Assembly (NCBI GenBank): GCA_024220505.1 | Contig: JAKZZE010000028.1 | Span: 186,001-250,000 of the forward strand | Reading direction: 5' to 3' | DNA: 64,000 nt | Source: Rhizopus arrhizus | Taxonomy: Eukaryota; Mucoromycota; Mucoromycetes; Mucorales; Rhizopodaceae | Shown here: positions 1 through 64,000 of the stretch, piece by piece | Layout: each line of letters starts with the position of its first letter | Numbering within the stretch: the stretch's first letter is position 1 | Program-made: the position numbers and the translations under genes | The notes under the pieces: generated by a model | What the model was told of the DNA's origin: nothing | The model's database searches: none | Seen by the model: only the letters and a program-made list of their open reading frames with translations

Positions 1-141
1 AAAAATTATAGAATATATACATGAACAATCTAGCTTTTTTGTATTTTCAAAGCTGTATTATAGAGAAAGAGGAAAAGAGAAAGAAAGAAAAAAAGAATGA
101 GACGTCAAATCTTTTCCCGCTTTTTTTTTTTTTTCCCTTTA

Positions 142-348
142 ATGGATATTCGGAAAAACCAACTCGAATTATTATCAAAACGTATTGAAGAAGCAAATGA
201 TAGAATAAATAGAATAATATTCAAGTTAGGTTGGCAACGGAAAGACTTATGCCAAAACGTACAGCGAAATTTGATTAAAAAAAAGGAATATTTGAATCTA
301 ATTACATTTTACATAGAAACGACACCATTTCAAAAAATGTCCAATTAA
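142..348 (+). CDS. Small hypothetical protein, 68 aa
   Basis: An open frame from an ATG just after a long T tract. The product is basic and probably helical, with an early stretch rich in Lys, Glu, Asn and Arg (residues 1-45) that could form a short coiled coil. No signal peptide, membrane segment or recognised domain is visible. The ATG at 142 is preferred to the in-frame ATG at 97, because the intervening codons are a run of Phe from a poly-T tract, which looks like leader DNA. It may be a real small gene, the last exon of a longer one, or chance. Confidence 0.3.
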   Translation: MDIRKNQLELLSKRIEEANDRINRIIFKLGWQRKDLCQNVQRNLIKKKEYLNLITFYIETTPFQKMSN

Positions 349-1038
349 TAAAAAACACAAGGTCCTAATCAATTATTATAATGAACACTATAAACGCTGT
401 TCATTAAAAAGTAACGGAATCTATACTAAAAAGGTAACTAAATTGTTACTTTTTTGGTCTTTTATACTAACAATAGTAATGCGTTTAGAGATCAAAAGAG
501 AAAAACAAAGACATTGTAAAAAAGTCATTAACTTTCCATAAAAATAATCCACCTCTTGTTTCTTTTATTACCAAAAAGCCAGCTGATTCTCACTAGAATA
601 CCGTTGACACTGGCTTGTTAAAAACAGTGGATAAAAACACAGTAGTAGCAACAACAGGATAATCTGATCACTCAATCATATTAAAAACCAGTCAATTTTC
701 AACAACTCTCTCCTCATTGTTATAAGCTAAAATTGATTTTTAAAAGTATTCTTAATCCAACAGTCTACGTATTGTACGTGATTTTTAGGGAAATAAATGT
801 CGCGCTGACTTGTCGCTTTTATGTAAAAATGCATCCTTACTTTCTGAAACAGTATTTAGAAAACAGAGACTAGAAATGAAAATCTGAATTTTGATTGGCT
901 AATTTACATAGAATTGATTGCTATATGCCAATGGGGCACTATAAAAAGTCTTTGTTTTCTTCTTGTTCTCTTTTCTTTAGTTCAAAAGATATAAACGTAA
1001 AACTAAGAAAAAGAGTTTATCGTCTGTAGTAAGATTAT
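349..1038. other. Non-coding stretch upstream of the eIF5-mimic relic
   Basis: No open frame of note. AT-rich DNA. The last 100 bases contain a TATA-like TATAAAAAG near 951 followed by a CT-rich stretch, which could be the old promoter of the broken gene starting at 1039. Confidence 0.5.
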
Positions 1039-2455
1039 ATGAGTACTCAGACTTCAACTAATCCTAAACCCGTCTTGCATGGTGTAAGAATTAAACAAAG
1101 AAAAGTAAAGTATAAAGTCATTTAGAAAAAAAAAGGAGCAAAAATTAATCACCACATAGAGTGTTCAAAAAGCAAACACTAAGCACGAGCCTGAAAGTAA
1201 AATTTAACTACTACTAAAGACAGATTTGGGTTTAACATATGCAGTTTTTAAAGATAACTTGAGCAATTTAAAACTATAAAAGAAGGCGATCTTGAAGCCA
1301 TCTCTTCTAAACTTGATATTCTTGGAAACACACTTGATTACCGAAAATACGGCGACTCACTTTTTGAAATACTTATTACTGGTGGCATTATAGGTATCAT
1401 ACTAGATATGACTTAGATATACAAGAGACCAATGCAATCATAGAACCTGGAGGAACGATTGACAGTGATGCTAAGCAAAGCCCTTTCTGTCTTTTTACAG
1501 CAAAAGATGATACTGTCGTGATTAAAAAATACGTGGAGGTCTTTAACAAATTGATCCGTCATTATAAATACTTGCAAAGAACCTTGGGTGAGACCCTACA
1601 AAACATGTTACAAAACATCAACAAGTGGCCATCTGACCAAACCTCCAAATTGGCGAAATCGACTGGCTTTTTTGTTTTCAACCAACTTGTGCCTCTCTCG
1701 GTCCTCAAGGTGCTATTGAAGGATTCTTTGGTTAAGGACGGCCACGCGCTGGATTTCACCACGACCGTCTTGCGCACCCTCTTGGAAGAACAAGGCATTG
1801 AACAACTCGGTCGATATTTGGCTTCTGAAGAAATGCTACGCGTGTCATCGAATTCTTCCCACTCAGCAAGCGAGACGAGGATGGCCTTGTAGGTCATTTT
1901 GAAGCAGAAGAGATGAAGAAATTGGTTGATGATGATCTCAAGAGTAAAAAGAATTTCAGAAAGAGTAACCTACTCTTGGATGTATCTCATCAAATGGAAA
2001 ACGACACACCCGAAACAAGTGTGATCACATACATTAAAAGTGCTGTCAAGGACGCTGATCTGACAGAAGCAGTCCCTATCATCTGGCAATCGATCACAGG
2101 CATCGTGGATCTGATAGACGCTCGTCCAGATCAAATTGAATCTCAAGTAGTGCGCGCTATGAGTCGTTGGGTCAAGGTCTTGGAAATATTTTGTACTTTA
2201 CCCAGAACAGAGATGATCTTGCTTCAAAAAAGTACAACTGACTTGTGATGAAGATGTCAAGTTGAACAAGTATTTTTTTTCAAGATGATTCAAATTCTCT
2301 ACAGACATGATGTGCTTTCAGCTAATGTCATTCTTTATTGGAATGATAAGGCTCATCTTGCGCAAGGCAAGTCTTTGTTTTTGAAACAAGTAGAAGGTTT
2401 TAGGACTTGGTTGAAAGAAAATGATTCAAGTAGTAGGGAAGAGGATGATTATTGA
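1039..2455 (+). pseudogene. Broken eIF5-mimic protein gene (BZW1/BZW2, 5MP family)
   Basis: Reading across frames gives nearly a full BZW/5MP protein in the right order. It has an N-terminal KPVLHGVRIKQRK segment (1072-1106), then EGDLEAISSKLDILGNTLDY, KYVEVFNKLIRHYKYLQR, and a W2-type C-terminal region with LSANVILYWNDKAHLAQGKS (about 2313-2370). Two introns are still visible: one starting near 1107, and one at about 1391-1442 that restores IIEPGGT. The frame is broken at about 1259 (one base short), about 1845 (a GT duplicated), about 2230 (A run) and about 2277 (T run). Two of these are outside homopolymers, so sequencing error is unlikely to explain all of them. Intact family members compete with eIF5 for eIF2/eIF3 and restrain start-codon selection. 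This copy should give no full-length product. A functional paralog may lie elsewhere. It converges on the minus-strand regulator gene, with 44 bases between stops. Confidence 0.8.
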
Positions 2456-2499
2456 ATAAATACAGGATATCACTTGTTCATAGCATAATGTTTTTATTA

Positions 2500-4340
2500 T
2501 TAGATGTTTGGTATAGGATCATCATCAGTATATAACAAGCTTAATAAGGTTGGGTTGGGTTGTAAACCAAAAGAAGTACTGGATTGCTGCATAGTACTTA
2601 TTTTATTATTCATTTCAATGACAGGAGAGGTTGAAGAGAGATAGAGTGCTATCTGCATCAAGTCACGTAATTCACTCTCATATCCACCTTCCTTAAAGAC
2701 CGTAATTGCTGCTGACACGTAATGCATGATCTGATGGATACCTCGAATAGAACAATACATGTCTTCAAGGGCCTCGCATCGAAACACAAGGCCCATGATA
2801 CGTCTGATGTTAAACGCCGCCTCTGCACAGTGACCGGTGTGAGGAGAGGAGGTAGGTGTGTTTTGAAAAGCAAAGGGGCGATGAAGTGAGATGGTTGCAA
2901 AACAAGAAGCCAAATATAAAAAGCATGCAGCATAAGACATGTCATTCTCTTCAGGAAAACTGGTATATGAGGTAAGGATGCCTATGGATTCCTTGAGATG
3001 ATTTGTCAGTGCTTCGAATGTTTCCTCTTCTTTCCAATTGGTCAACATGTTCTTGACAGCCCACTGTGAGTCTAGCTTTTGATGCAAGAATTGGGTGATT
3101 TGGGCTTGGCAACGAATAATTTTTGTTAGCAAGATAAAGTGAATGATCTTTTCCTGATCATTGACTTCATCCATTAATACTTGAGGATCATCTACATGCG
3201 ATTCTTTGTCGAGATTAAAATGAAATGGTACACCATTTTCAATACTATATCATCATGTTTATGAATGATCCAGTGGATTATCATCAAGAATGTTTACCTC
3301 ATCATCACATCATAACAATAAACAGCCCAAAATGTTCTTTTTCGTTTTTCAAGTTCAATCATTATCTTTGGTGAAGTACTGCTGGTGACTACAATTTTAC
3401 GTTGTAGACCAAGATCTTTACACATACGAACAATCATTTGAAAGTAATAACTTGTTCTCCACAGAAACCCACGTCGCCTTACATGTTCATTGTATTTCAG
3501 TAACAGCAGTAATGCCTGCACTGTTGACAGTTGTGGCTCATACTCTTGATCCAATAATTTTACTGCAGCTTCGTAATAACACCATCCTCTTGGCTCACCG
3601 TCTCTGATGGGTGTATTCATATCCCATCTTGAAGAGACACAATAGATGGCATTCAACAGAATGCTGCTCACTGGTTCATGATTATTGAGTTGATGATAAA
3701 AGGACGGTTTATGAAGTATGGGCAAAAGGGTGTCAATGTATTGAAAGTAAATATTGAGTAAATGTTGTCGTATGATGGGTGGTGGTTCACTTATATTATG
3801 TTTTGGTTCTATTTCTTCCATCATTCTTTCCCAATTGCTTCCAGAAGGTAATCGATCTATTCGAAGGTGGTTGTCTGGTATATAACATCCTTGTCCTGTC
3901 TCTGTCACCCATAACTTCACTTTTGTTTTTTTTTATTACAAAATAAATTGTTTGTTATTCATTTTATTTAATATACCTTTTTGACTTGAATTTAATTGAT
4001 TTGATAATGATAATGAAGCTGATGGTGGCGTAGTAGTATGATCAATGATAGTAGATAGCTCATCCAGTCTCTCCTTTAGTCTCTTTAACTTTGCTTTATG
4101 ACTTTCAGCGGTCACTTCTTTCTTTACTGGAATCTTATCAAATTTACATTCACAATCTGTCTTCAAACAACGATCACAGGGTGAATTTCCATCGCATTTA
4201 ACCTATTTCTGTAGTCTAAGAAGGTCGTGTTTATACTTTATTTTATTTACTTTTCTTTTTCTGCATGGAATACAAGCTTTGGGTGACTTTCTTTTTGATT
4301 CACTGCTCGCGATACTACTACGTCGCTTATTCACTTCCAT
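2500..4340 (-). CDS. Zn2Cys6 (Gal4-type) transcription factor with fungal-specific TF domain
   Basis: Four exons: 4340-4251, 4202-3977, 3919-3298 and 3244-2500, giving 560 residues. Residues 23-49 form the binuclear zinc cluster CIPCRKRK-V-KCDGNSPCDRC..CEC. The first intron splits it after KRK. A linker follows with Leu/Lys/Glu-rich helix (about residues 63-80) that may dimerise. The middle and C-terminal regions match the Fungal_trans pattern: 'LLNIYFQYIDTLLPILHKPSF', then 'RRRGFLWRTSYYFQMIVRM' and 'KRKRTFWAVYCYDVMM'. The start was chosen because it gives a short basic N-terminus just before the cluster. An in-frame upstream ATG would add a poly-Phe stretch. Such proteins are nuclear DNA-binding regulators. 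The target genes cannot be inferred from the neighbours. Confidence 0.88.
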
Positions 4341-4858
4341 ATTATAAAAGGAATGGAAAGAAATGAAAGAAAAAAAAAAAAAAAAAAAGAAAAGAAAAAA
4401 AAAATAAGCTTTATATCTGTGAATGTGTGTAGTACATGGCATAAACAAATTATTTATTAAAAACATTTCATTGTCTTTTGTAAACGCATGTCTATTCATA
4501 TCACAGTTGTGTTAAAAAAAGGGGAAAAAAAAAAAAAGTGTTTTAAAAGAAAACAGTTGTACGCGTTTTATAAATTTTTAAAAGAAAAAAAAAGGAGTAA
4601 TGACACTTTTCCTAATGCACATATCGGATTTTCAAATAAAGTAATTCCCTTGAAAGGTCCATTCAAATGTTCTGGGTTCTATAATTAATTTATCAATCTT
4701 TCAACTTGGATTGGGGATATTAAAAATCATTGATTGAAATGAGATGTCCTGCAATAACACACAAAAAAATACAATGCATTCATGATGAGCTATAGTTTTT
4801 TTTTTATTATTATTCTGAAAAAGCATGAAAGCCAAGAGTTCTTATCAAAAGTACACTA

Positions 4859-5462
4859 TTACAAAAAGTCAAATTCTTTTTCACTCTCTGTGTCGGATTC
4901 AGAAGCCCAAACATCTTCTTCTTCACGCTTCTTTATACATTTCATGCATCTGGCCTTTTCAGCATTCCTTCTTTGTAACTATATGTCAATGAATAGGAAT
5001 GTCTTTAGTCTCTTTGTAGTAACTTACTTTGGCAAACTTTTCAAGTGGTTGAGTCTTTGCGCAAATCATACAAGTGAGATGTGTGTTCTGACTGGATGCA
5101 CATTTCTTGCAAGTAACTGTCTTGAATTTCTTTTTATGAGAGGGTGAAATATAAGCTATGCAAAAAAACCAACAGAGTTTTATAAACGATAAAGCATATT
5201 TTAAGCGCTGTTACGATTATAAGTACCCTTTGCAATTTGATTTTGAGAAAAGGCATCCAAGGGCTTATACTAAAAGAACAAACTATAAGATCACACATAT
5301 TCGAATACAAAAATGCTAGTTCTCTTTGTTTTTACTTCATTACAAAAGACACATTTTAAACTTTTTAAAGCACTGTATTGCTCTATAAAAAAAGTTACTC
5401 TCATTTAATAAAAAGATATACTTTATATTACTGTTGGTACTATCAGTAGAATAAGTATTCAT
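4859..5462 (-). CDS. Stc1-domain zinc-binding protein (small, five exons)
   Basis: Spliced reading from the ATG at 5462 gives a protein of roughly 110-120 residues. The first pair KCVFCNE joins YKPLDAFSQNQIAKGTYN after an intron. A second exon block carries TCKKCASSQNTHLTCMICAK, then TQPLEKFAK, and a final exon gives KARCMKCIKKREEEDVW plus an acidic tail and stop. The order C-x2-C, KPLDAFS-NQ, C-x2-C, C-x2-C, PLEKFAK, CxxC is the signature of the Stc1 domain. In fission yeast Stc1 links the RNAi effector complex to the Clr4 methyltransferase complex. Here only the domain is evident, and a role in silencing is inferred. Four short introns were placed by eye; the first two junctions are the least certain. 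Confidence 0.75.
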
Positions 5463-5598
5463 TTTATTAAAAAAAAAGAGAGAGAGAAAGAGCAACCTGC
5501 TTGTTTTTGGTAAAGGTGAAGCAAAATCAATAGTCACAATGTCAATTGAATTGTCCCATGATGCAGTAGGGGGGAGATAATTAAATGTACTGTTTATT

Positions 5599-6635
5599 TT
5601 AATGAATAGGATCTGCATGAAGCTGAGAGATACCAGCTTGTTGAGCCATACGCATCAGGTTATCATAAGGCAGGCGCAAAGAATCCACCAAAGCGTTTTT
5701 AAAATCATCCGTTTGCATCCAGTCTAATCCATGTTGAAGTATACAGCTTGCTCTATAGTGACCTCCTTCGATAGTACCCATTGAAGCATGAAGGGTTGCC
5801 CGCTTTTGTGATGAGACATAAGAGGCGCGGTGAAGGATGTTGTTGTCATAAAAGACAGTTTGTCCTGCTTTGAGTTCAACTTTCAATTGACCAGGCATGT
5901 TGGCACTTTTGGGATCGTGGATCGTGACCTCACGTTCCTCGGGCGTTCTCACTCGACGGTGAGAGTTTGGCACGACATACAGACAAGCATCATCATAAAG
6001 TGCTCTATAACAAAATGAGTACAAGATCTTTTTTGGGCATTTTTACTTTACGTGTTCCACTGAGTACCATAGTGAGGTATAGTTAGCTTTTGCTTTTCAT
6101 CTGTTTCTAAAGTCTCGGCAGGAATAGCATCCCTGTGCCATGTTAAATCAAAATCAGACTCTTGAGGATTAACCAACAAGTTGAATAACTCTACCTTAAG
6201 AATAAGATGATGTATTCAACCTTTCTTTTTCTCTTTTTATATTACCAAGTTGTAATTCTTCTTGTTTAGTATCCAAAAGTTGCTGTACAGCTTCCAATAG
6301 CTTAGTGGATCCATACCATTCAGCGAAAATAGGTTCTTTTAACTCTGGATGTAAAAGGTGTTGAACACCCCAAACGTCATTTCCTTCAGTCCAAGGGGGA
6401 AATTGGGTGCCTACTAAGCGTCTGTATACGTGTTATTAGCTTTGATGTGTTGCTTCTTACTTTTAGAAAGGCTTTACCTGTATTGCCATTCTCCTTTTCT
6501 TGCTTTTTCAACAACACGATCACATGCTTCACGAAGTTTACTAAACATCTCTTTAGGGATCAAATCATCCACAATAACATAGCCTTGGTTCTTGAGGGCT
6601 TGATCGATCGGTATGTTGTTAATATCAGTAAGCAT
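5599..6635 (-). CDS. Phytanoyl-CoA dioxygenase (PhyH)-family 2-oxoglutarate/Fe(II) oxygenase
   Basis: Four exons (6635-6478, 6421-6246, 6190-6052, 6004-5599) join in frame to 292 residues, the usual size for the family. The N-terminus GYVIVDDLIPKEMFSKLREA is the typical PhyH opening ('Gy.vv..ll....' helix). DLTWHRD in exon 3 holds the HxD iron ligands. NNILHRASYVSSQKRATLHAS in exon 4 supplies the second His, and the Arg that would bind 2-oxoglutarate. The start at 6635 was preferred to an in-frame upstream ATG, because the extra residues are a Phe-rich stretch. The substrate cannot be deduced. Fungal members act on acyl-CoAs and on varied secondary metabolites. No biosynthetic cluster is visible nearby. 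Confidence 0.85.
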
Positions 6636-9128
6636 TTTATTAAGGGGGAAAAAAAAAGAGGGGGGAAACAACAGGGTCCACAGGCCATTTATGAAGTGAT
6701 TGGGTATTTCTTTCTCCGATTATTTTCACACGCTATCAGGGTTTCCCAGGGTTCAGTCATGATCCTTGAAAAAGGGAATATGGATCTACTGTTGGCCAAG
6801 TTGAATTTCTTTAAGAAAATGAACGCTATCTTGAAATAAAAAGGGTATTGAAAGTGAAAATGAAAGATTGCTTATTTGAAAACAGTGCAAGGCGAAAAGA
6901 AAAAAAAAAAAAAAAAAAGACCGATGACTTGTAAAAATGATGAATAATTCGTTCAGGGTCTTGTTTGGAAAAAAATTGGAATGTTTACAAACCAAAGGAT
7001 ACGAACGGAGAAGAAAATAGAACTATATTTAATATGTTTATATTTAATTTGATAGTTTTAACTGCACTTTTATTCAAAATATGAATACTGATTTAAGATA
7101 TGTGCTTAAAAAGCTTACATTCTCTACCGTTTTATAATTATTATCTTTTATACAACTTGATGAATTGCCTTTGAAAAGGAAAAAAAAAAAACAAAACAAG
7201 TTAGCTTTTGTTAATAAGGTCAATTTGACTACTGTTTTTTAGTTTTTATTTAAAATTCAGTGCGCTATTTTCAGAAAGCAATGCAGCACTTTTATAAGCT
7301 TTATAATACAATAAATGTAGAAGCGACAAATCAACGCGACACATGTTCTTGAAAACAATATAGTAAAATTTTGTTCAATTCACATCGCGTCCAAAAAAAA
7401 AATAACCAGCATCAATAATCTTTTAAACAGAATATCGAGTAATATAACTGACTTGGTGCATCTTTAATAAAAATTATCCAGCTTGAAAAGAAACTTGAAA
7501 GCATAGTTTAATTCCACATCTTTTTCTCTAACCAGGCTTTTAGCTTCCACCCATTTCATGATCTGACCTGATCGCAAGCGACAAAAATTAAAGCATCATA
7601 CGTCCATTTAGTTTTTGATTTTATATGTAAATAAAGTAAATTTTTAAATGCATTAAACTGTGAACTTTCTATAGATTTTTGCCTTATTTAGAAAGGTATT
7701 CACAGCATCAGGCCTGAATATGTTTACTTAAAATTAACTGCAAACAAAACTCGCAACAGCCAAGGCTGAAATCAATCAACTAAAACCACAATTCCACTTG
7801 CACCAACCAAGGGTTTAGATGCCTCTATCTCCCTATGCAACACCACTAGCTACGTTCCCCTTCTTCAATGGTTGCATATCAACAACCGTCGTGTCCTCGG
7901 TATTCACTGCCCCGACCGTCATCGCGCTGCCCATCCTCATTCATAATGACGATGAAAATGTATCCCTGTTCCGAGCTGAAGAAATTTGAGATCCCTCCAT
8001 GTGACGATGATGCTCCTCTGGATCCAAACAACCTTTGAAACACTTACTAGGACGGCTTTAATCAAGATAAGAAGAAATGCGTCGCATGCGGTCTCTTTGT
8101 TCAGCATGTCATTCGTGCTATCCGTCGTCTTCAAGGTCCGGTTCAGCGCGCTGTTGTCTGCTTTTTCGTTGACAAAGGCATCATGGCTGCCGTTGTACTC
8201 GATGATTTCTTTCCAATACCTATAATGTGTTCCATTCTCATTTTACTGATCTAATCATTCTGTCCATAAACCATCATTTGCATTCTACAGCAACAGAAAA
8301 AAAAAAGATATACATGTCTTTCCTGCATCTTTTTTTTACTAAAGTACTCATGTTTACTGTTTATTTATATTAAATAAGTTATATGTTACGCATTAGTAGA
8401 TTCATTCGATACTATTTGTAAATGCATACTTTACTATTATTTCTTGATCTTTGAGAACGTTTGATTCAAGAAGCTCACATGAAAATTGTACTCAATCTGG
8501 TTAGACAAACTATTGTGCACAAGCATACTCTATAGTTTGGTTTAATAAAGTATTCAAATGCTATAATGAACACATCGATGACACTTGAAGTTTATTTCAC
8601 TTGTAGACCTATTGAAACAAGCAAAAAGAGATGTTTGATAAATAACAATTTATGCAAAAAAATCTGACAAGTTACTGTGTGTCTCTTTAAAGCTTATCTG
8701 ATTTTTTCATTTGACATCATTCCTAATTCAGGCGCGCCATTTCGGCTCCTTTGCCATTTTTCACCTTTAGCTCCGCTCGTTTTTGATGCGATTGAATCAC
8801 ACAAGCATTCCTACTAATATTAGGTTGAGAATTTTTGATGTAAAATATGAATACAATCTTTATCCAATCAGTTTAACTTTTGATCTGGTCCCCCCCCCCC
8901 TCCTTTTTTTCCACAAAAATACTCTTGGCAAGTGAGTATCGGAGACAACAAGAGTAACACACAGTTCCTGCAGTTCACAAATAGTAACCTAATTCGGAAA
9001 ATAGTTACAGAATAATCCTTTGAACATAACTGAGCAATTGGATCGACTGAGAGAACCAGAAAGAAAGGTATAAATAGAACGTCAATTGGTTTGTGGTCTT
9101 TTTTTTTTTTTTTTCCAACTTATTTATC
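6636..9128. other. Gene-poor interval between PhyH-like and O-methyltransferase genes
   Basis: About 2.5 kb without a supportable intact gene. It is AT-rich with poly-A/T and poly-C (8890) tracts. A GC-richer relic is listed separately at 7801-8230. The last 100 bases hold a TATA-like TATAAATAG near 9070 and a T tract that probably belong to the methyltransferase promoter. Confidence 0.5.
7801..8230 (+). pseudogene. GC-richer coding relic of unknown origin
   Basis: Base composition rises clearly above the flanks. One plus-strand frame reads about 55 codons, including DKKKCVACGLFVQHVIRAIR and DKGIMAAVVLDDFF, but stops interrupt the rest. The pattern fits an old, decayed gene or retroelement fragment. 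No family is recognised with confidence. The CxxC motif alone is not diagnostic. Confidence 0.3.
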
Positions 9129-9821
9129 ATGTCTTCTGATCCTGTTTGGAAAAAAATCGACGAATATATTGAAGCTCGTCTTGGTGCCAATGAAGATGAA
9201 ACCTTGAAAGAAACCCTAAGATCAAGTGAAGAAGCCGGTTTACCTCCTCATAGTGTCTCCTTTCTTCATGGTCGACTGCTTCAAATCTTGGCTCAATCCG
9301 TATCTGCCAAACGTATCTTGGAGGTAGGCACATTGGGTGGTTACAGCTCCACTTTCTTTGGCCGAGCCTTACTTGCCAATACCGGTGATACATCGTCCCT
9401 CAAGCTCTTGTCCTGTGAGAAAAACCCTACACATGCTGCTGTAGCCAAGAAGAACATTGAACGTGCCGGATTGGGTGAGTTTGCAGAGGTCAGGGTGGGT
9501 GCTGGTTTGGACACACTGGATGAATTGATTGCTCAAAATGCACCTCCCTTTGATTTGTTCTTTATCGATGCTGATAAGACGAATAATATCAATTACTTTA
9601 ACAGAGCCATCAAGTTGGCTAGGCCTGGATCCTTGATCGTGGTTGATAATGTTATTATGCGGGGCGCTCCCTTTGATGATGAAAAATTAGAAGAGCCTTT
9701 CTTTAAAGCTATTCGTGAGTTTAATGATTTTGTAACTAAAGATGATCGCGTTGTTACTACTATCCTTCAAACTGTGGGAAGAAGAAATCATGATGGGCTT
9801 TGTATTAGCTTTGTTAAATAA
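9129..9821 (+). CDS. Class I SAM-dependent O-methyltransferase (catechol/caffeoyl-CoA OMT family)
   Basis: An intronless 230-residue protein, normal for the Methyltransf_3 family. The N-terminus is a helical cap. ILEVGTLGGYSS (about residues 67-78) is motif I, which binds S-adenosylmethionine. Further on, LLSCEKN places the acidic residue that contacts the ribose, and FDLFFIDADKTNNINYF carries the Asp-Asp/Asn metal-binding group. SLIVVDNVIMRG is the following strand. The ATG at 9129 (MSSDPVWKK) was preferred to the in-frame ATG at 9093, because the latter adds only a Phe run. The product should be soluble and cytosolic and methylate a catechol-like hydroxyl using Mg2+. The actual substrate is unknown. 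Confidence 0.9.
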   Translation: MSSDPVWKKIDEYIEARLGANEDETLKETLRSSEEAGLPPHSVSFLHGRLLQILAQSVSAKRILEVGTLGGYSSTFFGRALLANTGDTSSLKLLSCEKNPTHAAVAKKNIERAGLGEFAEVRVGAGLDTLDELIAQNAPPFDLFFIDADKTNNINYFNRAIKLARPGSLIVVDNVIMRGAPFDDEKLEEPFFKAIREFNDFVTKDDRVVTTILQTVGRRNHDGLCISFVK

Positions 9822-10188
9822 AATCTGTGCTTTATTTATTTTTTATATATTTATTTTCCTTTTGAAGTTTTAACTTCTTTTTGGTTCATATCTTGGCATT
9901 GTTTAATAACTCTAGATCTTACTAAGGTCTTTATCTGATTACCAAACATGAACAATTTAACTGCGACTTCAAAATTTTTTTATAGAAGCCAAAACAGCAC
10001 GCTTGAAAAAAGTAGTAAAATTTTCACACCGTACAATCATGCCATGTCCACTTTTCGTTATATCGAACGATGTATTGCCTAGGCCTCTTTTTCTTTTTTA
10101 AAGACTTGAAACGTTTTACACAAAAAGAAAAAAAAATATATGTATCACTAGAGAAGGATAACTTTTTCATTAAGCGGTTTTTATTCTT

Positions 10189-11797
10189 TTAATCATCGTC
10201 ATTAAATACAATCTTGTTATTAGACGTGCCCTTTCCACTTAGAGCCTTGGACATCATTTCTTGTTGTTGACGTTTAGCTTCCCAAGAAGGATGCATTGGT
10301 TCAGCAGGAGCAGTATTACTTGGTGTTGGTTTATGAACTTTCTTTGGTTTATAATCAGGGTTGGCTAATCGTTTCTCTTCACGTTTTTGATATGCTGCAA
10401 CAACATGGTTCGCTTCTTTACCGTACAATTCTTCCCACTGCCTAAAAACAATAAAAAAATCAAAATCTGCATCACAACTAAACGTCTATTCTTTCTTACT
10501 TTCTTCTTTGTCTTTGTCCAACTCTGTTTGGCTTTTTCACACCTTCATAGATGTTCTTGAAGTTTTCATCATTCTTTTCATCATCCGCTGCCAAAGATTC
10601 CATGAATTTAGATGAATCAGTACCCTTTGTCGTCTTTTGTTTCTTCTTCTTTTCTTCTTCTTTCTTTTTAGCTTCCTCAGCCTTTCTCTTCTTCTCTTGA
10701 ATTTCCATTTTTTTCTTTTCAATCTTTTCTGTGTCACCCTTTAAAATGCTGATAAAAGATTCAATGATACTCTGTGTCTCGTTGATAACTGCCTTATGTG
10801 ACAATAATCTTGCTTCAATGTTTGACAGTAGAACTTTATCCACATCGTCTGCATAAGGGCTTTTTATTTCTATATTCTCAATCAATTCTTTGACAGGCTC
10901 CTCATTCTTTAGTGAACCATTCTTTTTTAAATTGGATTTAATTTTCTTTTCTGTCAAGTATTCAAGGTCTACGTGCTATTAAAAAGAATTGAGTTGCTGG
11001 AAATTACAATGCACATACTTTTTATACCTTCAGCATGTCTAATTCTTTTTCAAGCTTCTCCAAATCTTGTTTCTTCACCTTCTTTTCTTCTTTCTCTTTA
11101 TCATCATCATCTCTATATATTTTATAAACAAAAAGAAATTGTTGCATAGTAAAAAAAACTCACTTGTTTTCAATTGAAGCTTTGGCCGATTTAATCTTTT
11201 TAATTTGTTTTTGAGTCTCGATTGATTTAGCTTTTTTCAATGCTGACTTGATTTCCCTTCGTGATTGATGCTTTATATTTTGTATTGAATAAAACAATAT
11301 GTGGTATATATGCGTGCTGACTTACTAATTTGTGTTCTAATTTTTGCTTTCTAGCATTTTGAAGTTTTACTTTTAAAGCTTCCTTGTCTGTGTATTCAAT
11401 GTTGGAATTATGAATTTGTTGATGCTTTGCTCTTGATGCAGCAAATATAGCAGTTTTCATATGTGTCTTTTCTCCAACCTAGTTTATAGCTCCATTAGTT
11501 TATTGTCAAGGTTTTCTTATTGTTGTTTTTACTTTACTTGTGCTGCAAGATAGTTAATCTTCCATGTTAAATTTTCTTTAGATCCAGATTTCTATTTTGT
11601 AAATCAGCAAACAAGAAAAAACTATTTTTTATAGTATTGTTCTTTCTCTAACCATTATGTCTTTATTCTGTTTCTCAAGTTTTTTTATTTTAATACACTG
11701 TTTTATTTTTAAATAATTCTATTTTATATTTACAGAAACAAGATTACACTTGACTTTTTTTTTTTCTCTTGACTCAAAAAGCCACTTTACGATTCAT
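10189..11797 (-). CDS. BUD22/SRFBP1-like ribosome biogenesis protein
   Basis: Several exons on the minus strand. The C-terminal exon (about 10440-10189) has YGKEANHV, LHPSWEAKR-like 'MHPSWEAKRQQQEMM' and a final KIVFNDDD. The preceding exon (about 10957-10497) has a Lys/Glu coiled coil, then NRVGQRQRRK. This tail (GQRxRR, WEKxYGxxANH, HPSWEAK, KIxF) is the BUD22 signature, needed for 40S subunit maturation in yeast nucleoli. Upstream exons give ENLTWKINYLAAQ and VGEKTHMKTAIFAASRAKHQ. The N-terminus is uncertain. The ATG at 11797 (MNRK, then intron) fits but leaves only about 20 bases to the upstream gene's possible stop. A downstream start is possible. Confidence 0.78.
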
Positions 11798-11819
11798 TTT
11801 CCGAAGAGAGGATATATTT

Positions 11820-13610
11820 CTATTGACTCTTTGCTCGTTTACAACTTCTTTTGGGTGGTGCGTTATCCAACTTTCTTTTTTCCCTTAAAATCTTTCGCAA
11901 CTCTCTTTCTTCCATCTTTTCTTTTCGTTCTTCTTCCTTTGATTTTCCTTGTTGCTCGTCTAGCCTTTCAGGTTTTTTTGTTCGTTTTGGTATCAATCTT
12001 TTTTTCTTGGGTAAACTATCTTTTGGTGCTGCAGTAACTTTTTTTGAATCTTCGATGACACACTCTCAACGCCATCTTTTTTCGAGCGCTTTTTTGCTGT
12101 CTTTCTTCTTGCAACTTTATTGCTTTATAAGTTTTCATGATCTGATTGTCCGTTCTTCCAGACATGAGAGTAGCAAGATAAGACCACTTGGGGCCATGCT
12201 TTTCTACCAGTACCTTAACCTGCTCTTTCTCTTCCTCCGTAAAAGGTCCATGACGAACTGAGTCATCCAACGCATTCACCCACCGTTCACGACACTGCAT
12301 ATCTGTCCTTCCAGGCACCAATCTTTGAATTAAGCGCCAATTGCCCACCCCATAAAGTCTAGCGGCCCTCTTGAGCGCCTCATCTTCATCCGCCTGCCAC
12401 CGCTGTCGTCGAATCGAGGGGTCAATCGATTTTGACCATCTCTGAAGACACTGCTGCCCCGTCCGACCACCGATCGCAGCCGCAATTTGCTGCCAATTAC
12501 AATCGCCCAACAACTTGACAGCTCTCGTCAATCGCACATCTTCCTGCTGTGTCCATTTGGTCCCTGTCTGCTCCTTGGCATTCTTGTTGGCCATATACCT
12601 CGAAAAGCATTGCGAGATGGTTCGATTGGTACCTAGCTCGTTAGCAATCTTTTCCCACTGTCCTTTTTCGCCGTGGCATGCAACCAATGTATTGAGTTTT
12701 TCAGCCTCTTGCTTTCTCCAAGGTCGTTTGTTGATAGTTGGATGTTCTTGTGTGGTCCACTGCATCAGGCATTCATTTGGGTCTCGGCAGATGACATGAC
12801 AAAAACTGACACGATGCCAATCAATTTTGCTGACAGGGTAGTTTTCAAGAATCTTTGTGTCCGTCTTATCAACTTCCCAAATACGCCAAGGTTCATTTCT
12901 ATCAATGCAACTTAATACATGTTTTTGATTCTACTTTGTAATTTGTTACTTTTTTATGAATTCATGGGCTAGTGCTCTTTTTGCTTCTGAATGAATGCCT
13001 TCAAATAGCTTCTTCCTCTCTTTGTCAGTCCCTATAATAAAGTAAGTTTTTATTTGTATTTTGTACATGTGTAAATAACTTGCATGCTTTTTTCTTTTTT
13101 AAATTGACTGCTATAGCATCATCCACATCATTCATATTTTCTTGTTCTTCTTCTTCACTCATCTCACTTGCTTCATCTTGTTCTTGCATTTCGTCACATT
13201 CGAGTAATTCAGAAGCGTCAAAAATTTGTACTGGTTTATGAACTGATCCATGTTTTTTTAATGTCTTTAAAGAGGCTTCTTCATTTGCCAGTTTTTTTAT
13301 ATTAGCCTAATGTCAAATTTGAATTCTTTTTTTTCTCTTTCCATAACGAATTACAAATAGTTACAAGCATGTGTGAAATTCGGGTGATTTGCTGATCAAT
13401 AGCTGTAATATGTTGTATAGTTTCTTGCTGCATTTCTTGATTAAGTTCAAGAGCACAGTGAATCAAAAGATAGTCTTGATCAAACGATCGATGTTGTTGG
13501 TCTTGCACTTCAATTAGCGCATCAAATACGTCTAACGCATCTTGCTGTTCCGTTTCTGATACAAAGCTAAAAAGCTCGGATATTTCATTTAAATCAATCT
13601 CAAATGCCAT
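11820..13610 (-). CDS. SNAPC4/SNAP190-like multi-Myb protein (possible C-terminal frameshift)
   Basis: Begins MAFEIDLNEISELF at 13610. An acidic Ser/Glu region follows, then a chain of Myb/SANT repeats: NEPWRIWEVDKTD, WHRVSF..ECLMQWTT, PWRKQEAEKLNTLV, WTQQEDVRLTRAVKLLG, RQRWQADEDEALKRAA and GPFTEEEKEQVKVLVEK. About four and a half repeats is the layout of SNAPC4, the DNA-binding subunit that recognises snRNA promoters. Introns include 13364-13307 and a 39-base one near 12950-12912. One junction near 13090-13030 is unresolved. After KSARKKMAL (about 12095) the open frame soon stops at 12016. A second frame reading ECVIEDSKKVTAAPKDSLPK continues for 78 codons to 11820 and looks coding. Either a frameshift is present or a splice was missed. 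Confidence 0.75.
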
Positions 13611-13679
13611 TTTACAAAATAAAAAAAAAAAAGCTTTCATGCAAATTTTTTATTACACAAAATGTTTTATGGTATATTT

Positions 13680-15861
13680 TCAGTGACGGTAATAAACATT
13701 TTGAGGGAATTGAACTACATAAGATGGTTGATAATGATGCGATTTTCTAGTGTGAACAGATATTTCGGGTGTAAATGGAAAACGATATAGATTTCTATCT
13801 CTTTGTTGTACTCTTTCCATTTGTATTAATGCTTCTGCTGCTGTTTGAGGATGATGAACGTTGACATCGTAATAATTAAATCGACAACTAAATATTAAAT
13901 CCACTTCTTCCAGAGATTTTCCCTACAAAAAAAAAAAAGCAAATAAGCATTAATTTGTATCAAGCTCCTTCAAACTACATTAGTTTCGGGGAAATAAAGA
14001 TAAACAACGATGGCCATAATTATACACATCACACAAAACAATACATATGTTCTCCACTGAATTCTTTCCAACATAGTGGGTGTTAATTGGAGTACTATGT
14101 ACGTAAATAACCAATTGAAAGCAGTAGATATACCCAAAGCCTTGGCTCTGACGCCCTGCGAATACAGCTCAGCAGGATACACCCAACCAAGAGTACCCCA
14201 AGTACACGAATAAGCCGCCAGATAGCAATACATCACTACTAAAAAGCCAATCGTAGGAGCGCTGGCATCAAACAAAAGAAACAATGGGTTCTTTTGAGTG
14301 ATCATACTTGGACTATTATCAAGTGATACTTCAGTGTATCCATAACTGTGTAATCCCGACAGAATGGCCATAATACCAATGCAGATACTGCAAAGAATCG
14401 CTCCTATAATCATTGTAGGGCGTCTACCCCATTTATCTATCTGCAATAGTTTTAAAGTTGAGTATAAGTATATCCCTATTAACAAACTTACAAAGAAGAT
14501 GGCAGGAATAGTAGCCAATAAATTAATTGATCCACTTAAGCCATTTGCTAAGAAATATGAGTAAACTAAATCGTTTCCATATGTATCAAACGCTTACCAA
14601 ACAAAGCAATATCTCTTCCTGTCAATCCGGCCGCTTGAAATATTTGGGGTGCAAATAGTCTACGTTAAACAGTAAGCATGCTAATATCTTTATGCAAAAT
14701 AAAAAAGATTTACAGGATGGCATTGACACCAGTAAGTTGTTGAAATATTTGAACTGCCATACCTAACAAAAGTCTTCTTCGGTTGTTTTCAGGACCTGAA
14801 CAAATCAACCGCTTGTATTTATCATTATGAAATATTTTGTGCTCAAATGTAATATTTTGCTTCATTTCCGTAAATTCCATCAAAACATCTTTATGGGTTG
14901 TTGTTCCATCTCCACGTATCTTCGAGAGCGTTTCCAGGGCTTCGGCTGAATGTTTTTTGTAAATAGAATAACGTGGACTTTCAGGAATAAATAATATTAG
15001 ACCCACCAAACAGATTAAAGCTGGAATCAATTGAAGACCAATAGCTAGTCTGTTTCTCTATTAACATGTATTTTTTAATCGTATTACTATTATTTACCTC
15101 CATCCAGTAGATCCAGATACGTCAACAAATTTATAGTCTATCCAATAAGACAATGCCATACCACACGTTAGTGCAAATTGTTGTATTGACATTAATCTGC
15201 CACGCATATTTTTTGGTGCAATTTCTGATTGATCTACTAATCAAAGTTAATAGGAATATTATCACATCAGATCGTATATACATAAAGGTACAGCCATTGT
15301 TATAATCCTATACAGTATTAGTATTATATAAGCTAATAACATCATTGTGTACCCTATGCTAACACCTGTAATGGCTCTTCCACCATACATTCGCTTTAAA
15401 TCCTCTGCACCAACCTGTAATATATTACCAAAGATAAATATCACTGTTCCAAGTGCCATCAATGCCTTTCTACCCAGTGCGTCTGCGAGTGGACCTGAAA
15501 AGATAGCACCAGTGATAGCACCAGCCAATAATGAACTAATCATGATGCCATTTGTATTTTCATCAATACCTGTCATATCCAATTGAAATGAAGGCATTAA
15601 AATCAATCCTGTCATGACTGCAAAGTCATAACTTTTTACTTGTAAATATCTCATTGTTTATTTTACTGTATATCATGTTTACCCGCACTAGTGACAAGTT
15701 AATAATAATGTGGCGTATAACATATAAAAATACTTTACAAAAAGTCCACCTATCGCTAAAAAACTTTTTTTATGTGTTAAAGAATCTGTAATAGTTGTTA
15801 TTTTGTGTGTATACCAGCAATAAAACCGTACTCTTGTTGTACTTGAAATCTTAATACGCAT
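13680..15861 (-). CDS. MFS sugar (hexose-type) transporter
   Basis: Multi-exon membrane protein. Landmarks in order: YDFAVMTGLILMPSF (end of TM1), GPLADALGRKALM (loop 2 GRK), YGGRAITGVSIG, IPESPRYSIYKK (the PESPR motif of the central loop), QIFQQLTGVNAILY, DKWGRRPTMI (second-half GRR) and WVYPAELYSQGVRAKA. TM12 ends YLYFPETNVV, and a final exon gives KSLEEVDLIF and a hydrophilic tail. These are the sugar-transporter signatures, so proton-coupled hexose uptake at the plasma membrane is likely. The first exon is unresolved: an ATG at 15861 leads to SFLAIGGLF, a plausible TM1 start, but the splice to YDFAV was not fixed. The ligand cannot be told. Confidence 0.85.
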
Positions 15862-16507
15862 TACGACGAAATGTCGAAAGCGAAGGTATATAAATAAATA
15901 AAGAAGAAGAAAAGAGGATCTTTAGCTTTTGGTTAATAATAAAAAATAAAAAAGAAAAACAGTAAATGTGCAACACACACTCACAGAACTTTTAAAGTAT
16001 CGTGTTACAGCAAAGAATTTATCATTGATTTGAAAATAAAACGAGAAAACCGTTATTCGCACATTTATATACTTTCAAGTTACGTTTCTTCCATGACTCT
16101 TTCCTTTGTAAACTATTGTTTTCTTCTATACCTTTACGCCAGAGAAACCATTTGTCTTTTTTTGGATGTTTTTTAAGTGCTCAGCTTTATACACCTGATT
16201 TGAACGTGATTGCTGTATGAAGCGATATCAAACTAAGAGCATTCAATATATATTTTGGACGTTTTTAAATCGAATCCTCTTGATATTTAACAAAAACTAT
16301 TCAAGAGCACATCACATCTTTTCTTATCGCGTTCTTGATGTATAATTTTACTGAGAAAGGGACATTATATATTTTTTCTGTGTTTTTAGCCAATGATACA
16401 AGAGCGGAAATAAAAGTTTTTTTTTTTTATTTTTCCTTTCCCTTATAAAGTGAAAGCTCATCCATCCATCCTCTCTTTCCTTCTTTATCCATCCATCTTC
16501 AAAGACA
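15862..16507. promoter_or_regulatory. Divergent intergenic region: transporter and eL8 promoters
   Basis: No ORF of note. Upstream of eL8 there is a TATA-like CTTATAAAGTG at about 16441-16451, followed by a pyrimidine-rich repeat (ATCC repeated, 16461-16500) leading to the ATG. Pyrimidine-rich starts are typical of ribosomal protein genes. The transporter side is AT-rich with no clear box. Confidence 0.45.
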
Positions 16508-17523
16508 ATGGTAAGTTGACAGTTTTTTTTGAAAAAATATTCGATAAACGCACACACTTTTATACATCATCCTTTGTGATGTTTGTATATAAATGGCTGA
16601 GTTGGCTACAACTTCTTCTCTGTTGAGATGAATGATGGTACCAACTTATAGAGTGTAGTTTTATCAGAGTTGTGAATTTTATAATGAAATTTGAATCTGA
16701 TCAAACCCTTATCACTCAATGACAGCCTGCTCAAAAGAAATCTACCGGAAAGAAAGTGGCTCCTGCCCCTTACCCTATCAAGGGCAAGCAAACTACCAAG
16801 GCCGCTGCCAATCCTTTGATTGAGAAGACTCCCAAGAACTTCGGTATTGGTCAAGATGTTCAACCCAAGCGTGATGTCTCTCGCTTCGTCAAGTGGCCCC
16901 ACTACGTTCGTCTTCAACGTCAAAAGAAGATCCTTTACCAACGTCTTAAGGTTCCTCCTGCTTTGAACCAATTCACTGAAGTTTTGGATAAGAACACTGC
17001 TACTCAACTCTTCAAATTGTTGCACAAGTACAGACCTGAGAGCAAGCAAGAAAAGCGTGAACGTCTCCGTGCCGCTGCTGCTGCTAAGGCCGAAAAGAAG
17101 GAAGTTGCCAAGACTGACAAGCCTGTTGTTGTCAAGTACGGTATCAACCACATCACTGCCTTGATTGAAGCCAAGAAGGCTCAATTGGTTGTTATTGCTG
17201 ATGACGTTGACCCTATTGAATTGGTTCTCTGGCTCCCTGCCCTTTGTCGCAAGATGGGTGTCCCTTACTGTATTGTTAAGGGTAAGGCTCGTCTCGGTAC
17301 CCTTGTCCACAAGAAGACTGCTACCGCTCTTGCTTTGACTGAAGTCTCTGAAGCTGACAAGGCTGAATTAGCCACTGTTGTCTCTGCTGTCAACGCCAAC
17401 TTTACCGAAAAGTGGGAAGAAACCCGTCGTCACTGGGGTGGTGGAATCATGGGTCCTAAGTCCAATGCTAAGATGGCTAAGCGTGCTGCCATTGCTGCTA
17501 AGGAAATTGCCGCTCGTCAATAA
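16508..17523 (+). CDS. RPL8: 60S ribosomal protein eL8 (L7a/L8)
   Basis: Exon 1 is the ATG alone (16508-16510). A 215-base intron (16511-16725) follows, and exon 2 (16726-17523) supplies [17 protein letters not shown] onward. The product is 266 residues, the normal length. It has the eL8 hallmarks: [20 protein letters not shown], the L7Ae fold [20 protein letters not shown] and [20 protein letters not shown], then [20 protein letters not shown]. Codon use is strongly biased towards GCT, AAG and GTT, unlike the neighbours, as expected for a highly expressed gene. The intron straight after the ATG is common in ribosomal protein genes and is long compared with others in this window. Confidence 0.97.
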
Positions 17524-18634
17524 GCATCTCTTCAGAATTAATAAAAGCATGTTTTAATTGAAAATTCTCCTAATTTTCATACTTTGTAAATAAAAATCAA
17601 AATGAATACATTCCCTCTATATTTTAAAGAAAATTGTATGTTTCTGTTTAGTAGGATTGGAACAATGAAAAAAAAACGTACCACTGTTTATTAAAAAATC
17701 ATTCCACGTCCATCGAAAAAAAAAAGCAGGAGATAGTGCAAAAAAAAAAATGTATATAAGAATCATTTTTGTTTTATTTTGCTTTCTATTCAAATGTCGT
17801 ATACATCAAATAAACATCTTCGTTTTATCTCAAACAAACACCCGTTAGAAGAAGAAGAGGAAGAAGTCATGGATAGTATTGGAATATTAAAATGGTTCTT
17901 TGAATCTACGCTTTTTGGAGCATCAAAGGTTACGATCACAAATGTTTAACAGCACATATCAATCATTTTTAACTTGTAAATCCATATTCTGTCATTTAAT
18001 AAATTGCATACTTGAACCGTAGATTAAGACTATGAACACTAGAGTTTACTACATGTTTACAATTTTTCCTCCCTTGTGAATATATACACTATTTCCAAAA
18101 ATTAAAGTTGTTGTGACTTGTCGCAATTGCATATGAATTGTACTATAAAACTTTACAAAATGCGACTTTGATTTCTGGAAATAATATATTCTAATTACAG
18201 ACCCTCTGAGCCCCTCCATCATTCGTGATCCTACACTTCTCAATGAATCCATTGAAAGAAAAACCAAACTTGCTCGTCATGTATTCCTCCAACGACTTGG
18301 TTCTGCTTTCCGCCGTCTCAAGGCTCCTCTTTATAACGCTGTCACTAACTACTTTCTCCAATCTGGACTCATAGACCTCAATTTCTTGGAGTCTTTTGAT
18401 CTCGATCCCCCTCACAACTATCACAACCCTCTCCTAGACAAGATCTAGAGCTCTTTTCTACCTCTTCCCTTCCCTTTCCTTTTTCCCTTTTTGACTATCA
18501 AAAAGGTTTTCCGTTCATTTAATCCTCTTTTTGATCTAACCCGGGCAATGCAATCCTAAAAGTGATTATGTGCTCACATGGGGTTTTTAATTTTTACAAA
18601 TAAAAAAAAATAATCTTTAATCGTATTCTAATTA
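17524..18634. other. Interval between eL8 and the Fanzor element
   Basis: Holds a 51-codon ORF at 17793-17948 (MSYTSNKHLRF..., with a Glu run) that has no recognised domain, and the relic listed at 18201-18448. These two might be exons of one old gene, since TAATTACAG at 18192-18200 looks like a splice acceptor, but no donor gives a consistent frame. A CT-rich stretch runs from 18450 to 18500. Confidence 0.4.
18201..18448 (+). pseudogene. Coding-like fragment with shifted base composition
   Basis: About 82 codons read from DPLSPSIIRDPTLLNESI to NPLLDKI and stop at 18448, with no start codon. Codons are CTC/CCC-rich compared with the AT-rich flanks. It could be the last exon of an unrecognised gene or a piece of an old retroelement. 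I recognise no domain. Confidence 0.3.
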
Positions 18635-18711
18635 CAGTGCAAGAAACTAGGTTGGGCCAATGAAAAAAAATTTGGTCAATTTAAAATTGAATTGGGACAC
18701 GGTTGCCAAAA
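18635..18711 (+). repeat. Left terminal inverted repeat of the Fanzor element
   Basis: Begins CAGTGCAAGAAACTAGG and ends GGTTGCCAAAA. It matches the reverse complement of 22052-22128 with about three differences: two near the tip (TGC against TTA) and one in the A/T run. Confidence 0.92.
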
Positions 18712-19380
18712 TGGGACACAGATGGGAGAATGGGACAAAGGAGAAAAGGCGAAAGATTTATCCGACATGAGCACAAGACAGAAGTACAGGGACAAAGGAG
18801 AGACAGAATGTTAGTTTTTTTTTGGACGAATAATAATTGATTTTAAAATGTTTAACTCACCTTTTTTGGGAAAAGCGAAAATGGAAATCGGACAAAGCAG
18901 TAATTTCTGAAACCATTGCTTAAGTTATGAATATTCATCTTCAAAATGGACAGATTTACTTAGCCCCCCACTGTGTATATTACAAAATATGAGGTAGAAT
19001 AAATTTTATGCAAAATGCTTATTATCTTATAACATTACATAAGCCGTATAGCCAATTACATTACCTGCCAGTCTATTAATTAAATAGTCAAGAAAAGCAT
19101 ATGACTAGTAATTACGCTGGATCGCCACAAGCTATAGTTTTGAGTTGCTCCAAAGCAATTAATCAGTTTTGCTACTGTTATATATCAGAAAATTTTCATT
19201 GGTCATTAAGGATTTCAATAGAAAGTAACAGAACTTGAACAAATTTATATACATTTATTTTCTTTCTGAAGCTTATAATAGATAATGAAGCGATGATATA
19301 AAAATGATCCCGCGAAGAGCTCGTCAACAAGAAGAAAGATTTTAAAGAGTAAGTACCAAAATAACACATTGCGAGGTATC

Positions 19381-21971
19381 ATGTTCCTTACTTTTTTTCA
19401 AGAAGTCAATTCCGATAATATATCAGTTACATCTGCTCTGACCACATCAGTTGCTTCTGGTTCACAGGCTTCTACTTCACAGGCTTTTACTTCACAGGTT
19501 CCTAGTGCTCTTCCTCCTACCTCCAAAAAGATACAGAAGAAAACAGATAAACAACTTGCTTTGCAGGACTTTAGAATGAAAACAAAAAGCAATACAGAAA
19601 AGACATGTCCTTCTTGCGGATTGCATACTCACTCAAGATCATCATCCAACCTTTGCCCAAAAAAGAAGCAAAAGGAGCCATCTCACAATCCTGATGAGAA
19701 AAAGGAAACTTTTGCAATCAAATCCTCCTTAAAAAATATATGTACGGACACAAGGATTTATGAAAAGATTGCTTCAGTAGTGGCCTACACAACCAAAGCG
19801 ATCCACGTAGGCTCACTATTTATGAACTATATTTTTTTGAAGCTTTTAAACAAGGGGGAACAAGTGCCAATTATTGATCATACCCTTGTCTATTCTATTT
19901 TCACTATTGTAACTGGCAATGGCAAAAAAGTCCCTAAATACTGTCAAGATTACTTTGTTGAATTTTGCAACGAATGCCAAGTCAATGAAACAATACTGCA
20001 ATCCCTCAAGAGTATTGGATATTCGTCTGTTATATCTATTATGTGTAAACAATACGATGTACTCATACGCAACCATGTATGTGAAAACCATGAAAGGAGA
20101 ACAACCCGCTTTTTTCTGGAAGCTTTTTCAGATATGTCTTCTCCCTTCTATTGCAAAGGATTATCAGTCGCCCAAAGAAAAGCACTCTCTCACTATGTTT
20201 ATACATTAAAGCAGAAACAGCAATCAATATGGCCCTCATCTTTAGAAAGAAATCAATGTTTAGAAGAAACCATAGAGAAGATGAATGCATTATGGAGTCG
20301 ATATCAGACAATGAACTGCGATGCGGAAGACCTGTACTCCAAACCTCATGAATTCTTCAAATGGTTTTTCTATCTTCAGCAAAAGATAAATGAGAAGGTG
20401 TATATTATGGAAGAAAAACCAGCCACCTTTGCCTCCAAGTCCTACATTTATAGGAAGTTAAAAGAACTCACGTTTACTTCAGTACTCAATAGACGAAGCT
20501 TCAAGTCTTTACAGGAACAAGTACTGCAAAGCATTAATTCAAAAATACCACTAGTGCTTGGGAAAAAATTAGAGAAGCTTGAACCCCATTTACCTGCTCT
20601 TTTGAAATTTATTACAAGTATCCAGTCTAGAATTGAAGATGGAACATTCACGCCTGCTAAATGCACGGATCGGCGAGGCTATCGCTTTTTTTCCATCTTA
20701 CCTGTATACTCATTTGCGATGAAGTCAATACAAATAGATGCTCAAGCTTTCTGGCGACTGTTGAAGCAATCTGGTATTGAAAATATCCCAAAAGGTGTTA
20801 AAGATAAATCGGCTCTCTCGGACTTCTACTATAGGCTTTTTAACTTTTCCAAAATGGGATTTCGAACTCGAAAAAGCCTTTCAGAGGGGAAAAAACAGTT
20901 TCAGTAAGTTAGCTTAGTTGAATTGAAAAATAAGAGCCTTGATTTAATCAAGTTATACATAGAAACGTTATATATACCGATGGGTATTCGATTTCTTTCC
21001 TTTTTTCTAGAGTGAGGAAGAAAAAACAAATAGATACTCTACTGGGAAAACAGCCTGAGGACTTCCTCAAAGATATTGAAAATGGTTGTGAAATTTGGGG
21101 AGTAGATCCTGGTGTTGCCACACTTGTAACTGCCGTCGATACATCCGGAAGGCAAAGAACTACAAGCTTGGACGAGTACTATCATCTGTGTGGCTATAAT
21201 GATGCGAATTCTATACGAAAAAAGCATCAAGAACAACACAAGGCTCAGTTTTTGAAAATTTCTAATTTAAGCTCGTTGAAGACATCCAATATGGCAGAAT
21301 TTTTAAAAGCTTGCAAAGAAAGACTAAGTTTATATGATGATATTACAAGTTACTACAATGAAAAATCTTGGTAAATAAAAACATGATTTTTTTTTTACTT
21401 GTTTACTTGAGCAACATGCAAAAATCTGTGTAGGTCGTCAAAACTGAAGTTCAAATGCTACATTAGAAAACAAAAAGGTGTTCATGAGATCTGTAAGCGC
21501 TTCATTCACGGTAGTGCCAAATACGATGAAAAAGCAACTACAGGCGTGAGAATATCTACCAAGAAAGAGAATAGATACTATCCTTCTGCTCCCATTGATC
21601 ACGAAAAAAGATCCAAGAAAACCATCATTGCTTTTGGTGATGGTATGTTTGGTTCCAGCCTCCGTGGAAATAAATCTGCTCCTGTACGGATGATTAAGAA
21701 GGCTTTGAAAAAATATTGTGGAAAGCAGCTTGATATTTGCATGGTGGATGAATATTTAACAAGCCAAATCTGCAACAAATGCAAGACTAGAAACGTAGAC
21801 AATGTTGTAGCCGCCAAATCAAAACGAAGAGTACATACGGTATTGCAGTGTAAGCAAAACAATTGCAATATCATATGGAATCGTGATATCATGGCTGCTC
21901 ATAACATACTGGATATATTTTTATTTGCTGCAAAAAACAAAAATCAGCGTCTTGATGCCTTTGTGCGTTAG
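19381..21971 (+). CDS. Fanzor RNA-guided nuclease (eukaryotic TnpB homolog)
   Basis: Three exons (19381-20903, 21011-21370, 21434-21971) join in frame to 806 residues. Both introns have GTAAGT/GTAAAT donors and TAG acceptors. The N-terminal part has a C-x2-C-x3-H-x8-C cluster, CPSCGLHTHSRSSSNLCP (about residues 77-94). The C-terminal third is the RuvC nuclease: WGVDPGVATLVT with catalytic D540, CMVDEYLTSQIC with E734, and IWNRDIMAAHNI with D779. The TnpB-type zinc finger C741-x2-C744...C767-x4-C772 sits between the last two. All catalytic and zinc residues are present, and no frame break is seen. Fanzors cut DNA guided by an RNA made from their own locus. The start is uncertain: a GTAAGT donor at about 19349 and an acceptor just before AAGTCAATTCC hint at a 5' exon, but no in-frame ATG was found in it. 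Confidence 0.93.
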
Positions 21972-22051
21972 TTAGATCCCAGTGGCCAGCTTTCCGTGTG
22001 ATTGATATGACTCTCTCATACTTCTGTACAGTGTAAGTTGGACAAGTTTTT

Positions 22052-22128
22052 TTTTGGCAACCGTGTCCCAATTCAATTTTAAATTGACCAATTTTTTTTT
22101 CATTGGCCCAACCTAGTTTCTTTAACTG
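22052..22128 (-). repeat. Right terminal inverted repeat of the Fanzor element
   Basis: Ends CCTAGTTTCTTTAACTG next to TA at 22129-22130, the inverted partner of 18635-18711. The inner edge lies 80 bases past the Fanzor stop. Confidence 0.92.
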
Positions 22129-22176
22129 TAAATCATGATACATTTGTACCAAATAAGATCGGAATAGTAATATAAT

Positions 22177-23307
22177 TTATTTTTTATTATTTTTTGAGTA
22201 ATAACTTCGTACAAGGTTAAGACCTAAGATATTCCATTCAAACAAGGCAAATCCGGCTTGCGAACGGTTATACATGCAGAACGCATCATTAAGATCGACA
22301 AAAGCATTTCTTTTTGCAAGGCATTCATAGCTAGTATTTGAGATAGCAGGCTTGATAAAATCATGTCTTGCACTAATACTACACCACATCAGGCTTCTGC
22401 AGGAAATAACAAGATCGTAAACTACCTGTATCGAAAGTTGTGCCCAGCTTGCTATATAAAGCCTTGTTAACTTGGGCAGATAACAAGTGATTGTCTTCAA
22501 CGTCGCATCTGTGATATCTGAGCGAGGCAAGATCAAATCCGAAAGGTTTGGATGAGTCTTTATGAAGGGGATAATGACATAATCATTCATGTCGCATTTT
22601 GTAATAGTAAACTTTTGTAAATGTGGAAGGTACGGCTGACCTTGGTCGTCTACAGTGATAAATGAAATGAATTCGATCGGCATCCTTTTGCAGCAGCTTA
22701 ATGTAAGGTGCTTTAGATGAGTAAACGAACGTAAATCGTGTGCTGTTTCATCCATTGTGATCCAGTCACATTCATGCAGCTCTAAGTGCTCGATCTGTAG
22801 ATAAGTCAGGGGACGTAGGGCGGTCGGGGCCAAGCCTTCACAATTTGCTAAAGAGAGGTATTGCAAATGATGGCATTTGCCAAGGGGTACAAGTGTCTTG
22901 TTTGTGATGAATATATTTTTCAAAATCAGCGTTTTCAGAAACTTACAGCAATTCGATAGCAGCTCAAAGCTTACTTCTGTTAGCTCTTCAGCTTGTCTAA
23001 TATCTAGCTCTTCAAGATTTGGTGTGAATGGAAAGATATTTAAAAAATCAGTATCCCTGACACGTGTATCATATGTAAACAGCATGCTTTTCACACGATT
23101 TCCTAGTTGGTGCTTAGAAAAGCCTTGACTAAGAATGAATTGACAGAGTGTACGTTTGTGGCTGAAATGAGGATTCCTCCATAGTTCAGGTATTGCAGCT
23201 GCATAAAATGCTTTATTCACAAATAGACAGTTATATTGATATTTTTTGTTTAGGTAGCTGACGACTATTTGCAGAATTTCGCTTGGAAGTTTTTGTATTG
23301 AAAGCAT
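22177..23307 (-). CDS. F-box/leucine-rich-repeat protein
   Basis: One exon, 376 residues. Residues 5-45 (LPSEILQIVVSYLNKKYQYN.. ..AFYAAAIPELW) are an F-box. The rest reads as irregular leucine-rich repeats: LEELDIRQAEELTEVSFELL, LKTLILKNIFITNKTL, LQYLSLANCEGLAPTAL, LKHLTLSCCKRM, LSDLILPRSDITDATLK and LTRLYIASWAQL. Such proteins present substrates to SCF ubiquitin ligases, and many fungi of this group carry large families of them. The partner is unknown. A long A/G-only tract (23310-23365) lies upstream of the ATG. The Fanzor element ends 48 bases beyond the stop, so it may have replaced the original 3' region. Confidence 0.88.
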   Translation of the reverse strand: MLSIQKLPSEILQIVVSYLNKKYQYNCLFVNKAFYAAAIPELWRNPHFSHKRTLCQFILSQGFSKHQLGNRVKSMLFTYDTRVRDTDFLNIFPFTPNLEELDIRQAEELTEVSFELLSNCCKFLKTLILKNIFITNKTLVPLGKCHHLQYLSLANCEGLAPTALRPLTYLQIEHLELHECDWITMDETAHDLRSFTHLKHLTLSCCKRMPIEFISFITVDDQGQPYLPHLQKFTITKCDMNDYVIIPFIKTHPNLSDLILPRSDITDATLKTITCYLPKLTRLYIASWAQLSIQVVYDLVISCRSLMWCSISARHDFIKPAISNTSYECLAKRNAFVDLNDAFCMYNRSQAGFALFEWNILGLNLVRSYYSKNNKK

Positions 23308-23934
23308 TCTTAATAGAGAAAAAAAAGAAAAAGAAAAAAGAAAGAAAAGAGAAAAAGAAAAAAAAAAAGGTTGTCAATTCAAGATAGGTTTATTATTTCA
23401 TTTGGGCGTATTGTTCTTTGGTTTGGTATAGTTGACTACAGAAAAATAAAAATTTATATGCACACTATGCAAAGCTATAATCAAGAAACAAAAGAAAAAC
23501 TTCAAATTATTTTACAGATGCACATTGAGTTACTGTATAAGCATAGCTTATAATTAAAAAATGATATACAAACATTATAGTATGCATTAATAAATATAGA
23601 GCTTCATGTTACTTTGGAAATACTAGTAATTGTCTAGTTTACATCTGGATTTTGCAAATGTTACACACAATGTTAATTCAACATTTCATGAAAAATTAAT
23701 AAGGCTGACAAGGAAAGCATAATATAAAGATCGGCATAAATATGTTTCTGGTCTCAAGAGGCTTATGTAAAGTACGCACAAATTGGGCTATACAATAAGA
23801 TAAACTTGATTCAAAACATTTAATGTATTATTATGTCTGCTCATATCTGGAGAAGCCTGTGAATTCATCTTTCCTTTTTCAGAAGAAGTAACCATTTATT
23901 TATTTTTTCTTTTTTTTTTTTTGTTTACTTAAAA
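23308..23934. other. Divergent intergenic region, F-box gene and Afi1-like gene
   Basis: No supported gene. The first 60 bases are a nearly pure A/G tract. A short ORF at 23371-23550 shows no domain. T tracts lie just before the downstream ATG. Confidence 0.5.
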
Positions 23935-26229
23935 ATGACATTAAACAAACATGTTGAATACATTTTATTAGCTGAATTTGATATTGACAAAGGTGCTTCT
24001 TTAAAGCACCAACACCCAACAGAAACAGGAACAGACGAGCAGTAAAGTAGAGCAAAGCACACATTCTGCAAAGATTCTTATTTTTCTGTAGTATTTTGTC
24101 TGAGTTGATGTTACCCGATGGAGCACATTTACGTGCTGAGGATTGGACCATCTTTTGTTTAAATCAACTTACACCAGATCCAGATCAGCAACAAATAGTA
24201 GATGAAGAACATAAAAGCCCTTTATTGTATGTCTTAAACCTAGTGAGAACAAAACATGACGCGACAGCAAGAAGGTTTGTAATTGTCCCCGCTCCTTATT
24301 TTATATATATTTAACCTTTCCTTTCTCCTTTATAGAGGTGCACGAGTAAAAGCAATGGCTATTTGTACACGACATCAATACCTTCACATTTACAAAGTAA
24401 GCCAATGAACTTGTGTGTAGAGACTTACGCTTTGTTGGTATAGCCTGTTTTGTTATTGGCCATGGAAAGGTATTTTGAAAATCCAACAATTGAAATATTA
24501 GAGTCACTTTATGAAGCAGTCAATTCAATGGATCTATCGAGGATGCCTAAGTTTACATGGCATGAAAGACAGATACTACGAGCATCAGATAACAGAACCA
24601 TGTTTGAAGAGATGTTTATGGATAGCCCAGAAGAATATGATGATCCTGTAGACGATGAAGTCAGAAAGAAGTTTATTGATCTTAGCCCAGGGCATACCAA
24701 AAGACCTAGGATGTTGGGTAAAGACAGGCACTTCTTTGAAACAAAGATTGAATATGAAGGGATCAAGTTACCCATCAAAATACCTCTCACTGTGAATCCT
24801 GAGGAAGTAGGCGATGTAAGAAATCAGATTAACAAGAAGATCAAGCAAAACAAAGAAAAAAAAGAAAATTTATTTTTTAAACTAGTTTTCCGTGATAAAA
24901 CTCATAAATACGTTTACACCAAATACTAATCATTATCCTGGGTCACTTAATCCGCACCATCCTCATCTCGATACTCCTGGTTCCTATACGCATCCCATCA
25001 TGCTACTTCTTAATGCGTTATTAACTCAAAAGCGCATCATCTTTTTGGGTCACGGACATCCTTCAGGTGAAGTAGCAAATTATGTACTGGCTGCCTGTGC
25101 CTTGGGTAGTGGGTGTGGTACAGTTCTAAGGGGATTTACAGAACGTGCATTTCCTTATACCAATTTAACCAGCGTAGATGATTTACTAAAATGGTTCGCT
25201 TTATTTACTCTTATTATTACCATTCATTTATTCTCATCTTTATGATATGTAGTCCTGGGTTTATTGCAGGTGTAACGAATCCTACATATGAAGAGCATAC
25301 TAGTTGGTGGGATATACTTTGTAACATCAGTACCGGCAAAATCACGGTCAGCAAAGACCTTGAGTATGTGCGAGGGCGAAAGGGATCTATTGCATCCTCT
25401 GTTAAAGAAGAAGCCATTGTGTCACTCAGTCGAAGTCCAAGTATGAACTCATACAAAGATACAAATGCACAGGAAGAAAAGAAAATGGTCGATACCGATG
25501 CCGAGTTTATGCAAGGTGTCTTGTCTGCTATTGGTGCTCATTATGGAGAGACATCGATTCGTGCTAAATTTCAAGATTATGTCTTGAAATTCGTTCGATT
25601 AGCTGATCTCTATGAGCAAGAGGTTTGTGGTTTACCAGCCAAGGAGAGCACGCTAGGATATGGACCAGTTTTTGCGGATGAAGGGGCAAAGAAAAGGGAA
25701 TTAGCTGCCAATGCGAATCGTATTGAAGGTTGGCGGCAAACAATATCTTATAAATATTATCAAAAGGTATTGCCAAGCCATACTAGTACGTTATTATTTA
25801 TGCTAATCTGTCAATAGGATCAAGCGAGTAGAATGGAAAATTCATGTATTCAAGATTTGGATGTCTACCGACAAATAAGTAAATTGAAAAAATTAAAGCA
25901 AATACCGGATGATGAAGTACTTGCTATCTATGAAGCTTTTTTAAATAACACCATTACACATCGCCAAGTTATTGAGGTAAACTTGGTAGCATTTGCTATT
26001 GTTATTTGTTGCTAACTGTCAACTGTAGTTTCTTTCTTATTTACCTCAACATCAAGGTGGACTATCACCATTAGGAGTAGGTTTATTTCATTCAAATCCT
26101 TTAATTCGTGAAAAAGCACTTGAATTATTTCGCAGATTAGAGCGTAGTCCAGTAGGAAGTAAATTCATTCAAGACTTATCAAAGTTTCAAAAGATTGCTT
26201 ATGAAAGACAAGCTGCTAAAGTAGAATAA
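23935..26229 (+). CDS. Afi1/MesA-type polarity protein (DENN-related, SPA domain)
   Basis: Eight exons (23935-24041, 24092-24274, 24336-24396, 24444-24815, 24886-25193, 25253-25766, 25818-25976, 26029-26229) join in frame to 634 residues. The N-terminus [20 protein letters not shown], then [18 protein letters not shown], is the Afi1 docking domain. The middle has [47 protein letters not shown] and [20 protein letters not shown], the SPA/DENN block. Family members include yeast Afi1, which binds the Arf3 GTPase, and Aspergillus MesA, needed for stable cell polarity. A role at growth sites of the plasma membrane is likely. The exon 5 donor (GTTCGC) is unusual. Only 63 bases separate the stop from the RFC gene. 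Confidence 0.85.
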
Positions 26230-26292
26230 AATTTTTCATAACGCGACATGAATAATTTCGCGTTTCTTTTTTTTTTTTTTTTTTTTTCAATC

Positions 26293-27548
26293 ATGAATTT
26301 CTTTGCACCTAAAAGCGTTTCGTCTACACCTAAAGCTGATAAAAAAGAATTGGAAAAAAAGATACAACCTTGGGTTGAAAAATAGTAAAGAAAAAAAAAT
26401 AAGAGTATATGAGTCAACTGAAACAGATTTATAAACATATAGTCGTCCAAAGTCTATTGATGACATTGCTTCACAAGAACAAACAGTCTTAGTGTTAAAG
26501 AAAGCACTTCAATCAGATAATGTGAGATAATCAAATAAAAGATTTACAATTAAACTAATCCGTTACAAGTTACCTCACTTACTATTTTATGGTCCACCCG
26601 GTACAGGTAAAACGTCTACCATCTTAGCTCTGGCTCATGAACTATATGGACCTCAACTGATGAAATCACGTGTACTTGAACTGAATGCATCCGATGAAAG
26701 AGGCATTAACGTGATTCGTGAAAAAGTAAAGGATTTTTCAAGATCAACACTTACTACCAAAGTCAGGTAAAAAAAAGGAGGCGATTATGAAACATATTTA
26801 TTGAAATAATTCATGTATACAGTGGATACCCCTGTCCACCTTATAAAATCATTATTTTAGATGAAGCTGATTCAATGACAAAGGATGCTCAATCCGCTTT
26901 ACGTCGAACAATGGAAACTTATTCAACCACAACACGATTTTGTATTATATGTAATTACGTGAGTCGGTAAGTACAGTATGATTGCAAGCAGAACAAACAA
27001 GCTGATTGGATGCACATAGTATTATTGAACCTATTACGTCTCGTTGTGCCAAGTTTCGATTTACATCACTCCCTGTTGAGGACTTGGAGCAGAGATTAGA
27101 AATGATTTGTTTACAAGAAGGAGTTCAACTTGCACCCAACACAATGCAAACATTGATTCAGTGTTCGGGAGGAGATTTAAGAAAGGCTATTACTTTTCTA
27201 CAAAGTGGATATAATCTAAAAGAGACCGTGACACCTCGTATGGTGCATGAAATGGCAGGAAGGATTCCAGATGAACTGATTGATGACTGTAGAGAGCTGT
27301 GGGCGAGTCAAGATGTGAACGAAATCGAGAAAGTGGTAAAGAGGATCATGATGGATGGTTACTCTGCAGAGAATTTATTAAGTCAATTACATGAAAAGAT
27401 GATTGCGGATGATAGCTTGTCTACTTTACAAAAGTCAAATATATCGCAGATTATGTCTACGGTAGACATTGATCTTATACAGGGTGGTGATGAGCATTTA
27501 CAAATGTTGAATTTAATGATGCAAATTGCATCTATTGTAGCTTATTAA
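26293..27548 (+). CDS. RFC4: Replication factor C small subunit (human RFC4 / yeast Rfc2 type)
   Basis: Five exons (26293-26384, 26443-26520, 26569-26766, 26823-26966, 27020-27548) give 346 residues, a normal size. Motifs in order: [20 protein letters not shown] (RFC box II region), Walker [50 protein letters not shown] (Walker B DEAD), the sensor region [10 protein letters not shown], and [10 protein letters not shown] with the SRC arginine finger. The QPWVEKYRPK start and NLPH-like '[20 protein letters not shown]' fit the RFC4/Rfc2 subunit best. It is part of the clamp loader that puts PCNA on DNA in the nucleus. The last bases overlap the stop of the converging ZNF511-like gene. Confidence 0.95.
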
Positions 27549-28286
27549 TAAAATCGTTTATGTTTACTTCCAAAGGATATTGATTTTGGTATTTTCAATT
27601 TTTGATCCATTTCCTTCACAAGATCCTCCATTTCGAAATCCATGGTTTGCGTCTTCTTTTTGTCTTTTCTTTTCTGTTGTCTTTTTCTCAAGTCATTAAA
27701 TGTAAGTGATCCAGTATAAACAAGATCAAATGGAAAATACTTTGGATAGTGATGCTTGTCTATCAAATGTAATCGACGCATCTTCGGCGTTGAAAAATAT
27801 TTTGTACATGTTTCTACATAACAAGCATGCTATTGTTCATTAGTATAAACACGTATATGATATTCATACAACTTACAATTTTTTCTCCTCTTTCTTTCTT
27901 AAGTAGTAACAGTGTATCGTGAATCTCGTCTAAATGAAGCTTTAGCCATTCTGCACCAGGAAATATCTTTTGACAAGCAAAGCAAACGTGTGTATGTCTT
28001 GCTTCATAATGGTTTTCATAAGCAATAATAGTTGGAAATTGAGCTCGACATGGTTCACAATAGATGGGATTTTGACTATGACTCGCCTGTTGGTACGTCT
28101 TTTGAGTATGATGAATATAGCTTACACTGAGAGAATAGAATTCGTTTCTTGTTGAATCCACTCTATCTCTTGTTTAGATTGTACTTGCTTTTTTAACCAA
28201 TAAGCACGAAGCAAGATATTTCCTTCTTGAAAGAAAGGATCTGTCACTGAATAGATTCTTTTGGTTGGTTTATAAATGGTTGACAT
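27545..28286 (-). CDS. ZNF511-like C2H2 zinc-finger protein
   Basis: Three exons, start ATG at 28286 (MSTIYKPTKRIYSV). Zinc fingers in order: IYCEPCRAQFPTIIAYENHY (C-x2-C, H at the end of the helix, then EARH), HVCFACQKIFPGAEWLKLH with DEIH, and a last exon finger CYVETCTKYFSTPKMRRLHL with DKHHYPKYFPFD. The three close fingers, with HYPKYFPFD straight after, match ZNF511, a conserved but poorly studied nuclear protein. The C-terminus is basic. Intron 1 near 28130-28085 has two possible splice choices. The stop codon overlaps that of the RFC gene on the other strand (27545-27548). The start lies 72 bases from the divergent hydrolase gene. Confidence 0.8.
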
Positions 28287-28358
28287 ATAAAGAGGAAAAA
28301 AAGGGGAAGACAGAAAATTTTCTTTTTTTTTTTTTCTTCCTTTCTGCATTTATAATTA

Positions 28359-29739
28359 ATGAACAAAAGACCTTCATTTGTTAATTTTCCTATACCTTTT
28401 GATCATCCCTATACTATTCCTACCCTAATAACCACCCTTAGTGCTTCAGTGATACTTTATTATTCTTTACATGCTTCACATAAACGAGACTTGAAAGAAG
28501 CCATTAGACAACAAGTTGTATATAAACGAAGACACTTGAAAAGAAATGAAGATAAATTTGCAAGTTTAAAGATTGACAAACAATATGTGAACCCTTTTAA
28601 AGAATGGAATCCTCATGTACCTTTTTGGGATTATCTTTTGTTTTTGTTAGAAAACTACTCCATTAAGGTCATTGTTATTTTGTATACTATGTCATATACT
28701 GATATGAGTTTATAAATAGAGTGTGAAAAAAGAAGAAGGCTTGTCAGTAATCCATCCTAACTTGGATAAAATCAAAGAGAAGCAAGTGTCAGTTACTTGG
28801 TTAGGGTAAGCAATAATGACAATAAGTAGTAACAGTGGAGATACTGATTGGAAATCAGACAATCGACGTGTCTTTTTAGTTTAGATGGATTGATTATTTT
28901 AACGGATCCTATTATGAACCATAAGAAAAGATTAAGACCTTGTCCTTGTAAAATAGAAGATTTAGAAAGAATAGTTGATATTGTGCTTGTTTCTCATAAT
29001 CATTTTGATCACTTGGGTATTTTTTTTTTTTGGTAGTTAATATCATCATGAAACTAATGCTTTTTATAGATGAAAACACAGTGAATAGATTGGGTAATAA
29101 AGTAACGTGGTATATACCATTGGGATTAAGAGAATGGTTTATAAAGAGGGGTATTGATAATGTGATCGAATTGGATTGGTGGCAAGAAATACATCATAAA
29201 GATAGACCTGATATACTTGTAGCTTGTGTGCCTTCTATGGTAAATATCCTAGTAGTAACATGTATATGTTAATAAGAATAATATTATAGCATGGAAGTTG
29301 TTCATTTTTAAATAGAGATGAATCTTTATGGTGTAGTTTTGTAATTAAATCAAAAAAGCATAAAATATTCTTTTGGCAAGTAAATTATTTACTCTTTGTA
29401 TGTACTAATATTATTTATAGTGGTGACACAGGCTATGTACCTGAATTATTTAAAGCAATAAGAGAACTTTATGCACCATTCACAATAGCTGCTTTACCTA
29501 TTGGTTCATATGAGCCACAAAATTTATTTCGATCAACGCACATGAATCCATCAGAAGCAGCCAAAGCACATATGGACTTGGGATTACCCAAATTATCGAT
29601 CGGTATTCATTGGGGCACATTCAAGCAATCAAATGAACCTTATTTATCTCCCTGTCAACTATTATCTCGTTTATGGACTCAAACTAACGATAGTCAATTT
29701 ATTACAACTTCATTAGGTCAAACAGTTGAAACAAATTAA
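28359..29739 (+). CDS. NAPE-PLD-like metallo-beta-lactamase-fold hydrolase
   Basis: Several exons from MNKRPSFVNFPIPFDHP at 28359. The N-terminus has one hydrophobic segment (TLITTLSASVILYYSLHA) that may anchor it in a membrane. Then WNPHVPFWDY, 'SVTWLG...QSTCLFSLDGLIILTDPI', the metal-binding VSHNHFDHL (HxHxDH), TWYIPLGLREWF, NVIELDWWQE, a late SGDTGYVPELFKAI and AALPIGSYEPQ, and finally IGIHWGTFKQSNEPYL. These match N-acyl-phosphatidylethanolamine-hydrolysing phospholipase D and yeast Fmp30, a mitochondrial inner-membrane protein. A 53-base intron after DHL joins to DENTVNRLG. The likely reaction releases N-acylethanolamine, but the substrate is inferred. Confidence 0.88.
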
Positions 29740-30813
29740 AATCTCTAATTAACAAAAGAATTCATTGCTCTTGATTTTTTTTAAAAACTCCTCACAAGGC
29801 CCATTTTTCTAAAGCAGATCATATTGAGGTTACATTTAAATTATAATGATTCAAATGTTCTTTAAAATCACAGCTTGATTATAATTCAATGCAAAAAACA
29901 TTATTGCACTTACCAATGCAAGAAAAACTCCTGAATCACACATGTCGAATTTATATCAGGAAATTAACAAAGAGCGTCATTGATTATTGACACCTTTAAG
30001 TTGTAGCTATAAAGTAAAAAGTAGCTTCAAATACATTTGAAGCTGCCTTATAAGAGAAATGTCAATGAATTATTTTACTTTTGAAGCAGAAATGTGCCTA
30101 TAAAGCGAAATAAATGTGTAGGGTTTCTAAAACTGCTTTAGAGGTTGAATCGACATTATAGTTTTTTATTATGCATATCCCACACAGAGTAACGCCAATC
30201 TACGCCATTGTTTAAAGTACTGCATAGAAAAAAGTCAAGCATCAATTGAATCCTAAGGCGTTGATGACGTCTCAAACAATAAAGCTGGGGTCTCGATCAT
30301 AGAAAAAGCTGGGGAATCAAATTAGCATAAGAAGAGGTCTTGGTAAGCGGGAAAATAGACATGACTAATTATTCAGTTTATAAACGTGGGCGAATGTGAG
30401 AATCCAGGCGTTTGATAATGTTTTCAGCGTTCACTCCCTTCTAAAGGCTATATATATCCTCCCTTGGCAATATTTGATTTTTTATTAAATTTTAAATTTA
30501 TACATTTTAGGAGCACAGATCAGTCTAGAAAATTTAGTCTCTTTGGGAGTTTTATGTATATCTTTTGAATGGCATGTTTGTTATTAATGCATACAACATA
30601 ATGCAGATAGTCTATAAAAAGAGGGAGTAAAAAGAAATCAAGGTCAATTGACCACAAAAAATCATTTTTTTTGTCACTACTTTGTGTCTGTGTGATCTCT
30701 GATGTTGTCACGAAATGATATTTCAAACTCAGACCACAATTTAACTTGTGATGACGTTTTTTATCATTTTTTCCTTTAATTCTTTTTCTTTTTTTTTCCA
30801 CATATTAATACAA
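29740..30813. other. Interval before YPT1
   Basis: No supported gene. AT-rich, with T/A runs. A 93-codon minus-strand ORF (30801-30520) lies over the YPT1 leader; it is Lys-rich with no domain and is probably chance. Confidence 0.5.
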
Positions 30814-31635
30814 ATGAACCCTGAATAGTAAGAAAAATAAAGAATGATTTGTATTATTTTATTAACAGCAATTGTTTAGCGATTATTTATTTAAACTTTT
30901 ATTGATTGGTGATTCTGGCGTAGGAAAGTCATGTTTATTATTACGTTTTGCAGACGATACTTATACTGAAAGTTACATTTCTACTATTGGTGTTGACTTT
31001 GTAAGTTTATAAAGCATAAACTTACAAATAACTTATTCTTTTTTATTATTATTATTCAATAGAAAATTAGAACAATTGAACTTGAAGGAAAGACGGTCAA
31101 GTTACAAATTGTAAGTTTGGATAAAGATATACAAGATATTAAATCATTTTTAGTGGGATACTGCAGGACAAGAAAGATTCCGTACGATCACTTCTTCTTA
31201 TTATCGAGGTGCACACGGCATCATTGTTGTTTATGACGTTACAGATGCAGATAGTTTTAATAATGTAAAGCAATGGTTACAAGAAATTGATCGTTATGCT
31301 GCTGAAGGTGTCAATAAACTATTGGTTGGTAATAAAAGTGATTTAATAGATAAAAAGGCAGTAGAAACAGATCAAGCCAAGGTAAGTCATATAAGAAGAA
31401 GAAGAAAAGCTGAGGCTAATAGGATGATTAGGAATTTGCTGATGGACTTTCTATTCCACTTTTGGAAACTTCAGCCAAGGATGCTACCAATGTTGAACAA
31501 GCCTTTTTAACAATGGCTAAACAAATTAAGGATAGAATGGGTTCAAGTATGCAACAACAACAACAAAATAAATCAACTGTTAGAGTTGGTCAAGGTGCTG
31601 CAGTTCAACCTCAACAATCGGGTGGTTGTTGTTAA
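30814..31635 (+). CDS. YPT1: Rab GTPase Ypt1/Rab1
   Basis: Five exons (30814-30827, 30880-31000, 31063-31110, 31154-31381, 31432-31635) give 204 residues. [20 protein letters not shown] opens as in yeast Ypt1. P-loop GDSGVGKSC, switch [33 protein letters not shown] (the usual Cys is Ser here) and ETSAKD give the five guanine-nucleotide boxes. The C-terminal GGCC is the double-cysteine geranylgeranylation site. A Gln run (QQQQQ) and Gly/Gln tail precede it. The protein controls ER-to-Golgi vesicle tethering and early autophagy. The first exon is only 14 bases. A Gyp8/TBC1D20-like GAP, the family that acts on this GTPase, lies 21 kb downstream. Confidence 0.96.
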
Positions 31636-31751
31636 ATAAAGCATAATAATATATTCCGTCATATTAACCGAGAAAAATATCATTTGTTAAATCACTGGGT
31701 ATATCCTATAATCTGGCCATATATTGACAAGCTTATATGGTTAATGATTTA

Positions 31752-34700
31752 TTAATCGTATCTTTGCCAATTTGTGTCATAAGCTACGACACCAAATGAA
31801 TTTACATGTGGTGTAGTAGGTTGAGTAAAATTTGATAGATAATGTTGGGAAGAATGCTGATAAGAGAGAGTAGGCTGAGACAATTGATCAGATAGCACTT
31901 GTCCAAAGGTTGCCTCATCCTTGCTTACTTTTGATGGCATTTGTTCATCAGGCATATTAAACCAATGAACCCAACGTTCCAAAGAGTCTTGATCATAGAC
32001 TTGAAAGAGAAAGTAAGCACCATTTTCTGTACGTACACGAAAGATATGATGATTTTCTTTACATGACTTTGTCATGACTTCACAATAATCATAATTATAT
32101 AAATTAGCATCTTCACCCGATTTCTATACATAAATAAGTATGAAATGTTGTATAACAACCGTAGACTTACATCAGATATAATAAAACATTTCTGAAAGGG
32201 TACCAAGACGATACGTTTAAGTGTCCAAATAGAAAGTAAATCAAACCTTGTTACTTTCTTGACAGGAAGTACACCTTCATGTGCTTCATACGTAAAATCT
32301 TGCGTTCTCTCGGTAACCATGTTAAGTTGAATGTTTGGATCCGTATTGCTATTGACTTGCTCAGAATTCAGTAGTTTTTGCCACTTTTTATGAATATGTT
32401 TAGAGATTACGGTGAATTTTGGGACAAAGAGAGTGATGAGCGTGAAGGAAGCACCAAAGAGGATAGCAGCAAACTGTAAATAAATAGTGGTAACATAATC
32501 TTTGGAGTTAAATAATATCGCAGGTATCAATATAGCTGCTGAGACACCCAAATTACTAATAATAATAAAAATAAGAGAAATGATCCTATCTTTTTTATGT
32601 TATTTCAACTTACTAGCTTACATAGGTTATTTGTTTGGATTCAGACCATTTACTACTCACATTTCTTGTCTATTCTACATTTAATATAAAAAAGAAACAC
32701 GCGTGTTTTATATGGTTATTTACCTTGAAAGCAAGAAAAGCAGCTACAATGATCAATATAAAGACCCACAACAGAACAAAGAATTGTGCTAAGTTAAATC
32801 GCTCACTGTTGAGGGAAGTGGCGTATTGACAATAAATGCAATAAGTGTTTCGACCGATCCGATAATTATTTAGGCTGATTTGATAAACCGCATTCCAAGC
32901 AACTAAAGGTACAATGACAAATAACTGAAAGATACCCACCATTCTTAATAAATAAGGAGCCTTTAGCCTTGAAGTACGCGTTGTAAACACATTTTGATAT
33001 CTATTTCATCCTCTTAGTATCGCTTAATGATATAGTTGATAGCTTACATTTTATAAATTCTGAAGTTTTTAGCAATAATGCTACCAATGACAAACACAAA
33101 GCCCATAGATAACAGAAATTGTCTTGCAATACAATTCGCAGGTGTGATAGAAACTAGGTTCAACAGGACTGTAAGATAGCACATGACCAATCCTAATAGC
33201 TGTAAATAACAAAAGACTGGACTGGATATCATGATTGGCTTCAGATCGCGAAAGAGTGAGATGAGAATAGCCATCAAAATACAAAAAAAGATTCCGCAAA
33301 TGCTAAGGGTACCCACAATGATACCCGCACTATCATGGAAAGTAGGATTTAAATCTAATAAAGATTCATAGGTAAGCAATGACTTGTTATATTCTTAGCT
33401 TACAAACTATCCCAACAAGATCTTTTGGTTTTTCTGTTGTGTTTCCTAAATAAACAACATCTACATTTGATAACAGCTCAAAGAAACTTGCGTTAAGATG
33501 AGCATAAGGTACACTAACACCGTTAAGAAAGTAAGATGCTTGGAAATTGCTAAAAAAAAATCAGAAGACTAATTTTAAATTGTAAGTGATATTTACCCTT
33601 CTTCTGGGTCACCTAAAACAATTCCAGATGATATTACATTTTAAATTCACATATACCCACAGCCTCTTTTCCTTTTTTTCCTCTCTTACCTGAGCTAGAA
33701 AAGTTCATAAATCCTTTGACAATTATTAGAATTAATACAATCTACAAATAGATATTCATTGTATTCTAACCTGCTGGTCCATTGTAATTTAAATTATAAA
33801 AAGTAGGGATCATATTGGATGAATTAAAAGTATGGTTAGCAAGATCTTGTAACCCTTTGGATCGACCACCATTATATTCGTTCAAAGCCTGCTTTTATGA
33901 GAATATTGCTTGGGCTATTTTTTTTAATTATTTCCTAATAACTTACACGGTTTATGCCGAGTGCAAGTAGTTCTAGGCACGAATAAGTTTGGGTTGCACC
34001 AAAAGATAGACCTGTCTTGTTCCAATTTGTGGGATCAGAACTTGATTATGAAGTTAATAACATGTTCTTCTCTTTTTCTTTCTGTGTGTGTGTCTTACAA
34101 ATTTGCAGGCACAGGTTGTGATTGCCATGTTTGATACAATTCTGCATAAGCAGGATTATCGGTTACTTTACAAAAAAAAAAAGCAAAAAGGTTACAAAAA
34201 GACATGTAACAGTTGGAGATGATATTTACGGTTCCACAAGTTACTAATGTACATAAGACCATCGTAGGATGAAAAGCTTATATCACTTCGCGATAAATCA
34301 TTTGGTAGCAACCAAACCCATCCTTTTGACATGTAACCCATTTCTCTATATAAAGTATGCGTGAGATGAAGCAAAAACAATGTAATTAGGTTTTTGTTTT
34401 ACTTTGCTTTACTCAGTATATTTTTTTGCTGATATAACTTCGTAGCAATCAAAATGACAATACGTGCTCCTGTAAGGTTCATGTCATCAAGGGCATCTAA
34501 ACAAAATATTCAAGTGACATATACAAAGGGAAATATTTATAACTTTTTACCTTCAATTGTATCATCATCCACGCTATCGATTGATATTAAATTCACTAGA
34601 TTCAGCCCATATTTTTCACTTTGTTCAATCAGGTTTGTGTAAGCTATTGAAGCATTATGAACACCATTCTTTGCCAATTAATATTTTATTACCATCTTGT

Positions 34701-35348
34701 TCGACAACATTATCTGTAAAAATAATTGCATACTGTTGCCACCCCATATGACTGATCCAACTAGCTATTACACTCATAGGTGGAATGGATGTACTGGATG
34801 TGTGAAATAGATATGTTGATGATTTATCTGACGAGCCAAATAATCCAGGAGCTGCTGAACATTGTGGTATCTTGGCTAAGCTTGTCACTGAAGCACTTGC
34901 TTTTGTTAAATCAGAAGTGACATCTCCAATGACAGCACTATTTTTATATGTTGAATAATACACTTTTGTAAGACTTTGTTTATATTACTTTATATGACTG
35001 TTTGTCATTTTAAACGTTTCCCATGCAGTGATGCCTTGGCTGTCCAAAGATGAATAATACCGTGTGATATTAAGTTGAACGTCTGTAGAACATGTCAGTA
35101 TTGGATCGATTTCAATGTTTTATAGACTGTAAACCTGGAAGGATATTTTTGCTTTCTATTGATTTGGCAGCTAATTGTATGGCTACCTCATTGGTGATGA
35201 TTGTGTCCACAAGTATCGGTTGTGCAAGCGTAGATGTATTTGGGTATATGATACCAATGTTATATGTTGTTTTATTATTACTGATGGATTGTTCTAAAGT
35301 ATTTTGTATAAAGAAAAAAATAAAAACAAAATAAAGGCAAAAAATCAT
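31752..35348 (-). CDS. Class C GPCR (GABA-B/metabotropic-like) with C-terminal PH domain
   Basis: Many exons. The ATG at 35348 gives a signal-like MIFCLYFVFIFFFIQNTLEQ. A venus-flytrap region follows (YNIGIIYPNTST; ILPDVQLNITRYYSSLDSQG across a 51-base intron; AVIGDVTSDLTKASASVTSL; VIASWISHMGWQQYAIIFTD). Seven hydrophobic segments come next. Segment 3 ends IARQFLLSMGFVFVIGSI then KNFRIYKM, and segment 7 ends LFVPKF, both class C marks. After the last segment comes a region starting EGVLPVKKVTRFD, with ENHHIFRVRTENGAYFLFQV and LERWVHWFN, which reads as a pleckstrin-homology domain. It should sit in the plasma membrane, sensing a small molecule. The ligand is unknown. Its 3' end converges on YPT1. 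Some N-terminal exons were not fully placed. Confidence 0.85.
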
Positions 35349-38300
35349 ATAGTTTGAGTTTCTTTTAAATAGAAAGAAAAGAAGGTGAGTAGTTTTTATG
35401 GTTTGAAATAGTAATGATAACCTTTCAACGGAGTTTATGAACCCTATTAGAATTGAGGTAACGTAAGACGAGCCGAAATGAGCTACAATAAAGACCCCCT
35501 TCCTGTTGTTGTATATCATCGTGTAAAACTTCTTTTTTTTTTGTGTATATTAAATACCATCTTTTTATTCTATTGTTCTCCTTCTTTTTATAGTGCCCAG
35601 CACACACATGTATAATGTTAAAAGTACGAGCGGGGAGACAATAATTTTAAGTCAAAACATCCCTTCTTCAAAAGTCAGGTTTGTAATAGTAGGACCATAA
35701 CAACAAATAGATTAGCGATGAACTCTTTAAAAAGTTCTGTCGATTATTTCAAGACACATAATTATATGCTATCTTCACGGTACTAATTTGTAATTTTTTA
35801 AAATGATGAGCAACTGGATACAGAATTTTCCAAAGCATCTGCCGTTTAAGATTGTGATTAGCCGATTGTGACTTTCATTTTGCAATTTATGGTGGTTAGT
35901 TTTGTAGGTTCTTTCCAACAAAGTATCTAACCTGTCGGCCAATACAGTCACACAGCGACTACCGGTAACAGATCTGCCAATCAAACCAAGTAATATGCAC
36001 TGGTCCCAAATGATAGCCAGTAAGAGAACATCGCTTATGCATACGACTTCCGAGAGAAACATTCACGACCGTAGACAAGACAAAGTTATTTACTTCAAAG
36101 TATGAAAAACTGGACATTCGTCAGGTAGTGTCTTTTTAGACATGGCAAGTGGATCTGAATCGCCTGTACAGCTTATGTCTTTAATCACCAAACAGTATTC
36201 TTCACGAATCGCAGTCGCAACCACCAAAGAAGGCCGTTGAAAGATTGCTAAAATCAATTTCGATCCCAACAATCGCACCCTCAAAGACAGCATTACCTTC
36301 GACAAAGATTAAGTTCAGACTATGCTCTGCAGAGCTTTAGATTCAACTATCCCTTTGGCTCGTCTTGGATTATCGAATTTCTCTTTTCTCAAAGAAGACA
36401 CTCTTGAGGAATAGTTGAAAAAGAGCTTGGAATCCTATTGCCAAGTCCTCGAATAAGGAATACTATGAGAAATATCTACCAACACTTATATGGGTATAGG
36501 TTATGCTATTCTTAATATTCCTAAAAATGTTGCCAAATTCTTTCCCCTTTCTCATCATCTTCCCTGATATCAATCAGAAGATGAAGGCTTCTATACAGGA
36601 TAGAGTGACATGCCCACTTACTGTCGCTACTGTCATGCTAAAGGACATGCCGTCCCTGACTGTCTAAAAAAAGCGTTCATCACATGTTTGCTGGAATCGT
36701 CGTACTAGTGACCATATTGCTGCTGAATGTTAAAAAGGCTGGGAAAACTCCTACTGTTCCACAGAACAGAGTGAATGAAGATAAAGCCCAGTCAAACCAA
36801 GCTTTTATTGATGTAACTATTCCTAACACCCCTTCCAGCCTCTCACCTAGACTACTATGAAGCGTGAATGTTCTATTCGGAATGAATTTGGTGATGATCC
36901 AACAATCCACTGTTCTATTTTGTTAACACTTGAAGCGGCCTCTATCTTAGTATCTACTCAAAAGGCTTTGGCTTTTCTTCCCAACCCTCGCCGATTCTCA
37001 GGATAATATTCAAATGTATTCTAGTGTTGAAAGAATCGACAATCCACATGTTGCTGCAGACATAGCTATTGTGGGGTAAGAAATCAACAGCATGTTTCAG
37101 TCCAAGCAACAAGCCGCTATGGATGATATCCTTAATGGTGCCTCAGTCGGGTATAACTTCCGTCAGTACCCTTTAGATAACTTGACAATGCTGGTAAACT
37201 TTTTATATCCCGATTATGTGATGGTTAAATCGATGTGCATTTTTAAATTTAATGCTGCTCAGCGTTCTCTTTACTCATTTTCCTGCTTGACACCAGTTTC
37301 TTTGGCACAAAGTGCGGGCACGACATCATGATAACACTCATCCAAAGCATACCAAAAGCTGCCATATGCAAATATTTACTAAACTCTTTTACTGAACACT
37401 CTTTGAAATTTTTTAAGCATAAAGAATGAGAACAAAGGAGAGTTAACGAGATCAAACAACGGTTCTAAAACTGGATTCTTTTATTAAAGAAATATTTCAA
37501 GACTATTTATATTAGTTTGAGCAGGTCCTGAGATGATGTGGCAAAAGACAGTTATGATTAATATGATTTGATATGTATAAGAGCATTTTATGAACTGATG
37601 CTAGTAACAAACTGTCTAGATATTAACTGAAACATATTATTCAAGACAGCTATTATTATGATCTATTCTTATTGAAACTCGTTTGTAAAGATTTAGTCCA
37701 GAACAATAAAGACTGTATCTTATTGACATGTTAAAATAGGACACTCTTGTAGAGATTACCCAATATTTAATAAATAACAAGAATCCAATTGTCAATGATT
37801 TTTAAGCGCTCCGGCAAACAAGAACATCACTTTAAATTATCACGTGTAGTTTAACACAGTGGAAGAAGCATAAATTGCTCCTGACAGAAAATTTAGATCT
37901 TCTTGAAGCTAATCATTAAAATATCACGGTTATAAAAGACATTTTAATACTGTCATGTTCAAGTTCTGACAGAAAATTTACTACAGTTTAAAAGCGAGTT
38001 CGGACTTTGAGCAAAAGAGCGACACGCGCTCTTGCTATAGAATTTATCGATTGGATTGTGCTTCTTGAAGGCGTCAAAATAATACATGCTTTTAAGAGCA
38101 GCAGCTCTCAAATGTTGTGTGCAACAGCGGATTTGACCATCAGAGATTTGATTACAACATTTGGTGTGAATGCAAGATAATAAAAAAAGTTTCAACAACT
38201 AAAATCTGCCCTAGGAGGGATCGAACCGTGCTGCACCGCAGTTTGAAGAGTTTGAACGCAATGGCAGTGAATGGTCTGATCAAGAAGGTAATGAAAGTAC

Positions 38301-40345
38301 TGAAAAGGATAATCTAAAATAAATGATCTAATGACTGGAGGTGAAGCTTTTCAAAGACATAATGCAAGCCTACGGTACACTCGAAGTACAAGCACAAGCA
38401 TTGACGCAAGACGCAGTGACAGCGCAGTTTTCGATGAGCCATAGCCAAGCATCTCTCTTGAGGGTCCAACTTCAAGCTTCTATTGTTTAAAATCTGGAAC
38501 CAATATCACATCACCTTGGCATCATTATCAAGGAATTACTTTGAATCAAACCAAAAGGCTCAACCTTCACATTACTTTCGATTTTCAAAAGTTACTATAA
38601 GGTGTTAAATGGTGCGTTGGATAGCACGTACATATCTAAGAAAATGACACAGAGTCCTTTCCCGCATCATGCTCCTAATCAAAATGCCAACGACCAAGAC
38701 TTTGTGGAAATCAATGGCATCAATAATGTGTATTCCCTTGATAGTGAAAACTGTGATACATATGTTGATGGGTCCCTTAGGCTTGACGATGATCTTTTTT
38801 TTTTTTTTTTTTTTACTCTGTTTTCTATCTTATCCTCAAGTGAACTTAAAGTATCTATAAGCTCATAACTACATCCTCCAAACATCGTGATCGATCTCTA
38901 TAGTTGAAGTACTGCAACTGAATAGAATCTCTGATTCACAAGTAAGTATTCATATTTATCTACATTATACAGCAGATCAAATATACCCGACAGCAACTTG
39001 ACAAGTTGTTTGCCGCAGACTTTTTTTTTTTTCTTGTAGAAAAGAAAGGCAAGCGAGAACAAAACTCTAGATTTTTATTTTGAAAACATTACAAGCCCCA
39101 GTATATCCACATGATGCACCTTGGACTGAAGCAAAGGAAAGGAATAAATAGTCAAGCACGTCATGTTTCATTTAATTTATTGAATGATGGTCAAAGGATG
39201 TAATAAAAGAAGAAATGTTGAGATGAAGCACGAAAGAAGTGAGGATGTGTGCAAACTTTTGTGAAAAGTATTAAATAATATTATGCATAAACAACACACT
39301 TTGTAAACATGTTACATAGAATACGATACGCCTACGCTTTGTTCATGTTTACCTGAGCTGTTCTTTGTTGAATCATTATTTTATATAGGCTAAGCCTTAG
39401 GAAGACCTATTCAAACAAAACAAACACAGAATGCGAATGAGTAAAGGATAGAACGTTTAGGTTGGCAAAAAAAAAGTATTATTTACAGTATTTTGACAAG
39501 ATCAGCATGAATTAGAATACTTTTCACTAATGTAGGAGCACTCGATTTCATATTTGATAATGTGGCATGTCTATGACTTTATTTTCTATTTATTCAATAT
39601 TTGTATTCTATTCGTAGTTGTATGTTCACGACTGATAATTTGACTCTTTCAATCATGCATTCATAAAAGACTATAAACCATCCGAATGAATCCTATGGCA
39701 AAATCTCTTCGATTGAAGTCATCGGCTGATTGGTTTGATATGTTTACATACTAAACATAAACTTTTGAAAGTGTTTATAATAATATATGATATTTTTACT
39801 TTATAAAGGAGCATCTATCCTTTATCCATAACCTTCTTAAACTACATGCCAAGGATAATGTACTTGTGTGTTCTTCGTTTTTGGTCTGGTAATAATCAAT
39901 TGTCATATATTTGGTTTTGTCCATTCTTTTGTGGTTTGAAGAGCTTAGACAAATGCTGACTTCTGTGAGTCTTTTTCTTGAATCTGTTCCAAGATTTTTT
40001 TTTTTCTTAATGCAAGTACTGAGGTCAAGTAAGACATTTTATTCATGAATAGGCAAAGGTTGACCTCTTTCTCTCATGAAGCAAACCAAGTAATCTTGGC
40101 AAGCTTTCTCTTGGTAAAACATAGATGTAGTAACCTATCTACATTAAGTGACTACGCAAGTCTTCTCATTCGCAGATAATGTATCTTTTTAGATTGTTTG
40201 CATAAACAGGGAGAAAATAACAGTTTTATTTATTTCATTATTACTGACATGCTATTCTTAATATTAATGGAGCTGTCAACACATAAGTTTGCTTGCCGAA
40301 AGCAAGACATAAAGTAAAGGGGAATAGAGAAAGAGGGTATAGCTT
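35349..40345. other. Gene-poor 5-kb interval with retroelement debris
   Basis: No intact gene. Contains the ORF1 relic at 36300-37430, T/A homopolymers (for example 38792-38814), and short ORFs without domains. 38600-38868 holds an 88-codon ORF (MLNGALDSTYISKKMTQ...) that ends in a poly-Phe tract and has no recognised feature. From 38900 to 40345 I see nothing. Confidence 0.5.
36300..37430 (+). pseudogene. Decayed non-LTR retrotransposon ORF1 (zinc-knuckle, gag-like)
   Basis: Reading across stops gives STIPLARLGLSNFSFLKEDT, then GYAILNIPKNVAKFFPLSHH, and the knuckle CRYCHAKGHAVPDC (C-x2-C-x4-H-x4-C, 36621-36662). A second knuckle, CWNRRTSDHIAAEC, follows in the next frame (36689-36730) and has lost its second Cys. 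This order (degenerate RNA-binding fold, then two knuckles) is the ORF1 of a LINE family common in Mucorales. There are many in-frame stops and at least one frameshift, so it is dead. Confidence 0.65.
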
Positions 40346-42494
40346 TTAGTGATTATCATAACCATATTGATAATAGCATGTTTCACATACACGTTGAGGA
40401 CGTGAGGCAAGAATGGTTAAAGATTCCAAGGGGCCGTGAGGATCTTGCAAGATATCCGAAGAATTCAAGAAAACTTTCCAAGATGAACACTTGTCACATA
40501 CCACCAAACCACATTTACGACAGTGATGACGTCTTAATAACAAACCAAACTTTCTATCACATACTCTGCATGCCTTGGCTTGTTCATCTGATTCCCAAAC
40601 ATTAGGGCTGCTTGGAGGAGATTCTGGCCAGGCTTGATTTGACCATGGATTAGTATCCATGACATCTTGGTCGGTCAACTCTCTTGTCTCTAGCGAGTTT
40701 TCAATGATGGACAAACTCATCATTTGAGTGTTTATTTTCTCAATTTGTGTCATGTAGGTTTTGATCAAAGTAGAAGCTTGATGTTCCCTTAATTCATTCT
40801 TATCATCTATTCTATCCTATCAGCAACCATACACATCACCTACTTGCTTTTCTCCTACCTTGCATTCCATTATATAATACTTGAACAGCATCTTGATATT
40901 TCTCAATATTTTCTTTTAGTAATCTCTGAACCTCTATCTCATCCGCTTCGGGTAATTCAGAATGAATAGATTGAACGATTGTCTCTGCTAACAAGAGGTA
41001 GTCTGTTGTCCTTGGTTCACCCTGTTCTTGCTCTTCATCTTCTTCATTCACTACATCCATGTTTTCACCACGATGACTTCCCTTTGTAAGATCCATCCGT
41101 CTCTTCATCACCCTAACCCATCTTCTTCGTCTTACCCAATGATAGCCACTTGTTGGTGCCACAGGAGTCCAAAGTGTTTCTTCGTCATCAAAGGAACGAG
41201 CATACTGCCAACCAGAGGTTGGATCCACGCGTGGATCGCTATAGTCAATCTGCCAATCAGTCAACCAAAACCAATTGGTCAAGCTTGAGATTCGGTGATT
41301 GTTGGTCGATGTCTCGGGCAAGGATACCATTTCCTTTGTTTTTGGTTCACCCGTCGGATGAAGTGACCAAGGTCCTCGTGTGTCGCTCTTGGTCAAATAA
41401 TCTTTACTGAACTGCGGACGGGATAATCCTAAAAGTGAGGTCGATCTTTGATTCTCGTGCAGGATGACAATCACAGAGACATGGAATTCAAGTAAATCAT
41501 AGGTTGCACCAAACTTAGAAGCACGTTTGTTGCTTGGATTCAGCATGCCTGATAATTAATCATTTTTTTTTTATAAAAAAGGTAGGCTTTTTTTTGCATT
41601 TATACGTACCTTCTGTATGTTGAAGATGCCAAGATTTACGGCCGGCTCTTTCAAGCATTTCACAAATATAAGATTCACCTGCAGCTGCACTCACATCATA
41701 GGCTGCTTCTCCAAAATCATTTTTAATTAATGGATTAGCATGGGCTTCATCTAATAAGTATTCCACTATAGACATATAACCCTTGGATGCAGCATTAACT
41801 ACACTCCCAAGAAAATAATTAAAGATACATGACAGTATAGCTTCTTTTTTTGTTACTTACTTAAAGGTGTGTGTCCCATCTTGCTCTTTGCATCAACCTT
41901 GGCTTTTCTTTCTACTAATAAACGTACTATTCTAAAGTAGCCACGCGAGCAAGCATTGTGAAGTGCAGTCCAACCATCTTTATCCTTCTGATGGACATTG
42001 GCATTGCAATCTAGTAAATAATGTACAACATGATAATGCCCATTATAAGCTGCTTTCATTAAAGCCGTCTACAGAATAAAGAAAAGTTAAAACAAACACA
42101 TAAATACATAACAAGAGAAACAAACCTCCCCTTCTTTATCCACCGAATCCACCTTGACAGCATATTCTTCTATTAAACACTGCACTATTTTTAAATGACC
42201 GCGAGATGCAGCAAAATGTAGACAAGTTAGACCAGTAGCCGGATGAGGGTCGTTGACTGCTTTCAGTTGGTCAGGCACGATCTGTAAAAATTGTCTTAAT
42301 AAAGCCAAGTTGCCAGATAAAGCTACAGCTCGAATTGTCTTTTGTTCCTGAGATTTATTATGTTTGACGGTATTTGTGACAGGAGGAGTTGGAATAACGA
42401 TAGGTAGTTTAATGTATTTGTTGTGTGAATATCCATAATATTTATGTGCTTCTCCAGGAATAGCTGGAGTACAGAAATCAATCATTGTTACCAT
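40346..42494 (-). CDS. Ankyrin-repeat, Dysferlin-C and FYVE domain protein
   Basis: Begins MVTMIDFCTPAIPGE at 42494. Exon 1 (42494-42126) and exon 2 (42068-41861) hold ankyrin repeats (TGLTCLHFAASRGHLKIVQC, TALMKAAYNGHYHVVHYLL, DGWTALHNACSRGYFRIVRL). Exon 3 continues with INAASKGYMSIVEYLLDE. The next exon, from about 41546, has WFWLTDWQIDYSDPRVD, GWQYARSFDDEETLW and VRRRRWVRVMKRR, a Dysferlin C-terminal (DysFC) motif. The last exon has WESDEQAKACRVC, RRHHCRKCG and RVCETC, a complete FYVE finger that binds phosphatidylinositol 3-phosphate. It should act on endosomes or vacuoles. The combination of ankyrin, DysFC and FYVE is seen in fungi, but its job is unknown to me. It is divergent from the next gene, 203 bases away. 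Confidence 0.88.
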
Positions 42495-42580
42495 ATAAAT
42501 TGGGTGTGTGAGAGAGGGGGGGAGGGGAAAAAGGGAGGAAAATAGATTCAACTTTTTTTTCTGACGTTGTAAACTATTCC

Positions 42581-42611
<31 letters not shown>

Positions 42612-42697
42612 ATAAAGTTGAACTCCGCTAAATTTTGAATTTAAATATAGACATATTCATGTATTGTTGCCTTTTTTTTTTTTTCTTCATTTAAAAA

Positions 42698-44938
42698 ATG
42701 ATAACCAAGACAGACAACATTCTTTCTACACCTCCACCAGAACAAACAGAAGACGTTAGAAAACAATATGAAAATATGAGTTATGACGAAATGTCACAGC
42801 GTATCGCAGAAAGCTATAAACAACTTTCAGAATTGTTGGGCAATAGAATCAGTTTACCTTCAACCATTAGCACATCTACCACGGTCGATGACGCAGATGA
42901 CTATGACGAAAATGTAATTGAACGACAAGATATGGATGATGACTTAAAACGACAAAAATGTACAAAACTATTTTTAAAGTCGGCTTCCAGTGGCGATCTC
43001 GAGAAGGTATTAAAGTACCTTGAGACGATGAAGCCTTTTATTGATATCAATGCAAAAGATGAAGACGGCACGACACCACTCATTTATGCAGCATGCTTTG
43101 GCAAATTTGAAATTGCCCAAGCTTTGCTAACAGCAGGAGCAAAGATAGATAGTCAAGATTCACGTAAGGAGTTGAAATCCCCTTTTTTTTAAAAGGAGAA
43201 TTTGTGTTTGTTTACCATTTGATGATAGATGGCTGGACTGCCTTGATGTGGGCTACAACGAATAATCATGAATCACTCGTGAAACTTTTATTGGAGCATG
43301 GTGCCTCTTCACAAACCAAATCAGCCAAAGGAAGAACTGTATTTGATTTTGTAAAGAATGATACCAACAAAATCGCAGATATTTTAGCCAATAATCCTCG
43401 AAACAGTGTGTCATCGACTACTTCAAGTGTACTCGGACTTACAGCTGTCGAAAGTATCTCTTCTGTAGTATCAAAGGATCATTATTATCCTTATGAAGAA
43501 AATTATGAATCCTTATTAAATTTAGATAATGAAAATAGACCAAAACTAATTGAGGAGTATTTAATGACAAATGAAGAAGAGAAACAACAACAGCAGCAAT
43601 TTAATGAAGAAGAGGAAGAGGAAGAGGAAGAAGAAGAATTAAAAGAAGTTGAATTTGATTGGGATCGATGTATGCCTGATCAAATGTTTGTATTCTCTGC
43701 AGATGATTTACCTTATATTCTTGATACTGTGATTACTAAACTTACTTTACCTGTCCGTAACGTACAAGAAATATTTTTACCTGCGAATGTTATATTTCTT
43801 AGCGCTCGATACGCACATCATTATTCTGGTTCAGAATTAGCAGAAGAGGTGATGAAAGGAGCTTTAGGACGTATTAGTAAAACTATAAAGGTAATAAGGA
43901 TAGGATGTTTAATGATTGTTACTAATATTTTAATATTAGAGTAATACAGAAAATGTTCATATATTATCTTATTGGATAACCAATATTACTCGACTATTAT
44001 ATTACTTAAAAAAGGATGCAGGATTTGCTACAACAACAGCAGAATATCAATTAAGAATATCTGAATTAATATTAGAAACATACACTTTTATGATCCAAGA
44101 CACAGAGAAAAGATTAGGTCAGATATTAGAAATGGCCATGTTAGAATATGATCCTATCACAGGCATAGAACAAGTTAACTTTTCTGATGATTGGCAAAGA
44201 TTTTTTAGAAGAAAAAGTAACAATACAGAAATGCAACGCAACTCGAGTAATATATCAAACATTAGTGCACCAGATACAAAGATAATATCACCCGAATCAA
44301 TTACCACTTTATTATCTTGTACACTTTATGTATTACAATCATATGAAGTACATTCAACTATTATTATTCAAGCATTAGCTCAATTCTTTCACTTTATGTC
44401 TTGTGAGTTATTCAATCACATCCTAACAAAAAAGAAGTATCTTTGTCGTTCAAAGGCAGTTCAATTCAGAATGAATTTAGCAGAATTGGAAGAATGGATT
44501 AGAAATAATCGATTACCTTCTAATTTGCTATCTTATTTGAAACCTACAATTCAATTAGTTCAATTGTTACAATGTATTTCTCAATTGGATACTTTGGAAT
44601 CAATGGATATGTTTGATGCTCTAAATACATTACAAATAAGAAGATGTATTACTAACTATCGCTATGAAACCAACGAACAAAAGATTTCTAATGAAATTCA
44701 AATGACAATTGATCACAGACCATCAAGGACGTTTGATAGGTCATCAAAAATTGTAGAAGAGATTGAAGAAGAAGAACAAGAAGAAGAGGAAACAAAAGAT
44801 TCTAAATTCATGTTGCCTTTTTTCGTACCAACTGCTGCTCAATTATCCGTTTTAAATGAAAAAATTTCACCTGCTATACCTCAAGATTGGATGGAGAGAT
44901 TGGATAAAATCTCCTCTATGACTACTACGATATCATAA
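42698..44938 (+). CDS. Ankyrin-repeat protein with DIL (dilute)-like C-terminal domain
   Basis: Three exons (42698-43163, 43229-43890, 43940-44938) give 708 residues. Residues 90-200 hold ankyrin repeats: KLFLKSASSGDLEKVLKYL, DGTTPLIYAACFGKFEIAQA and WTALMWATTNNHESLVKLLL. A Gln run (about 282-286) and a Glu-rich tract (about 290-302) follow. The C-terminal 400 residues include ILSYWITNITRLLYYLKKD, LSCTLYVLQSYEVHSTII, QFFHFMSCELFNHILTKKK and RMNLAELEEWIRNNRLPS, which are the motifs of the DIL domain of myosin V tails and related proteins. Such domains bind cargo or Rab adaptors. A protein of this shape probably links vesicles or the cytoskeleton; this is inference. Confidence 0.85.
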
Positions 44939-46029
44939 GAAAATACAACAACAACAACAACAAAAAACTACGCCCCCCCCCTTTTCAAACATACAAACAC
45001 ACATACATTTCTTTATATAAATATATTATGTACATGTTTTCTTTATTTATGCAAAAAAAAATATGTTTCTTTTTTCTTAGTTTTCAAAGCATTCAAATAA
45101 TCATAAAACAAGCATTATTCTTTTTCTCTTTTATTGTTATTTTTATGTGTTATAAAAACAATTTAAACATGGCTTGTTATTTAGGATCATCCTTGTTTAT
45201 TTTGCACAAGTCATGTTTATCCATCTCGCTTTCACATGTGTGCCCTTTTTATCCCTGTTTGCATTGGCGCGTTTTCTTTTTTTTTTCATTAGCAGCGGGA
45301 TAAATATTCTCCATCTTTCACGTTCTGTCAATTGTTCTCTCCTTTCATAGTACGTTTTATGTAAAAAAAAGGAGTATTTCTTGATGAAAGGAGAACATCC
45401 TGAATTTATTGTCTTCTTTTGAATCAATTTCTTTCTTTTTCCTTTCCTTCTCCTTATTTAGAGGTTGTAAACATTAAATGACAGATCTCCAAATCAAGTA
45501 ATCATGGCTCGTGCTTTGTAAAAAAAAAAAAAAAAAAATCTCGAACTCGGGTCATAAGGCTTCTTTCTAAAAGTATTTTGATAAATAAACATTTTCCATG
45601 TGAATAGCACTCACAAAAAGCTAACATTGTTTTTGTTTAATACAAATAAAGAATATCACAGCAGTCATTTCACTGTATTTCGTTTTCTGAGAATCAAATT
45701 AAACGCAGTAAACTAAATTCCGAACTTTGCTTTTCTAAACAATAAAAATAACAGTGAGATGACTTAAAAATAAGCAAGTGATGAGAACCATAAGTTACAG
45801 AAAAGAGAGAATGGAATACAATTCGTTTTTATAAGGAACTTTAAAGAAAAATACCAGACACGGTTACACATGTTTGATTCTTTCTCACCTTTTTGACGAT
45901 TTCAAATGTCAGTCTAAAAAATGATGCTTAACAAGAGATATTGAAGTTCAGCTTTGGTTGTGTTCAATAGTCAAACTTTATTGAACTCGAGCCATTCTGC
46001 AATAAAGAAGTGTATTTATATATGAATCA

Positions 46030-47060
46030 TAAAAAACTCAAAGCATATTATTATTAGAGCTAGAGCCACTCCTGCAAAAGAAAGATATAAAACAGAACAA
46101 CGATGAGACTTCCAATCCAGCTAAAAAGCCCTGAGGTACCTGCTGTAATTTAACAATGCTTATTTAACAAAAATGATGCATTTATGAAAAGTGTCTTTAG
46201 ATGCTAAGTTTATCCAATAAAAGAAATAAAGACGGAAAAATAAAAGTTAAAAGGTGATGCTGAAGTGTGTTTGTATACATTTATTTTAGAACACCAGCCG
46301 TAAAAATACCTCCAAGATGATGGAAGTTACCTTGAATTAATAAGAAGAAGGTCATGTATAAGTTTTTACATGATCTATTTTCTTGTTTTTTGTTAATACA
46401 CACAGAGAGTAAATGTATGTCATCTCCATCACGATTGATGAGTTGGTTCATTCTGTAAGAAACGACACAAGAAAGATAATTAATACTCTTTCCATTTACC
46501 ATTTAAATAAATAAAAAAGAAAAATTAGGATGATGCCAAAGGTGTGTAGGTCAAGGATATATATTTGGTGTAGTGACAAAACCTATTTAAAAAATATTAT
46601 TTTGAATGTTTTTAAAATGTCTAGGGCACGCGTATCCATTGAGAGCTGAAAATAAAGAAGACGTGAGAAGTATGTAGTTGACTTGTACAATTGCTATGTA
46701 TTACTTTTGATAATACAAGACTTTGTAGAAAGAACAGATGAAAGATTCATTTGCTCTATTTTTTTAAAACATATATAGGAATACGATGGTAGGTTCAAAT
46801 TCAAGAAGGTAAAAGCCACCTCTCAAACGATAAACATGAAGAGATTGAAATGAACCAGATGAAGTCAGTCATAAAAACTCTTAAAACGATCAATAATGGT
46901 ATATAGCATTTTTGACTGACGTTAGTTTTTTTTTTTTTTTTCCTGTCTGACAAGAGTTACATACCCAACGTAATTTACCCTTTCTTACATTCTTGAAAGA
47001 TTCCATCACCGCTTTCTGTGGATGCCATAAGTGAATTAAGGTGTAATAACCCATCGTCTG
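46030..47060 (-). other. Possible intron-rich gene, not identified
   Basis: On the minus strand several short open pieces are bordered by GT and AG sites. They are an ATG-led segment at 47042 or 47020, a GSFQSLHVYRLRGGFYLLEF piece near 46850, a GYACPRHFKNIQN piece near 46630, and an end piece MNQLINRDGDDIHLLSVC...GNFHHLGGIFTAGVLK with stop at 46281. A later acceptor TTTTGCAG precedes SGSSSNNNML and a stop near 46030. No chain of exons gives a clear family match. It may be a small membrane-protein gene or chance. Confidence 0.25.
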
Positions 47061-47303
47061 GTATTTTTATTAAGACAAAGCTCATTTTTACTCAAAAATG
47101 AGCTATTTTTACCCCTCACTTCTTTTTAATATGTGATGTATACTTTTACTCGCTTTAATACATGTAACTAAGTATAGTCCAACTAGTCATCCTATGTTAT
47201 TCAAGCAGTTAGTTTGGCTATTAATAAATTAGATAATAATCCTGCTGAGGATATGATGGACATCTTGGTTAAAAAAGGATGATGGTGATAAGTCAGAAGA
47301 AGC

Positions 47304-47344
<41 letters not shown>

Positions 47345-47489
47345 AGTAAAGTAATGAAAAAAAAATTTGTTTATTTAGTTTATTAACATACAAAGAACAA
47401 AATTGGAATTTGTAGCTAACCATCACATAACTTTTGCTGTACCATAGTCTGAGTAAAGTTGAAGTCAGCATTAGTTATTTTGAGTCTAA

Positions 47490-48010
47490 CATCCATCTTT
47501 GAGGCTTTCAGAAAAGACATTGATAGCATCATGTTTCATGTAAACAAACATAGTATTTGGCAAGGAGAAACCAAGATGATGCTCTTCCTTCGCTGTTCTT
47601 ATATCTGTGAGGAAATACATAGAACAAAAAAGGCATATGAACATGGCAGGGTTTTTGTAAAGGATGATATTTGCTACTGCAGCCATCAGTCCGCCTTCTT
47701 TTATTAGCATGATATTCAATAAGACATCACCAGTAGTTTATGAATTGTTTGAAACCTGTGAAGGGTCCGCCACTTCAACTTGAACAAGAGGGAATGTATC
47801 ATACAACGACCTTTTAGTAAAGTTGACTACTTTCAAAGGGCTTCAGGTTTTTAAACCTTGGATCTTTATTGTATGCTCCAGAGAAATCGTCTTTGTCATC
47901 TTGCAAATGGTAATAAAGACCCGATGTGTTAAAGAACCAAGTATTCTATGTGAGCTTAAAGGATATCGTTCAAGTAAGAGCACAAGGACAGCAAGAAGCT
48001 CATAGTTAAC
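47490..48010 (-). pseudogene. Decayed coding stretch, perhaps a DNA transposon
   Basis: Minus-strand pieces in different frames include SGAYNKDPRFKNLKPFESSQ, YDTFPLVQVEVADPSQV, and a 77-codon block ending INVFSESLKDGC at 47486. The DPRFK motif resembles the C-terminal part of hAT transposases, but this is weak. Stops and frame changes separate the pieces. Confidence 0.25.
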
Positions 48011-48239
48011 ATATGCTGTCCTTAAAGAAGGACAACTAAATACAAAACAAGCAATTTAATACTTTATAATGTTTGACAACAATTATGCAGATTACTATAT
48101 GTTTCATTATCTATAAAATACTCATTGTTTAGCTGTAAAGAATTAAGTTGAAGATTACATTGTGTTGATATAAGTACAATTCAGATATTAAGTAAAAGAA
48201 AAGATTACTTTTTATTGGCAATAAAGATATATTTACTTG

Positions 48240-48664
48240 TACACCATTTCCGGAAATAAATTGCACAAATATTTTTTTTTAATGGATGAAAATCTTAATA
48301 TTTATTAGACTTCATCAAAGAGTATAAAGATTGTGAGCGAATACAAGTGTATGAAACAGTGACTTGTCATGAAAATACAAAAGATATTAACATAGAGAAT
48401 TGTAAGCAGATAGTTTCAATAGTTCCTTCTGGATTTGATTGAGGACAAACTCATCCAAGACAGGAGTCTGTTCAAAGGATTGTTGCCAGTGGGCTTTCCA
48501 AATGAATTGAATGATTATAGCAAAACAAAAACAAAAAAAAAAACAAAAAAAAACATAGATTGTAAACTTGTCATATTAGTGTAAGATGCAATACTTGGAT
48601 AATCCAAGTGTAGATAAATCCTCAAATATTGAGCTGCAATTGGGATCTTTAGGATTTGACAAGT

Positions 48665-48697
<33 letters not shown>

Positions 48698-48747
48698 AAA
48701 GCTGCTTTCCACAAGTCTTGTTTTTGAATACAAGTAAAGAGCATATG
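48240..48747 (-). repeat. Left arm of inverted repeat (LINE 3' end)
   Basis: Runs from TACACCATTTCCGG to GAGCATATG. It matches the reverse complement of 52115-52626 almost base for base; the visible differences are mainly homopolymer lengths. The internal T tract (48666-48696) is 31 long here. Confidence 0.9.
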
Positions 48748-50530
48748 GTGCATAGGGCTACTGATAGAAGCTTTCTAGTAAGAACAACCTTTTTTATTTT
48801 TTATAGAATATTGGAAGAGTCACAATTTTGTCTGTTTTTGAACTGTATACCATTTGAAAGAAAATCTCGTTCAAAGAAATGATATGCTTTTTGTGCTTGG
48901 AGAAACTTGCTAAACTTGGATTTTTCTTGTGGGTCTTCTTCGCATATATCTTTGAAGGGAATGAGTAAACTAGTCTGTGGTGATATTGTCAGGTCATTTT
49001 CGATAGGTAAACAAGAGCAGGAGTCCAAAGCACAAAACATAGGGATTAGTGGATGGAGGTCTTTCATGTTGTCATAGGATCTGGAATGTTTAAATATCAA
49101 AGGGATGACGTGTAAGGGAGCCTCAAATGAAGATTGCAGAGTAATATCAATAAATTGCACAGGAAGTCTGGTATCCTTTGACGACAGTTTAACAGTAATG
49201 GATTGGTATATCGAAACTGGAAAACCTTTTGCTGAACTTCTACATTCAATAATGAAACACCAACTTTGTTTTTCGGCTGTTCTAGAGTTGTCCGAGAAAT
49301 CCTGAGAATCAGGTTGTGAGTCACAAATTGATACACAATAGAAGACACCTTGTTGTAAAAGCTATTTGGAAGACTTGTAATTCGCAGAAAATGCTACAAC
49401 TTGAAGAGTATGAGTATATTAGCAGTGTGTGCCCTGCCATAAACGGAGAGTTGGCGCTGTGAATAAATGTTAACCGAATTTTCAAGCTTGCTGATGGGTT
49501 CTTTATAGAATATAGTTCGTTGATCGTTGGTGAACCATATTGGGTATCCAAGGCACTTGATGTAGCCTAATGATTGAGAGTCAAACCACAAGGGACCATT
49601 ATGGCTGATCAGTTCTTTGAATTCTCGATTGTTGAATGTGAGTCCACCGGCTAAAGGAAATGTTACCGACTTGGAATAATTTACTTGAGAGTTAGATGCG
49701 CCATTATATACTTTTAGACCCTCTTGTAGTTCTAGAAATTCTTCCTTAGAATTGATAAATATGAGTACGTCGTCGGCGTAGGCTAATCATTTGACTGGTC
49801 TTGGTGCTGTTAATTGCAAATCAGAGTTGGATCCCCTAGCTGTAAGACAGTAACCATCAATGATTTCATTGTGAAGGATGGAGAGTAAGAATGGTTCTAT
49901 TGCAAGATTGAAAAGTATAAGTGAAATCGAGTCTCCTTGATGTAACCCACGCAATTGTTGTATGCTATCAGATAAGGATCCGTTCACATTGACTGAAATT
50001 GAATTGCCAAAGAAACGTTTGTGGATACACTTGATGAATCTATCGGGGAAACCAAATCTATTTAGTACTTTGCACAAACATTCGTGGTGAATACCATCGT
50101 AGGCTTTTGTTTGATCCAGCATGACTCCTAAAATTTCTGACATCGACGTTGATTTAGAGGTATCCTCCATAATCAACCAACAGGCAGAGCCATGATCTCC
50201 TATAAACCTATTGTGCATGAAGCCTAATTGGAAACGAGTAATCAACTTGGATGAGGTATCTATAATCCTGTTATTCATAATCCTTGTAAAGATTTTTGAA
50301 TGTGTATTGATCACTGAGATTGGGCGCGCCAGTTACTTAGACCTGTAAGGTCACCAGTCTTGGGTAAGAGAACCAAACAAGTTTACAGCCATGATTTTGG
50401 AAAAAAAAAAAAAAAAAGCCTTGTTGATAGCATCATTGTAAACCTGTAGTACTAGAGACTTGCAGCTAGGGTGACCAATTATCAAGTTTAAGATTTCATA
50501 GGGCCAATGTCAGACTGGAATAATATTACC
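48240..50530 (-). mobile_element. 5'-truncated LINE copy with dead reverse transcriptase
   Basis: The minus strand carries a broken non-LTR retrotransposon ORF2. Reading from about 50500, KIMAVNLFGSLTQDW lies upstream. The fingers/palm region follows (RFQLGFMHNRFIGDHGSACW, VMLDQTKAYDGIHHECLCKV, LRGLHQGDSISLILFNLAIE). Then an in-frame TGA comes just before LAYADDVLIFINSKEEFLEL (YADD at about 49781-49770). Downstream pieces (KLENSVNIYSQRQLSVYGRA and others) are split by further stops. The last 508 bases match the second copy at 52115-52626 in inverse order. Copies like this cannot move by themselves. Confidence 0.8.
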
Positions 50531-52029
50531 AAATATGATTTTAAATATCTAGTTGAATCTCAAGAAATCTCTAGAGATAAATCGCACCTTGCATATTCTG
50601 ATTATATAAAGAAATTACAGAAAGGTGTGAAAAAGAATTCAAATAAATGACAAGTTCTTGAAGCATGCAAGGTTGGGTTGCAGGTAAAGTAAAATACCGA
50701 CCTGTCTGATCGATTCTAATTCTAACATATAGCAGAATGCCCATAAAAACCATGCAAATAAATTCTTCTGGGAAAATAAGACAAAGCGCGTAATGGAAAT
50801 CGCGCCATCAGGATTAGCCATCGAAGTAAGAGGATGTCCTTTGACAGTTTGCTAATAGATACTCATAATTAACGATATTTATTAATAGGAAGAATTATTA
50901 CAACTGAGGAAAGTAACAGCTATTACTGCTCTAAACTCATTCAGCAATATAGAGAATGCAAAACGAGAAGAGAATGAAAGAAAGATAACGATTACGCAAA
51001 CTTGTTAGTGCTTAGTATTAAAATTACCCTTTCTGTAGAAAGAGAAAAGAAAGGCAACCAGTCAGAATGAGTAGGTATGAGTACAAACTTGAATAGGTAT
51101 TTTTATTTGCATACTTACTATATAAAACGGTAGACATGAAGCAAAAAACAGAATTCAAAAACAGAAAAGCCTACTTTTAAACAACTTTTCGAATCATTTC
51201 AACGTCAAGCATTATCTCAAGCGTCTGTTAATGACAGTCTATGCTTGGAGACCCATATATATGAACTGTTATAAGTACACTGTCTGGATTTTTTAATTGT
51301 ATTGTTTTATATAAGAATTACACCAAGGAGATTACGGATAAAACGAAGGGACCGAAGATGAACTGTGCAAGGAAGCTGGTTGCCTTGACTACCAACCGTC
51401 CAGAAGTAGAGGTTAGTACTCTTTTTGGAATAGCGGCATTGTAAGTATCTGCATTCATAAGCAATTTCAGCAAGTCTGTAGTAATATTACTCTGAATAGA
51501 ATTCAAAAACTCCCAGTACATACAACAACCAGTATCTCTTGCCTCGAAGTATAATATGATATATAATCTAATATAAAATAGAAAAGCACAAATCTCTGAA
51601 AATCTGTTATAGTTTTCTTTATTCATTATATATCATGTTACTTAATTCTAAACATACTCTTCAAACTGCTTTATCTATCTCTGAGCTGGACTAATATGAA
51701 TGTATCGCTCACTTGAAAAATTATTAAGAGAGTGACATTTTATTTTTATTACGAAGGTGCATATCATTGTTTTTTATGTCCAGAGAAGTTCTAAGTACAT
51801 TTCCTTTTGTTAAAAAAGAAATTACTGTGTCTATAAAATATTATATTATGTCTATAGAAAAATTTATAGTGTCTAATCTTATTTACTTGTCTAAAAAGTA
51901 ATTATAATCGTCCAATTTGAATTTCCAGATTGTACAAAAAAATTTTGGAGCTGTCTAATTCAAGGTTAAAATACTGTATCCTGTAATTTTTATTCTATTT
52001 GTTTGGTACAGACTTCTTCATAAATTATC
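50531..52029. other. AT-rich interval between the two LINE copies
   Basis: No supported gene. A 102-codon minus-strand ORF (51626-51318, MNKENYNRFSEICAFLFYIR...) has no domain. A GC-richer bit near 50770-50840 (ATCGCGCCATCAGGATTAGC) shows nothing further. Confidence 0.4.
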
Positions 52030-52164
52030 CACTCGAGCCAATTTGCATAGAATCATCCCAGCAAAGGTAGATGATGACTATTGCCAATTGTGCAAACTAC
52101 CAGAAATAGAGCAGCATATGCTCTTTACTTGTATTCAAAAACAAGACTTGTGGAAAGCAGCTTT

Positions 52165-52199
<35 letters not shown>

Positions 52200-52626
52200 A
52201 CTTGTCAAATCCTAAAGATCCCAATTGCAGCTCAATATTTGAGGATTTATCTACACTTGGATTATCCAAGTATTGCATCTTACACTAATATGACAAGTTT
52301 ACAATCTATGTTTTTTTTTTGTTTTTTTTTTTTTTGTTTTTGTTTTGCTATAATCATTCAATTCATTTGGAAAGCCCACTGGCAACAATCCTTTGAACAG
52401 ACTCCTGTCTTGGATGAGTTTGTCCTCAATCAAATCCAGAAGGAACTATTGAAACTATCTGCTTACAATTCTCTATGTTAATATCTTTTGTATTTTCATG
52501 ACAAGTCACTGTTTCATACACTTGTATTCGCTCACAATCCTTATACTCTTTGATAAAGTCTAATAAATATTAAGATTTTCATCCATTAAAAAAATATTTG
52601 TGCAATTTATTTCCGGAAATGGTGTA
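52030..52626 (+). mobile_element. Short 3' LINE fragment with zf-RVT motif
   Basis: Plus-strand coding end of the same LINE family. HRIIPAKVDDDYCQLCKLPE, then EQHMLFTCIQKQDLWKAAF, gives C-x2-C...H...C, the zf-RVT zinc motif at the end of LINE ORF2. A Lys run encoded by a 33-base A tract (52166-52198) follows, then SNPKDPNCSSIFEDLSTLGL. The element ends at GGTGTA (52626), with no poly-A tail seen. Confidence 0.75.
52115..52626 (+). repeat. Right arm of inverted repeat (LINE 3' end)
   Basis: Inverted partner of 48240-48747, separated by 3.4 kb. Both arms end at the same base of the element, which marks the true LINE 3' end. Confidence 0.9.
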
Positions 52627-52901
52627 TTTCTCAATAAACATAGACTAATGAGTGTGTTGTTGTTGTACAAGGAATTTTTTCTGCTACAAGTGTGACTTTT
52701 GATTGGTACACATGATCTACATTAAACTATGCATTCAGCCCTTTTTTATTTCTTTTCTCCTTATTCAACTATATACAATATAGATGCACGATATAATAAT
52801 GGGGATAAACAAGTCGGTTGGTAAAGATAATAATAAGGAACACTTATTTTGATTCTTTATATTAATGGATAATGAACAATTCTCTTTTTATAGCAAAAAA
52901 T

Positions 52902-53412
52902 ATGCTCCGAGCCAAACAAGTAGAGAACATACTAAAAGCAATATCAAATAAAGACCTTGAGCAATTAAAGAAACTAGCGAGACAACCAGAAGGATTTGTT
53001 TATGATCACATAAGAAAATATGTTTGGTAATAAATAATTTAGTAAATTATATCATAGATATTTAATTTATGTAGGCCTATCTTACTTCATACTCAACATG
53101 GAAATTATATTGTAGAAAAAGGAAGTGGTAACTAATGTTCACTTATAATTTCTTACATTTCTTTAATATTTATTTAATTTAGAAAAAGACTTGGCTGATC
53201 CATTACAAATTGCTAAAGATGTAGAAAGATCTTTATATTATTATCCACAAGGTATTTGTTTAATCTCTGTAATCTATGAAAGAGGATTGACAGCACTAAG
53301 AAAAAAAGTATACAAAAAGATATTTCGCCTGTATTAAAAGCACAGAAACAACAAGAATTACACTGTATGCTTGTGGAAATACTTTGGAGAAACCCTAATT
53401 TAAAATACTATC

Positions 53413-53456
<44 letters not shown>

Positions 53457-54320
53457 CAACATATTTATTGTAATAATAGGGGTTTCATGATATTTGTACT
53501 TGCTTCTTATTAGTTCTTGGTAAAAAGGCAGCTATACCTGCTGCTGAAAATGTAGCCTTATTCTTTTTAAGGGATGCTATGATGGATTCACTTGAACCGA
53601 TATCAAAACAACTACGGTTGATGAGTTCTATAATAGAATATGAGGACTCAGAATTGACTTCATTTTTAGAAAGGTAAAGTGAATAATCAACATAAATAGT
53701 ATACTTAGGTTCATTAGATGTAATGTGATGCCATATTACGCTATAAGTTGGATTTTAACTTGGTTCAGTCATGATTTTGAAAAATACGAAAAGATTGTGA
53801 GGTTATTTGATTTGTTTATATCCAGTGATGCTATTATGCCGGTTTATCTATCGAGTGCGGTAATATTCTAGAGATAAAACAGATAAATTTATAACACAAA
53901 TTTATAGATTATATTATTAAGAAGAGATGAAATATTAAAAGCGGATAGAGATATTGTTCATTCACTTGTTACTCGTATACCTCAAGATATGGACATTGAG
54001 AGAATCATACAAAAATCAGTTCAATTACAAGAAAAGTATACAGTATTACAGCTACAAAAGCAAAGTGGAATATGGTTACATGAAGAGTAAGTAAAGCTTA
54101 AAACTTACACCATATTATCTAATACTTCCATTCTAGATCTGTCATCAACACTTGGGATAATGATTGGGGAACATTAAAGTGGGGAGATGTACCTGATCAT
54201 TTACGAGCGAGTAAATACCCTAATTCACAATTAACAAAAGAAGTCTGGGAAGATGAAATGTTATCAGAGTGGAATAAAAGGAGAAGAGCATCTATTATAG
54301 ACGAACCAGACTTTTTATAA
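52902..54320 (+). CDS. TBC-domain Rab GAP (TBC1D20/Gyp8 family)
   Basis: Eight exons (52902-53026, 53075-53127, 53183-53251, 53320-53414, 53480-53673, 53718-53859, 53908-54086, 54137-54320) join in frame to 346 residues. After ARQPEGFVYDHIRKYVWPIL, exons 3 and 4 give DPLQIAKDVERSLYYYPQ and LKYYQGFHDICTCFLLVLG, where the YQG glutamine-finger motif is intact. CNVMPYYAISWILTWFSHDF, FDLFISSDAIMPVYLSSAII and RIPQDMDIERII follow the TBC1D20 pattern. Family members speed GTP hydrolysis by Rab1/Ypt1 at the ER/Golgi. The usual IxxDxxR arginine motif of TBC proteins reads KDVERS here. Intron 4 contains 39 A in a row (53417-53455). Confidence 0.9.
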
Positions 54321-56276
54321 CTTTACAGCATACAAATCAAATCATCTCTATTTTTTATTCTTGCTATAGCATTCACACATACACATCTATACACAGACGC
54401 ATATATACACAGCAAACAAGCAATAAATTAGAGCAAATAAACTTTTTTTTTTCTTTTTTTTTTACTATTCATTTTGATTTCAGCATATACGGTGCTTACT
54501 ACATTGAAAAAGCTATTATTGTGATAATCCAAAGAGAGTAGAATTATTTTCGTATTTCTTGATGAAACAGCATGATTTATGTACCAGAATGGCCTTTTAA
54601 TATATGTAAGAGCTTGTGATACACACGATAATAAACATTTTAAAAATGAGAGTAAAAGAAAGAAATCCAAGAGCTATTAATGGCCCAGAAGTACATTCTA
54701 CCCTGTACGATAAGATGATGTATTACTTCTTTCTCAAACGTTGTATGATTCTCCTTTGCTTGGAAAATAAGGGAATGTTAGTAAATTCTTTACAAACATG
54801 TATAAATTGTGACAAAGAGAGCATTCCTGTATGTATTATCCAAAAGCTTCATAAACACATCACTTCTTGATCGAGCTAAATCCACAAATGAAAGAAAGCT
54901 GTGATATCATTGTATCTGCAATCTTTGATGAAAGATAAAACGAAACAAAAAAAGAAAAGGTACCGTCTGTTTAGATGGGCTGTAAATAATAATAAGGAAG
55001 GTATTGCGAACTGCTTTGTCTATGATCATTCTTTTCTATGTTTTGTAAACTGCCATCTGACTTTTGATTAATCACGTCTTTAACAATGCAATACAGATGC
55101 TGAGGGCATAACACTAGCCATAATGTTTCAGCCTAGAGACCACGTGGATTTCTTTAGTCATGATAAAGATGATGGCCTTGTTTTTGGCCATGAGTTCTGT
55201 TTCTTGAGTAACTACCTGGATCACTGTATAAAAATAAATAGGAATAATGTGCCGAGATAAATTGCAAACACAGATAAAGACGATATTTAGGCAAAAGCAA
55301 AAAAAAAAATCTTAAAAGTTTATTCAGTTCGATCTGACGTACGGGTATGATTTAGACATATAAATAGTTATGTATACGTGCACTTTGAAGAACGTATATC
55401 TGGATTTGTTACTTGTGGTATAAAAAATAAATGATTGAAAATACAAGGACGTACAAGCCTGAACGACAATTAAAGATCACGAGCTACAGAAAATTGCGAA
55501 TGAAGTACTCAACTACTTGATCTAGAGTATCTTTTAAAAAATAAAGCACTTAAAAAACTAGTTATTATTATTAATTTATTACATATTCATATTTCTGTTG
55601 TTAAATCTAGGACATTTATGAAATCAAAATCATATCCAATTCATTCATCTCAGAAACTTACCAAGGATCTTATTATATTCTGTTTAGGATGTAGTGATGA
55701 CAATGTATGCCCTCTAATAAAAGTGATCTCTTGCCGTCTGCTTTGAATCGTCTGTCTACACGCCTTTTGCAATTCACAATGGTTGTTTTACCTTAATCCC
55801 ATTACTGACATGCTATGTTCTTCATCATTTAAGAAACTGATAGCTTGCGGAATAATTCAGATACTAGTGACATGGCCCCTACGATGGTCCAAGCGCCTTT
55901 ACCTCTGATTGTGAGTACTCTCCACCTTTGCACCATACTCTTCATTTTTTATCCTTCCCCCTTTTTTTTTTTACAAAGGGCGTTTTTTTAGTTCTTTTCC
56001 ACTCATTATGAAAGAGTTTATATGGGTGAACCGTTATTCAAACGTTCAGCGCTCAACAGAGTTTTTGTTTTCAATAAAGTTTGCTACTTCACATATTCAT
56101 TCATAAAAACCTGTACTGTAGTACAGCTCCCTTTATTCAATTTTCAGTGCATTGTTGAGTTTAAACTAAAAAAATTTCTTATATTCAACTATTGGTCAAA
56201 GCATTTTGCTGACTGTTAACATAGAGTATTTTCAATTTACGACTTGATTTATTTTTTCTTTTCTTTCCTATATACG
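54321..56276. other. Intergenic stretch between Rab GAP and arrestin genes
   Basis: No supported gene. An 84-codon ORF at 54616-54870 includes MRVKERNPRAINGPEVHSTL and CINCDKESIPVCII, has no known domain, and may be a relic. The rest is AT-rich. 55860-56240 has pyrimidine-rich DNA that may belong to the arrestin promoter. Confidence 0.45.
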
Positions 56277-57574
56277 ATGCCTGCTATTAGCCATTTGCTT
56301 ACAGGGGCAAAACAGCTCAGTATTGATCTTACAGAACCGGTAGTTTTCCTCAAGGTGGATGCCAATGACCCTTCAACACACGTATTGCGAGGTGAAGTAA
56401 GCGTTGTACTAACAAAACCCATAACGGCCACACAAGTAACTATCCGATTTACTGGCAAGTGTTCGATGGTATGGCCAGAAGGTAAAATCGACTTGATCTG
56501 ATTAGCTGCTAAACTGAATTGATTTGGATGATAGGCGTTGGCACAAAGATAAGCAAAGTATTGCATGAAAAAGTAATCTATGAGGAAGACCTCATTTTAC
56601 AATCATTCCCTGAACAACCAAAATCAGAGGGTATATTAAACCCTGGTTTACATCGCTGGCCATTTCAATTTTTATTATCCAATCAGCTAACAGAGACAAT
56701 TGAAGATGTACGCGGCAAGGTTTTCTACTATATGACAGCGACTATACACCGAGTGGGTGTAGCAACCACAAAGCTTCGAGCACGACGGGACGTTCTCCTC
56801 TTGCGTACACCAGATTGGCCTAACGATGATAACAATACTCATTCTTTGATGACATCCGAGCATCATTTCAATATTGGTGATACCTCGATCAATGTTGAAA
56901 AAACCATCTGTTCTTCCGGAACCGAGATTCCCATCTCGCTTTCTATTTTACCCAAAGTGAAACATGTCTCTATAGAATCTATCTCAGTCATCATTACCGA
57001 GAAACGTGTTTACTTGCTTCCCGAATTCAAGGCCAGTCGCGTCGAACTTTCTGATTTCAAGGTCACACTGTCCAACGCAACAAGTCTATTTGATGACCCA
57101 ACCATTGTACAACCCTCATTCAAAGATATTCAGCGATCTTTAAGTGTCAAGAATGCACACATCTCGTTGAATGAAGGCCCACTTCATCATCGTCTTGTAT
57201 TCTTACTACCTAATTGCTATCATCTCAATCATTCGACTACTTACAGTGATATCAGTATTGTTCATACACTAAAGATCAATATTGAGTTATCCTATGCTGG
57301 TGATACACGGATACCGATTAGATTCGAAACACCAATCACCATTCTGGATTGCAGATTAAGAGAAGATCATACCTTACCGACTTATGAGGAGGCATTGTTG
57401 TATAACACAGTGGTCAATGAAGAAGGCAAGCCAACGGAATCTTTTGTTTGTCCACGTTATCTTTCGTATAAAAAGAAGGGTAAAGGTACTCAAAGAGATC
57501 GAGCAAAACCAAGAAATGAAACTGCAATTTATCACAACAATAGTCTTCCTCCTCCATCCTATGATGACTTGTAA
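56277..57574 (+). CDS. Alpha-arrestin (Arrestin_N/Arrestin_C) ubiquitin-ligase adaptor
   Basis: Two exons (56277-56481, 56535-57574) give 414 residues. The N-terminal half is an arrestin fold: LSIDLTEPVVFLKVDAND, VLRGEVSVVLTKPITATQVT, RFTGKCSMVWPEG, GILNPGLHRWPFQFLLSN and GKVFYYMTATIHR. The C-terminal half is the second arrestin lobe (GTEIPISLSILPKVKHVSIE, RLVFLLPNCYHLNHS, LKINIELSYAGDTRIPIRFE). Near the end are LPTYEEAL and PPPSYDDL; the second is a full PPxY motif that binds WW domains of Rsp5/Nedd4 ligases. Such proteins guide ubiquitination and endocytosis of plasma-membrane transporters. It converges on the UAP1 gene, with 214 bases between stops. Confidence 0.92.
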
Positions 57575-57788
57575 AAAAAAAATACATACTTCTTGCATTA
57601 TATACACTTTTAAAAAATATTCCCCCATAATAAAACCTCCTTTTTTATACACATGAAGCACAGTCTTCATTTATTTCAGGTATAAAAACTTTATAATGTA
57701 CTTTATAAAATGATAGGAAAAAACAGAGTGGGAAAACGGAAAAGAAATGCTGAGGGAGAGAGAGAGAGGGAGATTTTCTATACAAAAC

Positions 57789-59409
57789 TTAATGAGCAAA
57801 ACGAATTAAATCTTCTTTTGTTTCAATAACAGCAGGAACACTGATTGTCTTTCCAGCAACATATTCTTGAAGACCTTCACCAGAGTAAGAGACCCAAGGA
57901 GAGATTTCAAACTCAAGTTTTTCATAATCGGTATCACCAGCAGCAACCTTTCCACCAGCAGCTTCAATGAAGCGTACATGTTGTGCAACGATATCCCTTC
58001 GAGAAGTTTCTGGGCAGTCAGCGCCTGAGCCAGGAGCGTTCTTTAAGGGAGAGAATTCTTCTTTACGGTCTACTTCAAGCACACTAAAGTTTTGAGCATA
58101 GGGGAAGACATCAAACACAAAGCATTCGAGCTTCATTCCGCTGTTGGACTTGGGCACAACGACTTCACCAGTCTCAAGATCGACGTATTTAATCTTCTTT
58201 TTGGCAATGTGGTATTCGAGTTGATCAGCAAAGCTGGGAACGCGTTCTAAAAATTCAGTGGAAAAGAAATGGTTGGCAATGTTGGCAGCACCAAATTGGA
58301 GAGAGCCATCTTCATTGCGCTTTTCGGATACATCTTGAGAGATTTCAGAGTATTCGACTACACCGTATTTACCATCACGGACACAGACAACACCCACAGG
58401 TTCCTCAGGAGAAGCCTTGCTGACCACCTTGACACCACAATCAGTTCCTTTGGAGACAGAGTAACCGATAAACACAGGGTCGGCTACACGGGCCAAACAG
58501 TTATCAACACAATAACAGTGAGAATACAAGATGCCACGTTCCTTTAATGATCTGATGACACCTTTGTTAACAACTGCAGCATAGATACCACCGTTACCAT
58601 CAGGAGCAATAGCGACCTATTGAAAAAGAAATGAATAAAGCTTATTTGCACTTTTTTTTTTCTCTATTTACCTTATCCTTTCCTTCCAAGATGATCTTAC
58701 CATCCATTGTCAAACAAGGAAGTGTACCTTTTAAAATGTAAGTACAACATAAACACTTTTCTCTCTCTCTCCCATGCTTACCTTGTTCAAAAAAGATGAC
58801 ATTTTCCTGTTTAAGACCAAAAAAGTTATTCTTTTCAAAGAACTCAAATGTAGGACGATGAGTAGGACCTGAAGTCATGATATACCAAGGAATGATACAT
58901 TCACCAGTACCTGGCTTTCTGTACTGACGAGCGATATCTTGCAAACGCAAGATACGTTCGGCTTGTAATTGGAAAAGAGACTTGTTGGAGGGCAAATTGA
59001 TGTTATAACAACCCTTGGGATCAGATGAACCCAAACGTGTACCTTGACCACCGGCCATCAAGATGACAGCGACCTTGCCCTGAGCAATTTGGCTCAAACC
59101 GATCGTTTCCCACTCACGAATTTGTTCAGGGGAGGCCTTGAGAACAGAGTCAAAGACGGTTTCAGAAAGAGGTTCCAGTTGAGCATGTTGGTTGAGTAAG
59201 GCAGCCTCGGCACCTTCGATAGCTTTACGATAAATGGTGTTTAATCGTTCAACATCCAAGTCCAAGAGTTGTTTCACAAGCTGTGCTTGTTGTTCTTGTT
59301 CGAGACTCTCGAAAAATTTAAAGACATGGCCTTGGCCGTTGATTTCATAGCGTTCCTTTAATGATTGAAGTTCAGTTTCGTTAATAGGAAGAAGTGAAGA
59401 AACGGTCAT
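57789..59409 (-). CDS. UAP1: UDP-N-acetylglucosamine pyrophosphorylase
   Basis: Three exons (59409-58782, 58727-58672, 58616-57789) give 503 residues, the normal size. VAVILMAGGQGTRLGSSDPK (residues about 112-131) is the nucleotide-binding signature. IPWYIMTSGPTHRPTFEFF, TMDGKIILEGKDK, VAIAPDGNGGIYAAV, HCYCVDNCLARVADPVFIGY and KLECFVFDVFPYA are conserved UAP1 blocks. The enzyme makes UDP-GlcNAc from UTP and GlcNAc-1-phosphate, the donor for chitin, GPI anchors and N-glycans, and acts in the cytosol. The middle exon is only 56 bases. A fungus with a chitin/chitosan wall should need it for growth. Confidence 0.96.
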
Positions 59410-59602
59410 GTTTGTAGATGAGGAATGAAGAGAAGAAAAAAGGAGAGGTCCCTCTTGAGTTTTTTATTATTATTAGAAAATAGTCGGTACTTTAATCATG
59501 TCTCTTCCGCGGATAAAATTGCATGCAAAAAAAAATTTTTATGGGTAGTGTGTGCAACAGTTCTATTTTTGTTTTTATTTGCTATAAATAAATATTACAC
59601 AT

Positions 59603-62600
59603 TTATTTGTTTTGAAGCATTAATTTTGGTGAAATCCATTCATCCCAATCCTCTGCCTTGTTCATATTACCAAATACTTTTAAAGCTCTTATTTTAAGTC
59701 GATAAATTCCCTTCTTGACTAACTTGGGTTTATGGTGACCATTGGAACCTGATTTTGTAACATCCCTAGGTACGTAATCACCATTCCACTGCCAACTGTA
59801 AAAACTGTTGGAATATTGAGTGGGTTCCAATGTGTTACGCATGAGCCAAACTCTGGGCATGTTGAGATTATCCAAGGGCATATCTCCGATCACTTTGTTC
59901 TTTTTGTTCAAAATTTGGATTTGAAGCAAACGCGTGCCGGTCAACAGTCGAACCACGATATAGGGTCCACCGACTGTTTGGTTTTGGCTGTGCTTGATGG
60001 TGAAATGGCCTGTCTCTTTTGATCCCAAGACATGGTTATTGAAAGGCGATCCAATAGAAGGAAAAGGGAATCCAATCGAGTTTGAAGATGTATTGATACG
60101 GTCAAGAATAGGAAGGTCTTTCATATTGCCAATCATTCCCATGTAAGGAATGCTGATGTCTGCTTTGTTGGTGGTCGCCTTAATGTATCCACCGTAAATG
60201 GCATGCGAAGTGTTTGAGAAAGTGTCTGTCGGAGGTTGGATACGGACAGTAACCTTTGTGGATTGGCCAGGGGGTATAACAATGTGTTTTTGAGAGAACT
60301 GGACGAGAGCTACAGGATTATTATATTTATAAAGATCAACGGGCTCACAAGGTGTATAATTTGTATGCTTGGTAGAATAACCCGTGATTGCTAATGAGGG
60401 CTGATGGTTCAAGTGTAAAGTGAGACTGTTATGTTTATCGTGATTATAGAACGTAATCTCTTGCTGTCCTTTAAAATGAGCTGTATCATTGAAGCCAAGG
60501 AAAGGAGGAGAAGCGTGAAACGTGTCAAGCCCATGCACGGCCTGTACGACATCTATCTTTCCTGCACCTTGCCGGATAGGGGAATCACCATACTGTGAAT
60601 CGGAGATGGGTGGTCTTACTATAGAAAAGTATTAAAAAACGTGAAATGGGCTTCCTCGTGAAAAGTTACCTTGAGTAGCAAAGTTCATCAAGATGTTTTT
60701 GGTATCATTCGGCTTCAAATCCTTTTGCTTTTCTAACAAGAGCGCAATCTGTCCAGAGACATAGGGTGCAGCCATGGAGGTGCCTGAATCAAAACCATAA
60801 TATTTGAGATAAGAAGGATAGGTAGAAAACACGTTTCCGCCCACGCCCATAATCTCGGGTTTTAATTGAAGTTCATTCGTTGGTCCTAGTGATGAAAATC
60901 CAGAAACGGCATGTAAAAAATTAAGTTCAGTTGCTTCCATGGCAACCAAAGTGTTTGTAAATTGAGCTTTGACTTTCTTTTTCATGCTGATGGCAGAAAA
61001 GATACGGCGACCTTGATCGTTATTGACAAAGACAACAGGTAAGACAGCTGAATAAAGTGCTTTTATGTCTGTTGTAGCGTTGGTTGTATCAGAATAAAAG
61101 ACAACTACTTTGGCACCTGCTTCCTTGGCGTTTTTTACTTGATTAAGAGGATTACAATCACCTAAATGAATAAGCATGATGGTGTTGTTGAATTTATTGT
61201 GCTTGAATGGTTTGCATGCATCGTTTTCCTTGTTGAATGTGTCACTTGATGATACAATAGACAACTTTTTACTTAATGCAAGTGGTGTATTGGTGTAAGT
61301 ACGATAGGCTATCATTTTAAAAAAATATTAAAGAAAAAGTCAAGGAGAATAATAAAGGATGTTACGAATAGTAAAAGTATCTTTTGAAAATACTTTCATG
61401 ATATAACCAGGAACGCGTTCATTCATAGTAGCTCCAACAGCAATCACATCTTTACCTGAAGCGGGAGAGGACGAGAGAAATATTCCATTGGATCCAATAT
61501 TGCCAATTGCAGCAACAACTAAATAGATGTATAAGCTTCAAGATTAAAAATAGTATGACGATTACCATGTACGCCCTTTGAGACCATACGACTGACTATT
61601 TCTGCAAATGCCTCTTCCTCCCAGCCTCCGTGAACACCTAGTGACAAGTTGATGATGTCCATCCCAGCCTTATAAGCCATTTCCAAGGCTTTTACTATAA
61701 TATCATTGGGTGTTGAACCATAATTACAGCCATATACTCTAAGTTGTACAAAAGTTAAATAATGAAATTATGTGTGATCGTAAATCATTTTACTTCCACA
61801 TGCCCAATGTTACACCTGGAGCGACACCTGTCCAGTTCTAATAAGAAGCATTAATGGGGAACTTTTTTTGAAAAGTAAATAAACATTTTACATATTCTTT
61901 ATCTTCTGCTGCAATTACTCCTGCTAGAAAAGTCCCATGACCAGTGGCTGAAGCTAAAAAAAAGGAAAACAATGAGAAAAAAAAAAAGTGATGAAACAAA
62001 CAGTGCATCATTTTACTCGAGTTTGTGGGACAATTATCGATTGGATCATGGCTTGGTTTAATAGAATTCAGTGATCCATCGAAATCGTTTCCAACTAAAT
62101 CGTAACCATAGGCAACCTTACAGCCCTTACCAAAGCAACCACCCAATGCTGGATGAGTATAATCCACACCTTTCCGAGAAAAAAAAAATCAAAAAGATGA
62201 ATAAAATAAACAAGTTTATAATCGTTATTACCTGAATCAATGATGCCCACTTTGACACCGGATCCGTTTAATTTCAGATTTTTATAAGCGTAATTTGCTC
62301 TAGTCAATTCATAAAGTGTGCCCTGTTACTTTTTGTAAGCTGGTATTGTATTTCTTAGAATATTTATGAATTTACCTTGTTTTCAGGAACAAAAAAAGTA
62401 GAAGGTTTATTATGCTTGTTATTATGTTTTGGGTTTGTATGATGAATTATAGGCCAAGATTTAAGGATGGAAGAACGTTTGTCAGTAAAGAATTGTTGAG
62501 CATCTTGGTTTGATTTAAACTCCACAGATACTCCATTAAATATATCTGAATCGTACACATAACGTATTTTCACATTGTTGTCAACTTGAAAAGTAGAAGC

Positions 62601-62717
62601 AGGCGTTGATAGTTCAAGAATATATTCATTTTCAGCAGAAGTAAAGGATATAAAATAAAATAGGAACAATGAAAACCAAACAAGGATTTGACTTTCACTG
62701 CTAATTATTCGTTTCAT
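59603..62717 (-). CDS. Secreted subtilisin-like serine protease (S8, PA-domain type)
   Basis: Multi-exon. MKRIISSESQ, then ILVWFSLFLFYFISFTSAEN, is a signal peptide. A pro-domain follows (ILELSTPASTFQVD, GVSVEFKSNQDAQQFF). The catalytic parts appear in order: VKVGIIDSG (Asp), GHGTFLAGVIA (His), VAAIGNIGSNG (oxyanion Asn) and FDSGTSMAAPYVSGQIALLL (Ser). Between the last two, LIHLGDCNPLNQVKNAKEAG and ALYSAVLPVVFVNNDQGRRI look like a protease-associated (PA) insert. The C-terminal exon, about 310 residues, is beta-rich and resembles the Fn3-like tail of fungal and bacterial Vpr-type subtilases. It probably degrades protein outside the cell. Introns between 62360 and 61320 are short and were only partly fixed. 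Confidence 0.92.
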
Positions 62718-64000
62718 GTTTGCTGTTAAATAGAAAAAAGAAAAAAAGAAAACAGAATAGAAATTAGAAAGAAAAAAAAGAGAGAGGAAAACTTATGCTC
62801 TTATAAAGAAGCGATCTTAATAATAGTAAAAGAAATATCTACACTAGCTATTTAACTCTCAGCTTTGTGATTCCATTGAAGGAAAAAAAAATTGAGAAAA
62901 AAAAAAAAAAAAAAAAAACATGCATTGTATGAAGCCTTTATTTACTTTTTTTAAAAAAAATAGCTGCTTTTATATATACAAATAGAAAGAGAGGATGCTT
63001 TATATTATTCTTTTTTCCAGAAAACCATGTGGGGAAATATAGATTTAGTGCAGTAACTAATATAAATTTATATTTCGTCTTACAGCCTAAATGTATCTTA
63101 CTCTTTATAGATTTAACTATATTTCTTGGCTCTTTGGATAAGCTACAAAAAGATATTCAAGATTTATGTGTATGCTTTTTTTAGTTGCTCGAGCCATGCT
63201 TGTATCCCTTCTTGACAAGTAATGTACACAGAAAAAAAAAAAAAAAACTTGTTTAAAAAGTGCACATCTATTAACATACTATTATTATTATTGCTTATTA
63301 TTAACAAAATTGGCTAATTTAAATTTAAAATGTTAAAAATATCCCATCTTTTTATAACGGATGATTTTTATGCTTCTTTAGGCTTTTTTTAGACAGAAAT
63401 GGTTTTAAAAGCAAAAAGTTATTCCGTACAATTATCTTTAAGCTTTTTCTTCATTTATTTTTTCAGTTACCAAAACAAAATATTTTGAATGACATCAAAA
63501 TATCTTATTGTTCTTTACAATCTATATTATATTTCTATTGAAAAAATTTCCTCCAAAGATTCTTGCTTTTAAGAAAATAAAGGAGAGATGGGTTCGTGTA
63601 CTAGATGTTTGTGTAATGAAAAGACTCCTCAAATACAGTCCTTCTAGACATAATGATTTGAGGTAAAATCAAGCAACTGTGTTTCAATTCATTGATTATA
63701 CAATAATATATTATTTCTTTTTAATATAAAAATGGCGTTGTCTTTAAAGTTCTAAAATGTATTAATTTATATATGAAACAATACTTTCTAAACAAACTAA
63801 AACCCAAACATAAAAAAAGGCCACATATTCAGGAGGGAAAATGCTTATTTTTCTTTTGATTTACAAGCCTATACAAATAAGAAGAGATGGGCTTTGAGTA
63901 ACATTAAGAGAATGAGGTCATGACTTCCTCTTTTAGCCGTGTTACAGCCAACGGCTAGTCACATCGAGCTTTATGTTTGACAACAAAATCATTCTCGAAT
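62718..64000. other. Window end, no gene seen
   Basis: AT-rich with A/T runs (for example 62900-62918). No frame of useful length on either strand. A TATA-like TATAAAGAAG near 62803-62812 may belong to the protease promoter. Confidence 0.5.

Follow-up and report, generated by a model that had tools for sequence, protein, structure and literature searches.

The window analysed here, a 64,000-nt stretch of the Rhizopus arrhizus genome (GCA_024220505.1, contig JAKZZE010000028.1), carries one copy of a TA-flanked transposon family whose sole gene is a Fanzor1 nuclease. Copies of this family have the motif RATTA at their left side, and some of them carry, at that side only, short scars that repeat the sequence of their own right flank. 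With moderate confidence, we favour the reading that this is a non-autonomous TA-TIR transposon family with Fanzor1 as its sole gene, in which guided cutting of empty sites leads to homing. The window element is a new member of a kind known since 2013 (PMC3627910), but the one-sided scars and the predicted TAM of this family look new, and a search of literature titles and abstract openings, mainly of open-access papers, returned no report of one-sided end scars in Fanzor elements.

Results

Structure of the element

The element is 3,494 bp long and has a TA dinucleotide at each side (Table 1). Its inverted arms (18632-18711 and 22052-22131) are 80 nt long and 96% alike, and the 77-bp TIRs lie within them. 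The original prediction gave 77-bp repeats that start with CAGT and have TA on each side, and both the arm alignment and a re-reading of the letters confirm this: the TAs are at 18633-18634 and 22129-22130, CAGTG opens the element at 18635 and the final TIR base is 22128. Motifs and ends also bear out the claim that a Fanzor-family nuclease is the sole gene of a TA-flanked TIR element, and there is, as claimed, no transposase inside. The adjacent F-box gene (22177-23307) has 74% identity to a Rhizopus delemar protein.

Table 1. Features of the element and its flanks, in window positions
Feature	Positions	Strand	Remark
Left flank AATTA, predicted TAM (RATTA), including the left TA of the target duplication	18630..18634	+	role by SpuFz1 precedent
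Whole element	18635..22128	+	between TA dinucleotides
Left terminal inverted repeat, 77 bp	18635..18711	+	
First coding exon of the family; codon 4 (19294-19296) is a premature stop in the window copy	19285..19348	+	
Intron 1, GTAAGT..TTTCAAG; contains the previously proposed start ATG 19381	19349..19402	+	
Exon 2, N-terminal half of the protein; 15-bp repeat of copy-dependent number	19403..20903	+	
Intron 2	20904..21010	+	
Exon 3, D540 in DPG	21011..21370	+	
Intron 3	21371..21433	+	
Exon 4: E734, C4 zinc finger, R778-D779, stop	21434..21971	+	
Conserved 61-nt block past the stop, ending ..CTGTACAGT; candidate guide-RNA scaffold	21972..22032	+	putative role
Hypothetical 3'UTR intron, GTAAGT..CTAG; length varies in other copies	22033..22116	+	
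Right terminal inverted repeat	22052..22128	-	
Right TA of the target duplication	22129..22130	+	
Right flank, from which the guide sequence is predicted to derive	22131..22150	+	predicted from SpuFz1/TnpB precedent

The copy family

We searched one haploid assembly (50.26 Mb, 41 contigs). The TIR core has at least 47 matches at ≤3 mismatches and a reversed control pattern has none, so the matches are not due to chance; the first long exon has at least 21 near-full matches. The 77-bp repeat, which the original prediction proposed to look for elsewhere in the host genome, is therefore found there and is multi-copy. These genome totals are lower bounds from the best candidates scored. We read 35 loci including the window copy (L026 and L036 being the same locus) and aligned the 24 copies in which the gene is nearly complete; the family further includes fragments and two MITEs. 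Copies differ by 2.2-2.6% in coding parts and by 1.9-4.3% in non-coding parts.

Both ends are present in 20/35 loci, two of which are the short MITEs (L032 and L040), and L024 has neither end. In 12/35 loci there is a right end without the left TIR tip (L023, L027, L028, L030, L031, L033, L034, L035, L037, L038, L039 and L043), and the reverse, a left end only, occurs in 0/35 (p = 0.0005). The end status of L041 and L042 is unclear. When the joined flanks of 18 copies were compared with the read loci and the window, no clean empty paralogue appeared. Other Fanzor families (L063-L065) were considered as a second test family and set aside, as they have no clear terminal repeats.

Gene structure

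The 806-residue gene proposed earlier (19381-20903, 21011-21370 and 21434-21971) is open throughout in the window copy. It is spliced, reads through and carries the nuclease motifs, but its start codon and its number of introns need correction: the alignment of 24 copies places the family's coding start upstream, at 19285, and gives three introns rather than two clean ones. The proposed start, ATG 19381, is itself intronic, with the donor at 19348 before it and the acceptor at 19402 behind it. In 12/24 copies, including the window copy, this ATG is kept in frame with no stop directly after it; in the other 12 it is missing, out of frame or at once stopped.

The family's first exon is 64 nt long (about MKRRYKNDPAKSSSTKRKILK) and encodes MKRRY..DPAKSSST.RKILK or near it, a basic N-terminus which we take to resemble a nuclear localisation signal. 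It ends before GTAAGT in 22/24 copies and is open in 21/24; the other three are L011 and L013, both frameshifted, and the window copy, whose fourth codon is a stop. All exons are open and splice sites usable in 13/24 copies, while 11/24 have some gene defect. The window copy is not among the 13, and the premature stop means that its reading frame is probably not intact, contrary to what had been supposed, and that this copy is probably inactive as it stands rather than a candidate for activity. A protein made from ATG 19381 in the window copy, without the family's N-terminus, is possible.

Protein motifs and class

By its sequence motifs, the protein is a Fanzor. The RuvC acids D540, E734 and D779 and the four-Cys zinc finger named in the original prediction are confirmed, and the catalytic D, E and D are retained in 24/24 copies. 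D540 lies in a DPG (RuvC I), in keeping with the DPG-type RuvC definition of Fanzor1 given in PMC10711439, and the alternative glutamate of Fanzor1 is present as E734, followed after six residues by C741. The finger consists of C741, C744, C767 and C772, with R778-D779 after it. The Fanzor1 motif D-X(125,275)-[TS][TS]-X-X-C4-X(5,50)-RD, as written in PMC3627910, is found as D540, 196 residues, TSQI, CNKC..CKQNNC, 5 residues and RD779. The gene also sits in a eukaryotic non-IS607 transposon, as in Fanzor1, here a TA-flanked TIR element in a Mucorales fungus. PF07282 (the TNB zinc domain) matches with E = 1.5e-6 and 28.7 bits against a cut-off of 26.3.

Solved protein chains gave no sequence match to the family nuclease, and predicted structures are of low confidence (mean pLDDT 42.9 and 55.7). 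The closest named relatives of the nuclease come from Cokeromyces, Rhizopus microsporus and Mucor flavus. These are hypothetical proteins (that of Cokeromyces being from C. recurvatus) with 52-77% identity over the matched parts. Their models are shorter than the window nuclease (288-608 aa) and partly lack the motifs, with zinc-finger or DPG pieces recognisable in 2/3 Cokeromyces models and in one Rhizopus model.

Selection on the nuclease gene

Measured against the majority codon, the 24 copies hold 382.3 nonsynonymous and 339.7 synonymous differences, a ratio of 1.13, whereas the neutral expectation, taken from the mutation spectrum seen in the non-coding parts of the element itself, is 2.42. 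This corresponds to an omega of ~0.47 over all changes and ~0.56 for singletons (143 synonymous, 194 nonsynonymous and 2 nonsense, with 26 nonsense expected). From exon 2 onward, there are 4 nonsense changes against 62 expected. The Fanzor gene is thus under purifying selection, with omega about 0.5, and since coding divergence is so low, we take the nuclease to have been selected until recently.

The left flank

RATTA stands directly left of the element at 19/20 left ends, a count that takes in L010 (whose TA is now TG), the MITE L032 and L023; the exception is L025, with CACTA. Positions farther out are mixed, so the insertions are independent. The right flank, read on the complement, has RAT before the TA at 3/27 right ends, and the background frequency of RAT before TA at other TA sites in the window is 0.039. 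A control Tc1/mariner family in the same genome has RATTA at 0/10 and 0/8 ends (0/18). The right side shows a mild preference of its own, with A after the TA in 15/27.

The motif stays with the left side even where end types are swapped: L022 and L029 (right-type left ends) and L017 (a left-type right end) have RATTA on the left. RATT is also found at the left end of the MITEs L032 and L040, which are without the 61-nt block. In Spizellomyces elements, as described in PMC10432273, CA precedes the left repeat, and CA plus TA makes the measured TAM, CATA. By this precedent, we predict RATTA, or ATTA, to be the TAM of the family.

Left-end scars

The common left end of the family is CAGTGCAAGAAAC. 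In five of 18 copies, the letters after the left TA instead repeat the copy's own right flank, over 5 nt in L011, 6 nt in L012, 11 nt in L013, 10 nt in L023 and 4 nt in L025; among the remaining copies the same prefix match is 3 nt in L020, 1 nt in L016 and 0 in the other eleven. The scars are therefore 4-11 nt long and match the part of the right flank where the guide region would be expected. These lengths lie below the 16-17 nt from the TAM at which SpuFz1 cuts the non-target strand (PMC10432273), a distance measured on a distant Fanzor. No scar is seen in the window copy.

Prefix matches sum to 40 over the 18 copies (L010, having lost its TA, was excluded), against a permuted mean of 7.7 (p = 5e-6); the sample is limited to five scars, and the largest sum in 200,000 permutations was 39. 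With L012, L013 and L023 removed, p = 0.008. In these three copies RATTA is joined straight to right-flank sequence, and we read their left ends as preserving the old site with a single TA. The scars of L011 and L025 amount to one changed base each, and L021 has that variant with a flank that does not match it. In L011, L012, L013 and L025 no letters were gained or lost overall, so their TIR tip was replaced rather than shortened; L023 has three fewer. The right flanks of scarred copies also resemble the TIR in register, with 6.8 of 17 positions matching vs 4.2 in 18 others (p = 0.019).

The scars are one-sided: 0/27 right ends are altered in this way vs 5/19 left ends (Fisher p = 0.008). Right ends close with TTTAACTG-TA in 26/27 cases, the other being L017 with its left-type end. 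Among the twelve copies without a left TIR, L023 alone has right-flank letters at the left junction.

The right end and a candidate guide RNA

Aligning the copies for conserved non-coding ends, a check proposed with the original prediction, brings out a 61-nt block after the stop codon and a constant right tip. The block is present in 24/24 aligned copies, although L024 then continues without a right end, and its diversity (pi 0.0135) is lower than that of the introns and the 5' non-coding part (0.019-0.043), which is suggestive only, as a hint of constraint. Past the block comes a stretch of ~80 to 280 nt that differs between copies by deletions, and then CTAG-TTTCTTTAACTG-TA, exact in 20/23 copies. 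GTAAGT directly follows the block in 21/23 copies, and in 22/23 the last 12 nt come right after CTAG.

As a weaker hypothesis, splicing may build the scaffold of the guide RNA from the 61-nt block, the final 12 nt of the right repeat and the TA. Such a scaffold would measure 61 + 12 + 2 = 75 nt and would place a TACAGT/ACTGTA hairpin beside the guide; the SpuFz1 scaffold is given as 75 nt (PMC10432273). If true, splicing would allow the intervening segment to vary over its ~80 to 280 nt. The hairpin appears in the fold of the candidate scaffold, but as a whole the candidate scaffolds fold no more stably than shuffled sequences (z -0.8 to 0.5), and Rfam at E 0.5 gave no match in window positions 18000-23000.

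Search for a partner transposase

The loci read contain no transposase between matching ends. The label "mariner-like" in the original prediction draws on the TA flanks and CAGT ends. DDE ORFs occur in L041 (434 aa), L042 (mariner family A) and L043 (a fragment), but not between matching ends. As partners we rejected family A of L042, whose ends differ, and the L041 ORF, which has no repeats around it. The TIR matches in L036 and L041 are DIRS-like retroelements nested in repeats rather than an autonomous partner. Also rejected was L062, an element whose 314-nt repeats are perfect and resemble the Fanzor ends and which codes for fragments with an RPDG..EVK motif; L066-L069 and L072 have similar ends and no recognised transposase ORF. 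DDE_3 transposases have at least 199 matches (best 150 of 1749 candidates scored), with ends read for very few, and the 5' stretches of L073-L075 are without a matching end by eye. Genes with RPDG..EVK are often found next to DDE_3 transposases when compared by eye, and some of these genes belong to elements with related ends.

Discussion

A proposed homing model

Under the reading we favour, a separate transposase would insert copies at TA. An RNA from the right end, finishing the TIR and the TA and running on into the right flank, would then carry a guide that records the insertion site. Fanzor would use it to cut, within the guide region, sites that have no element, be they on the sister, on the homologue or in a different nucleus of the fungus. 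The right broken end would be fully homologous to the filled copy, while the left broken end would consist of the left flank, RATTA and a right-flank tail of up to about 16 nt; by way of its left flank this end could pair with the filled copy, and from there it could prime copying of the element. Repair would have to remove the tail, and where the tail is left untrimmed and has microhomology with the TIR, a scar would stay at the left end.

Scars should accordingly be confined to the left, in register, shorter than about 16 nt and associated with microhomology, and the few scars fit these expectations. Right-only copies could arise when copying from the right stops early; their excess gives the model weak support, because 11/12 of the junctions are without right-flank letters. 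That Fanzor is a eukaryotic homing drive, with left scars that come from the guide region and RATTA sites that reach fixation because the drive can act on no others, is a tentative view, and one that we regard as a real possibility.

Alternative explanations

Much of the pattern might instead come from the transposase. RATTA would then be an orientation-specific target preference, the scars would be products of imprecise transposition (a longer target duplication plus loss of the left tip), and Fanzor would simply be carried along. The two MITEs, which bear RATT at the left end and have no Fanzor gene, favour a transposase preference, unless they are internal deletions of older full copies, and the mild bias towards A past the right TA points the same way. 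However, the copies with swapped end types retain RATTA on the left and RATTA is absent from the control mariner ends; imprecise ends are not expected to gain as many letters as they lose, as L011, L012, L013 and L025 did; and the gene is under purifying selection. We judge this explanation unlikely on balance. A still less probable one is that the scars at the left edge stem from normal gene conversion between an occupied and an empty allele, without any Fanzor cutting. In-register replacement and microhomology would suit any heteroduplex extending from the shared left flank into the TIR, but the right flank is shared by the two alleles just as the left is, and yet right ends are never altered (p = 0.008) and none of the copies read lacks the right end only, against twelve without the left TIR (p = 0.0005).

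The copies might also look intact merely through recent spread, with Fanzor as an inert passenger. Low divergence in coding and non-coding parts and the defects in 11/24 copies agree with this, but the selection test already disfavours it, through the omega values both overall and in singletons and through the 2 nonsense singletons where 26 were expected, and we give it very little credence.

Relation to known systems

Among the closest known systems is Spu-1/SpuFz1 of Spizellomyces punctatus, which likewise has Fanzor1 as sole gene, TA duplications and inverted repeats (PMC3627910, PMC10432273); according to the account in PMC10432273, the Spizellomyces elements too are without a transposase bearing the same repeats. 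The window family differs in having 77-bp repeats, three introns, a protein of ~820 aa, RATTA where Spizellomyces has CATA, a 3' non-coding part whose length varies, and left-end scars. PpFz1 of Parasitella parasitica is also a Mucorales Fanzor1, reported with the TAM ATN and a 75-nt guide RNA (PMC11423790). PUl-4 and other Fanzor-only elements have mariner-type ends and TA duplications, as here, but PUl-4-type ends are described as matching a known mariner (PMC3627910), whereas our search found no partner for the window family.

A further parallel is TnpB of IS200/IS605, a site-retention nuclease or plasmid gene drive that takes its guide from the flank and cuts empty sites (PMC11870625). That system is bacterial and works with a peel-and-paste transposase, whereas the window family is eukaryotic and has ends of the cut-and-paste type.

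Significance

According to PMC10432273 and PMC10711439, it is not known what use a Fanzor is to its transposon or its host. Flanks that predict a TAM, together with one-sided scars, make this question checkable, by strain resequencing and by a cleavage test. If the scars hold, they would be a trace left in the genome by Fanzor activity at empty sites, and the one-sided motif and scars hint that the nuclease helps the element copy itself into them.

Variation within and around Fanzor-family copies

The Fanzor coding sequence contains a 15-bp tandem repeat (window 19446-19500) that encodes ASTSQ-like units. Its copy number differs among family members, giving length differences of 15 to 150 bp that preserve the reading frame. 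The right end is also variable: copies L018, L010, L021, L015 and L016 carry several different internal deletions between the right tip and the conserved 61-nt block that follows the stop codon, with the right repeat of L018 reduced to about 19 nt.

The left flank of the window copy (18383-18625) is 94.7% identical to part of another locus, L069, where the matching stretch lies downstream of a LINE-like ORF. Matches to repeats likewise occur in the left flanks of L013, L018, L019 and L025. L027 and L069 share a repeat with inverted ends TTGCCGTAGTGAGGACGGAAGATATGGTAAA, which in L027 adjoins a disrupted left end. At two other loci (L036:597-4843 and L041:996-2965), DIRS-like retroelement ORFs, which by reading appear to encode reverse transcriptase and recombinase-like proteins, have each inserted into the terminal repeat of a Fanzor-family element.

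RPDG..EVK genes

One element (L062:147-4354) has perfect 314-nt inverted repeats with tips similar to the Fanzor repeats; in place of Fanzor, it encodes fragments with an RPDG..EVK motif. These fragments had no match in Pfam, and the motif reads as PD-(D/E)XK-like. A related ORF (L042:6922-7668) adjoins a diverged Fanzor-type repeat.

Comparing two genome match lists by eye, we found RPDG..EVK family genes recurrently ~1-2 kb or less from DDE_3 transposase matches.

Neighbouring RPDG..EVK genes and DDE_3 matches in the genome assembly (G000)
Contig	First position	Second position
C6	1053315	1054571
C37	2202667	2203568
C12	1194748	1193627
C22	299721	298734
C14	849999	848489
C18	738087	739114
C41	1122278	1123028

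This repeated proximity suggests mariner-type elements that carry two genes, one of which encodes an accessory nuclease.
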